Part shown: piece by piece, positions 1 to 64,000 of the stretch
How the letters are laid out: each line of letters opens with the position of its first letter
How positions within the stretch are numbered: position 1 is the stretch's first letter
NCBI RefSeq assembly: GCF_009740285.1
Contig: NZ_CP046566.1
Location: forward strand, 2,228,501-2,292,500
Source: Phnomibacter ginsenosidimutans
GTDB lineage: Bacteria; Bacteroidota; Bacteroidia; Chitinophagales; Chitinophagaceae
Reading direction: 5' to 3'
DNA length: 64,000 bases
The notes under the pieces: generated by a model
Told to the model about the DNA's origin: nothing
What the model saw: the letters and a program-made list of their open reading frames with translations, nothing else
Databases searched by the model: none
Position numbers and translations under genes: made by a program

Positions 1-638
1 ATTTTATTGGCAGTTTTATCCACCTGTGTATTGAGGTAGTTGTAAAAAAGGTATGATACCAAACCAATAATCAAACCTGTAGCGGAAGTAATCATTTTTA
101 CATAAATACCACCAGCGATGGTATTGAGTTCAAAGCGGCCAGAGGTATTGATTTCATAAAACATCTGAATCATACCAATGATGGTACCGAGGAAACCAAA
201 CATGGGTGCCATTCCTGCAATCATCGACAATACGTTGATGTTGCGTTCCATGTTATACATCTCAATTCGCCCTACATTCTCCATGCTCTTTTCAATGGCA
301 TCAATGGGTTTACCCAATCGCTGCAAACCTTTGTCAATGATACGGGCTACCGGATGATCAGTATTCTTCGTCAATGAACGGGCTGCAGTAATGTTGCCGT
401 TCATGATGTGATCCCGCACAATATTCATGAAGTTGGGATCAATACGGGATGCTTTATTGATGGCAATATTTCTTTCTACAAAAAAATACACGGCCACCAC
501 CAATAGCAATGCCAATGGAATCATCAGCACACCACCCTGCGCAATCAATTCCCAAAGATTGATGGACTTAGCAGTAGCACCAGCCTGAGTGGCTACTTGT
601 TGCATGGTATCTGTAAGCGCCTGATAGAGCAAAAACAT
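1..638 (-). CDS. MotA/TolQ/ExbB proton channel family protein, 3' end outside window
   Basis: Inner-membrane proton channel subunit of the ExbB/TolQ type. With an ExbD/TolR partner it uses the proton gradient to energise TonB-dependent outer-membrane uptake or envelope upkeep. The protein starts MFLLYQAL at the ATG at 638. A membrane segment follows (IAQGGVLMIPLALLLVVAVYF), then a cytoplasmic region with the MENVGRIEMYNMERN stretch. Next comes the conserved glycine-rich channel segment (MIAGMAPMFGFLGTIIGMI) and a further membrane segment (MITSATGLIIGLVSYL). About 212 residues are present, so only the last few tens are missing. Family assignment is firm. Which ExbB paralogue this is cannot be told without the partner genes beyond the edge. 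Confidence 0.88.
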   Translation of the reverse strand, partial: MFLLYQALTDTMQQVATQAGATAKSINLWELIAQGGVLMIPLALLLVVAVYFFVERNIAINKASRIDPNFMNIVRDHIMNGNITAARSLTKNTDHPVARIIDKGLQRLGKPIDAIEKSMENVGRIEMYNMERNINVLSMIAGMAPMFGFLGTIIGMIQMFYEINTSGRFELNTIAGGIYVKMITSATGLIIGLVSYLFYNYLNTQVDKTANK

Positions 639-739
639 GGGCAAGTAAATTATTTATGTATCAACGAATATGCAGGCAAATAATTATTCATGTTGTATTT
701 GTCTGCGGCTATTAACAGTTTTTTACGCCAGTTGCAGCA

Positions 740-1673
740 CTACTTTTTTTGTTCTTCAGACTTCATTTGCATCATACCCATAATACGGTTCATGGTACTT
801 TGCATGCCATCGGGGCTGCCATCGAGAAATATCACATTGCCCTTTCCGTATTCAGCAAAGTTCTTAATGGCTTCTGTCCACATACTAAAGAGTATGACAT
901 TGGTATCGAGGTTGGCCTGTTTCAATTCTTCTGCAGCTTCACTCATACCCTTGGCTACTTCCTGACGGAACAGCGCCACACCCTGACCACGCAGTTGTGC
1001 AGCCTGCCGTTCGGCTTCTGCAGCAATCTTAATGGCGTTGCCTTCAGCTTCTGCAGCACGGGTTTTGGTAATAAGCAATGCCTGACCTTCGTTTTCAGCA
1101 GCGGCTTTCATATTGTGGCTGGCCACTACCCTGCTCATGCTTTCTATAATGGCCTGATCAAACGTGATATCATTGATTTGCAAATCGAGCAAATGATAAC
1201 CCCAGGTTTCGAGGGTCTGGTCAATTTCTACTTTCACATATTCTACAATTTCGCGGCGCAAGCCCAATACTTCTGCCTGACGACGGGTAGCCACATACGA
1301 ACGGATGTTGCCTTCAATGGTGCGAACCAATGCCTGCATCAATTCTCTTTCACTCATGAATTTGAAAGCCACCCGCTTGATGGTTTCTTCTTCTTCATTC
1401 ATCACACTGTACAGCAGCATCGATTTGAAGTACACGTTGGCCTGATCGAATGGTAACCGCCTGAAATTCGAGTTCCACACTGCGGTTTTGAATACTCACT
1501 CTGGTATACACTTTTTCCAGAAAAGGAATTTTGATATTCAAACCGGGGCGCATAATGCGGCGGTATTTACCAAACATAGTAATCACAGAAATGTACCCTT
1601 GCTGAACGGTTACAATACCGCTGAGTACAAACAATACCGCAATAACGACGAGAGCAATAAAACCGTAGTCCAT
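740..1673 (-). CDS. SPFH/stomatin-like membrane protein (slipin), frame broken near 1451
   Basis: Membrane-anchored scaffold protein of the SPFH (stomatin/prohibitin/flotillin) family; such proteins form large ring assemblies and organise membrane proteases and microdomains. One N-terminal membrane segment (about residues 5-25, FIALVVIAVLFVLSGIV) is followed by the SPFH domain, then an Ala/Glu-rich coiled coil (TRAAEAEGNAIKIAAEAERQ). The reading frame shifts at about 1451. The first 74 or so residues end in ELEFQAVT, and the rest resumes one frame away with FDQANVYFKSMLLYS. Removing one base (for example one C of the CC in GTTACCATTCG on the coding strand) restores a 310-residue protein of normal length. 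I read this as a sequence error, not a dead gene. Confidence 0.85.
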
Positions 1674-1760
1674 GCTATAAAAATTTGACGAAAGTTAATG
1701 GCGGCTTACCGCATTTAACTGCGGAATTATGCACCATTGGTAATAATGATGGCTGCGTGG

Positions 1761-3479
1761 TTACGCCTGTTCACCTGCAGGCTTTTCCGCTGGCTGTTTT
1801 TGCAGCAAGGTTTGAAACGGAATAGCAATGAAAATAACCAGCGCTGCGCCAATGAGATTGAGCCAGAGAAACGACACAATTTCCATTTTGTAAATGGTGA
1901 CGACCAAGAGTTCGCTTACTACCGCACTCCAAAAAACGGCATCGCCTTTTACTTTTTTAATGAAAAAAGCTACGAGAAAAATGCCTAGAATAACACCGTA
2001 AAAAAGAGAACCCAAAATGTTTACTGCTTCTATTAAGCTGCCCATATTGGTAGCAAACATGGCCACCGCAATGCTGAACAAACCCCAGCCCAACGTGTAT
2101 TGCCAGCTGAGTTTGTACGACGTTTTCTCATCGCAGTTTTTATTCACCACTTTGTGATGAATATCGATAACAGTACTGCTGGCCAACGAATTCAGCGCCG
2201 CTGCAATGCTGCCCCAGGCCGCCAAAATAATCACCGCTATGAGCAGGCCCACCAAGCCTTTCGGCAGGTTCTGTGTCACGAAATACAAGAAGATATAATT
2301 GGTGTCGCTGGTTTCGCCATTGGGTACAGCTTGCTTTAATACAGCAGCGTATTCTTTCCGTAATGATTGGAGTTGTTGGAAGTTTTGCTCCACTGCCTTT
2401 TGCATGGTATCAACATGAAAACCGTCGGTAGCAGGCCCTTGGTTTCTCAACCTATTGCGTTGCTCTTGCAGCAAATTGTACTCCGCTTCCAGCTTGTTGA
2501 GTGTCGGCGCAAATGCAGTGGTCTTGGCTTCTTTCACCAATGTTTGGTTGAAAAAAATTGGTGCCTGATTGAACTGGTAAAAAGCAAATACCAATACGCC
2601 CACCATCAAAATCACAAACTGCATGGGCACTTTTACCAAACCATTCATGAGCAGGCCAATGCGGCTTTCTTTCATGCTGCGGGCTGTGAGGTAGCGGCCC
2701 ACCTGGCTTTGGTCGGTGCCAAAATAACTGAGTGCCAAAAAGAAACCACCAATCACACCACTCCACATATTGTAGCGGTCTTTCCAGTCGAAGCCTTTTT
2801 CTGTCATGCCATCGGTAATGATGTTCATTTTACCCATGCTGCCACCAGTGGCAATGGCTTCGGTAAAACCAACACCTGCCGGCAACAATTGTACAGCTAC
2901 TACAGCAGCAATCAGCATACCGCCCATAATGAGCAGGAACTGCAACTGCTGTGTGTAGGCAATCGATTTGGCACCACCACTTACGGTGTAAATGATGAGC
3001 AACCCACCCATTACCAAATTGGTGAGGTAAATATTCCAACCCAGCAAACTGCTTACAATAATGGCTGGTGCATAAATACTAATACCGGTAGATAAACCGC
3101 GGCCCAGCAAAAAGAGAAAAGATGTGAGTGTTCTTGTTTTTAAATCGAAGCGTTGTTCTAAAAATTCATACGCTGTATACACTTTCAGCTTGTGAAAAAT
3201 GGGTACGAAAAAGGCGCTGATCACAATCATGGCAATGGGCAAGCCAAAATAGTATTGCACAAAACGCATGCCATCGGTATAGGCCTGGCCCGGCGCAGAA
3301 AGAAACGTAACGGCACTAGCCTGAGTGCCCATAATGCTCAGCAATACCAACCACCAGGGCATGCTGCGGCTGCTTAAAAAATAACCTTCCAGCGTTTTTT
3401 CATGACGGCTTTTGTACAGGCCGTAAGTAATGATACCCGCCAGCGTAGCAATCAACACCACCCAATCTAATACAGCCAT
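1761..3479 (-). CDS. sodium:solute symporter family (SSS) transporter with a coiled periplasmic or cytoplasmic insert
   Basis: Sodium-coupled inner-membrane transporter of the SSS family, 572 residues, with some 13 hydrophobic segments. The family signature region is visible around GGAKSIAYTQQLQFL and SYFGTDQSQVGRYLTAR. Residues ~303-392 form a hydrophilic, Gln/Glu/Leu-rich loop (for example LNKLEAEYNLLQEQRNRLR) that looks like two coiled-coil helices. It interrupts the membrane core and is longer than in typical SSS members. The gene is last in an operon after a PIG-L deacetylase and two tiny membrane proteins. The substrate is unknown; by context it is a product of the deacetylase or of its glycoconjugate substrate (inference). 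Confidence 0.87.
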   Translation of the reverse strand: MAVLDWVVLIATLAGIITYGLYKSRHEKTLEGYFLSSRSMPWWLVLLSIMGTQASAVTFLSAPGQAYTDGMRFVQYYFGLPIAMIVISAFFVPIFHKLKVYTAYEFLEQRFDLKTRTLTSFLFLLGRGLSTGISIYAPAIIVSSLLGWNIYLTNLVMGGLLIIYTVSGGAKSIAYTQQLQFLLIMGGMLIAAVVAVQLLPAGVGFTEAIATGGSMGKMNIITDGMTEKGFDWKDRYNMWSGVIGGFFLALSYFGTDQSQVGRYLTARSMKESRIGLLMNGLVKVPMQFVILMVGVLVFAFYQFNQAPIFFNQTLVKEAKTTAFAPTLNKLEAEYNLLQEQRNRLRNQGPATDGFHVDTMQKAVEQNFQQLQSLRKEYAAVLKQAVPNGETSDTNYIFLYFVTQNLPKGLVGLLIAVIILAAWGSIAAALNSLASSTVIDIHHKVVNKNCDEKTSYKLSWQYTLGWGLFSIAVAMFATNMGSLIEAVNILGSLFYGVILGIFLVAFFIKKVKGDAVFWSAVVSELLVVTIYKMEIVSFLWLNLIGAALVIFIAIPFQTLLQKQPAEKPAGEQA

Positions 3480-3497
3480 GATGCAACTCTTGAAGGA

Positions 3498-3605
3498 TTA
3501 TTGAAACAATTGACTGAGATAGGTAAACCACCAAATCTGCAACAGCAGAAATGCCAGTACCAAAATGTACCAAACCTGCCAATATTTACGGCCGGGCTCC
3601 CGCAT
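3498..3605 (-). CDS. 35-residue single-span membrane protein in front of the symporter
   Basis: A 35-residue protein starting MREPGRKYWQVW, with one hydrophobic helix (YILVLAFLLLQIWWF) and a short tail. It begins on the ATG inside TAATG, sharing a base with the stop codon of the preceding 50-residue gene, and ends 18 bases before the symporter ATG. Such tight coupling is typical of co-translated genes. The aromatic-rich helix and its position suggest a small accessory subunit of the SSS transporter, but that is inference. I cannot name a family. Confidence 0.6.
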   Translation of the reverse strand: MREPGRKYWQVWYILVLAFLLLQIWWFTYLSQLFQ

Positions 3606-3757
3606 TAATCACGTTGTTTTTTGTATGGTTTTCCAAATGCATACAAAGCCGCAATGATGATGCCAATGAGGAAACCCCATCGAAAGTTTTTGATGAGTTT
3701 GCCGATGATTAAGCCAGACACCGCAGCAATGATGAGCAATATTTCGGGACGACGCAT
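3605..3757 (-). CDS. 50-residue membrane protein between deacetylase and symporter
   Basis: A 50-residue protein starting MRRPEILLIIAAVSGLIIG, with two short hydrophobic stretches (ILLIIAAVSGLIIG and WGFLIGIIIAALYAF) and a basic C-terminus (KPYKKQRD). It lies 43 bases after the PIG-L deacetylase stop and overlaps the next gene at TAATG. Gene position, codon phase and hydrophobic pattern make it likely to be real. The function is unknown. It could be a helper of the downstream symporter. Confidence 0.55.
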   Translation of the reverse strand: MRRPEILLIIAAVSGLIIGKLIKNFRWGFLIGIIIAALYAFGKPYKKQRD

Positions 3758-3800
3758 GAATACAAATTAATGATAATGGAAATGCTTCAGCAACACTACG

Positions 3801-6326
3801 CTAATGTTTGGGCAATGCCAAGAGATTGGCCAACAAGCGGTAGGCGCCGGGCACACCGGCTGGCAGTTCGCGGAAGAAAACCAGAGCAGTGTACACAAAG
3901 TTGCCTTTGCCATATGGCGCAATAGCGAGGCTACCATTTTGCATGGGTTCATTAGGATCGTTGAGGCCCAAAGGCAATTGCCAGTTGGCATCCAATCCTT
4001 CTGCATGGTACACACTTCGCTCCTGCACCCAGCCTTCAAAATCTTTAGTGGTGATTTTATTCGGAAAATTCAACACCGGATGATTCGGCAATAAAAACTG
4101 CACCGGAGATTGCTCATCGGTAATACGTGTCCGGCCGATGCTAAATGGGTATGGCGCCATCTTCCCTTTCAACGAACTGATGAAATTGTTGGTGTTGTAT
4201 TGTACAATCAGGTTGCCACCATTTTTTACGTAGGTCATCAAACCTTCGTAGGCTTGTGCCAAATAATCGTGAATGTTGTAGGCACGTACCCCCATCACCA
4301 CAGCATCGAATTGCTTCAGCAATTCGGGTTTCAAATCGGCTTCTTTCAACTCTGTCACTTGATAGCCCATTTGCAACAAGGCCTCCGGAATTTTATCGCC
4401 GGCACCCGGTAAGTAACCAATCTTTTTGCCAACGGTTTTCAAATCGATGTGCAACACTTTCACCACATCCTGATAGTGCCAGGTTTGTGTGGGAATGTGG
4501 TCGTATTCAATCATACGGCGGGCATTGAAAAACTCGGCATCACCAAAGCTGCCACCGGGTTTGAACGACAAATGCAGCACATCTTCTTCCTTACCTGTAC
4601 CCTTCATGTAATTGGGTACTTTCAAGGTGATTGTCTTTTTATCGTTGGCAGCAAACTGCATGGCCGACTGTGGCATTTGCTGCTTGTAGCCAGAGTTGGC
4701 ACCGCTCAGCAAAATGTTGGGCGACGCGGCATTGGCGGCTTTTACCGATTGAATATTTACCTGCAACGTAGCACTGTCGCTGCTGTTTTTCCGGAAGAGC
4801 AACACACCCGGATCGTTGTATAACAAAAACGGATTGGTGACGTGTATCGGATTGTACAATTCTGCTTTTACCGGATCTACCACTCTGTATTGAATGCTGG
4901 GATTTACTTTGATGACACGATTGCCCAATGCGATGAACACTTCCAATGTTGGCGGCTCATTTTCACCCTTACCAATCAACTGCTGGTCTTGTACATCAAA
5001 CATGCCGTCTTTCTTGGGCATGCGCAACCAATAAGGTTGTGTTTCCAACAAACTGTTACCCATCGGCACAGCATAAGGAATTTGTGTCCACACATTTGCC
5101 GGCAATGGTTTTTGTATGTCTTGAAATTTATCGTTGAAACCAATGGTACGGATGCTCATGGGAAAATCTGACCGGTTGATGATGTTGAGCATTAGCTTGG
5201 CAGAATCGCCTGTCACCACTGCAGGTTGCGTTACAATGGCTTCTGCATAAATACCTGCACAGTGCTGAATAATGCGATCCAAATCCCGCAGTTTAATTTT
5301 CACCCATTGGTCGAAGGGTTGAATGGCCAGCAACCTTGATTTTAATTGCAATAAGGCAGGAATACTGGCATCAGGATGCTCCATATCGTACAAGCGAATG
5401 ATGCCGTTGATCATGGCTTCAATACCTTCTGCATTTTTCACCCTGTCCCAACTGGTGGTTACGCCATCCATCAATCCTTGCTTCACGGGCTCTCCGGCCA
5501 CCAGGCTAAAATATTCTTTGGAGTTGCCCCGTTGGCGGCTTACGCCAAAACCCTGACTCTTGTGCTGGCTCCGGCTTTCACCGGCCAGTTCGCCAATGCT
5601 TTTGCCAGTCAGCGTATTGTACTGTCCCACTTCCAGCGAAAACTGTTTAGTACTATCAATGGTATTGGCGCTGCCAAAATTGAACGTGTTCCAAAGCACC
5701 CGCTTGGGCTGCCACACACGGGCTCCTTTACCAAACTGGTCGGTAAACTCATCGGCATTGCCTGCTGCTTCATAACCCAAACGGGCCATGATGCCGCTGG
5801 CACTGTGGTGACCGTGACCTGCTCTGCCATCTTCGGGAAAACGGGCAATAATCACATCGGGGCGAAACTGGCGAATCACCCACACTACATCGCTGAGCAC
5901 GGCTTGTTTATCCCAAATGCGAAACGTTTCTTCAGGATTTTTGCTAAAACCAAAATCGAAAGCCCGGCTGAAAAACTGTTCACCGCCATCTATACGGCGG
6001 GCAGCCAGCAACTCTTGGGTACGAATGAGTCCGAGTTCTACGCCTTGCTCATCGCCAATCAGGTTTTGGCCACCATCGCCACGGGTAAGGCTAAGGTAGC
6101 CGGTACGATACAGGGCATGATTGCTCAGCCAGGCTATCAGACGGGTGTTCTCATCATCGGGGTGAGCAGCTATGTACAACACACTGCCCAGCACTTTCAG
6201 CTTCTTGATGTCCTGCAATATTTGACCGGCGGAGGGTGTCTCCGGCACTTGCGCCAACGCAGCAAAACCCGCCAGCATCCCCAATCCTGTGGCCAGTATT
6301 ATTTTGAATTTATTCAACAGACACAT
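3801..6326 (-). CDS. secreted PIG-L/LmbE family deacetylase, large form
   Basis: Zinc-dependent N-deacetylase of the PIG-L/LmbE family, acting on N-acetylated sugars or glycoconjugates. The 841-residue protein has a signal peptide (IILATGLGMLAGFAALAQ). The N-terminal catalytic domain carries the family motif AHPDDE (His55, Asp57, Asp58) and a second metal-binding segment GHGHHSASG. The C-terminal half (from about residue 400) holds beta-rich and ThuA/GATase-like modules (KIGYLPGAGDKIPEALLQMG), as in the long secreted Bacteroidota members. It heads an operon with two tiny membrane proteins and an SSS transporter. I infer extracellular or periplasmic deacetylation followed by uptake of the product. 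Confidence 0.85.
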   Translation of the reverse strand: MCLLNKFKIILATGLGMLAGFAALAQVPETPSAGQILQDIKKLKVLGSVLYIAAHPDDENTRLIAWLSNHALYRTGYLSLTRGDGGQNLIGDEQGVELGLIRTQELLAARRIDGGEQFFSRAFDFGFSKNPEETFRIWDKQAVLSDVVWVIRQFRPDVIIARFPEDGRAGHGHHSASGIMARLGYEAAGNADEFTDQFGKGARVWQPKRVLWNTFNFGSANTIDSTKQFSLEVGQYNTLTGKSIGELAGESRSQHKSQGFGVSRQRGNSKEYFSLVAGEPVKQGLMDGVTTSWDRVKNAEGIEAMINGIIRLYDMEHPDASIPALLQLKSRLLAIQPFDQWVKIKLRDLDRIIQHCAGIYAEAIVTQPAVVTGDSAKLMLNIINRSDFPMSIRTIGFNDKFQDIQKPLPANVWTQIPYAVPMGNSLLETQPYWLRMPKKDGMFDVQDQQLIGKGENEPPTLEVFIALGNRVIKVNPSIQYRVVDPVKAELYNPIHVTNPFLLYNDPGVLLFRKNSSDSATLQVNIQSVKAANAASPNILLSGANSGYKQQMPQSAMQFAANDKKTITLKVPNYMKGTGKEEDVLHLSFKPGGSFGDAEFFNARRMIEYDHIPTQTWHYQDVVKVLHIDLKTVGKKIGYLPGAGDKIPEALLQMGYQVTELKEADLKPELLKQFDAVVMGVRAYNIHDYLAQAYEGLMTYVKNGGNLIVQYNTNNFISSLKGKMAPYPFSIGRTRITDEQSPVQFLLPNHPVLNFPNKITTKDFEGWVQERSVYHAEGLDANWQLPLGLNDPNEPMQNGSLAIAPYGKGNFVYTALVFFRELPAGVPGAYRLLANLLALPKH

Positions 6327-6453
6327 GATTTTCTATGGCTTCAATAGATGATTAAAAAAAATAATTGGTCGGTGTTAAACCATTGTTTTTTTCTGGTACG
6401 ATGCTTGATATATTCACAGTGATCTGATTAACCCCAAACCCCCAATTTAAACT

Positions 6454-6585
6454 ATGAGACGTTTTAGCCTCGCCCTTCTTTCATTATTCGTAGTAGCCTT
6501 GCTGGTTAGCAGTTGCTCTGGTGGCATGAGCATTCAGGCAGCAGCCAATGGCAAACAAAAATGTGGCCGCGGATTTATCCGTTAA
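6454..6585 (+). CDS. 43-residue lipoprotein-like peptide
   Basis: A short gene starting MRRFSLALLSLFVVALLVSS, with a lipobox at SSC (cysteine 21). After lipidation it would leave only some 20 residues, ending CGRGFIR. It is followed within 40 bases by a strong terminator on the same strand, which supports a real transcript. The 5' leader carries a C-rich stretch (ACCCCAAACCCCCAA). It does not overlap neighbouring genes. The function is unknown; very short lipoproteins of this sort are common in Bacteroidota and often go unannotated. Confidence 0.55.
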   Translation: MRRFSLALLSLFVVALLVSSCSGGMSIQAAANGKQKCGRGFIR

Positions 6586-6620
6586 TATTACTCACGTAGT
6601 GAGCTCTCACCCATAGTTGA

Positions 6621-6649
6621 AGCGACCACTTTGCAGTGGTCGCTTTTTT
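6621..6649 (+). terminator. rho-independent terminator
   Basis: Perfect 10-base stem AGCGACCACT / AGTGGTCGCT around the four-base loop TTGC, followed by six T. It closes the small lipoprotein gene and also lies just past the end of the convergent carboxypeptidase gene. Confidence 0.85.
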
Positions 6650-6653
6650 ATTG

Positions 6654-9157
6654 TTATCGGGCGGCGTTGCCAGAGTTGACCATAAACAGTGCATTGGCCA
6701 TCAGCAGCTTGCCACTTTCCCAAAAGTTGCGGAACAATACATCGTCGGCAAAGAACACAACAGAGCCACGGCCCACAGGCACTTCGCCAAACAGTACGCC
6801 ATCTTTCAGTTGTGCCTTGGCTTTGTTGCCGGTGAAGCCAGCTATTTGTGCCTCTTTTTTAATGACACCCACATTCCAGCCATTCTCCATAAACTCGTAC
6901 ACATTGTTGTCGGCCTTGAGGGTAAAATAGGTTTTATCGAAACCATAGCCCAACGGATGTGAGTTGTCTACCTCTACTTTGAAAATGCTGCCGGGGTTGT
7001 TGTATTGCAGGCTTTCTTTTTCCTGGTTTTCGTAGCGGCGAACATTGTCGTACAAACCATCCTTTTCGTCGGCTTCTTTTTTATTGCTCAGGCCCCAATC
7101 GGCTTGCACCAGCTGGCTCACTGCATTTTCCATTACAATGAGTTTACCACCCTGCTGAATCCATTTCTTCATAGCACCATCTTTATCAAACAAGGGTTTG
7201 TAATTGTAACCTTCTGGCAAAATCACCACATCGTATTTATGCCATGCAATGCTGTTGAGGTTAGCTGCATTAATCAACGTTACCGGGTATTGCAAATCTC
7301 TTTCGAGGTAATGCCACACTTCGCCGGCACCCAGACTACTGGTGCCTTCACCTGTAGCCATAGCCACTCGTGGGGCATGCATAATTTTCACATCGGGGCT
7401 ACCAAAGTCGGCACCTTTGTCCATAAATCCAGTGGCCACGGGTACCAGGGTTACCCGATGATCGGTTGCCAAATCCGCAATCTTTTTTCGAGGTTGGCCA
7501 CATGCTGGTTCGATGTCTTCAGTAAGATTATTGTACCTGCAGGGTAAGTGGTGCCCTGATACTCAAATGAACGCTGCGCTACCCGTGGCTTAATGCCAGC
7601 TTTGAGACAAGCTGCTACAAAATTGGCCTCGCTATTGCTGCGCCAAGGCAGCAAATAACCGTACTGCATGGGTGGCACCACCGGCATCATCAAAATAGCA
7701 GGCACGGCTTTGTTCACAGTAAGTTTTTCTTTTACAGCAAAAGCCTTGAGGCCATGTGCGTAAGGAATGCTCCACGCTGTAATGTCGTATGTAGCACTAT
7801 CAGTAATTTTTGAGGTGGGTTCAAACAACACTTTGGCCATGGTGCCACGTGGTTGCACGGTGCTAATGACGATGTCGCCTTTCTCTACATTAAAAACTTC
7901 TTCTTTACCGCTGATATAGTTGAAACCTTTGGCAGGTGCAGCAGCGCCATAGCCCCATTCAATACCATTGTTGGTGAGCAAGTCTGTAAGACGTTTGATT
8001 TTGCCTTCGTTGCCTTTTTCTTTCACCACAAAAGTTTTGTACTCCCCTACGCCGTTTGTACGGGCATTGGCAAAAAACTGCTGGAAGTTTTGCTGCAAAC
8101 CGGTAGCATTTTTTGAAGCAATTTCTACGGTGCTAATACCGGTGGTGAAATGATGTTCGGCACGGTCAACCAAGGTGAGGGTGTCACCGTCTTCGTTGCG
8201 GATAGCAAGACCTGCACGAATACCCCCCTGCTCATAGGTCATGCCAATGCTGCCATTGTAAGTAGGCCATGTATCGCCATAGCTGGGGTAAAACAGGTCG
8301 AAACGTTCTTTGGTAAAAAACAGCCAGTTGTTGGCATCAAAATATTTGGCATGGTTGCGGCCAATACTTGTTTGAAACTGGCGCTGCCAGGGCGTAATCA
8401 CTTCATGAAAAGGCTCAGCGGCTGGCGCAAAATAGTAGGGTTCGTTGAAGCCCTGCTCATGAAAATCGACATGTACATGCGGCATCCACTTGTTGTATTG
8501 AGGAATGCGCTGCTGGGTTTCTACCTGCGTTTGCCAGGCCCAGTCGCGGTTGAGGTCGAAGTTGTAATGGTTGCTTCTGCCACCGGGCCAGGGCTCCGCA
8601 TGTTCCCGTGATGATGGGTCGGCATTCATACGGTCGCCCACCACGCTGTTGTACCAGTTTACATAGCGGTCGCGGCCATCGGGGTTGATACAAGGATCAA
8701 TAATGACCACGGTATTTTTCAACCACTCTTGCGCCTTGGCATCGGTGAGTAAAAAATAGGCCGTCTTCATGACCGCTTCGCTGCTACTGGCTTCGTTGCC
8801 ATGCACGTTGTAGCTCATCCACACAATGGCGGTACCATTTACCTGACCATTACCCGCTGCCAATCCTGCCAGTTGCAGGTTGTTTTGGCGGATGCTTTCC
8901 AGCTGGCCCATGTTGGCGGTACTGGCAAAAGTGGCCAGCAACAAGGGGCGGCCTTCATTGGTGCGGCCATATTGCTCCAGCTTCATTTGTGCAGGGGCAG
9001 CTTTGGCCAAGGCTTCAAAGTAGGCCACAATTTTGTGGTGGGGCGTAAAACGTTCGCCAATTTCATAGCCTAAAAATGACTTGGGCGAAGGAATGCTTTG
9101 TGCGATGCCAAACACGGCCAACAGCAGCAAGCAAAGAGTAGCAGTTATTTTTTTCAT
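6654..9157 (-). CDS. M14 family zinc carboxypeptidase, frame broken near 7475
   Basis: Secreted zinc carboxypeptidase of the M14 family. The start at MKKITATLCLLLL gives a signal peptide ending at about GIAQ. Zinc ligands are visible in HGNE (His119, Glu122) and in the HVHVDFHEQG segment. DLNRDW and the GMTYEQGG region (putative catalytic Glu) follow. A long C-terminal region with a GATase-like fold (KYDVVILPEGYNYKPL) completes the usual ~830-residue Bacteroidota form. The frame is lost at about 7475. The first part ends LEKRLRI and the second resumes LATDHRVTLVP. One T added to the TTT run (coding strand ATTTGG) rejoins them into 834 residues. I treat the gene as whole with a probable sequence error. 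Confidence 0.86.
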
Positions 9158-9354
9158 ACCAGATAAGTAGGACAACAAAGATTAAGGAAAAAAGCTTTGC
9201 AGCCTGTTGGACGACAGAACCGCAGAAACCTTGGTAGTAAATGACCTCCATTCGTGGAAAATTCAAGGGCTTTCTCTTCCTACCAATCGCAAAAGCGATG
9301 CAGTAGCATTCCCATCTTTCCCTGATATTTGGCTTCCACAATATTTCACTGCTT

Positions 9355-11058
9355 ATGAAAACGATTGCTCGTTTTGCATCCTTGTCTTTTTTACTGCTGG
9401 CATCAGTTCAGCTGTTGCAGGCACAGCCCAATGGCTTTCAATATCAATTGGTAAAACATGCCGAGTACAACAAAGCGGCAGTGAGCAGTGCTCATCCTTT
9501 GGCCAGTGAGGCAGGCATGTATGTAATGCAGCAAGGCGGCAATGCGGTAGATGCGGCCATTGCAACCCAGTGGGCATTGGCTGTGGTGTATCCCACGGCA
9601 GGCAATATTGGTGGCGGTGGGTTTATGGTGGCGCACCTCAAAGGCGGCAAAAACGTAACCATTGACTACCGTGAAATGGCCCCGGGCAAAGCCACCGAAA
9701 ACATGTACGTAGATGCAACAACGGGCAAGGCCAATACCAGATTATCGCAAAGCGGTCACCTGGCCAGCGGTGTGCCGGGTACACCGGCAGGTTTGTTTGC
9801 ATCGCTCAAATATGCCAAACTGCCTATGAAAAAATTGATTCAACCCGCTATTGATTTGGCAGAAAAAGGGTTTGTAATTACTGAAAGAGAAGCCAACCGC
9901 CTGAACAATCTGCAGCAGCAATTGGAGAGAGTGAATACTAGCCTGCCTGTTTTTTACAGAGAAAAGAAATGGCAGGCCGGCGATACCTTGATACAAACCG
10001 ATTTGGCCAATACCCTCAAACGCATTCGTGACAAAGGCCAGGCGGGTTTTTACGAAGGCGAAACCGCCGATTTGATTGTGAATGAAATGGAACGTGGCGG
10101 CGGAATCATCAGCAAAGCCGATTTAAAAAATTACAAAGCCATAGAAAGAACGCCGGTTGTATTTATGTACAAGGGCTACGAAATCATTTCGATGCCGCCC
10201 CCCAGCAGCGGCGGCATACTCATTCATCAAATGCTGAAGATGCTGGAAAACCGGCCACTGGCCAGCTATGGTTTTCAAACGGCAAAAAGTGTGCAGCTCA
10301 TTACCGAAGTTGAACGTCGTGCCTATGCCGACCGTGCCGAACACTTAGGCGACCCCGACTATTACAAAGTACCGATGAAAGGATTGGTTGCCCCTGCCTA
10401 TTTGCAGCAACGCATGGCCGATTATGACAGCACCAAAGCATCAGTAAGCAGTAACATTAAACCCGGAGTGATTAAAGAAAGCATGGAAACCACCCACCTG
10501 AGTGTGATGGATACGGAAGGCAATGCAGTAAGTGTAACCACTACCCTCAACGGTGGGTATGGCAGCAAAGTGGTTGTAGGTGGTGCCGGCTTTTTTCTCA
10601 ACAACGAAATGGACGACTTCAGTGTGCAACCGGGCGTACCCAACATGTTTGGCGCCATTGGTGGCGAAGCCAATGCCATTGCCCCGGGCAAAAGAATGCT
10701 GAGCAGCATGACTCCCACTGTGGTACTGAAAAACAACAAACCATTTATGGTGGTAGGAACACCCGGTGGTACTACCATCATTACATCCGTTTTGCAAAGC
10801 ATCGTTAATGTGGTGGACTACAACATGAATGCTTTTGATGCAGTAAACAAACCAAAATTTCACCATCAGTGGCAACCCGATGAAGTACGGGTGGAAAAAG
10901 ATTTTCCGCTGGATGTACGCAAACAGCTGGAAGCCATGGGCTACAAAATTGTAGAAAGTGGCGCCTGGAGTGCTACCGAAATGATTTTGGTAAAACCCAA
11001 CGGCAAACTGGAAGTAGTGGGCGACAAACGCGGCGACGACAGTGTGGCCGGTTGGTAA
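9355..11058 (+). CDS. ggt: gamma-glutamyltransferase
   Basis: Gamma-glutamyltranspeptidase: cleaves the gamma-glutamyl bond of glutathione and related peptides and transfers or hydrolyses the glutamyl group, in the periplasm. The 567-residue precursor has a signal peptide (LSFLLLASVQLLQAQ). Autocleavage would occur before Thr379 in METTHLSV, the invariant new N-terminal threonine of the small subunit. Other conserved stretches are GGNAVDAAIA, GNIGGGGFM, LNNEMDDFS and the lid/oxyanion segment MLSSMTPT. Length and domain order are normal. It diverges from the M14 carboxypeptidase, so the two may share a role in scavenging peptides, but this is only suggested by position. Confidence 0.95.
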   Translation: MKTIARFASLSFLLLASVQLLQAQPNGFQYQLVKHAEYNKAAVSSAHPLASEAGMYVMQQGGNAVDAAIATQWALAVVYPTAGNIGGGGFMVAHLKGGKNVTIDYREMAPGKATENMYVDATTGKANTRLSQSGHLASGVPGTPAGLFASLKYAKLPMKKLIQPAIDLAEKGFVITEREANRLNNLQQQLERVNTSLPVFYREKKWQAGDTLIQTDLANTLKRIRDKGQAGFYEGETADLIVNEMERGGGIISKADLKNYKAIERTPVVFMYKGYEIISMPPPSSGGILIHQMLKMLENRPLASYGFQTAKSVQLITEVERRAYADRAEHLGDPDYYKVPMKGLVAPAYLQQRMADYDSTKASVSSNIKPGVIKESMETTHLSVMDTEGNAVSVTTTLNGGYGSKVVVGGAGFFLNNEMDDFSVQPGVPNMFGAIGGEANAIAPGKRMLSSMTPTVVLKNNKPFMVVGTPGGTTIITSVLQSIVNVVDYNMNAFDAVNKPKFHHQWQPDEVRVEKDFPLDVRKQLEAMGYKIVESGAWSATEMILVKPNGKLEVVGDKRGDDSVAGW

Positions 11059-11088
11059 CCGCTACAGTAGTTATTGCAACTCCCCTAA

Positions 11089-11520
11089 TTATCTTCTGAA
11101 ATAAGTAACATACCTGCGGGTGGATTGCTGGGTTTCTGCACGTAATCGGTTACGGCCTCTGAAATCAAGGTTTTCGTAAAACTGCGACAGCACTTGCTGG
11201 TTTACAAAGTCTACAGCAGTGATTTGCATGCTGAGCCATTGCTCATCATCTTGCCAGCGCCGGTTGATGTACCAGCTGCCACTGAACTGCTGATTGTTGT
11301 CATTTACATAACTCAGCGTACCGTTGTCGTAAAATGTAAACCGGCCATTGTTGAAAGGTATACGGGCCGAGTTGCCGCCCCAACCCATAGGGTTCACATC
11401 GTCGATGCGCCATTCGCCAAGGATGCGGCGTTCGGCTGTGCGGTAACCTTCTTTAATGCAGCCGGAAGTAACAACAGCCAAAGAGGCTGCGAGCAGTGTA
11501 ACAGTCAGTTTCATAGGCAT
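11089..11520 (-). CDS. lipocalin-like lipoprotein, unknown function
   Basis: A 143-residue lipoprotein. The signal peptide ends in a lipobox (VVTSGC, Cys21), and the mature part holds the pattern LGEWRIDDVNP ... GRFTFYDNGTLSY, followed by SGSWYINRR. Such repeated G-x-W and T-F-x-x-x-G-T strands are seen in lipocalin-like Bacteroidota lipoproteins of unknown function. Translation could start at either of the two close Met codons (MPMKLTV). It runs convergent to ggt with a 30-base gap. No motif identifies a ligand. Confidence 0.65.
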   Translation of the reverse strand: MPMKLTVTLLAASLAVVTSGCIKEGYRTAERRILGEWRIDDVNPMGWGGNSARIPFNNGRFTFYDNGTLSYVNDNNQQFSGSWYINRRWQDDEQWLSMQITAVDFVNQQVLSQFYENLDFRGRNRLRAETQQSTRRYVTYFRR

Positions 11521-11622
11521 TGATTTGTGTAGCCTAAATTTCCTGACGGTAATGTTTACAGAATGTTACAGCCCCATTGATTAACAAGAGATTTTGTGAA
11601 CAGAATTCTAATGAACTGCTGA

Positions 11623-12591
11623 CTATAAACCATCCAGTTTGTAATCAATCTTCATGTCCATATCCATAGGAATTTCAATGGAATTGATTTTAAAAATACC
11701 AGACAACTGTTGCTGCAAACGAGCTGTTTGCATCAAGCCCGTGCCAAGGTTAACATAAATCAAGCCTTGTTGTTTGCCCTTAAAATCTGCATCCAGTTTC
11801 ATACCCATGATGTCGAATGCCGTATTGTCTTTGGGCTGGCCCAATGAAGGCGGACTAGCCAAAGCCAAACCGGGCATGGCCACCTGCTGATCAGCATTAG
11901 TAATGGTTGATGTCAGCGCTATTTCTGCGATCCCATTTTTCACCGACTTCAATTCAAAATCGTTATTGATAACCATGGTAAAAATGGCCTTCATCCGAAT
12001 CTGATTTTTCCATTTGGCACCATCGTTTACTTTTTTGCCGGGCAACACATAAAAACATTGCTCCAGCATGCCGCTCATCATGTCGTCATTTATCAATGGG
12101 CGAAGTGCAGTAGCCAGTTGCTTGCGTAGCTGTTCTTCCAAGGGCTGTAAGCCAGCTTCCACTACTTTCCACAAACTATCGGTAGATACTTTTGTCAGCA
12201 CTTGACCTTTGGGTGAAATAGTTGCCGTGAACTCAATTCCCGTCATCATATCCATTACCCGCAAAGCAGCTGAATCTTTCTGCGAAAGACTGTCTAGCGA
12301 AAACATGGTTTTATCCTTCCCCTGACTCAGGTTGTAATCCTCATAGGCAAAAGCCACCTGTGTGTTGCCATCGGGCAGGGTATCAAACCGTAGCAAACTA
12401 CTAATGCGGGTATTCATGGGCTGCTTCAACTCTTGTCCCAGCATTTTAATGGTCACCTTGCCACTAACATCTGTTTGCAGCCGGTAGCGGGAATCATCAG
12501 CAGGCTGAAAACGCAAATCGTATTTTCCTTCGCGGCAGCCAGTAGCAGCTACCAACAGCAACAAGAGTAATGCTTGACAAAATTGTTTCAT
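11623..12591 (-). CDS. DUF6263-like lipoprotein
   Basis: A lipoprotein of 322 residues from the start MKQFCQALLLLLLVAATGC. I prefer this start over one 48 bases upstream because it places the hydrophobic core and lipobox (ATGC) at the usual distance. The mature protein begins YDLRFQPADDSRYRL and is all-beta in appearance. It resembles the DUF6263 family common in Bacteroidota, which has no known function. It diverges from dnaG, leaving a short shared promoter region. The family assignment is moderate. Confidence 0.6.
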   Translation of the reverse strand: MKQFCQALLLLLLVAATGCREGKYDLRFQPADDSRYRLQTDVSGKVTIKMLGQELKQPMNTRISSLLRFDTLPDGNTQVAFAYEDYNLSQGKDKTMFSLDSLSQKDSAALRVMDMMTGIEFTATISPKGQVLTKVSTDSLWKVVEAGLQPLEEQLRKQLATALRPLINDDMMSGMLEQCFYVLPGKKVNDGAKWKNQIRMKAIFTMVINNDFELKSVKNGIAEIALTSTITNADQQVAMPGLALASPPSLGQPKDNTAFDIMGMKLDADFKGKQQGLIYVNLGTGLMQTARLQQQLSGIFKINSIEIPMDMDMKIDYKLDGL

Positions 12592-12724
12592 GACAGTGTG
12601 GAATGCGCCAAAGATACCGGCTGAAAGTGAATAGTCCACGTGACTGCCATTTGCTAATTGACAAGTGGCTGAAACAAATAGAAATGCCCCGCTTCTTATT
12701 CAAAATTGCCGTTACTTTCGCTCT

Positions 12725-14659
12725 GTGATTAGTCAGGAAACCGTACAGCGCATTATCAACAGCATCAACGTCCTCGAAGTAGTGGGCGATTTTGTGCAGC
12801 TCAAAAGAAGGGGCGCCAATTACCTTGGCCTCTGCCCTTTTCATGGCGAAAAAACACCTTCGTTTACGGTCTCTCCTTCCAAAGAAATATACAAGTGTTT
12901 TGGCTGTGGCAAAAGCGGCAACTCCATCAGCTTTTTAATGGAGCACGAAAAGCTGGGCTATGCAGAAGCCCTGCGTTGGCTGGCTAAAAAATACAATATC
13001 GAAATTCAGGAAACGGAAGTTGATCCTGAATACAAAGAAAGACAGCAAACGGCCGACAGCCTGTACATCATCAACCAGTATGCGCAAAAATATTTTGCAG
13101 AGCAGCTTTGGGAAAATGAGATGGGCCAGGCAGTGGCATACAGCTATTTACAACAGCGGGGTTTTACCGACGAAACCATGCGAAAGTTTGGTTTGGGCTA
13201 TTGCCTCAACGAAAGGGATGCATTTACCAAAGACGCATTGCACAATCAGTACAATAAAGAGTTGCTACTGAAAACCGGTTTGGTATCGCAGCGGGATTAT
13301 GGCCTGCAAGACAATTACCGCGACAGGATTATTTTTCCCATTCACAACCACATTGGTAAAATCATTGGCTTTGGTGCCCGTCTCATTAAAAACAGAGACA
13401 ATGCACCGAAGTATATCAATACACCAGAGAATGAACTGTATGTAAAAAGTAAAATTCTCTACGGTATTTATTTTGCCCGTCAAGCCATTGAGAAAAGAGA
13501 TGAATGCTTGCTGGTAGAAGGTTATACAGACGTTATTAGTTTGAACCAGGCCGGTGTAGAAAACGTGGTGGCCAGTGGTGGTACTTCATTAACACCCGAC
13601 CAGCTCAGGCTGATAAAACGTTACACCAAGCATCTTACCATTTTGTACGATGGTGATGCTGCGGGTATCAAAGCGGCCTTGCGTGGTTTGGACTTGGCAC
13701 TGGCCGAAGGTTTGTATGTACGTTTGGTACTGTTGCCCAATGGCGAAGACCCAGACAGCTATGTACAAAAAGTGGGCAAAGATGAATTCAACGAATACAT
13801 CAATAACAACAAGAAAGACTTCATTCTTTTTCAGACAGAACTGGCGCTGAAAGAAGCAGGCAATGACTCCCAAAAAAGAAGTGAGGTAGTCAACCGCATT
13901 GCAGAAAGCATTAGCAAAATTGATAAGGCTGAAGACTTCTCCCGCCAGCAAGATTACATCCGCCAATCAGCAAGTTTGCTGAAGGTAGACGAGGAAGGTT
14001 TGATTAACCTCGTCAACAAGTACATCCGGGAAAAACTGCAGAAAGAGCAGCGTAAAAACCTGCCCGATCAATCGCCATTGCAAGAGGCAGAAACAATGCC
14101 CGATGAAGTGGTGGATGCCAACCTTGCATTGCTGCTCACCAACGAACTGCAAGAACGTGCCGTGGTGAAAAGCCTGCTGCTGTATGGCTTGCTGCCCCTG
14201 CAGGAAGAAAGTGAAGAAACTGTAGCACAGTTCATTTTCAACAGCCTCGAAAACTTTCATTTCGATAATACCGAATTGGAAAAAGTGTACCTGCTCTACA
14301 AAAGCTGGTACGATGCCGGATTGGAGCCTACCGAAAAATCTTTCGTGTACTACCCCGATGAAGCACTCAACCGCCTGGTGATTTCGCTGCTGGAGTTTCC
14401 ATACGAAATCAGCCCCAAATGGGAGGAGATGATTCAGAGCCGCCGCATGTCGGATATTGAGCAAAGCCGGAAAGATGCCAACTTATCGGTGAGTTATTTT
14501 AAGCTGCGCAAACTGAAACAAATGCTGGAGCAAAACCAACAGGAGCTGGAGCATGAAAAAGATCCATTGGTACAGCAGCAGTTGATTGAACTGCACATTG
14601 AGCTCAAAAAGTTTGAACGGGAAATTACTTCTGTACTGGGTACGGTTATCCTGAAATAA
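12725..14659 (+). CDS. dnaG: DNA primase
   Basis: Primase that lays the RNA primers for DNA replication. I choose the GTG at 12725, which gives the protein beginning (V)ISQETVQRIINS, as in other Bacteroidota DnaG proteins. An ATG 60 bases upstream would add a non-conserved leader. The zinc-binding domain shows C37-P-F-H40 and C58-F-G-C61. The Toprim core shows LVEGYTDVISL and the metal-binding ILYDGDAAG. The C-terminal third (helical, Gln/Glu-rich) would bind DnaB. Total length is 644 residues, normal for the phylum. It stands alone here, without the rpsU/rpoD neighbours of proteobacteria. Confidence 0.95.
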   Translation: MISQETVQRIINSINVLEVVGDFVQLKRRGANYLGLCPFHGEKTPSFTVSPSKEIYKCFGCGKSGNSISFLMEHEKLGYAEALRWLAKKYNIEIQETEVDPEYKERQQTADSLYIINQYAQKYFAEQLWENEMGQAVAYSYLQQRGFTDETMRKFGLGYCLNERDAFTKDALHNQYNKELLLKTGLVSQRDYGLQDNYRDRIIFPIHNHIGKIIGFGARLIKNRDNAPKYINTPENELYVKSKILYGIYFARQAIEKRDECLLVEGYTDVISLNQAGVENVVASGGTSLTPDQLRLIKRYTKHLTILYDGDAAGIKAALRGLDLALAEGLYVRLVLLPNGEDPDSYVQKVGKDEFNEYINNNKKDFILFQTELALKEAGNDSQKRSEVVNRIAESISKIDKAEDFSRQQDYIRQSASLLKVDEEGLINLVNKYIREKLQKEQRKNLPDQSPLQEAETMPDEVVDANLALLLTNELQERAVVKSLLLYGLLPLQEESEETVAQFIFNSLENFHFDNTELEKVYLLYKSWYDAGLEPTEKSFVYYPDEALNRLVISLLEFPYEISPKWEEMIQSRRMSDIEQSRKDANLSVSYFKLRKLKQMLEQNQQELEHEKDPLVQQQLIELHIELKKFEREITSVLGTVILK

Positions 14660-14692
14660 GCTGGGCAGAAATGTTTACCAAATACAGAGCTG

Positions 14693-15214
14693 CTATTGCT
14701 TTTCCAGCATATCGCTGTACGAATGTGTAAGCAAATGTGAAGGCTGAATATCCAGCAACTGCATGTAGTGATTGCACTGCTCATGAAGCTTGGCTGCGCC
14801 AATATTTCCATCTATATCAATGGCTTCTATTTCAACAAAAGTGCCCAATCCTTCTACATTGTCCAGGTGAAATTTCACATTGTCGATAAAGTATATTTCT
14901 CTGGCTTTGTGCACGGCTACTTTTACGCCCCAAGCAGCTGCCAGCACCGATTGTAAGTCATGACTATCGCCATGCAGTTGTGTCATGTTTACAGCAGAAC
15001 CTTTGGGTGTGGCACTGTTTTCCCTTGCATAAAAAATAAGTGAATACTCAATATTGCCACGGCGAAGTTTAAGCCGCCCGTTGGGACAGTTAAAATACAC
15101 ATCGGTTTGATGATCGGTGCCTTTGAAATCGGCTCCCGCCGCCATAAGAACGGCCCTGGCTTTTTCTAAATCGTCGCAAGTTGCTTTAATTTCTACATTC
15201 AGGTGTGCTGCCAT
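14693..15214 (-). CDS. CYTH domain protein (class IV adenylate cyclase / triphosphatase fold)
   Basis: A 173-residue CYTH (triphosphate tunnel) protein, started at MAAHLNVEIKA. The N-terminal strand NVEIKA is the family's metal-binding signature (ExK form). Further charged strands GRLKLRRGN and YSLIFYARE, and FVEIEAID near the C-terminus, supply tunnel residues. Members hydrolyse inorganic triphosphate or thiamine triphosphate, or make cAMP from ATP; sequence alone does not say which. It is convergent with dnaG, with 33 bases between the stops. A short in-frame upstream Met (15232) exists but adds residues that do not look conserved. Confidence 0.78.
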   Translation of the reverse strand: MAAHLNVEIKATCDDLEKARAVLMAAGADFKGTDHQTDVYFNCPNGRLKLRRGNIEYSLIFYARENSATPKGSAVNMTQLHGDSHDLQSVLAAAWGVKVAVHKAREIYFIDNVKFHLDNVEGLGTFVEIEAIDIDGNIGAAKLHEQCNHYMQLLDIQPSHLLTHSYSDMLEKQ

Positions 15215-15250
15215 AATGCCGGCAAAATACAACCTTCATGCATGCCAATG

Positions 15251-16702
15251 CTATTGCACTTCTTTTACAGCAGGCAACGTTGCTTTAGCTGCCGTACCCG
15301 ATAAATTTTGAATGAGTAAATCCGCTACTGCATAGCTTTCTACAGCATAATTGAAATAGGCAGGTAGCTGAGTGCCCCAACTTACACTACAGTTTCGCAA
15401 ACGAATATTGCTGGCCTTATCAAAATAAAAACCAGAAGTGGAACCTGTTACAAATCCATCTGCTTCACAAGGGCGGCGGTCGTACAAACCTCCCGGCAGA
15501 CTGGTGGTTTTGTGGAGTTGTACATCTACGCCATCAAAAAAGATATCCTTGATTTTATCTGCAGTCTCGGCACTTACAAACACACCGTTTTCACCCACAC
15601 ATTTGATGTTGCTAAATGTAATGTTGCGCACCACGCCCACCCGGCCTTCAGTCGCTCCTGCAGGAAATCGCCAGTTAGCATCTTTGTGGTTCACTTTAGC
15701 CCTTTTAAATGCAGTGATGTAAATAGGCTCTGCTTTACCCCACCATACATCGCTGAACAAACGGCTTTCAATAATCATGTTGGAAAAAACGACATCAGTC
15801 ACCACACCCTCATCACGATGCTGAATGCCTACACCCCGGTTGCTGTTTTTAATGATGCAATTGTTCACCAACACCTGCCGTATGGTATCCATGTTTTCAG
15901 AACCAATCTTGATGGCGCAGCTGCGGGAAGTCATGGTGCAATTGGTAACCACAATGTTTTCGCATACGCCAAACTCTTCAAACTCCCTTCTGTTTTTCAA
16001 GCAAATACAATCATCGCCGCTTTCGATATAGCAATCGCTGATGCGAACATTTTTGCTGTGGTCAATATCAATGCCATCACTGTTGCGCACCTTTAAACTA
16101 TTTTTCAGCGTGATGCCCGAAATCACCACATCATCGCAACCAATCAGGTGTATGGTCCAATAAGCTGAATTACCAATATGCACATCACGAATGCGGATGT
16201 TTTTGCCGCCAATAATTGTGAGCACATGTGGTCTTGGATCGAGCACATGAAAAGGTTTCAACACGTAAGCGTCCGCTTCTTCAGCACCCATAAATGCAAT
16301 ACCGTTACCATCAATTGTACCGGTTCCTGTCAGGCTAAGGTTCTCTACCTTTTCAGCACCAATCCAAATGGTGCCTTCACCCGGGTTTTTCCTGAAAGCT
16401 GATACCTTATACAACTGCTCATCCGGACTCGCTTTCACCACTGCATTCGCCGCAACATGAAATTCTACATTCGACTTCAGTTGAAATGGTCCACACAAAA
16501 AGGTTTTAGATGCAGGCACCAGTACCCTGCCACCACCCGCCTTATGGCAGGCATCTATAGCTTTTTGAAACGCAGCGGCGTCATTGCTTTTGCCATCGCC
16601 TTTGGCACCAAAAGCCTGCACATTAAACACCTGCTGGCTCATGCCTGCATGACCAACTAGCAATAAGCAGCATCCTAAAACGTATCGAACGATTTTTTTC
16701 AT
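15251..16702 (-). CDS. GH28 family glycoside hydrolase (polygalacturonase-like)
   Basis: Right-handed beta-helix hydrolase of family GH28, acting on galacturonan or related pectic links. The chosen start MKKIVRYVLGCCLLLVG gives a signal peptide ending about GMSQ. The conserved N-terminal FGAKGDGKSNDAAAF motif is followed by the catalytic stretch NSDGIDID, then SGDDCICLK, and IKIGSEN and RGVGIQHRD. These match the Asp/Asp-Asp/Gly-x-Gly pattern of the family. Last gene of a three-gene operon after GH97 and GH92. Its start lies 11 bases beyond the GH92 stop. Confidence 0.87.
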   Translation of the reverse strand: MKKIVRYVLGCCLLLVGHAGMSQQVFNVQAFGAKGDGKSNDAAAFQKAIDACHKAGGGRVLVPASKTFLCGPFQLKSNVEFHVAANAVVKASPDEQLYKVSAFRKNPGEGTIWIGAEKVENLSLTGTGTIDGNGIAFMGAEEADAYVLKPFHVLDPRPHVLTIIGGKNIRIRDVHIGNSAYWTIHLIGCDDVVISGITLKNSLKVRNSDGIDIDHSKNVRISDCYIESGDDCICLKNRREFEEFGVCENIVVTNCTMTSRSCAIKIGSENMDTIRQVLVNNCIIKNSNRGVGIQHRDEGVVTDVVFSNMIIESRLFSDVWWGKAEPIYITAFKRAKVNHKDANWRFPAGATEGRVGVVRNITFSNIKCVGENGVFVSAETADKIKDIFFDGVDVQLHKTTSLPGGLYDRRPCEADGFVTGSTSGFYFDKASNIRLRNCSVSWGTQLPAYFNYAVESYAVADLLIQNLSGTAAKATLPAVKEVQ

Positions 16703-16712
16703 CTTGATTTTT

Positions 16713-18997
16713 TTACCATTTTTCTGCAGAACGATTTTCGGGCTTACTACCCCAAGTGGTGGGCTTACTACCAAACTGAATTTCCAACACACCACCGTTT
16801 GCAATCATGGCATGGGTGATATAATTTTTTGAGTACAGTTTACCGTTCCAGCGAACATTTTGTATGTATTGATCTTCGGCACTTTTTTTACTGCACCGAA
16901 TAGAAAAACTTTTCCCAGCCGGCAGTTGAATATCAATGGAATCAAATAAAGGTGCACACAACATGTATTCAGCATTCACCGGATTAAGCGGATAAAACCC
17001 CATGGCGGCAAACACATACCAGGCACTCATTTGCCCTGCATCATCATTGCCACTTAGTCCACCGGCACCATCGCTGTACTCAGTCAATAAGATATCACGT
17101 ACATGCAGTTGTGTTTTCCAGGGCGAAGCCGTGAAATTGTACATAAACGGAATTTGATGGCCGGGTTCGTTGCCATGCCAATATTCAGCTTTGGTAAACA
17201 AACTATCTAAAGCGCTTTCCAATGCAGCAGAACCGCCCATTAGCGTGGCAAGGTCTTGCACGGCATGCGGTACATAAAAGCTGTACTGCCTTGCTGTGCC
17301 TTCTGTAATAAACGGCAATCGTACATCTGGTTGAAATGGTTGATACCAACTGCCATTGGCGTATCGGCCATTCATCATGCCTACCTGCTTATCAAAAACA
17401 TTTCTATAATTGCTGGCACTCTTTTGTAGTTGTGCTGCATCTTTTTGAAAGCCCAACTGCTTTGCAATAGTAGCTAATGCATAATCATCGAAAGCATATT
17501 CCAAGGTGCGGCTCACTTGCTCTTTTTGTGAAATGCGATGGGCACACTGTCTTCCATTGGAATGTAGTCATACCTAAGCCAGGAATCCATGGCACGTCGG
17601 CCAACACCATTTACATAAGACAAACTATCGGCTACTTCAAAAGCATTGCGCCGCATGTAGCCGTATGCTTTTAGTACATCATAATTGCGTAGGCCCCGGT
17701 TATATGCCGATGCAATAAATGCAGTTACATGATCGCCAATCATGGCACTGGTATAACTATTCCAGCAAGGAAAAATAGGCAACCATTTGCCTTGTTCTGC
17801 TTTCAAAATCATGGAGCGGACAAAGCTGTTTGTCAATGATGTATCCACAATACTCAACAGCGGTAGTTGTGCCCGGTAAATATCCCACATCGAAAAATCG
17901 TCGTAGTAATTGCCCTGTTGCAACTGCATTACTTCTCCATTGCCCGAAAATTTCGGATAAGCTCCATTCTCATCATTCATTAAGCGGGGCTGCTGAAAAC
18001 TATGGTACAACGAAGTATAAAATATCCGCTTCCATTGTTCATTGCTGGTTGTCACCCGAATGGTGCCCAAAGCCTGCTGCCACTCAGCAGCGGCTTGTTG
18101 TTGAATGCTTGCCCACGAAGCAGTGCCAATTTCAGCCTGTAAGTTTTGCCGGGCATTTTCAATGCTGGTAAAAGAGGTACCCATGCGAAGCGTAACCCTT
18201 TCGCCTTTACGCAAATGATAACCCACAAAAACACCCATTCCTTTTACCTCATGAACTGATGCATTGAAGAATATTTTTTCCTGTACAAAAGAACCTGCTA
18301 CGCCAGGCGCTATGTCTGTCGATGCATACATCCATCCGCTAAAACCGGCAGGCTTACCCCATCCCTGATAAATGCGGTGCACATCGTTTCGCCCCTGCAT
18401 GGTTCCTGTGGTTGCATCTACACTGGCAAAGCCTTTTGCATAATCCGTATTTGGAATCAACAAGAGGTACAAACTATCATCTTGCAACATGGTAAATTCC
18501 ATAATGCCAGCCCGGAGTGTACCTGTCAATGCAGCAGCATAACTCTGTGTACGTATGTTGTATTGTGTTGGGTCCGATTGTTCACTGGCATGCTCAAGAG
18601 GAGTAGCATATGCTGCTGCTGTTGTCCGCAGTTTGCCTACTACCGGCACTATAGTAAAGCTGCCATAATCTTGCATGCAGGAGCCACTAATCCAGTGCGT
18701 TGCCCGAAAGCCCGTAAGTTGCTGATCGGTGTAGAGATAAGGTGGAATACACTTGGTTTCTGTGGTACGAGTTTCAGGTACCCACTGTGTCATGCCAAAG
18801 GGCCAACCCACCGCAGGAATGGTGTTGGCATTCTTTTCGGTACCACCAGCTTCGCTGTGTTTTACAGCAGCAGGTGTAGTGGCTGGCGCAGTGCCCGCCA
18901 TGGGTTGCACATATTGCCACAATGGTTGTGCTACTGCTTGCCGGCAAAGCAGCAACAGCACAACAACAAAAGGCTTGGCCAACAATTTGCTCCGCAT
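16713..18997 (-). CDS. GH92 family alpha-mannosidase, frame broken near 17524
   Basis: Calcium-dependent exo-acting alpha-mannosidase of GH92, secreted (signal peptide LLAKPFVVVLLLLCRQAVAQ). Family hallmarks include YVQPMAGTA near the mature N-terminus, AVGWPFGMTQWVPET, FRATHWISGSCMQDYG, the FSMWDIYRAQLPLL segment, SRTLEYAFDDYALA, and the catalytic region GLSGNDDAGQMSAWYVFAAM. The first part ends FHKKSK-stop; the second resumes SRTLEYAF one frame away. Adding one A to the AAAAA run at about 17524 gives FHKKEQVSRTLEY and a 761-residue protein of normal GH92 length. I regard it as intact in the organism. Middle gene of the GH97-GH92-GH28 operon, 8 bases after GH97. Confidence 0.88.
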
Positions 18998-19005
18998 AAC
19001 ATGAT

Positions 19006-20955
19006 TTATTCGAGCACCATTACAAAGCCACCATAACCTTTTACGGAAAGCTGTTGCGGTGCCTGATGAATGTTGATTGTTTGCTGACCAAACAACTGAC
19101 CATTTTCTACATCTGTAATAATGGTCGCTGTCGACTTTCCAAACTGATGCAGATTCAATGCCCAGCTCTTGGCTTTTGCCTCACCGTTGATGCCAGCGAT
19201 GTACCATTTGTTGCCGCTCTTTCTCGCCATCACCACTTCTTTTCCGGGAAAGCCTTGCAGCAAACGCACATCCTCCCAATGATTGGGCAATTGCTGCAAA
19301 AACTCCTGCACAAACACAGGCACCTGACGCATACCATCGGGGTTTTCTGCATAGTGCTGAATACCCGACAAAAACAAAACAGACAAGGCCAGTTCGAAAG
19401 CACCGGAAGTACGACGGATTGATTTAGAATGTGTTAACCTGTACAAATTCATGGGCGTAAAATCCATGGGATCAAAAGCATTCCGGGTGAAAGGAATGAC
19501 TGTGCAATGTGCAGGTTGATTGTCGGCGGCCGATTGCTCAAAGGTGACCATTTCCATACCGTAGATGGCTTCTGCCGTCATGAGGTGAGGATAAGTTTTG
19601 TGCCAGCCACGTGGAAGTGTGGCTCCGTGAAAATTGATGAGTAATTTATAATCCGCTGCGTCTTCCAAAATGTCAATGTAATACTGCATCATCGATTGTC
19701 CGTCGCCACCAAAAAAATCAATCTTGATACCTTTTATACCCATGGCTTGCAATCGGGCAAACTCCTGCTGCCGGCTTTCTTTTGTGAGCAACAATCCTTT
19801 GGGATGATATTTTACTGTGTTCCAATCGCCGGCAGAATTGTACCACAGCAATAGCCCTACATTTTTAGTAGCCGCATACTTCGCCAACTCCTGCACTTTT
19901 TCATACCCAATTTTTGTGTCCCAGTCTGCATCGATGAGGCAGTATTGCCACTTCATTTGCGCAGCGTAATCGATGTATCTTTTTTGCTCATCATATACAA
20001 TGAAATCATCTTTCGAATTGATCCAGCTCCACGATGCTTTGCCCGGTTGCACAAAGCTGTAATCTTTTTTGGCTGCAGCAGGTGCCAGGTCTGTACCAAG
20101 TGTAGATTGCGCAATGCTCGCCATAGTACCAATAGTGAGAATACGCCATGGCGATTGCATAGCCGAACTGTATTGTGGCAAGTGGCCCAGATTGGTAAAT
20201 ACTTCACGGGGGTCGGGATAGGTGACTTTGTATATCGCTTTTCCGGAATCGTTGCTAAGCCTTGTACCACAATAGCGGCCGTCCATGTCTGTTTCGGTAA
20301 TGATCAGCCAGTTGTTGCCGGTTTTAAACAAAGCCGGGTACACCCAACCTGCCATGGGTGATGGCGTACCAGCCGCAATGCCCATCATGTATTTTTCTTC
20401 GTAAGAAGGATGGCAATGTTCCCATCCTGTTTTGGCCACACTCATAGGTTGCAACCAGCCTTTGGCAGCAGTGCTCAATGCATAAGTAGTGTGCTCCTCT
20501 AGTATGGTTGTTGTTGAATTGATCCATGGCAATACATATCGAAAAGCCACGCCATCATTGCTTACCCTAAATACCACGTGCATGGATTGCTGCTGCGCAT
20601 TTTTGACCACCACTTTTATTTCATTGGCTACATAGCGAATGTTTTGCTTCTTGGCATTGACCATGTTGTACGTTTCTTGTACCAACATGGGTTTGCTGGC
20701 ACTCACCCATTGCAGCTGTGTTACAAAATTGCCGGCACTGGTTGATAAGCCAAGCAATGAAGGCTGCAACACTTCGGCCTGCTGCCGGAAAACAGCATAT
20801 TGCAACTGACCTTTCGAGAGCCAGATGTTGACGGCAATAGACTTATCGGGACTGCTCACCTGGCTAGCCTGTTGTGCTATCACAGGGATTTGGCTACACA
20901 GCATTATCACTGCCCACATGAAGGCGGGCCTTATAGCACAGAAATACTTTTTCAT
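19006..20955 (-). CDS. GH97 family glycoside hydrolase (alpha-galactosidase/alpha-glucosidase type)
   Basis: GH97 enzyme, 649 residues from MKKYFCAIRPAFMW with a signal peptide. Order: N-terminal beta-sandwich (SSPDKSIAVNIWL), (beta/alpha)8 barrel, C-terminal beta domain. In the barrel, GIKGIKIDFFGGDGQ carries an Asp at the place used as nucleophile in the retaining, alpha-galactosidase-type subgroup. LLINFHGATLPRGW and the AEAIYGMEM segment supply the acid/base region. By that residue I lean to a retaining alpha-galactosidase, which could act on galactinol or raffinose-type sugars, but an alpha-glucosidase is not excluded. First gene of the glycosidase operon. An operator-like palindrome lies 46-66 bases upstream of its ATG. 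Confidence 0.87.
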   Translation of the reverse strand: MKKYFCAIRPAFMWAVIMLCSQIPVIAQQASQVSSPDKSIAVNIWLSKGQLQYAVFRQQAEVLQPSLLGLSTSAGNFVTQLQWVSASKPMLVQETYNMVNAKKQNIRYVANEIKVVVKNAQQQSMHVVFRVSNDGVAFRYVLPWINSTTTILEEHTTYALSTAAKGWLQPMSVAKTGWEHCHPSYEEKYMMGIAAGTPSPMAGWVYPALFKTGNNWLIITETDMDGRYCGTRLSNDSGKAIYKVTYPDPREVFTNLGHLPQYSSAMQSPWRILTIGTMASIAQSTLGTDLAPAAAKKDYSFVQPGKASWSWINSKDDFIVYDEQKRYIDYAAQMKWQYCLIDADWDTKIGYEKVQELAKYAATKNVGLLLWYNSAGDWNTVKYHPKGLLLTKESRQQEFARLQAMGIKGIKIDFFGGDGQSMMQYYIDILEDAADYKLLINFHGATLPRGWHKTYPHLMTAEAIYGMEMVTFEQSAADNQPAHCTVIPFTRNAFDPMDFTPMNLYRLTHSKSIRRTSGAFELALSVLFLSGIQHYAENPDGMRQVPVFVQEFLQQLPNHWEDVRLLQGFPGKEVVMARKSGNKWYIAGINGEAKAKSWALNLHQFGKSTATIITDVENGQLFGQQTINIHQAPQQLSVKGYGGFVMVLE

Positions 20956-21289
20956 ACGGAAATTTAAAAATAGAAGGATGCAGATTTGCAACCCCGGCAA
21001 TTTACGAAAACGGTTAAGTAACTAAATGTGGCTGGCATAATTAGAAATGTACTTTTGAGAAAGCCGCATTTCATTGTCCAACAGTGAACCGACTACTACG
21101 CAACGAACCATTGCTTTGCCAACAAGAAGCGTAGAAAAGACCGACTGCATTGCCTCGCATCGCTGAGTAGTTGATACGGCCACCCTACATAACTCTCTGT
21201 CCGTTGATGATGAAGGTATAATCCCGCAAGTGTGCCTACCCAAAACAGCAACACAGATAGCCAGTTCCAAAACGATTGTACAACCATTC
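20956..21289. other. divergent control region between glycosidase and inositol operons
   Basis: 334 bases with no convincing gene. It must hold promoters for both the GH97 operon (leftward) and iolJ (rightward). A 21-base operator sits at 21001-21021. TACTTTTG at 21050-21057 matches the Bacteroidota -7 consensus TAnnTTTG on the plus strand, but I see no clear TTTG partner box, so that promoter call is weak. Two overlapping minus-strand frames here lack any recognisable protein features and I do not call them. Confidence 0.6.
21001..21021. promoter_or_regulatory. putative LacI-family operator, copy 1
   Basis: A 21-base sequence present identically at 30678-30698. Its inner 20 bases, TTACGAAAACGGTTAAGTAA, form an imperfect palindrome with central CG (half-site TTACnnAAnC), as expected for a LacI-type dimer. 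It is placed 46-66 bases upstream of the GH97 start and 268 bases before iolJ. Confidence 0.75.
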
Positions 21290-22241
21290 ATGAAACCTGT
21301 TTCTACTAATACGCTATTTAAACATTGCTATGGCCGCTATGCTATTGCGGCTGTAAATGTGTTCAATATGGAACAGGTACATGCATTGTTTGCAGCAGCT
21401 CAGGCCAGCAACGCTCCCATCATTGTTCAGCTTACACCTGCAGCCCGCAACTACGGCCATCCGGAAATGCTGCATGCCATGGTGACTGCCGCGGCAAACA
21501 TTTACCCCGATGTGGTACATGCTATTCATTTAGACCATGGCAATGAAGTACATGCAGCATCTGCCATTGCAGCAGGTTACAACGCCGTTATGATTGATGC
21601 ATCACATGATCCTTTTGAGCAGAATGTAGCCCGTACCAAAGCTGTGGTAGACATGGCTCATGCCAGTGGCATTGCTGTTGAAGCAGAACTGGGTGTACTG
21701 GCAGGTGTAGAAGATGATCTGAGCGTAGATGAAGCACATGCAAAATATACTGATGCAGCACAAGCCAAATCTTTTGTAACACAAACTCAGTGCGATAGTC
21801 TGGCAGTTGCTGTGGGTACCAGCCATGGTGCTTATAAATTTAGCGGCAAGCAAGGTTTGCAGTTTGATGTATTGCAACAAATACAACAAGCACTGCCCGG
21901 CTTCCCGTTGGTGTTGCATGGTGCATCGTTGGTAGATCCTGCCACCATTGAAAATATCAATCAGCATGGTGGTAAGCTGCGCCAGGATGCCAGTGGTGTT
22001 AGTGTTGATGCTTTACAAAAAGCCATACAACTGGGTATTTGCAAAGTGAATATTGCTACCGACCTCCGCTTATTGTGGGCCAGTGTATATCGTACTTTTT
22101 TTCATACACAACCAGATCAGGTTTGACCCGGTGTTGCCGGGAAAAACATACATGCAGGCCTGCCAGCAGTTATTGGCTGAACGTTTTGAAGTATTGGGTG
22201 CCAGCGGCAAGGCAGCTGAATTAAAAACAATCATTGCATGA
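21290..22241 (+). CDS. iolJ: class II aldolase of inositol catabolism (DKGP aldolase), frame broken near 22122
   Basis: Zinc-dependent class II ketose-bisphosphate aldolase. In this operon its job is cleavage of 2-deoxy-5-keto-gluconate 6-phosphate into DHAP and malonate semialdehyde. The start at MKPVSTNTLFKHCYGRYA precedes the conserved AAVNVFNMEQV. Zinc and substrate residues lie in HLDHG, EAELGVLAG, GTSHGAYKF, VLHGASLV and KVNIATDLR. The frame is lost near 22122: ...HTQPDQV-stop against FDPVLPGKTYMQACQ in the next frame. Dropping one G of CAGGTTTGAC repairs it to 316 residues. The gene ends by overlapping the iolB start at ATGA. First of seven iol genes. Confidence 0.85.
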
Positions 22242-23119
22242 GTTATCAATCGCCACTCATCAGAAAACCAATGCCAGTAGGCTGCTACCAAAAAATTGTA
22301 GCCGCCGATGCCGGCTGGACACACCTGAACATGGAAGCCCGGCTAATGCAGCAAGGTGACACATGGACTGGCAATACCGGCGACAATGAATATGGATTCA
22401 TTTTGCTGAGTGGCAATTTTTCAGCAACAACTTCTAAAGGCAACTGGGCAACCAGCAATGGCAGAAAGCATGTGTTTGCAGGCATTGCACACACATTGTA
22501 TTTGCCACGCCATACCGACTTCTTCATCACCGCTACTTCACCTGTACTAGACATTGCGGCAGGTTGGTGCAAAGCCGATGCTGATTTTCCTGCAAAATTT
22601 AAAACGCCTGCAGAAGCAGCCATAGAAATACGGGGTGGCGACAATGCCACACGGCAAATCAATAGCCTGATAGAACCCGGCTTTGGGGCCAGCAAACTGG
22701 TAGCAGTAGAAGTGTATACGCCAGCTGGCAACTGGAGCAGCTATCCGGCACATAAACATGATGAAAGAAATACCAGTGCCGACGGACAACTATTGGAAGC
22801 TGCACTGGAAGAGTTATACTTTTTCAAAATGCAGGGCGATGGCGCATTTGCTATACAGCAAGTGTATACAGAAGACCGTAGTTTGGATGAAGTGATTAAA
22901 ACACATAACAATGATGTAGTGCTGGTACCCAAAGGTTATCATCCGGTGGTGGCTGGTCATGGCTACCCTTGCTACTACCTCAACTTTTTGGCCGGCTCCG
23001 ATCAATCGCTGGCCAATACACCCGACCCCAACCATGTATGGATGTTTGATGCATGGACAGGAAAAGATCCGCGGGTGCCACTTGTAACTGCAGCTATGAA
23101 CGAAGATTCTACCATATGA
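22238..23119 (+). CDS. iolB: 5-deoxy-glucuronate isomerase
   Basis: Converts 5-deoxy-glucuronate to 2-deoxy-5-keto-gluconate in the cytoplasmic inositol pathway. The 293-residue protein has the bicupin pattern of IolB. Metal-binding and family stretches are SYPAHKHDERN, ALEELYFFKM, and VPKGYHPVVAGHGYPCYYLN near the C-terminus, followed by HVWMFDAW. The gene overlaps iolJ and iolC by ATGA at both ends, so the three are probably co-translated. Complete and in frame. Confidence 0.92.
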   Translation: MSYQSPLIRKPMPVGCYQKIVAADAGWTHLNMEARLMQQGDTWTGNTGDNEYGFILLSGNFSATTSKGNWATSNGRKHVFAGIAHTLYLPRHTDFFITATSPVLDIAAGWCKADADFPAKFKTPAEAAIEIRGGDNATRQINSLIEPGFGASKLVAVEVYTPAGNWSSYPAHKHDERNTSADGQLLEAALEELYFFKMQGDGAFAIQQVYTEDRSLDEVIKTHNNDVVLVPKGYHPVVAGHGYPCYYLNFLAGSDQSLANTPDPNHVWMFDAWTGKDPRVPLVTAAMNEDSTI

Positions 23120-24129
23120 CGCAACGAGCTTTTGAACTAATCACTTTTGGCGGATCCAGCATTGATCTGTACTCACAAAATATTGGTGCCGACTTTGTGG
23201 ACATCAAAGGTTTTGATGCGTTTGTAGGTGGCTCGCCACTCAACATTGCCGTAGGTACAGCAAGGTTGGGTGCACAAGCCACATTGCTTACAGGAGTTGG
23301 CCACGATAAGATTGGTGATTTCATTCTTCATTTTTTAGAAAAGCAAAATGTAAACACCAGTGCTATCCCCCGCATTGAAGGCGCCAGAACGAGTGCTGTG
23401 GTTTTGGGCATTGAACCTCCCGACCGTTTTCCGTTGGTGTACTACCGCGACAACTGTGCCGATAGTCAGGTAACGATTGATCATGTGATTGCAGCGAATA
23501 TTCCGCAATACAAAGTGCTTGAAGTATCTGGCACGGCGCTGAACATAGAACCCAGTCGCAGTGCGGTTTTCTATGCTATCGAAACAGCTTACGACAATGC
23601 TGTAGATGTGGTGCTTGATATCGATTTCAGAGCAGACCAATGGAAAGATCTTCGTTCGTTTGGATTGATGGTGAGAGCCATTTTACCCAAGGTAAAAATT
23701 GCCATTGGCACAGAAGAAGAAATACTCGCTGCCACGCTGCAGGATGCTAAACAAGTACAAATCAAACACCAACAAATTTCTGCTCCTGAAATCAAGGGCA
23801 ACATCGACGAATCCATTCAACGGATACTGCAATCAGGTCCCAAGGTGTTGATTGTAAAACGTGGTGCCAAAGGTGCCAGCATTCATTTGAAAGATGGCAG
23901 CGTTACAGAAGTACCGGGTTTTCCGGTAGACATTTTGAATGTACTTGGTGCTGGCGATGCCTTTGCCAGCGGCTTTATTTATGGCTATCTGCAAGAATGG
24001 GATTTGTACAAATGTTGCCGCATGGGCAATGCCAGTGGTGCTTGGGTGGTACAAAAACCCGGCTGTGCCAACGATATGCCTTATTACGATGAACTGATGG
24101 CATTTGTAGCACAAAGAGGCGGATTGTAA
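23116..24129 (+). CDS. iolC: 5-dehydro-2-deoxygluconokinase
   Basis: PfkB-family sugar kinase that phosphorylates 2-deoxy-5-keto-gluconate. I start it at the ATG that overlaps the iolB stop (ATGA), giving MTQRAFELITFGGSSIDLY. This places the FGGSSIDLY strand at the usual distance from the N-terminus. The substrate loop FVGGSPLNIAVGTARLG and the ATP/anion-hole motif LNVLGAGDAFASGF (catalytic Asp) are intact. Length is 337 residues. Confidence 0.92.
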   Translation: MTQRAFELITFGGSSIDLYSQNIGADFVDIKGFDAFVGGSPLNIAVGTARLGAQATLLTGVGHDKIGDFILHFLEKQNVNTSAIPRIEGARTSAVVLGIEPPDRFPLVYYRDNCADSQVTIDHVIAANIPQYKVLEVSGTALNIEPSRSAVFYAIETAYDNAVDVVLDIDFRADQWKDLRSFGLMVRAILPKVKIAIGTEEEILAATLQDAKQVQIKHQQISAPEIKGNIDESIQRILQSGPKVLIVKRGAKGASIHLKDGSVTEVPGFPVDILNVLGAGDAFASGFIYGYLQEWDLYKCCRMGNASGAWVVQKPGCANDMPYYDELMAFVAQRGGL

Positions 24130-24167
24130 TTAACTCAAAACAACGAACAGCGATAACGCAACAACCT

Positions 24168-26032
24168 ATGAAACAAGCCACCAAACGATTGACCGTAGCA
24201 CAAGCCACATTATTGTATTTGCAGCAGCAATACGTAGAACGTGATGGTTTGGTGCAACCCTTCTTTGCAGGCTGTTTTGGCATTTTTGGCCATGGCAATG
24301 TGGGTGGTATTGGGCAGGCTTTGCTGGAAAATCCTTCCTTCAAATATTATCAGTGCCGCAATGAGCAAGCCATGGTACACAGTGCCATTGCTTATGCCAA
24401 AGTGAAAAACAGATTGAGTGCTTTTGTGTGCACCACCTCTATCGGTCCGGGTGCTACCAACATGATTACAGGTGCGGCAACCGCCACCATCAACCGATTG
24501 CCAGTGCTGTTGTTGCCGGGCGATATTTTTGCCAACCGCTCTGTTGACCCTGTATTGCAACAACTGGAAAGTGAGCAGAGCAACGATGTGTCTGTCAATG
24601 ATTGTTTCAAACCCGTTTCAAAATACTGGGATCGCATCAACCGGCCGGAACAGCTGATGGCTGCGTTGCCAAAAGCATTGCGCATTCTTACTTCGCCTGC
24701 TGAAACCGGCGCAGTTACATTATGCATGCCGCAAGATGTGCAGGCAGAAGCATTCGATTTTCCCGTTGCATTTTTTGCCAAAAAAATATGGACCGTGCAG
24801 CGGCCATTGGCCGACCGGGCATTGCTCAAACAAGCAGCCACGTTGATTGCGCAAGCCAAGAAACCCATCATCATTGCAGGTGGAGGTGTTATTTATAGCG
24901 ACGCCAGCTTAGCACTGAAAAAGTTAGTCAACAAAACGGGCATACCTGTAGCAGAAACCTTTGCTGGCAAAGGTTCACTGCGGTACGATGAACCGCAAAA
25001 CCTTGGTGCAGTGGGTGTAACAGGTACACCAGGTGCGATTGCTATCTGCGAGAAAGCAGATGTAGTAATTGGCATTGGTACCCGATACAGCGATTTCACC
25101 AGCATGTCGCAGTCTGGTTTCCAGCACAACAAAGTACAGTTCATCAACATCAATATATCTGCGTTCGATTCACACAAACAAGGAGCATTGGCATTGGTAG
25201 CCGATGCCCGTGAAACCATCATCGAACTCAGCAAATTATTGGGCAATTACACGGTACCGGAAGCTTATGCTAAAACTGTTGCGAGGTACAACCGCAGTTG
25301 GAATAAGCAGGTGCAACAAGTGTACGATTATCGTCATGCACCATTGCTGAGTCAGGGAGAAGTGATTGGTGCGGTCAACAGTTTTGCCAAAGAAAAAGAC
25401 ATTGTGCTTTGCGCAGCTGGCAGCTTGCCCGGCGACCTGCACAAACTCTGGCGTACCGCAGACCCCAAAGGATTTCACCTCGAATACGGTTACTCCTGCA
25501 TGGGCTATGAAATAGCCGGCGGACTAGGTGCAAAAATGGCCGACCCCAGCCGTGAAGTGTACGTGATGATTGGCGATGGCAGCTACCTGATGATGTCGCA
25601 AGAAATCATTACTTCCATACAAGAAGGTTTTAAACTCACCATTGTATTGCTCAACAATCATGGTTTTGCCAGCATTGGTGGTTTGTCTACCGCATTGGGT
25701 TCGAAAGGATTTGGTACTCACTATAAATACCGCAATGCAGCCACCGGACAACTCGATGGCAACTACCTGCCGGTAGACCTGGCAGCAAATGCTGAAAGCT
25801 ATGGTGCGTTAGTTATTCGGATAAACAATCATGATGAATTGCAAGCAGCGTTGGTACAAGCAAAAAAACAGACCGTACAACGGTGATTTACATGAACACC
25901 GACAGAGAACATCGTGTAGGTGGCTTTGGCTGGTGGGAAGTGCCCATTTCAGAAACTTCAGGGCTTAGCAGTATTCAGCAGAGCCTGAAAGGTCTGAACC
26001 AAAACAGACAGAAAAAACGCAGATACCTCTAA
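24168..26032 (+). CDS. iolD: 3D-trihydroxycyclohexane-1,2-dione hydrolase, frame broken near 25878
   Basis: Thiamine-diphosphate enzyme that opens the inositol ring (THcHDO to 5-deoxy-glucuronate). The N-terminal domain binds the substrate (YYQCRNEQAMVHSAIAYA, with the ThDP-activating Glu). The central domain has IIIAGGGVIYSD, and the C-terminal ThDP domain has the GDGSYLMMSQEI ... LLNNHGFASIGG motif. The open frame stops after 572 residues. The next frame continues without a gap as VIYMNTDREHRVGGFGWWEV and ends QKKRRYL, which matches the family's conserved C-terminus. One missing base near 25878 (best placed as an extra A in GTACAACGG) gives 621 residues, the normal length. It would be easy to mistake this for a truncated IolD. 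Confidence 0.88.
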
Positions 26033-26057
26033 CAACCATTTTCAAAATATTGCCAAC

Positions 26058-27529
26058 ATGAAAGTATTACAAAACTATATCAACGGTGCCTGGGTAAGCA
26101 GCCAATGCAGTAGCACAAAGCCCGTGGTAAACCCCGCCAATGGCGAAGTGCTGGCACAGGTGCCCTACGGCGATGCAACCATACAAGACGTAGCCAGTGC
26201 TGTGGCAGCAGCGCAGGCCGCTTACGAAGAATGGAAGCGGGTGCCGGTACTCCGTCGCATACAACCATTGTACAAACTCAAGCAACTGCTGGAAGAAAAT
26301 ACCGATGAGATAGCCCGGCTGATTACGCTGGAATGCGGTAAAACATTGGCCGAATCAAAAGGTGAATTGCAAAGAGCTATCGAAAATGTAGAAGTGGCTT
26401 GCGGTGCCCCAATGCTCATGCAAAGTGAGTTTTTGGAAAACATCGCATCAGGTATTGATGAATACATGATTCGTCAGCCGTTGGGCGTAACGGCATGCAT
26501 TGCGCCGTTTAATTTTCCTGCCATGATTTCTTTTTGGTTTTACCCTATGCCATTGCCACCGGCAATAGCATGATTGTGAAGCCATCAGAAAAAGTGCCAC
26601 TCACCATGATGAAAATATTTGAGTTAGTCCATCAGTTGGATTTGCCCAAAGGCTTACTAAACATGGTGCATGGTGGTAAAGAAAGTGTAGATGCTATTCT
26701 TGAACATCCGGATGTAAAGAGCATCAGTTTTGTAGGCAGTACGCCGGTGGCCAAATACATTTACGCCAAAGGAACTGCACATGGAAAAAGAGTGCAGGCA
26801 CAAGGTGGCGCTAAAAATCCCGTTATCATTTTACCGGATGCCGATGTGGACATGACCACACAAATTATTACCGATAGTGTGTATGGTTGTGCGGGTCAGC
26901 GTTGCCTTGCAGCTTCAGTAATTATAACAGTAGAAGACAATGGCAATATGCGGGATGCTTTGTATGCAGCTGCGCAAAACAGAAAAACAGGATTTGGTTT
27001 GGAAGCCGGTGTAGAAATGGGCCCTGTGATTACACCAGAAAGCAAACAACGCATAGAAGACTTGATAGCACTGGGTGAAAAAGAAGGGGGCTCTCTCCTG
27101 CTCGATGGTCGTGGCACCAGCATCAGCAACTTCGAGCAAGGCAATTTTCTTCGTCCTTCCATCATTGAAAATTTGCCCTTGCAAAGCAGCCTCATGAAAA
27201 CAGAAATCTTTGGTCCGGTGATGACATTGTTGAGCATGAAAACCATAGATGATGCCATTGCATTTGTAAATGGCAATAACTATGGCAACATGGCTTGCCT
27301 GTTTACCAGCAGTGGTAGCAGTGCCCGCAAATTCAGAAACGAAGCCATGGCGGGCAACATCGGCATCAACATTGGTGTGGCAGCACCTGTGGCTCAGTTT
27401 CCGTTTAGTGGTTGGAAAGAAAGTTTCTTTGGCGACCTGCACGGACAAGGCAAACATGCCATTGAATTTTTTACGCAAACCAAAGTGGTGGTAGAACGCT
27501 GGCCCAAAGAATGGACACGAAAATTTTAA
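26058..27529 (+). CDS. iolA: malonate/methylmalonate-semialdehyde dehydrogenase (CoA-acylating), frame broken near 26537
   Basis: Last step of inositol breakdown: malonate semialdehyde to acetyl-CoA (the same family, MmsA, also acts in valine breakdown). Aldehyde dehydrogenase fold with the N-terminal [10 protein letters not shown], cofactor site [11 protein letters not shown]...[16 protein letters not shown], and the catalytic cysteine in [12 protein letters not shown]. The frame breaks at about 26537. TGG TTT TAC CCT should read TGG TTT TTA CCC TAT, that is, one T is missing from a TTTT run. Repaired length is 490 residues, normal. It sits 25 bases after iolD and 10 before iolE. Confidence 0.9.
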
Positions 27530-27539
27530 AGCAGATTGT

Positions 27540-28451
27540 ATGTCAGCAACAATAAAAATAGCCAATGCACCATGCTCATGGGGAGCACTTGAGTTTGAAC
27601 TCGAAGGCAAATCGCTGGGCTACACGCAGGTGTTGGACGAAATGCAGGAAACCGGATATGCCGGCACAGAGCTGGGCGATTTGGGATTCATGCCTACTGA
27701 TCCGGCAGCATTGAAGGCAGTAATTGCACAACGGTCATTTGATTTGCTCGGCGCTTTTGTGCCAGTAGCATTGAGCCAGGCCGAGGCACATACTGCAGGC
27801 ATAGAGCAAGCATTGAAAACCGCTAAACTCATGCACGACGCAGGTTTCAGTCATGCATTCATTGTCTTAGCTGATGAAAATGGCAGTGTGTATGAGAGAA
27901 CCAATAACGCTGGCAGAATTACACCCGACGCAGCATTGAGCACTGCCGCCATGGAAGTGTTTGCAGCTGGTGCCAATGCCGTAGCCAAAGCTGTAAAAGA
28001 AACGTATGGCATGCGAACAGTATTTCATCATCACTGTGCAGGCTATATAGAAACACCAACGGAAATCAACCTGTTGATGGAGATGACCGATCCGGATTTG
28101 CTCGGCTTGTGTTTTGATACCGGGCATTTTTCTTTCGGTGGTGGCACCAATCATGTTGCATTTATGCAGCAGCACAAAAGCCGTATCTGGCATGTGCATT
28201 TCAAAGACTTTTCTCCAACGGTTGCAGCTGCGGCAGCAGCAAACCAATGGAACTATTTTCAATCGGTGGCCCATGGCGTGTTTTGTGAGTTGGGCATAGG
28301 CAATGTAGATTTTGCTGCTGTAAAACAATTGCTGCTCGATTGGGAATACAACGGATGGATTGTGGTGGAGCAAGATGTGTTGCCAGGCATGGGCAATCCA
28401 AAACAATGTGCTGAAAACAACAGAAAATATTTGCACCAAATAGGACTCTGA
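27540..28451 (+). CDS. iolE: myo-inosose-2 dehydratase
   Basis: TIM-barrel enzyme dehydrating 2-keto-myo-inositol to THcHDO. The 303-residue protein opens with NAPCSWGALEFE, the typical IolE start. Metal-ligand stretches are visible: FHHHCAGYIETPTE, LCFDTGHFSFGGG and VHFKDFSP, then WIVVEQD near the end. IolI-type inosose isomerases share the fold, but the APCSWG start and the lack of another candidate in the operon favour IolE. Confidence 0.9.
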   Translation: MSATIKIANAPCSWGALEFELEGKSLGYTQVLDEMQETGYAGTELGDLGFMPTDPAALKAVIAQRSFDLLGAFVPVALSQAEAHTAGIEQALKTAKLMHDAGFSHAFIVLADENGSVYERTNNAGRITPDAALSTAAMEVFAAGANAVAKAVKETYGMRTVFHHHCAGYIETPTEINLLMEMTDPDLLGLCFDTGHFSFGGGTNHVAFMQQHKSRIWHVHFKDFSPTVAAAAAANQWNYFQSVAHGVFCELGIGNVDFAAVKQLLLDWEYNGWIVVEQDVLPGMGNPKQCAENNRKYLHQIGL

Positions 28452-28496
28452 GTAACGAGGTGCTTCAACTTTTGTGAACCAAGAAAATACTACACC

Positions 28497-29553
28497 GTGA
28501 AACAAATTGGCATTGGTCTGCTGGGCTTTGGCCGCATTGGCAAAATCCATTTCAGAAACATCATGCACTATTTTTCGAATGCAAAAATGGTGGCCGTAGC
28601 AGATCCGCAAGTGGCTTGCTGCAGATTTTACAGCGAAATACAACAACGTGTTTTTTTCGAACAATGAGGAAGACGTCATTCATCATCCTGATGTGGAGGC
28701 CGTGTTGATTTGCTCTCCTACCAGTGCTCATGCCAAATCGCTGGAACTGGCATTGGCTGCAGGAAAACATATTTTCTGCGAAAAGCCCATGGACCTTTCT
28801 CTGGAAACGACTACCACTTTGGCCAGCATTGCTGCACAGTCTGATGTGAAACTCATGATGGGTTTCAACCGTCGCTTCGACCCTGACTTTATGAAAGCCA
28901 GGGAAACAGTACGTGACGGAAAAGTGGGCAACGTGCAGATAGTGAAAATTACCAGCCGCGACCCGGGGTTGCCTCCCATTGATTACATCAAAAATTCTGG
29001 TGGCTTATTCATGGACATGGCCATTCATGATTTTGACATGGCCCGCTACATGATGAATAAGCAAGTAGTGGAAGTTTTTGCTAAAGGCCTGGTGATGGTT
29101 GACCATGCTGTAGCCGATGCCGGCGATATTGATACGGCACTCACCACGCTGACATTTGAAGACGGCACGTATGCGGTGATTGATAACAGTCGCAAAGCTG
29201 TGTACGGTTACGATCAGCGTATTGAAGTATTTGGAAGTGCCGGCATGGTACAGGTAGAAAACAACCAGCACAACAGAAATATTTTGTACAACGAGACTGG
29301 CATACATCAGGCATTGCCGCTCGACTTTTTCATGGACCGGTATGCAGAATCGTATCTCCGCGAAATGGGATTGTTTATTGAATCGTTGCTGCACAACAAG
29401 CCTGTGCCCGTAGGTGCCGCCGATGCTTTGGCCGCTACCCGCATAGCTGTAGCCGCCAAAAAATCGATGCTCGAAGGAAGGCCCGTAGCCATTGCCGATG
29501 TATTAGCTACTACAATGAAACCAACCAGCAATGGTATTGCCGTTGCATCTTGA
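28497..29553 (+). CDS. iolG: inositol 2-dehydrogenase (Gfo/Idh/MocA family), frame broken near 28612
   Basis: NAD-dependent oxidation of myo-inositol to 2-keto-myo-inositol, the first step of the pathway. Translation begins at GTG 28497: (V)KQIGIGLLGFGRIGKIHF, a Rossmann GxGxxG start. The frame is lost at about 28612. One frame gives VAVADPQVACC then stops. The other carries LAADFTAKYNNVFFSNNEED, the EKPMDLS motif, and the catalytic region GGLFMDMAIHDFDMARY (Lys-97-type and Asp/His pattern of the family). Removing one G of GTGGCTTGC joins them as DPQVLAADF, 351 residues. Position and motifs fit IolG, though related dehydrogenases acting on scyllo-inositol cannot be excluded. Confidence 0.87.
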
Positions 29554-29578
29554 TGGGACCGTGATGATAAAATGGAAG

Positions 29579-29611
29579 CAGGTGTCTGATATCAGGCACC
29601 TGTTTTGTTTT
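29579..29611 (+). terminator. terminator of the inositol operon
   Basis: Hairpin CAGGTG-T-CTGA / TCAG-G-CACCTG followed by TTTTGTTTTG. The one non-Watson-Crick pair is U-G on the plus-strand RNA but would be A-C on the other, which fits rightward (iol) use. It overlaps the last codons of the convergent lacI gene. Confidence 0.8.
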
Positions 29612-30614
29612 GTGTAGATTTTCTTTCTACCAACACAGATGGAATAATGACCGGTTTTTTGGTGTAGCCATAATCTTTCCCTTCCATCAACGTAAACAGA
29701 ATATCCGCAGCATTTTTACCAATCTCAAATGCAGGCTGCGTTATAGTGGTCAATGATGGATTTAAAATTGGCGCTGTTTCCACCGTTGAAAACGCAACTA
29801 CCTTCAGTTCATCTGGTATCTGCACTCCCAACTCATGACAAGCCAGGTAGGTTTGTATCGCCAGCCTTTCTACCGAAGCTACAATACCATCAACCGTACC
29901 GCGGTTGGCTATCACTTCTTTTATGTGTTCATGGGTATGCGTATCGTTGGCACTGAAATAACAAATGGCATTCTCGTTGGGCAATCCGGCTTCGGCCAAT
30001 GCTGCCAAAAAACCTTCGGCCCTTTTGGAGCAAATAGCCAGATCTGACGACACAGAAAAGAAGCGAATGTTCTGGCAACCTCTCTCGAGCAACAAGCGGG
30101 CACTATTAAAGCCACATTCATAATCGTTGGTAATTACTTTAGGCGCAGCTATCGATTCCAATTCCCGATCGAAAAAAACAACCGGCAACTTTTCATCGAG
30201 CAGTTTTTGAATGTGTGCTCCGTTTTGAGTTTCACTGGTTACTGAAATCAACAAACCATCTACCCTGCCGCTTCTGCAATCTTCTACAAACGATTGTTCA
30301 ATCACAAAATTTTCATGCGACAAATAGATAAGAACGTGGTATCCTTTTTTTTCCGCAATCGATTGTATTCCGTTAATGGCAAGTGAAAAAAAGTTGTCGG
30401 CTACCTCAGGCAAAATGACGGCGATGGTTTTGCTGCGCTTACGCCGAAGGCTACTGGCATAAGGGTTTGGCGTGTAGTTGAACTCTTTTGCTGCTTCTAA
30501 AACCTTCTTCTTTGTCTGTTCACTTATTTCATGGCTATCCCGCAGCGCTTTAGACACCGTTGCAACGGAAAAGTTGAGAATTTTCGCCAGTTCTTTGATG
30601 TTCGTTTTTCTCAT
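29592..30614 (-). CDS. LacI family transcriptional regulator, likely inositol regulator
   Basis: 340-residue LacI/GalR regulator. An N-terminal helix-turn-helix (NIKELAKILNFSVATVSKAL) and hinge helix (NPYASSLRRKRS) are followed by the periplasmic-binding-protein-like sensor domain (AVILPEVADNFFSLAINGIQ, DGLLISVTSE, VVFFDRE). It lies convergent with iolG and divergent from susC. An identical 21-base operator-like palindrome lies 64-84 bases before its own ATG and in the iol/GH97 divergent region, so autoregulation and control of both operons are likely. The effector is probably inositol or a pathway intermediate (inference). It is not a relative of the DeoR-type IolR of Bacillus. Confidence 0.9.
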   Translation of the reverse strand: MRKTNIKELAKILNFSVATVSKALRDSHEISEQTKKKVLEAAKEFNYTPNPYASSLRRKRSKTIAVILPEVADNFFSLAINGIQSIAEKKGYHVLIYLSHENFVIEQSFVEDCRSGRVDGLLISVTSETQNGAHIQKLLDEKLPVVFFDRELESIAAPKVITNDYECGFNSARLLLERGCQNIRFFSVSSDLAICSKRAEGFLAALAEAGLPNENAICYFSANDTHTHEHIKEVIANRGTVDGIVASVERLAIQTYLACHELGVQIPDELKVVAFSTVETAPILNPSLTTITQPAFEIGKNAADILFTLMEGKDYGYTKKPVIIPSVLVERKSTQNKTGA

Positions 30615-31070
30615 GAAAGCTGCTGAAAAAAGTATTCAGGTTGAAATGTAACGGGATTCTGTGAAACAGGCATCCTGTTTACGAAAACGGTTAAGTAAAT
30701 AAAAGGGATTCAATTGGTTTTACTCTAAAAAAAAGGGCTGATTTTAGATGCAGAATTAATGATTGCTTGTGGGTAAGAATACGTTTGCTGCCATCAAACA
30801 ATTCCCACGATACAGAGAGTAGAACAACGAGAAAGTGCCATCCTTCCACAAGCAATGATTGACAGGAATAGCCGATGATATTGAAGCCAAACAATATCAT
30901 CAATTACCAAAACAACGATATACAAGCTGCCGATTTACCAAGTTTAAAAAACGCTCAACACAGGTTGAACCAATAGCATTGTGTGCAACAAAGTTTGCCA
31001 TTGGGTATCTGTATTGCCATCAACAACTGACAATATTCCCCTTAATTAAAACCAATCAAAATTTCTGATT
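30615..31070. other. lacI-susC intergenic control region
   Basis: 456 bases without a credible gene. Besides the operator at 30678-30698, I see two inverted repeats. ATTGCTTGTGG (30762-30772) pairs with CCACAAGCAAT (30846-30856). A perfect 10-base hairpin GATGATATTG / CAATATCATC spans 30874-30901. TTTG at 30994 may be part of the susC promoter, but no exact -7 box follows at the right distance. The leader of susC is AT-rich. Confidence 0.55.
30678..30698. promoter_or_regulatory. putative LacI-family operator, copy 2
   Basis: Identical over 21 bases to 21001-21021, in the same orientation, and followed by a similar A/T-rich flank. Imperfect palindrome with central CG (half-site TTACnnAAnC). 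It lies 64-84 bases upstream of the lacI start codon, a position fitting autorepression. Confidence 0.75.
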
Positions 31071-34000
31071 ATGCGCATGTCGATTACTTCGTGGCTAACC
31101 AGCAGGATAGCAATGCTATTCACCATGCTACTGCTCGGCCCCCTGTTCGTATTAGCACAGGATGCCACCCGGGAAATTAAAGGTACCGTTACCGACAACA
31201 ACGGCGGACCACTGCAGGGTGTGTCAGTTTTAGTAAAAGGAAAATCAACCGGCACAGCTACCAACAACGCAGGTATGTACACGGTAAAAGCTGCTAACGG
31301 TGATGTATTGGTGATAAGCTATGTGGGCTTTCTGACACAGGAAATTACCGTAGGTGCTTCAGCAAACTTCAATGTATCGCTGAAGCCGATTACCAATGAA
31401 AACACAGATGTGGTAGTGGTGGGTTATGGCCGTTCAACTAAGAGAACCGTTTCCAGTGCCATCACTTCTATTAAACCTGAAGACTTGAACCGCGGTGCCA
31501 TTGGCGACGTTGGTCAGTTGCTCCAAGGTAAAGTGCCCGGCCTCAACATTACAGCCAGTGGTGATCCTAACCGTCCTGCTGCCGTTATTCTGCGTGGTCA
31601 CTCTACAGTAAACAGTCCTGGTGGTCCGTTTTATGTAATTGATGGTATACCCGGTGCTGATATCAATGCAGTTGCTCCAGATGACATTGCTTCGATGGAC
31701 ATTTTGAAAGATGCCTCTGCTACGGCAATTTATGGTAACCGTGCATCGAATGGTGTAATTATGGTGACCACCAAAAAAGGTAAGAAAGGCAAAACGCAAG
31801 CCGCATACAATGGCTATGTTGGTTTTGAAAATGTAAGCAGCAGCCTCGACCTGATGGATGCAGCACAACTGAGAGCTTACTCACAAAAAAACAACTATAC
31901 ACCAAACGCTAATGATGATAAAGGTGCAAATACAGACTGGATGAAAGCCATTCAGAAAAGTTCTGCTGTATCACACAACCACAACATTTCTTTCAGCGGT
32001 GGTACAGACAAAAGCATGTATAGTGCCAGCCTCAACTACCTGAAAAAAGATGGTATCATTTTACAAAGTGATCTGGAGAGAGTGGTTGGCCGATTGAGTG
32101 TAGAACACCATGCGCTGAATGACAAACTCATTTTTGGTTTGAACATGATGAGCAGCAACAGCAAGGCATCAAATGTGCCGCTGCAAAACATGGTATTTCA
32201 GCAGGCAGTGAAGTACAACCCCATGTCGCCTGTATACAACGACAATGGCACTTTCTTCGAAAACTTCAACAACCCCAGCTATTTCAACCCGGTATCTATT
32301 ATCAAAAATGCGGTGGATGATACCAAGTACGGTTCATTGCAAGGCAACTTCACCATTGAAGCCAAACTGCCTTTCAACCTTACGTTCAACAACAACCTGG
32401 CATACCAGCGTGGTACCTGGCTGCATGGCGAATATTACAACAGCTACTATTCTCAAAACTACAGCACAGGTAGCTTTTACACCAATGGCGACCCGGGTGG
32501 CGGCCGCAGCCTGCGCAACTTCTTTGCTAATGGTTTGGCCTACAGAGGTTACTATCAGAGCAGTTCTAAAACTCTGGAATCTTACCTCACTTGGGACAAG
32601 AAATTTGGTTTGCATAAATTGAAAGCCGTGTTGGGTTACAGCTGGCAGAAAAACACCAACAACGAAGGCTTGCAAACCAGCCAAACCAATTTTGTAAACG
32701 ATTACACAGGATACAATAACCTGGGATTGGGCAACTACCAAACTGTAAACGGATTTGCCGTTGATTATGGTGGTTCCGTGTATGAAGAAACCAACTTCAT
32801 TTCAGACTTCTTCCGTTTGAACTACGACTTCAATGAAAAGATTTTGGTACAGGCATCTGTAAGAAGAGATGGTAGCTCTGTATTTGGTAAAAACAAAGAG
32901 TGGGGTTATTTCCCTGCTGCCAGTGTGGCCTATCGTTTGTCTGAAGAAAGCTTCATCAAAAACCTCAACATTTTCAATGACCTGAAGTTGCGGGTGAGCT
33001 ATGGTGAAACAGGTAATGCATTCGGCCTCGGCGCTTACAATGCGCAGCGCCTGTACAACAAATCTGGTACATACTATAGCAACGGTGTATTTGCAGCATC
33101 ATTCCGTTCTACACAGGGTTCTAACCCAGATTTGCAGTGGGAAGTTACCGCCACCAAAAACATCGGTATCGACTTCGGCATTCTGAAAGGCAAAATTTCC
33201 GGTTCGGTGGATTTGTATGAAAAGACAACTACCAACATGGTATTTCCTTACAGCGTTGCACAGTCTATTGACCCCAGTGGTTTCTTGTGGTTGAACGTTG
33301 GTGAAATCCGCAACCGTGGTATTGAATTCATGGTGAATATCAATGCGATTACAAGACGTGATTTCAGCTGGAATACCACACTGAACCTGGCCAGCAACCA
33401 AAACCGTATTATGGATTTGAAAGGACCTGAGCAATATGGTGTAAATGCTGACTCTACTTACTATACGCAAATTGATGGCCCCGGTACTACTGGCAGCCGC
33501 TTGCAATTGTTGGCTGTAGGTGGACCTCTCGGTCAGTTCTATTCTTTCCAGTACATGGGCAAAGATGCCAACGGCAACTCCCAGTTTTTGAAGCGTGATA
33601 AAACTTTGACCACCAACCCATCCAACATTTCTGATTACCACTATCTTGGCAGCCCTCATCCTACCTTGATGTTTGGTTGGAGCAACACTTTCCGTTACAA
33701 AAACCTCGATCTGAATTTCTTCATCAGAGGCGTATCTGGCAACAAGATTTTCAATGCCACCCGTGCAGATTTGTCTTACGTAGTTACTGCCGGTCAAACA
33801 AACATCAGCCCTTATGCTGCTGATGATAAAAAGACTGATGCCAGAAACAACAACTTCTCTTCCCGCTATGTAGAAGATGGTTCTTACATCCGTTTCGACA
33901 ACGCTACATTGGGCTATCGCGTCAACATCAAAAACGAACATATTTCAAACCTGCGTTTCTATGCTACAGTGAACAACCTGTTTGTGATTACAAACTACAA

Positions 34001-34109
34001 AGGCATTGACCCCGAAATCAATCAGGGTGGTGCATCACTGGGTGTTGATTACAACAGTTTCTATCCTAAAACCCGTACCATTCTTTTGGGTGTATCAGTT
34101 GGTTTTTAA
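31071..34109 (+). CDS. SusC/RagA family TonB-linked outer-membrane receptor
   Basis: Outer-membrane import pore of a SusCD pair, 1,012 residues, powered through TonB. Signal peptide (AMLFTMLLLGPLFVLAQ), then the carboxypeptidase-regulatory-like domain (EIKGTVTDNNGGPLQGVSV ... VISYVGF). The TonB box/plug region follows (VVVVGYGRSTKRTVSSAI, LLQGKVPGL, ILRGHSTVN, DILKDASATAIYGNRASNG), then a 22-strand barrel ending VSVGF with terminal aromatic. The susD partner follows 18 bases later. Substrate is not given by sequence. Context next to the inositol operon and a phosphatase suggests an inositol-containing compound (inference). Confidence 0.94.
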   Translation: MRMSITSWLTSRIAMLFTMLLLGPLFVLAQDATREIKGTVTDNNGGPLQGVSVLVKGKSTGTATNNAGMYTVKAANGDVLVISYVGFLTQEITVGASANFNVSLKPITNENTDVVVVGYGRSTKRTVSSAITSIKPEDLNRGAIGDVGQLLQGKVPGLNITASGDPNRPAAVILRGHSTVNSPGGPFYVIDGIPGADINAVAPDDIASMDILKDASATAIYGNRASNGVIMVTTKKGKKGKTQAAYNGYVGFENVSSSLDLMDAAQLRAYSQKNNYTPNANDDKGANTDWMKAIQKSSAVSHNHNISFSGGTDKSMYSASLNYLKKDGIILQSDLERVVGRLSVEHHALNDKLIFGLNMMSSNSKASNVPLQNMVFQQAVKYNPMSPVYNDNGTFFENFNNPSYFNPVSIIKNAVDDTKYGSLQGNFTIEAKLPFNLTFNNNLAYQRGTWLHGEYYNSYYSQNYSTGSFYTNGDPGGGRSLRNFFANGLAYRGYYQSSSKTLESYLTWDKKFGLHKLKAVLGYSWQKNTNNEGLQTSQTNFVNDYTGYNNLGLGNYQTVNGFAVDYGGSVYEETNFISDFFRLNYDFNEKILVQASVRRDGSSVFGKNKEWGYFPAASVAYRLSEESFIKNLNIFNDLKLRVSYGETGNAFGLGAYNAQRLYNKSGTYYSNGVFAASFRSTQGSNPDLQWEVTATKNIGIDFGILKGKISGSVDLYEKTTTNMVFPYSVAQSIDPSGFLWLNVGEIRNRGIEFMVNINAITRRDFSWNTTLNLASNQNRIMDLKGPEQYGVNADSTYYTQIDGPGTTGSRLQLLAVGGPLGQFYSFQYMGKDANGNSQFLKRDKTLTTNPSNISDYHYLGSPHPTLMFGWSNTFRYKNLDLNFFIRGVSGNKIFNATRADLSYVVTAGQTNISPYAADDKKTDARNNNFSSRYVEDGSYIRFDNATLGYRVNIKNEHISNLRFYATVNNLFVITNYKGIDPEINQGGASLGVDYNSFYPKTRTILLGVSVGF

Positions 34110-34127
34110 TGTTTAAAAAATCTTTTT

Positions 34128-35798
34128 ATGAATAAAATGAAACATCTTTTAATAGTGGCACTTGCGGGTCTTGTAATGGGCTCCTGCCACAAAATTGAAG
34201 TGACGCCAAACTCGTTGTACACAGAAGAGGTGTTCCCAAAAACAGATGCCGAATTTCAATCGGTAATGGGAACCATCTACACCAGTTTGCGTGGGCACTA
34301 TTCACTTGGTTATTGGTTTGCACAAGAACTCAGTTCCGATGAATCAATTTTGCCCGTATATGGTGGCAACTGGTTTGATGGTCAGGGTTACATTCAACTG
34401 CATCGCCACGATTGGAACAAAGATCATGGCTGGATTACTACCGTGTGGAACGATGCCTATTCTATTGTAGGCTTGTGTAACCAAACCATGTACATTTTCC
34501 GCAATGCTCCCGATGGCGATTCAAAAAACACGGCGATTGCAGAATTGAAAACATTGAGAGCATTTGCTTACTGGGAATTGCTTGACATGTTTGGCAACGT
34601 GCCTTTGGATACGGTATATCCAAGCCCCGGCGTTCAGGCAAAAGCTGCACGGGCACAGGTTTTCAGCTTTGTAGAATCTGAATTGAAGTCTGCAATTCCT
34701 TATTTAAAAACAGCAACCGGAAGCAGCACCTATGGTAAAGTAACCCGCTGGATGGCCAATGCACTGCTGGCAAAACTGTACCTGAATGCTGAAGTATATG
34801 CTGGTAGCCCCAAATACAATGAAGCGATTGCTGCATGTGATGCTGTCATTGCCTCAGGCAACTTTGCCTTAGAATCAAGAGGTTCCTACCTGACGCAGTT
34901 CTATCCTACCAACGGTCCTGCCAACAAAGAATTCATCTTTGCTATTCCCTACGACCCCTCAACCAGTAATGGTTACCTCTTCCATGGTCGTTATGATTTG
35001 AACCGTAACCTGGGTATTAAGTATCGTTATTCTGGTAGCACACCTGGCAATTACTCGTTCAATCAAATCATCATGAACCAGACTTCTGGTAATGGTTTGA
35101 TTAACTCTCGTCCGAGCGGACCACGTGCAACACTGTCAAGTTTCTACAACAGTTATTTCAAAGCCGACCCCAATGACATCCGCAACAACCAGTGGTTGGT
35201 TGGTCTTCAGTATTGGAGCGATGGTAGCCCTATAATGGTAAGAACGACAAAGAAGGGTTATGATCAATTCTATACAGGTGCTGATGGCAATGCTGAATAT
35301 ATTTACCATCTGTCTATCGACTCAGTAATTGCAGCAAGACTCAATCCTGCTTCTATCGATTTGGGTAATGATGAAGTGGCATGGAACATGGGCATCCGCA
35401 ACATCAAGTTTTATCCCGACGCTAATTCATCGAGCCGTAACCAAAGCAACGATGCCCCACTCTTCCGTTATGCCGACATATTGCTTATGAAGGCTGAAGC
35501 TATTTTGAGAGGCGGCACGGCCACCAATGGCCAAACGGCGCTATCTTTGGTAAACAGTGTACGCAGCAACAGAACTACTTCTGCAGCATGGACAGCCGTT
35601 ACTTTAGATGATTTATATGCTGAACGTGCCCGTGAATTTACTTGGGAATGCTGGCGCAGAAATGACATGATCCGCTTTGGCAAGTATGAAACTTCTTATG
35701 GTTTCAAAACTAATGCCGACACGTATCGCCGCATTTTCCCAATACCTACCATGGCTATGAATACCAACCCTAAGCTGGTACAAAATCCTGGTTACTAA
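34128..35798 (+). CDS. SusD/RagB family nutrient-binding lipoprotein
   Basis: Surface lipoprotein that caps the SusC barrel and binds the nutrient. The signal peptide ends in lipobox MGSC (MKHLLIVALAGLVMGSC). TPR-rich helical SusD pattern is shown by FPKTDAEFQSVMGTIY, ELKTLRAFAYWELLDMFG with the conserved RAFAYW motif, and a C-terminal LVNSVRSNRTT ... LYAERAREFTWECWRRNDMIRFG, typical of the family. Length is 556 residues. A terminator-like hairpin follows, which may keep the downstream phosphatase and symporter at lower expression. Confidence 0.93.
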   Translation: MNKMKHLLIVALAGLVMGSCHKIEVTPNSLYTEEVFPKTDAEFQSVMGTIYTSLRGHYSLGYWFAQELSSDESILPVYGGNWFDGQGYIQLHRHDWNKDHGWITTVWNDAYSIVGLCNQTMYIFRNAPDGDSKNTAIAELKTLRAFAYWELLDMFGNVPLDTVYPSPGVQAKAARAQVFSFVESELKSAIPYLKTATGSSTYGKVTRWMANALLAKLYLNAEVYAGSPKYNEAIAACDAVIASGNFALESRGSYLTQFYPTNGPANKEFIFAIPYDPSTSNGYLFHGRYDLNRNLGIKYRYSGSTPGNYSFNQIIMNQTSGNGLINSRPSGPRATLSSFYNSYFKADPNDIRNNQWLVGLQYWSDGSPIMVRTTKKGYDQFYTGADGNAEYIYHLSIDSVIAARLNPASIDLGNDEVAWNMGIRNIKFYPDANSSSRNQSNDAPLFRYADILLMKAEAILRGGTATNGQTALSLVNSVRSNRTTSAAWTAVTLDDLYAERAREFTWECWRRNDMIRFGKYETSYGFKTNADTYRRIFPIPTMAMNTNPKLVQNPGY

Positions 35799-35830
35799 TT
35801 TCTTTTCATAAGCAAGCAAGCAGTTAGAAG

Positions 35831-35860
35831 AACCGGGGTATTATTGCCCCGGTTTCTTTT
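35831..35860 (+). terminator. terminator after susD
   Basis: Stem AACCGGGG / CCCCGGTT with an eight-base loop, followed by TCTTTT. It stands between susD and the phosphatase gene and may be partial, allowing read-through. Confidence 0.7.
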
Positions 35861-35886
35861 AACACCAATTGCCGAATTGTTGTCCT

Positions 35887-36866
35887 ATGAAAAAAACAGT
35901 CGTTTCTCTTCTGCTGCTTTTTGCCATTTGGCATCATGCTGATGCACAAATATTCATTCGTGATAGTGCTGATATACCTAAGAGCAACACGCCACAAGTA
36001 TTGCCCAAAGCCCTGCATTTTTTGGTCATGGGCGATTGGGGTCGTAATGGTGCAGACCATCAAAGAGAAGTTGCTGCGCAAATGGGCAAAACTGCCAGTG
36101 ATATGAAAACGCAATTCATCATTGCAACGGGAGACAACTTTTACCCAAGTGGTGTGATGAGTGAACATGACCCACTGTTTCATTATTCATTTGAAAATAT
36201 TTATACTGATTTCTCTCTACAATGGGATTGGTATTTGATTCTGGGCAACCACGATTACATGACGAATCCTGATGCACAAGTAAAGTACAGCAGCATTAGC
36301 CGCCGATGGAAAATGCCCGCCAGGTATTACAGTAAAAAGTTTGCCATCAATGGCGATACTACACAACAAGTGTTGATTGCCTTCATCGACACAAACCCTT
36401 TGATACCGCAGTTTTATGGCAGTCCGCAGTATGGAGCAGCAGTAACCAATCAAGACAGCACTGAACAAAAAAATGGCTGGAAAATGTATTGAGCGATGCA
36501 TCGCCCAATATAAAATGGAAGCTTGTTGTTGGCCATCATCCTATGTACACTGGCGGCAGCAGAACCGAAGGCTATGATACCAAAGCCATCAGAAACTCAT
36601 TAAAGCCACTGTTGGACAAATACAAAGTAGATGCATACATCAACGGGCATGAACATAGCCTGCAACACATTAAACCAGCAGGCGTTACTCATCATTTTAT
36701 CTCGGGAGCAGCATCTGAAAGAACAGCTGTAAAGCTGATACCTGATGCCAGAATGGTTGCATCTACCTATGGATTTATGTTGTTTTCTGTAACGGCCAAT
36801 CATATGTTAGTACAAACCATTGACTATAATGGCCAAATCATTTACAGCAGCAACATTGCCAAATAA
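35887..36866 (+). CDS. secreted purple acid phosphatase-like metallophosphoesterase, frame broken near 36468
   Basis: Calcineurin-like phosphoesterase of the tartrate-resistant (ACP5/purple acid) type, exported (MKKTVVSLLLLFAIWHHADA). All family motifs are seen in order: MGDWG, ATGDNFYPSG, GNHDYM, GHHPMYTGG, INGHEHSLQHI. The frame breaks in an A7 run at about 36468. With eight A the protein reads TEQKKWLENVLSDASP and has 326 residues, the normal size. The start at 35887 is preferred because it gives a clean signal peptide. Placed between SusCD and an SGLT-type symporter near the iol genes. I infer removal of phosphate from an imported inositol phosphate, but general phosphate release is equally possible biochemically. 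Confidence 0.87.
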
Positions 36867-36904
36867 TCAATAGCTTATTTTATCATCAGCACCGGTAATA
36901 CATT

Positions 36905-38533
36905 ATGCATACTTTACAAACAGCCGATTACATTGTATTCTTTGTGTATTTTCTGCTCATTGCCGGTTATGGGTATTATGTATACCGCAGTAAAAAAACA
37001 ACCGGTAGTAGTGCGAAAGATTTCTTCTTGGCCGAAGGTGCACTTACCTGGTGGGCTATTGGTGCTTCTTTGATTGCCTCCAATATTTCTGCAGAGCATT
37101 TCATTGGCATGTCTGGTTCTGGCTTTGCCATTGGGCTTGCCATCTCTACTTACGAATGGATGTCTGCAGCAGTTCTTATCATCGTTGCTGTTTGGATTAT
37201 ACCCATGTATTTGCGCAACCGCATTTACACCATGCCACAATTCTTGGCACAACGATACAGCAATAGTGTGAGTACCATCATGGCCGTTTTTTGGTTGCTG
37301 GTTTATGTTTTCGTCAACCTTACTTCTATTATTTACCTCGGCGCTTTAGCCATCTCCTCTATTTCCAGCATCAGTTTCGAATGGTGTATTGCAGGCCTGA
37401 GTGTCTTTTCCATTTTGGTTACACTTGGTGGCATGAAGGTGATTGGCTATACAGATGTTATACAGGTTTTGGTGTTGCTCATTGGTGGACTTGTAACCAC
37501 GTATCTTGCATTAACGTTGCTGGCTGATAAATTTGGTTATCAGGGAAACATTCTGGAAGCACTGGGCGTTTTGCGCAAAGAGGCTCCCGAGCATTTTCAC
37601 ATGATACTGGATGAATCGAATCCGCATTACAAAGAGTTACCAGGGTTGTCGGTACTGATTGGCGGCATGCTCATCAATAACCTTGCCTATTGGGGCTGCA
37701 ATCAATACATTGTTCAAAGAGCTTTAGGCGCCGATTTGAAGACAGCCCGCAATGGCATTCTGTTTGCAGCGTTCTTGAAGTTGTTGATTCCTGTAATTGC
37801 AGTATTGCCCGGCATTATCATGTTTGTATTGCACAAAAACGGCATGTTTCAGCAAGAAATGATGACCGATGGAATTGTGAAGCCGGATCATGCCTATCCT
37901 ACATTGATGAACCTGCTGCCTGCCGGTTTGAAAGGTGTTGCTTTTGCAGCACTTACTGCTGCTATTGTGGCATCGCTTGCCGGCAAAGCCAACAGTATCT
38001 CTACTATCTATTCACTGGACATACACAAAAAATTCATACGTCCTGAGGCAACAGAAAAGCAGATTGTACAAGTAGGACGTTGGGCCGTTATTATATCTAT
38101 GGTCATTGCAGCGGTAATTGCGCCAGCACTTAAATCACTCGACCAGGCATACCAGTTTATTCAGGAATATGTTGGGTTCTTTTCACCCGGTGTATTGGCC
38201 ATTTTTCTGTTGGGTATGTTTTGGAAGAAAACCACCAATGCCGCTGCATTGGCAGGTGCCGTCATTACCATTCCATTATCTGCAATTCTCAAGTTTTTAC
38301 CCGGCTGGACAAATGGCGCATTTCCTGATTATCCATTTCTCGACAGAATGACCATCACTTTTGTAGTAGTAACTGTTGTGATGATTGCCATGAGCCTGCT
38401 GAAACCCAAGCCTGCCGGGGATGCACACAACATTGTACTTGATAAGTCGCTGTTCAAAGTAAGTCCGGCCTTCATTATTGCCTCCATTTTAATTTGTGCC
38501 ATTCTTACTGCATTGTATACCATTTTTTGGTAG
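36905..38533 (+). CDS. SGLT/SMIT-type sodium:sugar (possibly inositol) symporter
   Basis: SSS-family Na+/solute symporter of the SGLT branch, 542 residues with 14 hydrophobic segments. Diagnostic stretches: FLAEGALTWWAIGASLIASNISAEHFIG (split over TM1), the TM2-3 region MYLRNRIYTMPQFLAQRY, GGMKVIGYTDVIQ, and NNLAYWGCNQYIVQRALGA. This branch carries glucose, galactose and, in the SMIT members, myo-inositol. With a full inositol pathway a few kilobases away and no other importer in the locus, myo-inositol is the most likely cargo (inference). Follows the phosphatase by 38 bases. Confidence 0.88.
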   Translation: MHTLQTADYIVFFVYFLLIAGYGYYVYRSKKTTGSSAKDFFLAEGALTWWAIGASLIASNISAEHFIGMSGSGFAIGLAISTYEWMSAAVLIIVAVWIIPMYLRNRIYTMPQFLAQRYSNSVSTIMAVFWLLVYVFVNLTSIIYLGALAISSISSISFEWCIAGLSVFSILVTLGGMKVIGYTDVIQVLVLLIGGLVTTYLALTLLADKFGYQGNILEALGVLRKEAPEHFHMILDESNPHYKELPGLSVLIGGMLINNLAYWGCNQYIVQRALGADLKTARNGILFAAFLKLLIPVIAVLPGIIMFVLHKNGMFQQEMMTDGIVKPDHAYPTLMNLLPAGLKGVAFAALTAAIVASLAGKANSISTIYSLDIHKKFIRPEATEKQIVQVGRWAVIISMVIAAVIAPALKSLDQAYQFIQEYVGFFSPGVLAIFLLGMFWKKTTNAAALAGAVITIPLSAILKFLPGWTNGAFPDYPFLDRMTITFVVVTVVMIAMSLLKPKPAGDAHNIVLDKSLFKVSPAFIIASILICAILTALYTIFW

Positions 38534-38579
38534 GCCAATTTTTTATTAGTTGCAATAGCTAGCAAAAACATCTAAGGTT

Positions 38580-40355
38580 ATGGAAAAAATATCCCGCCAA
38601 TCATTTCTTCGAATGGGTGCGTTTACTGCATTGTTGCCCATAGTATCTCAATCACTCGGTTCTGATGTATCAGCATGGGAAACAACCACTGAAGATGAAG
38701 CATTACTCTTGCAATTGGTAAAAGCAAACGATGAACAACTGGACCAAATATTACCCATTATACAAGCTGGCAAGCAGCAATTCAGCCGTCGCATTGGCAA
38801 TGATTTTTCGATGATTGCTGCCGGATACGCACATCCGCAATCCAAGTACTTTCACCAGCATGCACTCATTGATTATTTGCATCAATTGGTGCAAGTGATG
38901 ATACGTTTTCAAACGGCTGATGGTACCGTAAACATTGGCAACCTAGAATCTCCTCCTGATACATCATTCCTCATAGAGTTGCTTTGCCCCGGTATCGAAA
39001 TATTGAAACACGATGGTAGTGCCGATGCATTAGGAGTATGCGAAGCCATCAAACCCTTTATGCAAAAAAACGGTCATGCATTGGCTGTAGGTGGTGTGCA
39101 CACCGCCAATCATCGTTGGGTGGTAAGTGTTGCGTTGGCACAATTGCATCATCTCTATCCCAATCCTCAATATGTACAACGCATAGAAGAATGGCTGTCG
39201 GAGGGCATCTTTATTGATGCTGACGGCCATTATGCAGAACGCAGCATCATTTACTCAGCAGTAGAAAATACGGCTTACATAGGAATTGCCCGCTTGCTCA
39301 ATAAACCTGCGTTGCTCCAACCGGTGCGCAAAAACCTCCGCATGATGTATTACTACATGGAGCCGAGCGGGCAAATGATTACCAACGACTCCAGAAGACA
39401 AGATCGGTTTTTATACCGCGACATTTTGTTGTATTACTATCATTACCGGTATCTCGCCATTCTCGACCGTGATCCTTTTTTTGCAGCCGTAGTTCAGTTC
39501 ATGGAGCAAATGCCCAATTTCAAACAAGATGTTTTAAATAAAGGCTTGCCATTCTTTATGGAGACATCATTGCTGCGTCAATCACTTCCGGCACCGGCAA
39601 AGCTCAATACCAATTATGAAAAGCTTTTTCCAACAAGTGCATTGCTGCATATACGGCGAGGCAGTACCAGTACTACATTATTTGGCGGTGTCGATTGGCC
39701 GTTGATTGTAGCCTCTGGTCGTTCGCACACTCCCAATTTTTTCAGCTATCGTAAAGGCAAGGCCGTTATGCAATACATGCGTCTGTCTTCCACTTTCTTT
39801 TCCATGGGTTATTTCTACAGCGATGGATTAGAAAAGGTTGGCAATGCCTACCGGTTACGTAAAAAATTAGACATCCCTTACTATCAACCCATGGCCGTTT
39901 CGAAAAGAAAGAAGAACGGCGATTACACCCTTTCACCCAGTATTGACGACCGTTTTTGGAATAAAATGGATTTTGCTAACCGCAAAGTGAGTAATGTAAA
40001 AACAATGGAAACGATCGTTACCATGACCGAAGTAAATGGCATGGTGAGCTTACATTTTTCCATACAAGGATTAGCCAATGTTCCAGTAACTATTGAATGT
40101 TGCTTTGGCAATGACGGAGTACTAAGCGGCACACAAGCAGCAGGCAACAACAACCATTTCTTAGAGCAAGCAGAAGCTACATTTACGAATGGTTCCGACA
40201 TCATTCGCATTGGCCCCGGTATGCTTGCGCATCGCAACATCAACAACCTCGAAGGCGAACGCTACAGTACGCATTTTGGCAGTTTACGTACGGAAGGACA
40301 GCGTTTATTCATCACTGGCCTCACTCCCTTCAATCATACATTACACATCAGTTAA
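38580..40355 (+). CDS. secreted protein of unknown function, heparinase/lyase-like architecture
   Basis: 591 residues, with a Tat-like leader: ISRQSFLRMGAFTALLPIV (RQ in place of RR, followed by FLR). The N-terminal half is alpha-helical with repeated aromatic and His/Tyr-rich helices (FHQHALIDYLHQLVQVM, VGGVHTANHRWVVSVALAQL, YAERSIIYSAVENTAYIG). The C-terminal half is beta-rich and ends in a sandwich (EGERYSTHFGSLRTEGQRLF). That helical toroid plus beta-sandwich order is seen in heparinase II/III-type and alginate-type polysaccharide lyases, and HTANHRW with nearby Tyr residues could be an active site. I recognise no exact family. Last gene before a terminator in the SusCD/symporter cluster, so it probably acts on the locus substrate. 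Confidence 0.65.
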   Translation: MEKISRQSFLRMGAFTALLPIVSQSLGSDVSAWETTTEDEALLLQLVKANDEQLDQILPIIQAGKQQFSRRIGNDFSMIAAGYAHPQSKYFHQHALIDYLHQLVQVMIRFQTADGTVNIGNLESPPDTSFLIELLCPGIEILKHDGSADALGVCEAIKPFMQKNGHALAVGGVHTANHRWVVSVALAQLHHLYPNPQYVQRIEEWLSEGIFIDADGHYAERSIIYSAVENTAYIGIARLLNKPALLQPVRKNLRMMYYYMEPSGQMITNDSRRQDRFLYRDILLYYYHYRYLAILDRDPFFAAVVQFMEQMPNFKQDVLNKGLPFFMETSLLRQSLPAPAKLNTNYEKLFPTSALLHIRRGSTSTTLFGGVDWPLIVASGRSHTPNFFSYRKGKAVMQYMRLSSTFFSMGYFYSDGLEKVGNAYRLRKKLDIPYYQPMAVSKRKKNGDYTLSPSIDDRFWNKMDFANRKVSNVKTMETIVTMTEVNGMVSLHFSIQGLANVPVTIECCFGNDGVLSGTQAAGNNNHFLEQAEATFTNGSDIIRIGPGMLAHRNINNLEGERYSTHFGSLRTEGQRLFITGLTPFNHTLHIS

Positions 40356-40367
40356 GGGCATAAAACA

Positions 40368-40397
40368 CTAAGCCCCGGAACAATGTCCGGGGCTTAG
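40368..40397. terminator. bidirectional terminator between the SusCD cluster and rplQ
   Basis: Perfect 12-base stem CTAAGCCCCGGA / TCCGGGGCTTAG with loop ACAATG. T-rich sequence follows on the minus strand (TGTTTTAT). The two flanking genes converge on it. Confidence 0.8.
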
Positions 40398-40417
40398 GCG
40401 AAAAACGTATGCTGGAA

Positions 40418-40954
40418 TTATTCAGCGGCTTTTTCTTCGGGCGAAGTAGCTTCTTCAGCTTTTACTTCTGGTGCAGTTTCTGCAACAGCAGCAGTTTCTT
40501 CAGCCTTCTTTTTGCTACCACCGGCACGGCGTGTACGCTTAGCAGGTTCAGCAGCTTTTGCAACTGTCTTACCGTAAACCTCGTTGAAGTCAACCAGTTC
40601 AATCAGTGCAGTTTCAGCAGCATCACCAGGACGAGTGCCCAGCTTAATGATGCGGGTGTAACCACCGGGGCGGCTCGCAATTTTGGGAGCAACCACTGTG
40701 AACAGTTCTTTAACGGCAATCTTGCTGTTCAGGGCACTGAACACCACACGGTGCTGGTGCATGATTTCAGCTTCACTGCCATTCTTCTTGGTTTTTGTAA
40801 TCAATGGCTCAATAAAACCACGCAATGCTTTAGCCTTAGCCAAAGTAGTTACGATGCGTTTGTGAACGATCAATTCGGTAGCGAGGTTGCGCAACAACGC
40901 AACGCGGTGGGCTTTCTTACGACCCAGATTGTTTACTTTGTCTCCGTGACGCAT
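40418..40954 (-). CDS. rplQ: ribosomal protein L17
   Basis: 50S subunit protein. Starts [21 protein letters not shown], the invariant N-terminus. The conserved core ends around [17 protein letters not shown]-terminal extension of some 50 residues follows, rich in Lys, Ala and Glu ([20 protein letters not shown]), as in many Bacteroidota. Length 178. Last gene of the alpha operon, followed by a terminator. Confidence 0.97.
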
Positions 40955-40970
40955 AACTTGTTAAGTTTTT

Positions 40971-40999
40971 ACAACACACCGTGTCAAGGAATGTGTTGT
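40971..40999 (-). other. stem-loop between rpoA and rplQ
   Basis: ACAACACA / TGTGTTGT, an 8-base stem, in the 105-base gap between the rpoA stop and the rplQ start. No T tract follows, so it is more likely a processing or translation-control element than a terminator. Confidence 0.4.
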
Positions 41000-41059
41000 T
41001 TGCATCAATACCTTTCGGTAGTAATGCGGTGATTGAATTATTGAAACAATACCTGAAGC

Positions 41060-42061
41060 TTAGAGCTCCTCGGTATCAATTCCCATTTTAGCGAGGTCCA
41101 TACCGAAAGACAGACCACGTTCGCCCAGTACCTGCTCAATTTCGCTCAGGCTCTTCTGACCGAAGTTGCGGAACTTCATCAGGTCTTCCTGCTCGTATTG
41201 TACCAGTTCGCTCAGGCTGTTGATTTTAGCAGCTTTCAGACAGTTGAAAGCACGTACGCTCAAATCCAGATCTTCCAAAGGAGTCTTCAGAATCTTGCGC
41301 AGTTGCAGTGTTGATTCGTCTACCGGATCTTCCTTCTTCTCTTCTTTGGTATCGAAGGTGATGTTTTCATCGGTGATGATCATCAGGTGCTGAATAAGAA
41401 TACGGCTGGCTTGCTTCACCGCTTCTTCAGGGTGAATGGTACCATCGGTTACCACTTCCATCAACAGTTTTTCGTAGTCGGTACGCTGCTCAACGCGGGT
41501 ATTTTCTACGCTGTATTTTACGTTCTTGATGGGTGTAAAAATTGAATCAACGGGGATGTAACCAAATGGAGCATCTTTCAAACGATTCTCTTCAGAAGGT
41601 ACATAACCGCGGCCTTTACCAATGTGGATTTCGATATCCAGCTTGGCGCTGGCATCCATGGTGCAAATGTTCAAATCGGGGTTCATCACCTCGAAGTTTT
41701 GCAACACTTCGCCAATCATACCGGCAGTAAACTGCGTTTTATTCTTCAGGCTCAGCATGATTTTCTCCTGCTGAATTTCGCCGTCAGTTGTTTTTTTGAA
41801 ACGAACCTGCTTCAGATTGAGGATGATTTCGGTTACGTCTTCGGCAATGCCTTTGATAGTAGCGAACTCATGATCAGCGCCTTCAATACGGATACCTGTG
41901 ATAGCGTAACCCTCGAGAGAGCTCAGCAATACACGACGCAGAGCGTTACCTACTGTCAAACCATAACCTGGTTCGAGTGGACGGAATTCGAATTGAGCTT
42001 CAAAATCGGTTGCCTTGTGCAGAATGATTTTGTCAGGCTTTTGGAAACTTAAAATGGCCAT
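41060..42061 (-). CDS. rpoA: RNA polymerase alpha subunit
   Basis: Alpha subunit of RNA polymerase, 333 residues. The N-terminal assembly domain has the typical [21 protein letters not shown] and [14 protein letters not shown] linker leads to the C-terminal domain ([19 protein letters not shown]), with the helix-hairpin-helix pattern [19 protein letters not shown] that contacts UP elements and activators. Complete and in frame. It lies between rpsD and rplQ as in most bacteria. Confidence 0.98.
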
Positions 42062-42115
42062 AGTATTTGTTTACTGGTATGTAAATAATGATTGAAAACT
42101 GAAAGCATGTAACAA

Positions 42116-42150
42116 GTCAAACCGCCAGATGAACATCACCGGCGGTTGAC
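42116..42150 (-). other. stem-loop between rpsD and rpoA
   Basis: GTCAAACCGCC / GGCGGTTGAC forms a 10-base stem with one bulged base, immediately after the rpsD stop codon. It is not followed by a run of T on the minus strand, so read-through into rpoA is expected. Confidence 0.45.
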
Positions 42151-42156
42151 AGTTTA

Positions 42157-42762
42157 TTACTTGCTGTACAATTCTACAATCAGTTGCTCCCTGATGTTTT
42201 CAGGTACGCTTTCCCTTTCAGGATAAGCGATGAAAGTACCTTTCTGCTCGCTTTCATTCCAATCCAGCCAGCTAAACTTAGCGTTTTTGCCACGGATAAC
42301 GCTGGTGAAAGCGGTATTGTGAGCGGCTTTAGGAGCCAAAGTGATGACATCACCGGGCTTCAGTTGGAATGAAGGAATGTTTACCACTTCTCCATTTACA
42401 CAAACGTGTTTGTGGCTTACCAATTGGCGTGCAGCAGGACGACTAGGAGCAATACCAAGGCGGAAAACAGTGTTGTCCAAACGAGCTTCCAGCAATTTGA
42501 TCAGGTTTTCACCTGTAACACCCTTACGACGAGCAGCCTCTACGAAAGTTTTGTAGAACTGACGCTCCAATACACCGTAAGTGTACTTTGCTTTCTGCTT
42601 TTCCTTCAGCTGCATAGCGTACTCACCCAATTGCTTACGCTTACGGGCGGCACCGTGCTGGCCGGGAGGATTGCTGTTTTTGCCTAAATACTTACCATTG
42701 CCCAGAATGGGCTCGCCGAAAATGCGGCTGATTTTGGTCTTTGGACCTGTGTAACGTGCCAT
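42157..42762 (-). CDS. rpsD: ribosomal protein S4
   Basis: 30S assembly protein, 201 residues, starting MARYTGPKTKISRIFGEPIL. Contains the S4 RNA-binding motif RLDNTVFRLGIAPSRPAARQ and VSHKHVCVNGEVVNIPSF. It is a known translational regulator of its own operon in other bacteria. Frame intact. Confidence 0.97.
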   Translation of the reverse strand: MARYTGPKTKISRIFGEPILGNGKYLGKNSNPPGQHGAARKRKQLGEYAMQLKEKQKAKYTYGVLERQFYKTFVEAARRKGVTGENLIKLLEARLDNTVFRLGIAPSRPAARQLVSHKHVCVNGEVVNIPSFQLKPGDVITLAPKAAHNTAFTSVIRGKNAKFSWLDWNESEQKGTFIAYPERESVPENIREQLIVELYSK

Positions 42763-42910
42763 AAACTTTTTTCATTTCGATTTTTTTTGAAACCGGTGCT
42801 ACGATCGGTAAAAAATCGTAAAAAATTAATCGTGCACCCTTTGTGTAAATGAAACCTTGTTGGCTCAGTTCCTTTCGCTCCCATTGGAGTTGCAGGAATT
42901 ATTTCGACCT

Positions 42911-42940
42911 CAAAGCCCCCTTTAGGGGGTTTGGGGGTTA
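42911..42940. repeat. G/C-run palindromic element overlapping the rpsK stop
   Basis: CAAAGCCCCCTTTAGGGGGT followed by TTGGGGGTTA. It contains a CCCCC-TTTA-GGGGG hairpin and a further G5 run. The rpsK stop codon (42938-42940) lies at its edge. Similar C-run sequence (ACCCCAAACCCCCAA) appears at 6430-6444. It resembles short dispersed elements I know from Bacteroidota genomes, but with one full copy in the window this is tentative. Confidence 0.45.
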
Positions 42941-43338
42941 TACGCGACGCTTCTTAGGAGGACGGCAGCCATTGTGTGGCAGCGGAGTCACATCCTTAAT
43001 AGAAGTTACTTCAATACCGCTTTGAGAAATAGAACGGATAGCACCTTCGCGGCCGCTACCTGGACCTTTCACGTAAACATCAGCACGTTTCATACCGGCG
43101 TCGAGGGCTACACGGGCAGCATCGGCAGCGGCAACCTGAGCGGCATAGGGAGTATTTTTCTTGCTACCCTTGAAACCCATTTTACCAGCACTGCTCCAGC
43201 TAATCACCTGGCCTTGCTTGTTGGTAATGCTAATGATAATGTTGTTGAATGTAGCGTTAACGTGTACGTCGCCGGCTACATCCACTTTTACCACACGCTT
43301 TTTGCGGCGGCTTTGGCGCTTAATTGTTGTTTTGCCAT
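42938..43338 (-). CDS. rpsK: ribosomal protein S11, frame broken near 43301
   Basis: 30S platform protein. The body reads [20 protein letters not shown] ... GSREGAIRS-type RNA-binding core to the C-terminus [11 protein letters not shown]. The normal start is out of frame. ATG at 43338 opens [13 protein letters not shown], which resembles other Bacteroidota S11 starts, but after an AAAAA run the frame meets a stop. With six A the protein continues KKRVVKVDV and has 133 residues. An essential ribosomal gene cannot carry such a break, so this is strong evidence of a sequence error. The alternative, starting at the GTG at 43294, would remove the basic N-terminus. Confidence 0.93.
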
Positions 43339-43464
43339 TTTGTTTGGAGGTAATCTTGTGAAAAAATAAATCCCGACATCGCCTTTTGGGTGACCGGGAA
43401 CCGGATTTTCCTCCTCCTCAACCAATGTTGAGGGATCCAGAATGAGCCGGATTTATATAACAAA

Positions 43465-43495
43465 GTCGTGAACAAGTTCATCACTTGTTCACGAC
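43465..43495 (-). other. stem-loop between rpsM and rpsK
   Basis: GTCGTGAACAAG / CTTGTTCACGAC, a perfect 12-base stem, 7 bases past the rpsM stop. On the minus strand it is followed by TTTGTTATAT. It could be a weak terminator or attenuator within the alpha operon, or a binding site for a regulatory ribosomal protein. Confidence 0.5.
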
Positions 43496-43502
43496 TCAAT
43501 TA

Positions 43503-43883
43503 TTACTTCTTAGGTGCCTTCTTCTTACCGGCAACTGTCTTACGCTTACCCTTACGAGTACGGCTGTTGGTACGGGTACGCTGGCCACGCAAAGGCAGAC
43601 CTTTACGGTGACGGAGACCACGGTAACAAGCGATGTCCATCAAACGCTTGATGTTCATGCTCACTTCGCTACGCAGTGCACCTTCAACTTTCAGTTCGTC
43701 GTTGATGATGGTACGGATGGCATTCAGCTCATCGTCATTCCACTGACTTACTTTTTTGCTGAAGTCGATTTCAGCTTTTGTCAAAATGTACTGTGCAGTG
43801 CTACGACCAATACCATAGATATAGGTAAGGCCTATTTCGCCACGCTTGTTTTTGGGGAGGTCAATACCGGCAATACGAGCCAT
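43503..43883 (-). CDS. rpsM: ribosomal protein S13
   Basis: 30S head protein, 126 residues, starting [20 protein letters not shown]. Conserved stretches [32 protein letters not shown] and [14 protein letters not shown], then a Lys-rich end. In frame and of normal length. Confidence 0.97.
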
Positions 43884-43946
43884 GTTATTTTCTTTTTCGT
43901 TTTTGTTCTAGAATGTTGGAACTGCTAAAGCAGCACTGTTGCATTA

Positions 43947-44063
43947 TTATCCCTGACGCTGCTTATAGCGGGGGTTCTTTTTATTGATAATGTACAGCTT
44001 TCCTTTGCGACGTACAATTTTGCAGTCTGCGCTACGCTTTTTTACTGATGCACGAACTTTCAT
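43947..44063 (-). CDS. rpmJ: ribosomal protein L36
   Basis: 38-residue 50S protein: [20 protein letters not shown] followed by [18 protein letters not shown]. Only one of the four zinc ligands of the C+ form remains (Cys14), so it is the C-minus type. It lies in its usual place between infA and rpsM. Confidence 0.95.
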
Positions 44064-44133
44064 CGTTCTTTTAATTTACAAAGTTTCAAAACTCAGGCTG
44101 CCCGGTTTTCAGCCTTCGCAGCGCAAATGATTA

Positions 44134-44352
44134 CTATTTATACCTGAAAATGATCCGTCCACGTGTGAGGTCGTATGGGCTCATTTCTACGCCAACTTTA
44201 TCGCCGGGCAAAATGCGGATGTAGTGCATTCTCATTTTACCAGAAATCGTACTAATAACTTCGTGACCATTTTCAAGGCGAACCCTGAACATGGCATTCG
44301 ACAGAGCTTCTATAATTACGCCGTCCTGTTTAATGAGTGATTGCTTCGACAT
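44134..44352 (-). CDS. infA: translation initiation factor IF-1
   Basis: 72-residue OB-fold factor that occupies the A site during initiation. I start it at [20 protein letters not shown]; a longer frame upstream has no conserved residues. The end [15 protein letters not shown] is the invariant C-terminus. It heads the alpha operon here. The next gene upstream on the same strand is a DUF4251 lipoprotein, not secY or map as usual. Confidence 0.96.
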
Positions 44353-44566
44353 ATAGTTTTTGGGAGCGCAAAGATAGAAGTTTTCAACAAAAAACCGCAA
44401 AGGTTTCCCATTGATTTTCTACAAAACGGCTGCAAATGTGGGAAAATCCCCGCAAATAATTCCAAAACTGGTCGACTAATTATTGGCCGCGGCCAAAAAA
44501 CAGCACAATGTGTGCCCTTGAATACATTAAAACTTACATGCCGGGCCATTTTCAGCCAGCATCATT

Positions 44567-45067
44567 TCACTTCCATTCCAGATTGCCATAATAATTCATG
44601 GCCGAACGATTTGTACTGATAACGGTAACGGTAGTGTATCCTTCTGCGCCTATCATCATCATGATTTTTTGCACCTCGGGTTTGTCTTTCGGTACTATTG
44701 TCACGGTCCACCCGTTTTTCTTGCCTGGCTCAGCAGAATATTCAAATTGTTTCGACTCAAACCTGATGGCTCCTTCACCACCATAGGCAGACCCGCCAAA
44801 TGAAGTGCCGAAAAAGGGCAAATCACAACTAAGCATGTCTGGCTTTACTACAATACCATAAGCAGAAGTAAGATTGATATTCCTGCCCTTTTGAGTGGCA
44901 GCTGTCATGGCCTTAAAAGAATACTGCCGGGCATCAACGGCTGTTTTCACTGCAGTTTGACGGGCAACGCTGGTCATACCGTCACTAAAAGATGGGGCAG
45001 CACAACCTGCCAGCAGTACAGCCATAGATACAATCACAAGCGTATTGAAAAGGGTTCTCATAGTCAA
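44567..45067 (-). CDS. DUF4251-like lipoprotein
   Basis: 166 residues; signal peptide with lipobox LLAGC (Cys22). Mature part carries INLTSAYGIVVKPDMLSCDL, LPFFGTSFGGSAYGGEG and a C-terminal beta-rich TVTIVPKDKPEVQKI segment, the layout of the DUF4251 family found across Bacteroidota. Function unknown. Translation may start at the first or the second close Met (MTMRTLF). Confidence 0.68.
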   Translation of the reverse strand: MTMRTLFNTLVIVSMAVLLAGCAAPSFSDGMTSVARQTAVKTAVDARQYSFKAMTAATQKGRNINLTSAYGIVVKPDMLSCDLPFFGTSFGGSAYGGEGAIRFESKQFEYSAEPGKKNGWTVTIVPKDKPEVQKIMMMIGAEGYTTVTVISTNRSAMNYYGNLEWK

Positions 45068-45089
45068 ATCTTTTCAGCACCAATTTCGT

Positions 45090-47921
45090 TTAAAATAAAT
45101 TGACCGGCAACACAATTTCCCATTGGTGGGGCTGGGTAATGCCCGAAAATTCCGGATCGAGCAGATAGCTGTACCGCACACCCAAACTTACCGGCAGTTG
45201 GTTCCACCAGCGGGTATCGAAGTAGATTTCGGAGCCCACCGTATTAAAAGGGCGTGTAGCACCGGTGCGCAAACTTTTTACACGGGTATAATCGTAAAAC
45301 ACGTTGGCCCGGATGCGTTGGAAATACAGCATGTTGCCAAAACCCCAATCGGGGTAAAACAACGGAAAATGGTAATTGGCACCCAACCGGAACATCCTTG
45401 GGAAATTCACACTGTTGTAGCCTCTTGAAAACGGAAAAGCATTGGAATAGGCGTATTGCCGCATGGTATCACGGGCCTGCCAGGCGCCAGACAATACCAG
45501 ACTATGATTGCTCCCTATACCGGGGAAATACAGCGTACCGCTCAGCAGCAATTGCCAGGCCTCCTGTCCATCAATCATATTGCGATAATCGGCCAATAAA
45601 GCCTGTGCAAACCGAGGGTAAATCTGTTGGCGGGCTTTTTGCACCTGCGATGTATACGTTACACGGGTGTTGAAGAATGTGTAATTCAAATCCCGCAGCA
45701 GGCCTTTGCCTATCCCCTGCCAACGAACATTGTCTGTATTTACCGTAGCGGAGGCAGTAAAGCTGCGGTACATTTTACCCTTGGTAAAATTGAGGGGCAA
45801 ATACAAACCAGCATAAGCTTCTGCCTGATTGTACTGGAAAGTGGTATCAGCATTGTAAAAAGCATCGCGGCCAAAGGTTTGTTTCACACCAATCATGGGT
45901 TGCACAAACCAGCCACCATACCGGATATTAGCTCCTGCTGTATGGCTTTTTTCATTGTTGTTGTACGTATAAGATAGTTCCGTAAGCACCGTGTTCAGTA
46001 CGTTATTACCCAAGAGTTTGGCCGTGTATTCTGCTTCACTAATCTCCGGCTGCCAGGTATGAAAGTTGAAAGGATGGGTCAGTTTACGATACTTCGTTCC
46101 GGCCAGTTGGGTGGTGGAAAGCTGACTCAAATTTGTATAGGTACCTGATTGTTGATTTTGGTACAGCAACTTGAAACCATCCTCAGCAATACCTTCTGTT
46201 GCGGGCATCACTGGTGTTTGCCCCAACCGGAAACCATCCGCGGTGAAATACGAAGCCATTACCCCACCACTTTTGGCAAAGCCTTGATAGACCCCAGTAG
46301 TAAAAGCCGTAAGCTGCCAACGCATGCCATTGCTGCGCTGAATGGCATACAGGGCATCTTTGCCGGCTTCGCTTTGTGTGTAGTAAATGGTATCGCCCTG
46401 CACCACAGGAAATGCCAGCAATCTTTCTGCCGGGGGCAACAACCATTGTTGTTGACGCTTGGCGGGCTGCCACAGCAACCAACCCATTTTACCAGCAGGC
46501 TCACGTACTGCCACCAGCACTTCATTGGATTGTGGCAAAAACTTTGGATGCGATAAAAACCAATTTGAAGGCACTTGCAATGAATCCAGCATGGCGCCTT
46601 CGGTATTCATGATGAGTATACGAGAGCCTTTTATTGGATCATGTTCAACGGCAACAATTTGGTCGCCGTTTGGATGAATATCGGGTGAGAAATAACGGCC
46701 TTTACCAGACACATCAAAAACCTCACCGCTGGCTACATCCAGTAAGCGAACAATGCTGTAGTCGCGGTTGCCCCAGCGGGTATCAGCCTGCAAGGCACTG
46801 TACACAATGCGGCCATTGCTGTAGCTGAAGTAATCATCGTAGCCAATGTCTTTCACCGCAATCTTTTGCTCATTGCCTTCAGCATCTATTTCTACAAATC
46901 GTGGTATATCAGCATAGCCTGCTTTAAGCATAACCGTTTTACCGTCAGCTGTTGGATAAGGATACTTGTAATCTGTTACCGCTTGCTTATTCAGCTTCGT
47001 AATCCATATGGGTGAAAGATTGATTTTATTGGCCTGTTGCTTTTGGCGAAAATCTTGCATGGCTTCCTGCACAAATGCCTGGTACGTTTTTCCCGTGTGT
47101 TTTTTTACTGCGGCCTGCATAGGATAAAACAAGGTGTTGAATGCAGCAGCATCCCGGGTAATCTTTTGCCAGACATCATCGCCGAATTGCTGCCGGCCAT
47201 AGCTTACGAGCAGATAGCCGAGGTCGTAATGATTGGGATAATATTTTCGTAGCGATCCATTGCGCATTTGCATAAATGAAAAGTCGTTGCGATTTTCATT
47301 CAATGCTGTATATGCATTCAGAAACAATGGGAGGCGGCCCCTGCCCTGTCCGCTGTACACCGTTTCATTCCACACGGCATCGCCTTCAAAAAACCAATCA
47401 GGAACTGATAAACCATTGGCCAAAGCCTGCCCCTGCTGCCCAAACAAGCCACCCATAAAACGGGATAATCCAACATTGAAATTATTATACTGCTGCACAT
47501 GCCGGTATTCGTGTATGGCCAGGTTATCGGTCCACGACATACTGCCTAGTTCCAACGGATTTTGTGGCGGCATCATGAAAAACTCACTTCTTCGTGGCCC
47601 CATCATTACATAGGCATTGCTGTAGTTCACATCTTTTTGCAACACAATGCTGTACCGTTTGTGTTGCTGCCCCAACGAGGCAGGGCCTTGCTGCTGCTGC
47701 AAATACAATGACACTGCTGCAACACGGCTGGCTACACTATCCATGCCCGCCGGATAAATCACTTTTACAGCATCGTTGTTTACCTGCCGCCATTTTGTCC
47801 GGGCGGGGTTGCCGCCAAAAGTTTGTGCATGTGCAACATGCTGCATGCCTGCACACATCAACAGGCCAAAACAAAAATGTAGTATTGAGGGCTTCATAAA
47901 TCGTTGCTTCTTCATCAGCAT
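45090..47921 (-). CDS. outer-membrane protein with HExxH metalloprotease-like domain, propeller and beta-barrel
   Basis: 943 residues in three parts. After the signal peptide (ending about AHAQ), a gluzincin-like domain shows NLAIHEYRHVQQY (His137, Glu138, His141) and PDWFFEGDAVWNE, which could supply the third zinc ligand. Residues ~300-600 hold TolB/WD40-like propeller blades (KGRYFSPDIHPNGDQIVAVE, WFLSHPKFLPQSNEVLVAVR). The last 300 residues alternate aromatic strands of an outer-membrane barrel, with NYHFPLFYPDWGFG and the final WEIVLPVNLF. The combination suggests a surface or periplasmic protease anchored by its own barrel. Function is not known to me. One of three in-frame Met codons (47921, 47912 or 47897) is the true start. 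Confidence 0.72.
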   Translation of the reverse strand: MLMKKQRFMKPSILHFCFGLLMCAGMQHVAHAQTFGGNPARTKWRQVNNDAVKVIYPAGMDSVASRVAAVSLYLQQQQGPASLGQQHKRYSIVLQKDVNYSNAYVMMGPRRSEFFMMPPQNPLELGSMSWTDNLAIHEYRHVQQYNNFNVGLSRFMGGLFGQQGQALANGLSVPDWFFEGDAVWNETVYSGQGRGRLPLFLNAYTALNENRNDFSFMQMRNGSLRKYYPNHYDLGYLLVSYGRQQFGDDVWQKITRDAAAFNTLFYPMQAAVKKHTGKTYQAFVQEAMQDFRQKQQANKINLSPIWITKLNKQAVTDYKYPYPTADGKTVMLKAGYADIPRFVEIDAEGNEQKIAVKDIGYDDYFSYSNGRIVYSALQADTRWGNRDYSIVRLLDVASGEVFDVSGKGRYFSPDIHPNGDQIVAVEHDPIKGSRILIMNTEGAMLDSLQVPSNWFLSHPKFLPQSNEVLVAVREPAGKMGWLLWQPAKRQQQWLLPPAERLLAFPVVQGDTIYYTQSEAGKDALYAIQRSNGMRWQLTAFTTGVYQGFAKSGGVMASYFTADGFRLGQTPVMPATEGIAEDGFKLLYQNQQSGTYTNLSQLSTTQLAGTKYRKLTHPFNFHTWQPEISEAEYTAKLLGNNVLNTVLTELSYTYNNNEKSHTAGANIRYGGWFVQPMIGVKQTFGRDAFYNADTTFQYNQAEAYAGLYLPLNFTKGKMYRSFTASATVNTDNVRWQGIGKGLLRDLNYTFFNTRVTYTSQVQKARQQIYPRFAQALLADYRNMIDGQEAWQLLLSGTLYFPGIGSNHSLVLSGAWQARDTMRQYAYSNAFPFSRGYNSVNFPRMFRLGANYHFPLFYPDWGFGNMLYFQRIRANVFYDYTRVKSLRTGATRPFNTVGSEIYFDTRWWNQLPVSLGVRYSYLLDPEFSGITQPHQWEIVLPVNLF

Positions 47922-47960
47922 GAAAATTAGGCCGAAGCAATATGCAAACCATCATTTGCA

Positions 47961-47994
47961 AAAAAAACGACCCGACAATTGCCGGATCGTTTTA
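47961..47994 (-). terminator. terminator of the drug efflux operon
   Basis: On the minus strand, AACGATCCGGCAA / TTGTCGGGTCGTT then TTTTTT. Two of the pairs are G-U on this strand but would be A-C mismatches on the other, which fixes the direction. It closes the DHA2 transporter gene. Confidence 0.8.
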
Positions 47995-48025
47995 ACCAAA
48001 ACCTCTATCAAACAAATCCATTCAA

Positions 48026-49603
48026 TTAATGCGCTGCGGCAGCAAGGCCCGCCGCTTTCTTATTGCCTTTTACCATGAGTACAAATGGCACGCAGACCAA
48101 AAACAATACGCCTACAAACGTGAATACATCCATATACGATAGCACTGACGCTTGTTTCAATACGTTATAATCAAGCGCCTTGTATGCACTTTGCATGGCC
48201 ACATCGGCACTCATGCCCTTGGCCATAAATGCCTGTTGATAACCTTGCACCCGTTGCATTACATCGGGGTCGGCGGTATTTAAATGCGTGACCAAATCGG
48301 CACGGTGGTGCCAGTTTTGGCGAGACATATACGTGGAAATAATAGCAATGCCGAATGAACCACCCAATTGTCGCATCATACCCGTGAATGCGGCTCCCTG
48401 ACCAATTTGCTGCCCTTTTAGGGTAGACAGCGAAAGCGTTGTAATAGGAATGAACAACAGTGCCATGGCCACACCACGCATGATGAGCATCCAGAAGAAA
48501 GCATCAGCGCCGGTATCGGGGGTAAGGATTTTGTAGCCCCATAAACAGAACACCACAAACAAAGCCATGCCTATAGCGGCCAGGTACTGCTGTGGCGCCC
48601 CTTTTTGCAACAGCTTGCCAATGAACGGCATCAGGAATGCCGTGGCTAAAGTAGCGGGCACCATGAGTAAACCAGATTGCGTGGCATTCCATCCCAGCGT
48701 AGCTTGTGTATACAATGGAATGATGAATGTAGAGCCATACAAGCCAAAGCCCAGAATGAAAGATAAAATAGTACCCACACGGAGGTTGCCATTTTTAAGC
48801 ACCCGTAGTTCTACAATGGGATTGCTGAAAGTTAACTGGCGCCAAATGAAGAAATACAATCCCAACACAGCCATCAATGAAGTGATGATAATGGTAACAG
48901 AGTTGAACCAATCTTCTTCCTGACCTTTCTCCAGCACAAACTGTAAAGAACCCACTGCGACTGCCAACAATCCTATACCCAGCCAATCAATTTGCCGGCC
49001 AGATTTTTTTTCGGCATACTTGGGACTGCGTACATAGCGCAATGCAAACAGTGTAGCAATTACACCTAATGGAATGTTGATGTAAAAAATGTACGGCCAG
49101 CTGAAATTATCAACGATATAACCACCCAGTGGCGGGCCAAGTGTGGGACCTACAATAACACCCAATCCATAAATGGCCTGTGCCATACCCCGTTTTTCTA
49201 CAGGATAGCTTTCGGTAATGATGGTTTGAGAAGTCACCAGCAACGCACCACCACCTACGCCCTGCAAAAAGCGGAAAATGATGAGCTCCCAAATAGTGGT
49301 GCTATTGCCACACAAAAAAGAAAAAATGGTGAAGATGATGATGGAAGCGGCAAAATAATTGCGCCGGCCAAACTGCTGCGACAGCCAGCTGGTCATGGGT
49401 ACAATAATCACGTTGCCGATAGCATAAGCGGTAATCACCCAACTGATTTCGTTGAGGGTGGCGCCCATGTTGCCCTTCATATCGTTGAGGGCTACGTTTA
49501 CAATGGTGGTGTCTACAATTTCGAGCAGGGCACATAAAATGGCAGTGAACGTAATAATCACCCTGCGGAAACCATATTCCACCAAACTATTTTCATTGGT
49601 CAT
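48026..49603 (-). CDS. DHA2 family MFS drug:H+ antiporter (EmrB/QacA type)
   Basis: Fourteen-span major facilitator, 525 residues, driving efflux of hydrophobic drugs with a proton. Motif C-like GVGGGALLVTSQTIITESYP and the family signature LGVIVGPTLGPPLGGYI are visible, along with the N-terminal LLEIVDTTIVNVAL (motif D1 with the charged Asp). With the HlyD-type adaptor and TolC-type duct encoded upstream it would form an EmrAB-TolC-like tripartite pump. Frame intact; the operon ends with a terminator. Confidence 0.93.
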   Translation of the reverse strand: MTNENSLVEYGFRRVIITFTAILCALLEIVDTTIVNVALNDMKGNMGATLNEISWVITAYAIGNVIIVPMTSWLSQQFGRRNYFAASIIIFTIFSFLCGNSTTIWELIIFRFLQGVGGGALLVTSQTIITESYPVEKRGMAQAIYGLGVIVGPTLGPPLGGYIVDNFSWPYIFYINIPLGVIATLFALRYVRSPKYAEKKSGRQIDWLGIGLLAVAVGSLQFVLEKGQEEDWFNSVTIIITSLMAVLGLYFFIWRQLTFSNPIVELRVLKNGNLRVGTILSFILGFGLYGSTFIIPLYTQATLGWNATQSGLLMVPATLATAFLMPFIGKLLQKGAPQQYLAAIGMALFVVFCLWGYKILTPDTGADAFFWMLIMRGVAMALLFIPITTLSLSTLKGQQIGQGAAFTGMMRQLGGSFGIAIISTYMSRQNWHHRADLVTHLNTADPDVMQRVQGYQQAFMAKGMSADVAMQSAYKALDYNVLKQASVLSYMDVFTFVGVLFLVCVPFVLMVKGNKKAAGLAAAAH

Positions 49604-49642
49604 ACCTGACAGATTGCTTGTTTATGATGCATGAACCAAAGA

Positions 49643-50734
49643 CTACTTCACCAATACATCAGCCGTTACATTCATACCCGGACGCAATTGTTGCAGCATA
49701 GCATCATCCGCTGTTGTGAATTCTATTTTCACCGGTACCCTTTGTACTGTTTTCACAAAGTTACCCGAAGCATTATCCGGCGGCAGCAAAGCAAAACGAC
49801 TGCCAGTGGCCGGACTAAACGACGTCACTTTCGCCAGGAAGTGGTGACCGGGAAATGCATCCACGGCTACACTTACCTCCTGACCCAGTTTCATTTTTTC
49901 CAGTTGCGTTTCTTTGAAGTTGGCCACCACCCACACATCACTATTTACCACAACATTCATCAAAGTTTGTCCGGGCTGCACCATTTGTCCTGGCTGCAGG
50001 CTTACACGGCTTACCACGCCATCAACAGGTGCTGTAATGATGGTGTAAGAAAGGTTGAGTGCTGCTGCATCCAGCTCGGCTTTGCGCTGCAAAATGTTGG
50101 CGTTGGCCACTGCCACCTGCTTGCCGGTGGTATTGCTTTGCGAACTCACCACATTGGTTTGTGCCCCTGCTGCTTTGCGTTGCTCCTGCAAAATTTGCAA
50201 TTGCTTTTCTGCAGATAATTTTTCTGCTTCAGCCTGTTCAAATTGCTGCTGGGTAATAGAATGATCTTTTACCAGATTGGCATAGCGGTTATAATCCTGT
50301 GTGGCTCTCCACACCCGCACTTTCGCCGCTTCAATTTGTGCGTCAGCTACGGCTTCGTTTCTGCTGGCGGTTGTAATGCCGGTACGTGATGCTTCAGTAG
50401 CTGCACTGGCAACCGTAAGATTGCTTTCAGCAATGGACAATGCAGCCTGTGCCTGTGCAAGTTTCACCTGCAAATCGCGGTCGTCTAAAACGAGAAGTGT
50501 ATCACCTTTTTTTACCCGCTGGTTATCCTTCACTCTTACCTCGGCAATAAAGCCGCCGACTCTTGGAATGATAGGACTAATGTTGCCTTCAATTTGTGCA
50601 TCTTCCGTTTCTTCATGCTTTTGTGCATGCTGGTATTTGATGTAACCGTAGGTGCCTCCAACCAGCAGCAAGGCGATGAATCCAACTAAAAATTTGGTAT
50701 TGGTTTTCTGTTTGGGCGTTGTATTGTTTTCCAT
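49643..50734 (-). CDS. HlyD/EmrA family membrane fusion protein
   Basis: Periplasmic adaptor of the efflux pump, 363 residues. One N-terminal membrane anchor (FLVGFIALLLVGGTYGYI), a lipoyl half-motif (GGFIAEVRVKDNQRVKKGD), a long alpha-helical hairpin (residues ~85-210, Ala/Gln-rich), second lipoyl half (TIITAPVDGVVSRVSLQPG) and beta-barrel domain (VVANFKETQLEKMKLGQEV). Gene is 39 bases ahead of the transporter. Confidence 0.93.
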   Translation of the reverse strand: MENNTTPKQKTNTKFLVGFIALLLVGGTYGYIKYQHAQKHEETEDAQIEGNISPIIPRVGGFIAEVRVKDNQRVKKGDTLLVLDDRDLQVKLAQAQAALSIAESNLTVASAATEASRTGITTASRNEAVADAQIEAAKVRVWRATQDYNRYANLVKDHSITQQQFEQAEAEKLSAEKQLQILQEQRKAAGAQTNVVSSQSNTTGKQVAVANANILQRKAELDAAALNLSYTIITAPVDGVVSRVSLQPGQMVQPGQTLMNVVVNSDVWVVANFKETQLEKMKLGQEVSVAVDAFPGHHFLAKVTSFSPATGSRFALLPPDNASGNFVKTVQRVPVKIEFTTADDAMLQQLRPGMNVTADVLVK

Positions 50735-50762
50735 GAATATTGGTCAATTTGTTGTGGTAGAA

Positions 50763-52110
50763 TTATTTTCCGAAACCGGGTTGTAAAGAACCGGCAGCTT
50801 TCAGCAAATTGGCATAGGCCAATGTTGCATCTGCTTTGGCATTTACCTTGTTGAGGCGGGCCCGCAGCAAGCTCAAATCTGCATCCAGCAAATCGGTCAG
50901 CGTGGCCAAACCATTGTTGTATTTATTGTTGGTAATGCGGTAGTTTTCAGTAGCCTGTTCAATGGCTTTATCGTACACTTCTGTTTTCTTTTGCATCAGC
51001 AATACAGCCTCGTAGGATTTATTTACTTCCAACCGAATTTTATCCTGCATCAAAGAAGTAGCCGCTTGCAACTCTTGTTGATTTGCCTGCAGTTCATTCA
51101 GCCTGGCTTTCGTTTTCCAAAGGCTACTGATATTGTACTTTACACCTACACCCACATTGAGTGCATGACTGATGGTAGCAATGTTTTGCAAGTGTGCCGA
51201 AAAGTAACCACCCGTGGCGGCTACCGATGGCAGCTGGCTGCCTTTTACCGCTTGCATACCGGCTTTAATGGATTGCTGTCGCTGGCCATAAGCAGCCAGT
51301 TCATTGCGGTGCAGCATGGCCGAATCTTCCCATGCAGACAAGATGCCTGCAGTAGGTGTTTGTTCAAAAGCAGCCGCTTCTACCAGCAGTTCAGTTTGCT
51401 CTGGCAGACCCAACATCAGGCACATATTTACGCTGGCATCTTTCAGGTTATTTTGTGCTTCGAGCAATGCCAGCTCCACATTCGATGCTTGCAAACTGGC
51501 TCGCATTAAATCGTTGCGGGCCAGCAAACCGTTTTTTTCCAGGTTGGTAAAATCCTTCACCCGCTTGCTGCTCATCTTTAAGGCTTTCTTCAATGAGTTT
51601 TACCGTTTGTGCCGCCTTGTACAAATTGATGTACGCCGCAATACTGTTTTGAATAACAGCCTGCTGATTGACTGTAGCATCGAGCCTTGCTGCTTCCACC
51701 AAATACTCGGCTGAAGCAATACCATAGCGAATTTGGCCGTCGGCATAAATGGGCACCGATGCATTGAGCATGCCAATGAGTGCTGTATTTACTTTCAACG
51801 ATGCATTGGTTGAGGGTGGCGGCTGACCATTTCCTGTTGCAATTTTCGGATCTAAGCCGGGTTGGTTCAGCAGTAAAAAACTGGTGCTGGCACTAAGCTC
51901 CGGCAATTTCTTTTCTTCGGCCTGCTGCACTCTGGCAATGGCAGCATCAATTTTGGCCTTGTCCATTAGCAACAGTTGGTTGTGTTGCAGAGTCATTTGA
52001 ATGGCTTCGGATAAAGTGAGTTGCTTGCTGTTTTGCTGTGCTATCGACAACACAGGCAGCAGCATCAACAATACCCAAAGGATGTTGTGATTGCTTGTCT
52101 TGGGATTCAT
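50763..52110 (-). CDS. TolC family outer-membrane efflux protein, frame broken near 51564
   Basis: Outer-membrane duct of the pump. Signal peptide (ILWVLLMLLPVLSIAQ), then the first TolC repeat (LTLSEAIQMTLQHNQLLLMD). After the break, the helical part LEKNGLLARNDLMRASLQAS leads to the second repeat, ending NLLKAAGSLQPGF. The frame shifts at about 51564: LIEESLKDEQQ continues as VKDFTNLEKNG one frame away. Dropping one G from the GGG run (or the nearby single G) gives 448 residues, normal for the family. It starts within the TetR stop (ATGA overlap). Confidence 0.88.
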
Positions 52111-52730
52111 TTATGATAGGATTGCTTTAAACAAAAGAAAATGTGCTGTTTCAACCGGCGTTTCATTTCGGCCATGAAAGCTTCATCAGTCATGTGCTGC
52201 AGGTTGTGCATTTTGCGGTACGATTCTCTCGAATGCAGGGTTTGATAAGCTGTACCCACCATGGTAAACAACAACAAGGGAATGTCCACGTCCTGTTTGA
52301 AATCGCCATTGGCCTGCCCTTCCCGAATGATTTTGCCGATGATGTTCGTATTGCGTTCCCGCACCGAGTCCATGAGTGAGGCAATCGGGCTCATTTCATT
52401 GGACAATTGCTGGCGCAAAATGAGGCTGTGGAAATAGGATTTGTTCGACATGCCTTCCACAAAAGAGTGAATCAACTCCTCCACTTTTTGCCATGGCTGC
52501 AGTATGTTGTTGTCGGCCATTTCCTCCGCAGCTATCCAGGCATGGGTAATGCGGTGGTGGAAAATGGCTTCCATCAACTTTTCCTTGCTACCAAAATAAT
52601 ACGACACCATGGCAATGTTGATGCCTGCCTCCCGGGAAATATCACGGATAGACGTGCCGGCAAAACCATGCAGAGCAAAGAGTTTCTCCGCCGTTTCAAT
52701 GATGTGTACCTGCTTATCGTTGTGCTCCAT
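52107..52730 (-). CDS. TetR/AcrR family regulator of the efflux operon
   Basis: 207-residue repressor. The N-terminal helix-turn-helix reads IIETAEKLFALHGFAGTSI ... AGINIAMVSYYFGSKEKL, the standard TetR pattern. The C-terminal ligand-binding domain is helical (LLLFTMVGTAYQTLHSRESY). First gene of the TetR-TolC-HlyD-DHA2 operon. Palindromes directly upstream are likely its own operator, so drug binding would release the whole operon. Confidence 0.92.
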   Translation of the reverse strand: MEHNDKQVHIIETAEKLFALHGFAGTSIRDISREAGINIAMVSYYFGSKEKLMEAIFHHRITHAWIAAEEMADNNILQPWQKVEELIHSFVEGMSNKSYFHSLILRQQLSNEMSPIASLMDSVRERNTNIIGKIIREGQANGDFKQDVDIPLLLFTMVGTAYQTLHSRESYRKMHNLQHMTDEAFMAEMKRRLKQHIFFCLKQSYHK

Positions 52731-52752
52731 ACGATTGAATTACGATGCAATA

Positions 52753-52786
52753 TTAAACACTTGTTTAAATTCAAACAAACGTTTAA
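52753..52786. promoter_or_regulatory. putative TetR operator pair
   Basis: TTAAACA-CT-TGTTTAA is a perfect 7+2+7 palindrome at 52753-52768. A second, weaker one, TTCAAACAAACGTTTAA, follows at 52770-52786. They lie 23 bases upstream of the tetR start. Confidence 0.6.
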
Positions 52787-52802
52787 TTAAAAGATAACCC
52801 AC

Positions 52803-52825
52803 AAAAAAGCCGGACTTAACCGGCT
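52803..52825 (-). terminator. terminator of hmgA
   Basis: Minus-strand stem AGCCGG / CCGGCT with a six-base loop, followed by TTTTTTG, 30 bases after the hmgA stop. Confidence 0.8.
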
Positions 52826-52854
52826 CTTAACATTCAATAAAAAATTATAAGGAA

Positions 52855-54012
52855 TTATTCTGCCCAGCTCATCACATAGCCATCGTTTTCCAATGCCAAC
52901 GCAGCCTCCGTGAGTTGCAATGGATGGAAAGTATCCACCATCACCGCCAGTTCCTGGGTGTCTTTTTTACCGATCGATTTTTCGACTGCGCCAGGGTGCG
53001 GCCCGTGTGGAATGCCTGCCGGATGCAGGGTAATCATGCCCCGTGTCACGTTTTTGCGGCTCATGAAATCGCCGTCCACATAGTACAGCACTTCATCGCT
53101 ATCAATGTTGCTATGGTTGTATGGCGCCGGGATGGCTTGTGGATGGTAATCGTACAAACGGGGCACGAAGGAGCAAATCACAAAGTTGTGGGCATCAAAA
53201 GTTTGGTGCACTGGTGGCGGCTGATGCACCCTTCCGGTAATGGGTTCAAAATCGTGAATACTCAGTGCAAAAGGATAGCAACATCCATCCCATCCTACTA
53301 CATCAAAAGGATGATGGCCATAATGAATGCCGTACATCATCCCCTTCTTTTTGGTGTGAATCAAAAAGTCGCCGCTGGCATCAATGGGTTGTACCAGTTG
53401 TGGGGTACGAATATCCCGTTCGCAATACGGGCTGTGCTCCAGCAACTGGCCGTATTTACTCAGGTATCGCTTAGGCGGTACCACCGGACTGAAAGATTCT
53501 ACAATAAACAAGCGGTTATCGGGTGTATCAAAATGAATTTGATAAATACAACCCCGTGGTATCACCAGATAATCGCCGTAGGCAAATGACAATTGGCCAT
53601 ATTGTGTATGTAAGATACCCGTGCCTTCATGTATGAAAATGATTTCATCGGCATCGGCGTTTTTAAAGAAGGAATCCGTCATGCTTTGCATGGGTGCAGC
53701 CAGACTGATGTGGCAATCGTTGTTCACCAGTACCGGAACTCTGCTTTGCAAATAATCCTGTACGGGCTTCAGGTTAAAGCCTTCGAAACAACGATGCTTC
53801 AGCATGCGTTCTTCCGCCACTTTTGGCCGTACATCTACTGGCGTATCATTGCCAATGATGACTGTAGGCGGATGAATATGATACAACAACGAATAGTCGT
53901 TGGAAAAACCTTCGGTGCTAAACAGCTGTTCGCTGTACAACCCGCCATCGGGCTTGCGAAACTGCGTATGCCGTTTGTGCGGCACCTGTCCTTGAGAATA
54001 ATAATGAGGCAT
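52855..54012 (-). CDS. hmgA: homogentisate 1,2-dioxygenase
   Basis: Iron(II) dioxygenase that opens the ring of homogentisate to maleylacetoacetate in tyrosine and phenylalanine breakdown. 385 residues with the cupin core: IFIHEGTGILHTQYGQL, GDYLVIPRGCIYQI, and the iron-site region from VVGWDGCCYPF to GRVHQPPPVHQTF. HPAGIPHGPHPGAVEKSIG is the family's typical C-terminal stretch. Stands alone here with its own terminator; no hpd, maiA or fahA neighbour is in the window. Confidence 0.92.
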   Translation of the reverse strand: MPHYYSQGQVPHKRHTQFRKPDGGLYSEQLFSTEGFSNDYSLLYHIHPPTVIIGNDTPVDVRPKVAEERMLKHRCFEGFNLKPVQDYLQSRVPVLVNNDCHISLAAPMQSMTDSFFKNADADEIIFIHEGTGILHTQYGQLSFAYGDYLVIPRGCIYQIHFDTPDNRLFIVESFSPVVPPKRYLSKYGQLLEHSPYCERDIRTPQLVQPIDASGDFLIHTKKKGMMYGIHYGHHPFDVVGWDGCCYPFALSIHDFEPITGRVHQPPPVHQTFDAHNFVICSFVPRLYDYHPQAIPAPYNHSNIDSDEVLYYVDGDFMSRKNVTRGMITLHPAGIPHGPHPGAVEKSIGKKDTQELAVMVDTFHPLQLTEAALALENDGYVMSWAE

Positions 54013-54043
54013 GCAACAATGGATTTAAATGAATAGACAACTG

Positions 54044-54061
54044 TTCAACAAGATTGTTGAA
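54044..54061. promoter_or_regulatory. palindrome upstream of hmgA
   Basis: TTCAACA-AGAT-TGTTGAA, a perfect 7+4+7 palindrome 32-49 bases upstream of the hmgA start. The site could bind a dimeric regulator; none is encoded next door. Confidence 0.4.
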
Positions 54062-54242
54062 TGAAAGGAAAATGCAATCATGCATGTACAAAAAAATCAG
54101 CGTTGCCTGTTTTCGCACAGCGCCACCATCAGGAAATGATACTTCCAGCGGCGCTTATCAATGTGATAGGTAAAATTGCGGTGATACGGCATGGCTTCCG
54201 GCAATCGTTTCATCAAATGTACAATGCTGCTACATTCGCTGC

Positions 54243-54650
54243 ATGCAAAAGCTACACACAGTAGGTTTGGTGGTATTGCAGCACAACCAATTGCTGCTGG
54301 CCTACAGCAACAGCAAGCAGGCCTGGTACCTGCCCGGCGGCAAAGTAGATGCAGGCGAAACAGCCGTGCAGGCTTTGCAAAGAGAAATAGCGGAAGAATT
54401 GCAAGTGAACCTGCCGGATGATGCGTTGCATTTTTACATGCACATTACAGCAAAAGCTTATGGCGAAAACGATTTGCAAATGGAGCAAGATTGTTACCTG
54501 TGTTCCACTCCCGCCAACTGGCAGCCCTCCGCCGAAGTAGGGGCCATTCGGTATTTCACATTGGCTTCGTATAGCCAAGAACCAGCGCAAGTGCCGGGTG
54601 TGCTGGTGTTGTTTCATCAATTACATCAAGACAAACTGTTGACTCCATGA
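54243..54650 (+). CDS. Nudix hydrolase
   Basis: 135-residue Nudix pyrophosphohydrolase. The Nudix box runs from Gly33 to Val55, with the pattern G-x5-E-x7-REIAEEL (GKVDAGETAVQALQREIAEE). Starts MQKLHTVGLVVLQHN. Related small members clean up oxidised nucleotides or nucleoside diphosphate derivatives. The substrate is not evident. Its stop codon overlaps the start of the next gene (ATGA), so the two are co-translated. Confidence 0.88.
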   Translation: MQKLHTVGLVVLQHNQLLLAYSNSKQAWYLPGGKVDAGETAVQALQREIAEELQVNLPDDALHFYMHITAKAYGENDLQMEQDCYLCSTPANWQPSAEVGAIRYFTLASYSQEPAQVPGVLVLFHQLHQDKLLTP

Positions 54651-55147
54651 CCCGCATCGGTTTACTTTCTGATACACATGGCTGGCTCGATGAGCAGGTG
54701 CTGACACATTTTGCCCAATGCGATGAAATTTGGCATGCCGGCGATTTTGGTGAGCCAGACATCATTCCAACTTTGCAGCAATACAAACCCGTGAAAGGTG
54801 TGTACGGCAATGTGGATCCTGCGTTTATCCGCTATCAATTTCCTGAAAGAATTTGCTTTACAGTAGAACAGGTAACCGTTTGCATGCAGCACATTGGCGG
54901 CTACCCCGGCAGGTATGCACCGGGTGTAAAAAACTGGTTGCAACAAAGCGGCGCCCAACTCTTCATCAGCGGGCATTCGCACATTTTAAAAGTGCAATAC
55001 GATCCATCCATCGATTGCCTGCACATTAACCCCGGAGCTGCCGGAAGGCATGGCTGGCATCAGGTTCGCACCATTGTTCGCTTTGCGATTAACGGACAAA
55101 AAATTGAACAACTGGAAGTAATAGAACTGGGCAAACGCGGTCGTTGA
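54647..55147 (+). CDS. YfcE/MJ0936-like metallophosphoesterase
   Basis: 166-residue phosphodiesterase of the small calcineurin-like type. All metal-binding motifs are present: SDTHG, HAGDFGE, YGNVD, GHSHI, INPGAAG. The overlap with the Nudix gene suggests a shared task in nucleotide or phosphodiester turnover. Cytoplasmic (no signal peptide). Confidence 0.88.
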   Translation: MTRIGLLSDTHGWLDEQVLTHFAQCDEIWHAGDFGEPDIIPTLQQYKPVKGVYGNVDPAFIRYQFPERICFTVEQVTVCMQHIGGYPGRYAPGVKNWLQQSGAQLFISGHSHILKVQYDPSIDCLHINPGAAGRHGWHQVRTIVRFAINGQKIEQLEVIELGKRGR

Positions 55148-55196
55148 TGAATAGGTAAATGCTGTATCTTACCCATTCTATCAATCCATTACTGCT

Positions 55197-56321
55197 ATGC
55201 AATCATTTGACCGCCGCAACTGGCTCAAAAAAAGCGGACTGTTGCTTTCTGGTTTTACCATTGGCAATGGTCTGTTGGCAAGACAATACAATTTCAACGA
55301 TGATATTTGGGAAGCAGCACCAGACGGTCAAATAATCCGCATTGGTCAAAATGAAAATCCGTACGGCCCCGGCCCCATGGCCCGCAAAGCCATGATGGAT
55401 GCAGTCATCAACAGTAATCGCTATCCATCGGAACTTGCCACGCAATTGCGGGAACGCATTGCCAAAGCATACAACCTTACCAAAGACCATGTACTGTTGG
55501 GTGCTGGCAGCAGCGAATTGCTGGGCAATACGGCAGCACTGGCGGCAGAGAAAAAAGGCAGCAATGCAGTGAGTGGCGATCCAACTTTTCGGTTGTGGTT
55601 CGGCGCTGCTGAGTTGTTTGGGTTGAGCATTAAAAAAGTACCTCTGACGCAGGATAAAGTGCACGACCTCGATGCCATGTTGAAAGCCATGGATGCACAA
55701 ACCAGTATGGTATATGTGGTGAATCCACACAACCCAACTGGTACCATTGTGGCCGATAGCGAGATGCAATCCTTCGCAGAAAAAGTAACGGCAAAATGCC
55801 TGTTGCTACTCGATGAAGCATATACGGAATATGCAGGCACCACCAGCTTGGCGCCGATGGTGGCCAACAATAAAAATCTGGTGGTAGCTAAAACATTCAG
55901 CAAAATACATGGTATGGCCGGAGCCCGTGTGGGTTTTGTGCTGGCACATCCTGATACCATTAAAAAACTGGCTGCGTATCAGCCTTGGGCCAATGCCGGA
56001 CCAAGTGCGGTAAGCCTTGCTGGTGCATTAGCCGCCATGGACGACCTTGCATTTATGCAACAAACCCGCCAGAAAAATGAAGCGGTGCGCAACTACGTTA
56101 CCAAAGAAATGAACCAACTGGGCTTGAAAGTGATTCCCTCTTACACCAGCTTTATTTATTACGACAGTGCTGCTTTCAAAGGCGACTTGGCACAGGTGAT
56201 GACACAAGCCAATATCATGGGTGTACGTACGTATGAAAATGGCAGCAGCTGGCGTCGCACTTCCATTGGCACCATGGAAGAAATGCAGCAATTCATCAAA
56301 GTGTTGAAAGCAAATATGTAA
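55197..56321 (+). CDS. exported histidinol-phosphate-aminotransferase-like PLP enzyme
   Basis: Fold type I aminotransferase of the HisC branch, 374 residues. Motifs: RIGQNENPYGPGP, LLGAGSSELL, VVNPHNPTGT, LLLDEAYTEY, and the cofactor lysine Lys236 in AKTFSKIHGMAGARVGF. The unusual part is the N-terminus: FDRRNWLKKSGLLLSGFTIG, a twin-arginine-type export leader ahead of the catalytic domain. Export folded with its cofactor through Tat would fit a PLP enzyme. No his genes are nearby, so a role in histidine synthesis is unlikely. Its substrate is unknown. Confidence 0.82.
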   Translation: MQSFDRRNWLKKSGLLLSGFTIGNGLLARQYNFNDDIWEAAPDGQIIRIGQNENPYGPGPMARKAMMDAVINSNRYPSELATQLRERIAKAYNLTKDHVLLGAGSSELLGNTAALAAEKKGSNAVSGDPTFRLWFGAAELFGLSIKKVPLTQDKVHDLDAMLKAMDAQTSMVYVVNPHNPTGTIVADSEMQSFAEKVTAKCLLLLDEAYTEYAGTTSLAPMVANNKNLVVAKTFSKIHGMAGARVGFVLAHPDTIKKLAAYQPWANAGPSAVSLAGALAAMDDLAFMQQTRQKNEAVRNYVTKEMNQLGLKVIPSYTSFIYYDSAAFKGDLAQVMTQANIMGVRTYENGSSWRRTSIGTMEEMQQFIKVLKANM

Positions 56322-56324
56322 GCC

Positions 56325-57899
56325 TTACTGCGGCGTCCATTGATACACGGCTGCAGCTGTATTATCTTGCGGATGCAATAAATGAATATTGGCTTGTTGC
56401 TGCTGCAGCATGCTTTGCACCTGTGCAAATGCTGCTGCATTTCTACGCTGCACAGTTAGTGAAGGGTGTACAAAATCATCGGTCAAATAAATTTTACCGC
56501 CATGCTGATGCACTTGCTTAGCAGCCAGCATGGCTTGCTGAAATTGTTGCTCACCTGTAAAAACTTTTGCTGCACCATAGTACAACAAATAGCGAACTGC
56601 ACTGGCACTGCCCAAAGAAATAACCATGTCATTTGCCGTGGCATTTTTTATCAGCCAAGCCGATTGAAAACGGGTGTAATCTTCATCTTCTTTTTGAATA
56701 AAAAGATAGCCACCAACAATATTGTGCAGGCACAAAACAAACACCAACACATACAAGAGTCGTTTGCTGGCATGCAAAACAATCAATGGAAAGAAATAGA
56801 TACCCAACACAGCAAATAAAGCAGGTTGAATCATGAGCCACGGTTCGGGAGAGCCGGGATCCACAATGAGCAATGCGGCGCTGTAAACGACCAACCACAA
56901 TACAAACGGATTTTTCCAAAAGCCCTGAAAGAAAATGCTGCTGCGAATTTTCCATAGCGCAAACAATGCCAGCATAATGAACAATACAGCTGTACAAACA
57001 GCAAGTATGGCCAACGATGTATGATGTTGTGCAGCAAATACTTCTTCTACCAATAGTTTTCCAGGAAACCATTGTTCTATTAAGCTCACCACCGCCGGGA
57101 ATGCGTAGATATAATTCAAACTCACCACATTGGATGCAACGACTGGCACTGCATTCAACGGGTGCCCTCCCGCCATTTGGATGCCACTATTACAATACGT
57201 CCAAAAAGTTGTATCAACTTCACTTGCGTAAAAAGCCATTGCATAACCAGATACTACCAGCAAAACAACCATTGCAGCCCATGAGCAAATTTTCAAAACG
57301 GAAGTTCGCAGCACGATCATATACAGCGGAATAGCAATGCATGTAACAACCCCCGCAGGCTTATACCACATCACAGTTACCCCACACAACAAGGCTGTTA
57401 ATGCAAGGTACTTTCCTTGCTGCGCATTGGTAATACTTGCACAGGCAGCATAAACCGATAATAAACAAAGCAACAAGGCTATGCCATATACTTCCGCTTC
57501 AACTGCATAGCGCCAATAGCCGTAACTCAATAACAAAAAAGCGGCACTGCAAAATGCTACAATATGACTTGTATTGAAATGTTGGCGTAGTAACCGATAC
57601 AACAATAAAACACTGGCAATAGATGCCACGCTACTGCACACACACATCAATTGGTAAGCATCTGCTTGAGGATTTATCCATTGTACAATATTCAATAAGG
57701 CTTTAAAAAAAGGTAAGAATATCAGGTATCGGGGCAGCCACAATTGTGCATAATCATAGGTCCGAATGGCGTAGGCATAAAAATAGCCATCATCATTTTC
57801 ACTTCTATTGCCAGGGAAACTCAAGATTAGCAATAAGAAAAGCAACAAAAACATGCCTGCGTATCGCAACGATGATGATGACTGAAAACCGGGCTTCAT
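56325..57899 (-). CDS. multi-span membrane protein, glycosyltransferase-39/O-mannosyltransferase-like
   Basis: 524 residues from MKPGFQSSSSLRYAGMFLLL, with about 11 hydrophobic segments and a soluble C-terminal region (WLIKNATANDMVISLGSAS, GGKIYLTDDF). The short acidic loop after the first span, RSENDDGYFYAYAIRTYDY, resembles the conserved Asp/Glu loop of GT-C enzymes, which use lipid-linked sugars. I cannot fix a donor or acceptor. Convergent with the aminotransferase gene. Confidence 0.6.
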   Translation of the reverse strand: MKPGFQSSSSLRYAGMFLLLFLLLILSFPGNRSENDDGYFYAYAIRTYDYAQLWLPRYLIFLPFFKALLNIVQWINPQADAYQLMCVCSSVASIASVLLLYRLLRQHFNTSHIVAFCSAAFLLLSYGYWRYAVEAEVYGIALLLCLLSVYAACASITNAQQGKYLALTALLCGVTVMWYKPAGVVTCIAIPLYMIVLRTSVLKICSWAAMVVLLVVSGYAMAFYASEVDTTFWTYCNSGIQMAGGHPLNAVPVVASNVVSLNYIYAFPAVVSLIEQWFPGKLLVEEVFAAQHHTSLAILAVCTAVLFIMLALFALWKIRSSIFFQGFWKNPFVLWLVVYSAALLIVDPGSPEPWLMIQPALFAVLGIYFFPLIVLHASKRLLYVLVFVLCLHNIVGGYLFIQKEDEDYTRFQSAWLIKNATANDMVISLGSASAVRYLLYYGAAKVFTGEQQFQQAMLAAKQVHQHGGKIYLTDDFVHPSLTVQRRNAAAFAQVQSMLQQQQANIHLLHPQDNTAAAVYQWTPQ

Positions 57900-57949
57900 G
57901 ATTGGGTGTGATGTTTTGTTGTAGGGGCTTATTTCTGTAAAATACAACC

Positions 57950-57996
57950 AAAAAACAAAGCGGCTTAAAAAACTATTCGTTTTTTAAGCCGCTTTG
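57950..57996 (-). terminator. strong terminator after the PKD-esterase gene
   Basis: An 18-base perfect stem, CAAAGCGGCTTAAAAAAC / GTTTTTTAAGCCGCTTTG, with loop TATTC, followed on the minus strand by TTTTTTGG. It lies 17 bases past the stop of the large secreted protein. Confidence 0.88.
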
Positions 57997-58013
57997 AAAA
58001 ATTGGAGTATGAT

Positions 58014-61000
58014 TTACCTGAAAGTTTTCATCAATTGTCGTTGAACAATTACGCCATTTGCTTCGAGCACCAACCAGTAGTTTCCAGCAGGCAAAGCAAT
58101 TGTATTCAGATTATACTGCAACGTGGTTTGCCATTTTTCCAATACCTGCATTTGTACCTGCAGCCCACGGGCATCTAACAATTTCAGCGTCACTTTTCCT
58201 CTGTAAGGGTTTGTCCAACTGAGGAGTGTAGTATTGCCATGCATAGGGTTTGGATATACCGTTAACCCTTTAGCACCAACGCTTGTCGATGTAGAGGTAG
58301 TCACTTCCACATCTCTAACCACAGGTAGTGTGTTTTGCACAGGCGTGGCTTGTGTGGCTGTAGAAGGACTTACTTCCGTTATCGTCAATCCATTAATGTA
58401 GTTGTAGGTATTTACCCTGGCAATGGCAATGGCAATTGACCCATTGGTTGCGGATAAATTGGTAAAGGAAACTGCATTGGTTTTGTTGTTATCCGTCACT
58501 ACGGTTTGTGCTACTCCATTAATAGTAAACCTGGTGCTATTACCTGTATTGCTTCGGCTGGCATACAATTCGATATTGTAAGTTTTAACGGCACTCAAAC
58601 CATTCAAGGTGAGCGTTCTGTTGCTAGTAGCATAACTGGTATACCTCAGCACTGCCGGAGGACACATAGTACCACCAAAACTTGCACCGTTGTCAGAAAC
58701 TGCTTCACTGTAAGAGAGTGTGGCAGATACCGTGCTCACAGCACCATCTGCGTAATTGAAAGCTGCAGAAGAACGGTTCGTAATTTTGGAACCACCAACA
58801 TTCCAGTTGTTCCAGCCTTCTGTGGTTTGAGGGTTCGTTCCACCAAACAGGTTTATTTTAATCTGCCTTGTTGTGGTAGTGGGCTGTGCATTTACTGTAA
58901 TCCAAATTGAATCGGTTCCGGTTGCGCCACGGTCATCAACGGCTGTTAACCGGAACAAATAACTTCCTTCAACGAGGTTGTTCACGGCTGTGCTATTAGT
59001 GCTTGCAGAAACAATCGTTGCAGCAGTTGGTCCTGCTTGTTGTGTCCACAAAATACTTTGTAAATTACTTTCAGCGTCAACAACTGAACCATTCAATACA
59101 ACACTATTGGTGGGCAAAGTAATGCTGGTATTATTTCCGGCATCTACCACTGGAGCTTGTATTGGGCCTTGGATTTACCTGCACAGCTACAATATCTGTA
59201 GCTGTAGCTGCAGAGTCATCCGTTACAGTCAACTCAAACAAATAACTACCTTCTATCAATCCGGAAACTATTGGAGAAGCAAGCGTATTGTTATTGAAAA
59301 AAGCAGTAGCAGGTCCCGCTACCTGACGCCATGCATAATTAGTAATTACACCATCGGTGTCGTTTCCAACACCATGCAATGTCAGGCTGTTGGCAGGTAA
59401 TACAAGTGTTGTATCATTTCCGGCATTGGCGGTGGGAGGTTCGTTTGGTCCTCGTTTCACCAGCACCAATACACTATCTCTGCTCACTCCGCCTACATTA
59501 TCTGTTGCCATCAATTCAAACTGATAACTGCCAATATGCAATCCTGAAACTGTTGTTTGCAATGTGTTGGCTGATACTATAACAGCATTTGATGGCCCAG
59601 CTAACTGTCGCCATTGCACAGCAGTTATGGAACCGTCATTATCGATGGCAGTACCCGATAGCAACACAGTATTTTCAGGTATGGTAATGGATTGATCCTG
59701 ACCAGCATTTACAACAGGTAACAAGTTTGCAACAGTACAAGCATCATCCAGAATTCGTTTACCTACTACTCTGGTATACAACAAGTGATGGCCCATGTCA
59801 TTTACATGCACCCCATCAACATTGTAAGCGTCTACAATGGTTCCGTCATCATTTGCAAGAGTTGTCCAAAAGTCAATGGCTTTGTTTCCAAACCGCTGAT
59901 AAGTCCAGTCTCGCATCAGCATCAGGTTATTGCGTTGAGTAGTATTTAACGCTGTTCGGGGTTGTGTAGTGGTTACCCAAACTGTAATGCCGGCTGCATC
60001 CGTCAATGCAAGTGTTCTTTCGTAATTCGCTTGTTGTTCTGCCAAAGTGTAGTTCAATGCCACATCATTGCTAGGTAAATTGATAATGATGATGTCGGGA
60101 TTGTATGTCAATGCCTTGGTGATATTGCGCAATGTATCCGGTACGGGTCTTCCTTCGGGCGGTACAAACCCATGAGGGTTGAGTAAATGATAGGTAGTAC
60201 GACTTGAGGTAGCAATATTGATCACCTCATTTGCAGGATTAAAACTGCGAACGTATTTTCTGAATTTGCTCACCCAGTTACTATCGGGCACACTGGCACC
60301 GGTACCCATTGCCGTGCTAGAGCCCATCACCACAAAGCGAAGCTGTTTACCGCAATTCAAGGAGTCAATAATAGATGGCGGTGCAAATGGATTGTCACCA
60401 ATCAACACATACACAGAATCCTTACCGATAAGTCCATCATTATCCGTTACGGTGAGTTCAAATCCGTACCTGCCGGTTTGTGGATTTTCTACCGTGGCAA
60501 TGGCCTGATTCGCATTGACCAGGAAACTACCAGCAGGACCATCAAATTGCTCCCAATGATAACTCACAATACTACCATCAATATCTGCGGAAGCAGTTCC
60601 GTTCAATGTAAATACATCCAAGGGTAAGCGCAGGGTTGTATCCACGCCGGCATTGGCCACTGGGGCCAACGGATCCGGCGGAAATACATTCACCACAACA
60701 GTATCTAAAGCTGCAGCACCGCTGTTGTCAGTTACCATCAACTGCATTTCGTAAGTGCCTGCTTCAAGATTACTGATTACAGGATTCACGATGTTTGGAT
60801 TGCTGATAGTTAATGATGCTGGTCCTGAAATTTTAGACCATGCAAAAGCCACAATAGAACCATCCTGATCGTATGATGCCGACGCATTTAAGTTCACAAC
60901 ATTATTGGGTAATGCAATATTGACATCTGCACCAGCATTCGCCACAGGCGCAACATTGCCTGTTACAGCTGTTGTTTCTGTGAGCATAAATCCATTGAGG

Positions 61001-63151
61001 TAACTGTAGGTATTTACCCTGGCCACAGTTACAACAATACTACCGGTGGAAGTTGTAAGATTATTGAAAACAACTTTGTTGGTTTTGTTATTATCCGTCA
61101 CCACGGTTTGGCTAACTCCGTTGATGGTAAAGCGGGTACTGTTGCCTGTATTGTTTCTACTGGCGTAGAATTCAAGTGAATAGGTTTTGCCAGCCACCAA
61201 ACCATTAATGGTAAGAGTACGTGAAATGGTAGCATAGCTGGTATAACGGAGCACTGCTGGTGGACACATAGTACCACCAAAACTTGCACCATTATCCGAC
61301 ACGGCTTCACTATAAGAAAGGTTGGCAGTAACTGTGCTGACGGTACCGTCTGCGTAATTCAAGGCTCCGGAAAGTCGGTTGCTCACTTTTGATCCGCCAA
61401 CATTCCAGTTGTTCCAACCTTCTGTGGTTTGTGGGTTTGAACCGCCAAACAAATTCACTTTTATCTGCTTGGTGATAACCGGCGGTGGCGCATTTACCAT
61501 TACCCGAATCGTATCCAATGCCACAGCGGCACTGTCGTCTGTTACCTTCAATTCAAAGCGATAACTACCCTGCATCAAATTGCTGATGCCGGTTTGAACA
61601 TTTCCTGCGTTGGCAATGCTGGCTTGCTGCAGGACCTTCTATTTGGCGCCATTGGTACTGCACAATGCTACCATCTGCATCCGTTGAGCCACTTCCATTG
61701 AGCGTAGTAGTATTGGTGGGCAATGTCAACACCTGATCAGCACCGGCATTGGCTACCGGAGCAAGGTTTGGATTCAGGTTTACAACGGTAATCAATACCC
61801 GGTCTTTGCTTACGCCACCCTCATTATCAGTTACAGTAAGTTCCATTTCATAAATGCCTTTGCGTAGCAAACTCAATTGAGGCGTAGCTGTAGTAGCACC
61901 GCTTATGGCAAATGAAGTGGGCCCTGCAATTTTCGCCCATTGATAAGACACAACCACCCCATCATTATCACTTGAATTGGTACCGTTTAATGTGTAAGTA
62001 CTGGCCGGATATTCAATGCTGTCATCTGCTCCTGCATTGGCTTGCGGCAGCTGATTAGGATTGGGATTCGTCACCACTATCCTTACTGTGTCTCTATCAA
62101 ACAAACCAGCCGCATCGGTTACCGTAAGCATGAAATTGTAAGTGCCGGCAACAAAACCATTTACGCTTGTACTTACTGCATTGGGTGTTGTAATGGTTTG
62201 ACTACCCGGACCATTCAACTTTTGCCAATTGTAAGTCAGCGTACTGCCTTCCGGGTCGGTAGATCCGCTGGCATTGAGCGAAACTGAGGTAACAGGCAAG
62301 CTGATAGCCTGATCGGCACCAGCGTTGGCATCGGGCGGGTAATTGCGCCGGTAACGCAACATCCATTCATATATATTGTAGCCACCTACCCTATAGTTGG
62401 GATTGCTGGCATACAAACCACTGTTCACATGCGTTACGCCATCAAAGCGGGTAAGAATAGCAGGGATGGATGGATTGTAACTATTGATTTTGTTGACCAA
62501 ACTTACAGACCACGACACCGGCGATGACTGATCGGCATTACTATGCAATCCCCAAAATGGCAAGGCTGTATTGGCGATGTTATTGGCACCAGCATCGGTG
62601 TATGGATTGATGTAAGGCGCAATCGTAACCATACCGGCTATGCGGTTGGCATTGGTACTACTGTTGGTAGCGTACTTAATAATTTGATCGCCGCCCATGC
62701 TGTAGCCCATCAGGTATATGCGGCCGGCATCAATTTTATAGGGCTGTGCCAATAAATAATTGATAAGGCTATTGATATCACTCACAGAAGCATAGTCTTT
62801 CCACTGAGGACTGATAACGATGAATGAACTGGTTTGGCCATTCACTGTAAAGCTGGAAGGAAACTGATTGTTGTTGATGTAATACGCAGCATTTTCCCGC
62901 AGCACTTCATTCAGTTCAGTGGTGCCATTGCCATAACTGCCTGCTCCATGAAAACTAATCAGCAAGGGAAACTTTTGCGTACTGGCTGCATAACCTGTGG
63001 GCAGGTATTCGTAAAAGCCGCCACAATTGGCATTCACATTTACATTTCGGGGAAGGTGTGTTTGTGCTGCCACATATTGCATATTCATGCAGAGTAGCAT
63101 GAACAACAACACAATACGGCAACTAAAAAACAGGGTGTTTTTTTGCTTCAT
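58014..63151 (-). CDS. giant T9SS-secreted protein with two esterase domains, PKD repeats and malectin-like modules; frame broken near 59145 and 61620
   Basis: About 1,711 residues once two single-base gains are removed. Order: signal peptide; alpha/beta-hydrolase esterase (PLLISFHGAGSYGNG, nucleophile in YLMGYSMGGDQ, FDGVTHVNSGLY with the putative His); three PKD-like repeats (each opening NAGADxxIxLP); malectin-like module; two PKD repeats; SGNH/GDSL hydrolase (VVMGSSTAMGTG, NLPSNDVAL, NVDGVHVNDMGHH); three PKD repeats; second malectin-like module; type IX C-terminal sorting domain (LTVYPNPMHGNTTLLSW ... LKTFR-like end). Breaks: GGPAAS|SIANAGNV-type junction near 61620 and RPIQAPVVDAG near 59145. 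It is surely secreted to the surface, and likely removes acyl groups from a polysaccharide. Monocistronic with its own terminator. Confidence 0.88.
58374..58865 (-). repeat. malectin-like module, copy B
   Basis: About 164 residues (INLFGGTNPQTTEGWNNWNV to NTYNYINGLTITE), closely similar to copy A at 60976-61467. The central stretch ASFGGTMCPPAVLRYTSYAT is identical. Arises from internal duplication within the gene. Confidence 0.85.
60976..61467 (-). repeat. malectin-like module, copy A
   Basis: About 164 residues (VNLFGGSNPQTTEGWNNWNV to NTYSYLNGFMLTE). Shares long identical stretches with copy B, for example TRFTINGV and VVTDNNKTN. Probably binds carbohydrate. Confidence 0.85.
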
Positions 63152-63363
63152 CTAGGGATAGGCTTAAGGATTGCTTGATGCTTGTTGGCCCTGCTGTATC
63201 AACGCTCAAATACATGCTTTGCAAGGCTTTTCGAGCTCTAAAATAGCCGAAAAAAATGAAAGCAAAGCTCAAAAAAGAGTGTTTCGACAACGAAATGTGG
63301 ATACAACGCACACACATTACTGCTGGTTATAACATGAGTAGCTGAGCAGTATAGAAACAAAAG

Positions 63364-63391
63364 AAAAGCCCCGCCAAGTGGCAGGGCTTTT
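63364..63391 (-). terminator. terminator after rplL
   Basis: Minus-strand stem AAAAGCCCTGCC / GGCGGGGCTTTT with loop ACTT, followed by CTTTTGTTT. The internal U-G pair exists only on this strand. It ends the rplJ-rplL transcript. Confidence 0.82.
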
Positions 63392-63414
63392 CATATTGAA
63401 ATTCGATCAATGAA

Positions 63415-63789
63415 TTAAGCGATTTCAACTTCTGCACCAGCTTCTTTCAGCTTAGCAGCGATGTCTTCGGCAGTAGCCTTGTCAACACCTTCTTTTACAG
63501 CTTTAGGAGCACCGTCAACCAGGTCCTTCGCTTCTTTCAGACCCAAGCCAGTCAGGTCTTTTACTACTTTCACAACGTTCAACTTGCTAGCGCCAGCGCT
63601 TTTCAGGATAACGTCGAAAGAAGTCTTTTCTTCTGCAGCAGCAGCAGCGCCACCACCGTCAGCAGCAACAACAACTGCAGCAGCAGCTGGCTCGATACCG
63701 TATTCGTCTTTCAAAATTTGGGCCAGTTCGTTAACCTCTTTTACAGTCAGGTTAACCAGTTGTTCTGCAAATGCTTTCAAATCTGCCAT
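63415..63789 (-). CDS. rplL: ribosomal protein L7/L12
   Basis: 124-residue stalk protein. N-terminal dimerisation domain ([20 protein letters not shown]), Ala-rich flexible hinge ([20 protein letters not shown]), C-terminal factor-binding domain ([20 protein letters not shown]). Followed by a terminator and not by rpoB. Confidence 0.97.
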
Positions 63790-63916
63790 GGTTTCTAATT
63801 TTTTCCGCCTTCATTCCGTAATGGTCCGGCGGAGGTTTTAAAAAAATTGTTGTACCCTCTTATAGCCGGGGGCATGGCTTATTGCGTTTCCTATGTGGAA
63901 AAACAGTCTGGGAGAA

Positions 63917-64000
63917 TTACTCAGCAGCTGGTGCTTCGGGAGCAGCTTCAGCAGCAGGAGCCTCAGGTGCAACTTCAGGAGCAGCAGCTTCAACAGCAGC
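63917..64000 (-). CDS. rplJ: ribosomal protein L10, C-terminal tail only
   Basis: The last 27 codons and stop of a gene running in from the right edge. The residues are only Ala, Glu, Pro and Val (AAVEAAAPEVAPEAPAAEAA...), matching the Ala/Glu/Pro-rich tail that L10 has in Chitinophagaceae and relatives. Position directly before rplL supports rplJ. The call rests on context, since the conserved part lies outside the window. Confidence 0.75.
   Translation of the reverse strand, partial: AAVEAAAPEVAPEAPAAEAAPEAPAAE

Follow-up and report, generated by a model that had tools for sequence, protein, structure and literature searches.

Carbohydrate esterases of family CE6 have an SGNH-type fold, and those of family CE1 are alpha/beta-hydrolases. 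Members of the two families are found fused to each other. Previous studies showed that the CE6-CE1 fusions of Bacteroides ovatus and Flavobacterium johnsoniae possess acetyl and feruloyl esterase activity by assay, and that the linked domains of BoCE6-CE1 boost xylanase more than the separate domains do (PMC7110780). DmCE1B of Dysgonomonas mossii is a CE1-CE1 fusion, and CE6-CE1-CE1 proteins are present in PULDB according to annotation (PMC8040265).

Here, a gene of related design was analysed in a window of 64,000 nucleotides from Phnomibacter ginsenosidimutans (contig NZ_CP046566.1, positions 2,228,501 to 2,292,500). Like the CE6-CE1 proteins (PMC7110780), its product combines two esterase domains of different families with a signal peptide in one Bacteroidota chain. 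Unlike them, compact proteins with CE6 at the N-terminus and CE1 at the C-terminus that are encoded within xylan polysaccharide utilisation loci (PULs), it carries an N-terminal alpha/beta-hydrolase and a central GDSL_2-type SGNH domain on a scaffold of eight PKD repeats and two beta-sandwich modules, ends in a type IX tail, and lies outside any PUL. The domains and their order are thus different, carbohydrate genes are missing from the neighbourhood, and no CE6/SASA Pfam match was found in the chain. DmCE1B and the CE6-CE1-CE1 proteins (PMC8040265) likewise hold several carbohydrate esterase domains and a CBM per chain, but both domains of DmCE1B belong to one family, and it has CBM48 where the window protein has PKD and malectin-like modules. 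Since esterase fusions have already been characterised in Bacteroidota, the layout is not new in principle; if both domains are active, the working principle is the same, and the protein is set apart by its families, order, scaffold and export. Literature searches found no publication on a PKD-scaffolded, type IX-exported dual-esterase architecture. We consider it probable that the locus is one gene for a dual esterase of about 1,700 aa, which is exported through Sec and the type IX system and deacylates a polymer, likely a plant polysaccharide, at the cell surface, and that the two breaks in its reading frame are errors.

The gene lies on the minus strand (58014..63151, as do all its features given below) and is split here into three frames that overlap one another (528, 815 and 378 aa). 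From the N- to the C-terminus it encodes a signal peptide, the alpha/beta-hydrolase, three PKD repeats, a beta-sandwich module, two PKD repeats, the SGNH domain, three PKD repeats, a second beta-sandwich module and a sorting domain. The hydrophobic signal peptide (63062..63151, read from the translation by eye) ends in ...YVAAQ. K319L-like PKD repeats were matched by Pfam across all three frames (5.7e-58, 2.6e-86, and 2e-19). Repeats 1-3 (61495..62344) occupy three stretches of P0001, with the tail of the third, which crosses the first frame break, in P0002; repeats 4-5 (60406..60960), 6-7 (59173..59724), and 8 (58887..59144) follow. The C-terminal sorting domain (58026..58259) matches Por_Secre_tail (3.7e-8, above the Pfam cut-off) and TIGR04183 of NCBIfam (27.2 bits, cut-off 23). 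The same genome encodes SprA (2362 bits) and about 48 sorting-domain proteins, so that signal peptide, C-terminal sorting domain and secretion machinery, as expected of a type IX cargo, are all present. An earlier note on this DNA had described a single secreted protein in which two unrelated esterase folds are combined with eight PKD-like repeats, two malectin-like modules and a sorting domain of type IX; domain matches and intact single-frame orthologues bear out the single chain, and Pfam, NCBIfam and alignment give the same counts.

The alpha/beta-hydrolase domain (62330..63067, P0001 residues 29-274) matches Abhydrolase_2 at 6.8e-6, above the Pfam cut-off. Its nucleophile Ser151 in GYSMGG (62699..62701, alignment A6), acid Asp207 (62531..62533), and His241 (62429..62431) coincide with the family's triad in the alignment, with the G-x-S-x-G elbow, Asp and His in order. 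According to profile searches against the PDB, the nearest solved relatives are 4q82 (2e-39), the esterase 3doh, LC-Est1C (3wyd), and the feruloyl esterase 9j07 (1.5e-15); these chains lack an SGNH partner, and their substrates, where known, differ. The profile also matches the CE1 enzymes 7b5v (8e-9) and XynZ (3e-8), to which 4q82 and 3doh are preferred as closer relatives, as well as PHB-depolymerase-like esterases, PET hydrolases and cutinases. Two more paralogues with alpha/beta-hydrolase and PKD repeats, one of them with a beta-helix domain, are located elsewhere in the same genome (L025:8223-16246).

The SGNH/GDSL hydrolase domain (59719..60393) matches Lipase_GDSL_2 at 7.5e-12, also above the Pfam cut-off. 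In alignment A5, the block I Ser of GSST (60316..60318), the block III Asn of PSND (60067..60069), and the block V Asp and His of DGVH (59806..59817), numbered S26, N109, D193 and H196, are kept in every row that covers them. All four motifs named in the earlier note, GYSMGG included, were recovered within the Abhydrolase_2 and Lipase_GDSL_2 matches. At block II (60202..60204, A5 residue 64), Ser replaces the usual Gly in this protein and in three same-genus relatives, while most others have Gly. The predicted model (pLDDT 90) shows Z values of 17-22 to many solved SGNH enzymes. Its top structural neighbour is the SGNH acetyl xylan esterase PbeAcXE (7toh; PMC9105624; Z 21.9, 2.2 A over 186 residues), from which specificity is not transferable at 17% identity and whose solved chain has no alpha/beta-hydrolase partner; polyvinyl alcohol esterase 9kr1 is level with it (Z 21.7), and many SGNH lipases and esterases come next. 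SGNH membership stands by fold and by the other residues, and the backbone NH of the block II Ser could still serve the oxyanion hole.

The beta-sandwich module of about 172 residues is present in two copies, module 1 at 60961..61482 (alignment A4, model and fold comparison) and module 2 at 58365..58880, which is 75% identical to it. Pfam recorded no hit to it at E <= 1, and a search of PDB sequences returned nothing significant. Its model, of pLDDT 73 with weak stretches at residues 13-19 and 60-84, is nearest to B. subtilis YxiM in the latter's N-terminal domain (Z 9.7), followed by the plant receptors FERONIA and ANXUR, whose ectodomains are malectin-like (Z 8-9.2, FERONIA 9.2), and CBM61 (Z 8.0), values that are barely above the background stated by the comparison tool; CBM6 and CBM35 are prominent among the Foldseek matches. 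The malectin-like label proposed earlier is retained as a resemblance of fold; based on the model, 'CBM/malectin-like' appears to be a fair guess at the level of fold, with no family assigned.

Beyond this protein, members of the SGNH group were detected at 1e-30 in 52 of the 396 genomes of the family. Alpha/beta-hydrolase and SGNH domains share one frame in the same genus (G002, G003, G006) and in G031; G110 (L051); G124 and G251; G408; G069 (three proteins); and G409 and G416, so the family has seven genera or more with such a protein. In other relatives, named Chitinophaga species among them, the SGNH domain stands alone or with other modules; the beta-sandwich module accompanies alpha/beta-hydrolase and PKD without SGNH in five other genera (G073; G013 and G137; G128; G118; G069), and some alpha/beta-hydrolase relatives in the family are fused to beta-helix domains. 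The dual-domain protein L102:3890-8446 (G069) keeps its SGNH partner beside an alpha/beta-hydrolase without nucleophile Ser and His, and L103:5563-10338 (G409) combines an SGNH domain with two alpha/beta-hydrolases, the second of which has Ala in place of the nucleophile Ser. On contig 2 of G019, at least seven proteins with alpha/beta-hydrolase and PKD stand in tandem (374-398 kb; L028, L029), a lineage-specific expansion.

In the proposed mechanism, a protein of about 1,700 residues would leave the cell via Sec and then the type IX system; the N-terminal CE1/PHB-depolymerase-like alpha/beta-hydrolase and the central SGNH domain would act as independent serine esterases separated by PKD spacers; the two CBM/malectin-like modules would probably anchor the protein on an ester-decorated polymer; and both domains would strip acyl groups from it at the cell surface. 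We infer that both domains are active and that the polymer is a polysaccharide, most likely of the plant cell wall, such as acetylated glucuronoxylan or pectin. Which esters are cut is a guess, acetyl and feruloyl, both taken from one polysaccharide, being the pair suggested as an example in the earlier note. Several observations count against the proposal, namely the lack of adjoining carbohydrate genes and of GH10, the block II Ser, and the nucleophile-less relatives.

The last two bear on whether only one of the domains is an active esterase, with the other reduced to a binding role or a relic. The nucleophile-less domains of L102 and of L103 (second copy) indicate that the alpha/beta-hydrolase can decay while the chain persists, and the Gly-to-Ser change at block II in the genus could have lowered SGNH activity. 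Against this, the triad residues are complete in this protein and in three same-genus relatives. The two catalytic domains are also the most constrained parts of the protein, with dN/dS relative to G006 of ~0.05 (alpha/beta-hydrolase) and ~0.02 (SGNH), compared with ~0.07 and 0.15 for the whole frames after the breaks, estimates that are rough because synonymous sites are near saturation. A single active domain is thus unlikely, and two active esterases remain the preferred reading.

Regarding the substrate, the genes around the locus encode an aminotransferase, an efflux set, a homogentisate-dioxygenase-like protein, a 540-aa membrane protein and ribosomal L7/L12, and neighbour annotation revealed no PUL or carbohydrate genes adjoining the esterase gene. 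The window does contain a SusCD pair at 31.1-35.8 kb, as well as genes of GH28, GH92 and GH97 at 15-21 kb, all of them more than 20 kb away from the locus, and deriving the substrate from genomic context was dropped for these reasons. An Rfam search of the window returned no RNA family. The genome as a whole encodes about 20 SusD, seven GH43 above cut-off, four GH28 and one GH115, and no GH10 xylanase was found in it; with its GH43, GH28, GH115 and SusD complement, an acetylated or methylated plant polysaccharide is a plausible substrate. The fold neighbours include carbohydrate esterases, yet also lipases, thioesterases and polyvinyl alcohol esterase, and the shared fold leaves the substrate unfixed. 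A non-polysaccharide ester, such as PHB or another polyester, a cutin-like polymer, or lipids, would agree with the PHB-depolymerase-like, PET hydrolase and cutinase matches of the alpha/beta-hydrolase and with the equal nearness of the SGNH model to 9kr1. However, paired CBM-like modules, PKD repeats and export by the type IX system are usual features of proteins that act on polysaccharides, and alpha/beta-hydrolase relatives in the family are also fused to beta-helix domains, so we regard such a substrate as rather improbable and keep the polysaccharide as the preferred one.

Both frame breaks, placed approximately at 61620..61635 and 59153..59166 by comparison with intact relatives, sit in PKD repeats or linkers outside the catalytic domains, and each corresponds to a net difference of one base. 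The syntenic same-genus gene is a single open frame of 1,816 codons in G002 (JADLHL010000030.1) and 1,833 codons in G006 (JAIUNV010000005.1; 82% identical over the N-terminal frame), and the orthologue in G003 of the same genus is one open frame of 1,630 codons. Programmed frameshifting was ruled out, as the relatives are single-frame at both sites. Three other genes in the window are split in a similar way: GH92 (16716-18997; profile positions 1-193 in one frame and 201-463 in the next), an aldehyde dehydrogenase (26058-27529; profile positions 1-146 and 148-461), and a TolC-type outer membrane efflux gene (50766-52110), which is in two parts here and whole in G006. Breaks in scattered conserved genes of the window are likely leftover assembly errors. 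Given the intact syntenic frames, the selection past the breaks and the three other split genes, both breaks in the esterase gene are very probably sequencing or assembly errors rather than gene death, in line with the earlier expectation. That the breaks are real, leaving a recent pseudogene or only a truncated alpha/beta-hydrolase-PKD protein, is unlikely. In its favour, two of them fall in one gene of a single-contig genome of 99.4% completeness, and a gene lost very recently would show the same trace of selection; against it, purifying selection extends past both, the syntenic orthologues are intact, and three more conserved genes of the window are broken similarly. The suspicion that the breaks had hidden the architecture from annotation applies to this assembly only; the two public records cited above hold it intact.

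The history of the pairing was followed in two trees, one of 48 alpha/beta-hydrolases and one of 38 SGNH domains, the latter excluding truncated contigs. The dual proteins are not monophyletic, with five label changes in the alpha/beta-hydrolase tree and four in the SGNH tree, and a single SGNH clade of dual proteins was rejected (p-AU 5e-6). Their scatter over both trees indicates that the pairing had more than one origin or underwent repeated loss. The G031 protein is 54% identical to the window protein in the SGNH domain, but only 27% in the alpha/beta-hydrolase.

Beside the esterase gene, in the same genus, lies the gene of the multi-spanning 540-aa membrane protein (56328-57947), which has no Pfam or NCBIfam match. 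A conserved two-gene system, with this protein as a general partner, was ruled out, as it occurs in only 3 of the 102 genera sampled and most relatives of the esterase do not have it beside them. Compared with G006, dS is 1.4-2.9 for the esterase gene and 1.1 for the membrane protein gene, whereas it is 0.03-0.39 for genes downstream of the pair; on the opposite flank, ribosomal L7/L12 shares 99% identity. The pair (56328-63151) therefore forms a sharp island of divergence (dS >1) between similar flanks, which suggests that the two-gene block was replaced through homologous exchange with a distant strain.

More tentatively, it is possible that two esterases were joined repeatedly in this family, in type IX chains with interchangeable PKD and beta-sandwich scaffolds, under selection for simultaneous double deacylation of one polymer, and that the esterase gene and its neighbour were swapped between strains as a block. 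If the dual-esterase proposal is true, these proteins would provide a source of enzymes for biomass processing. As a second group of esterase fusions, unrelated to the known ones, with long PKD scaffolds and type IX export in many genera, they would also offer a natural comparison for why acyl-removing activities fuse.
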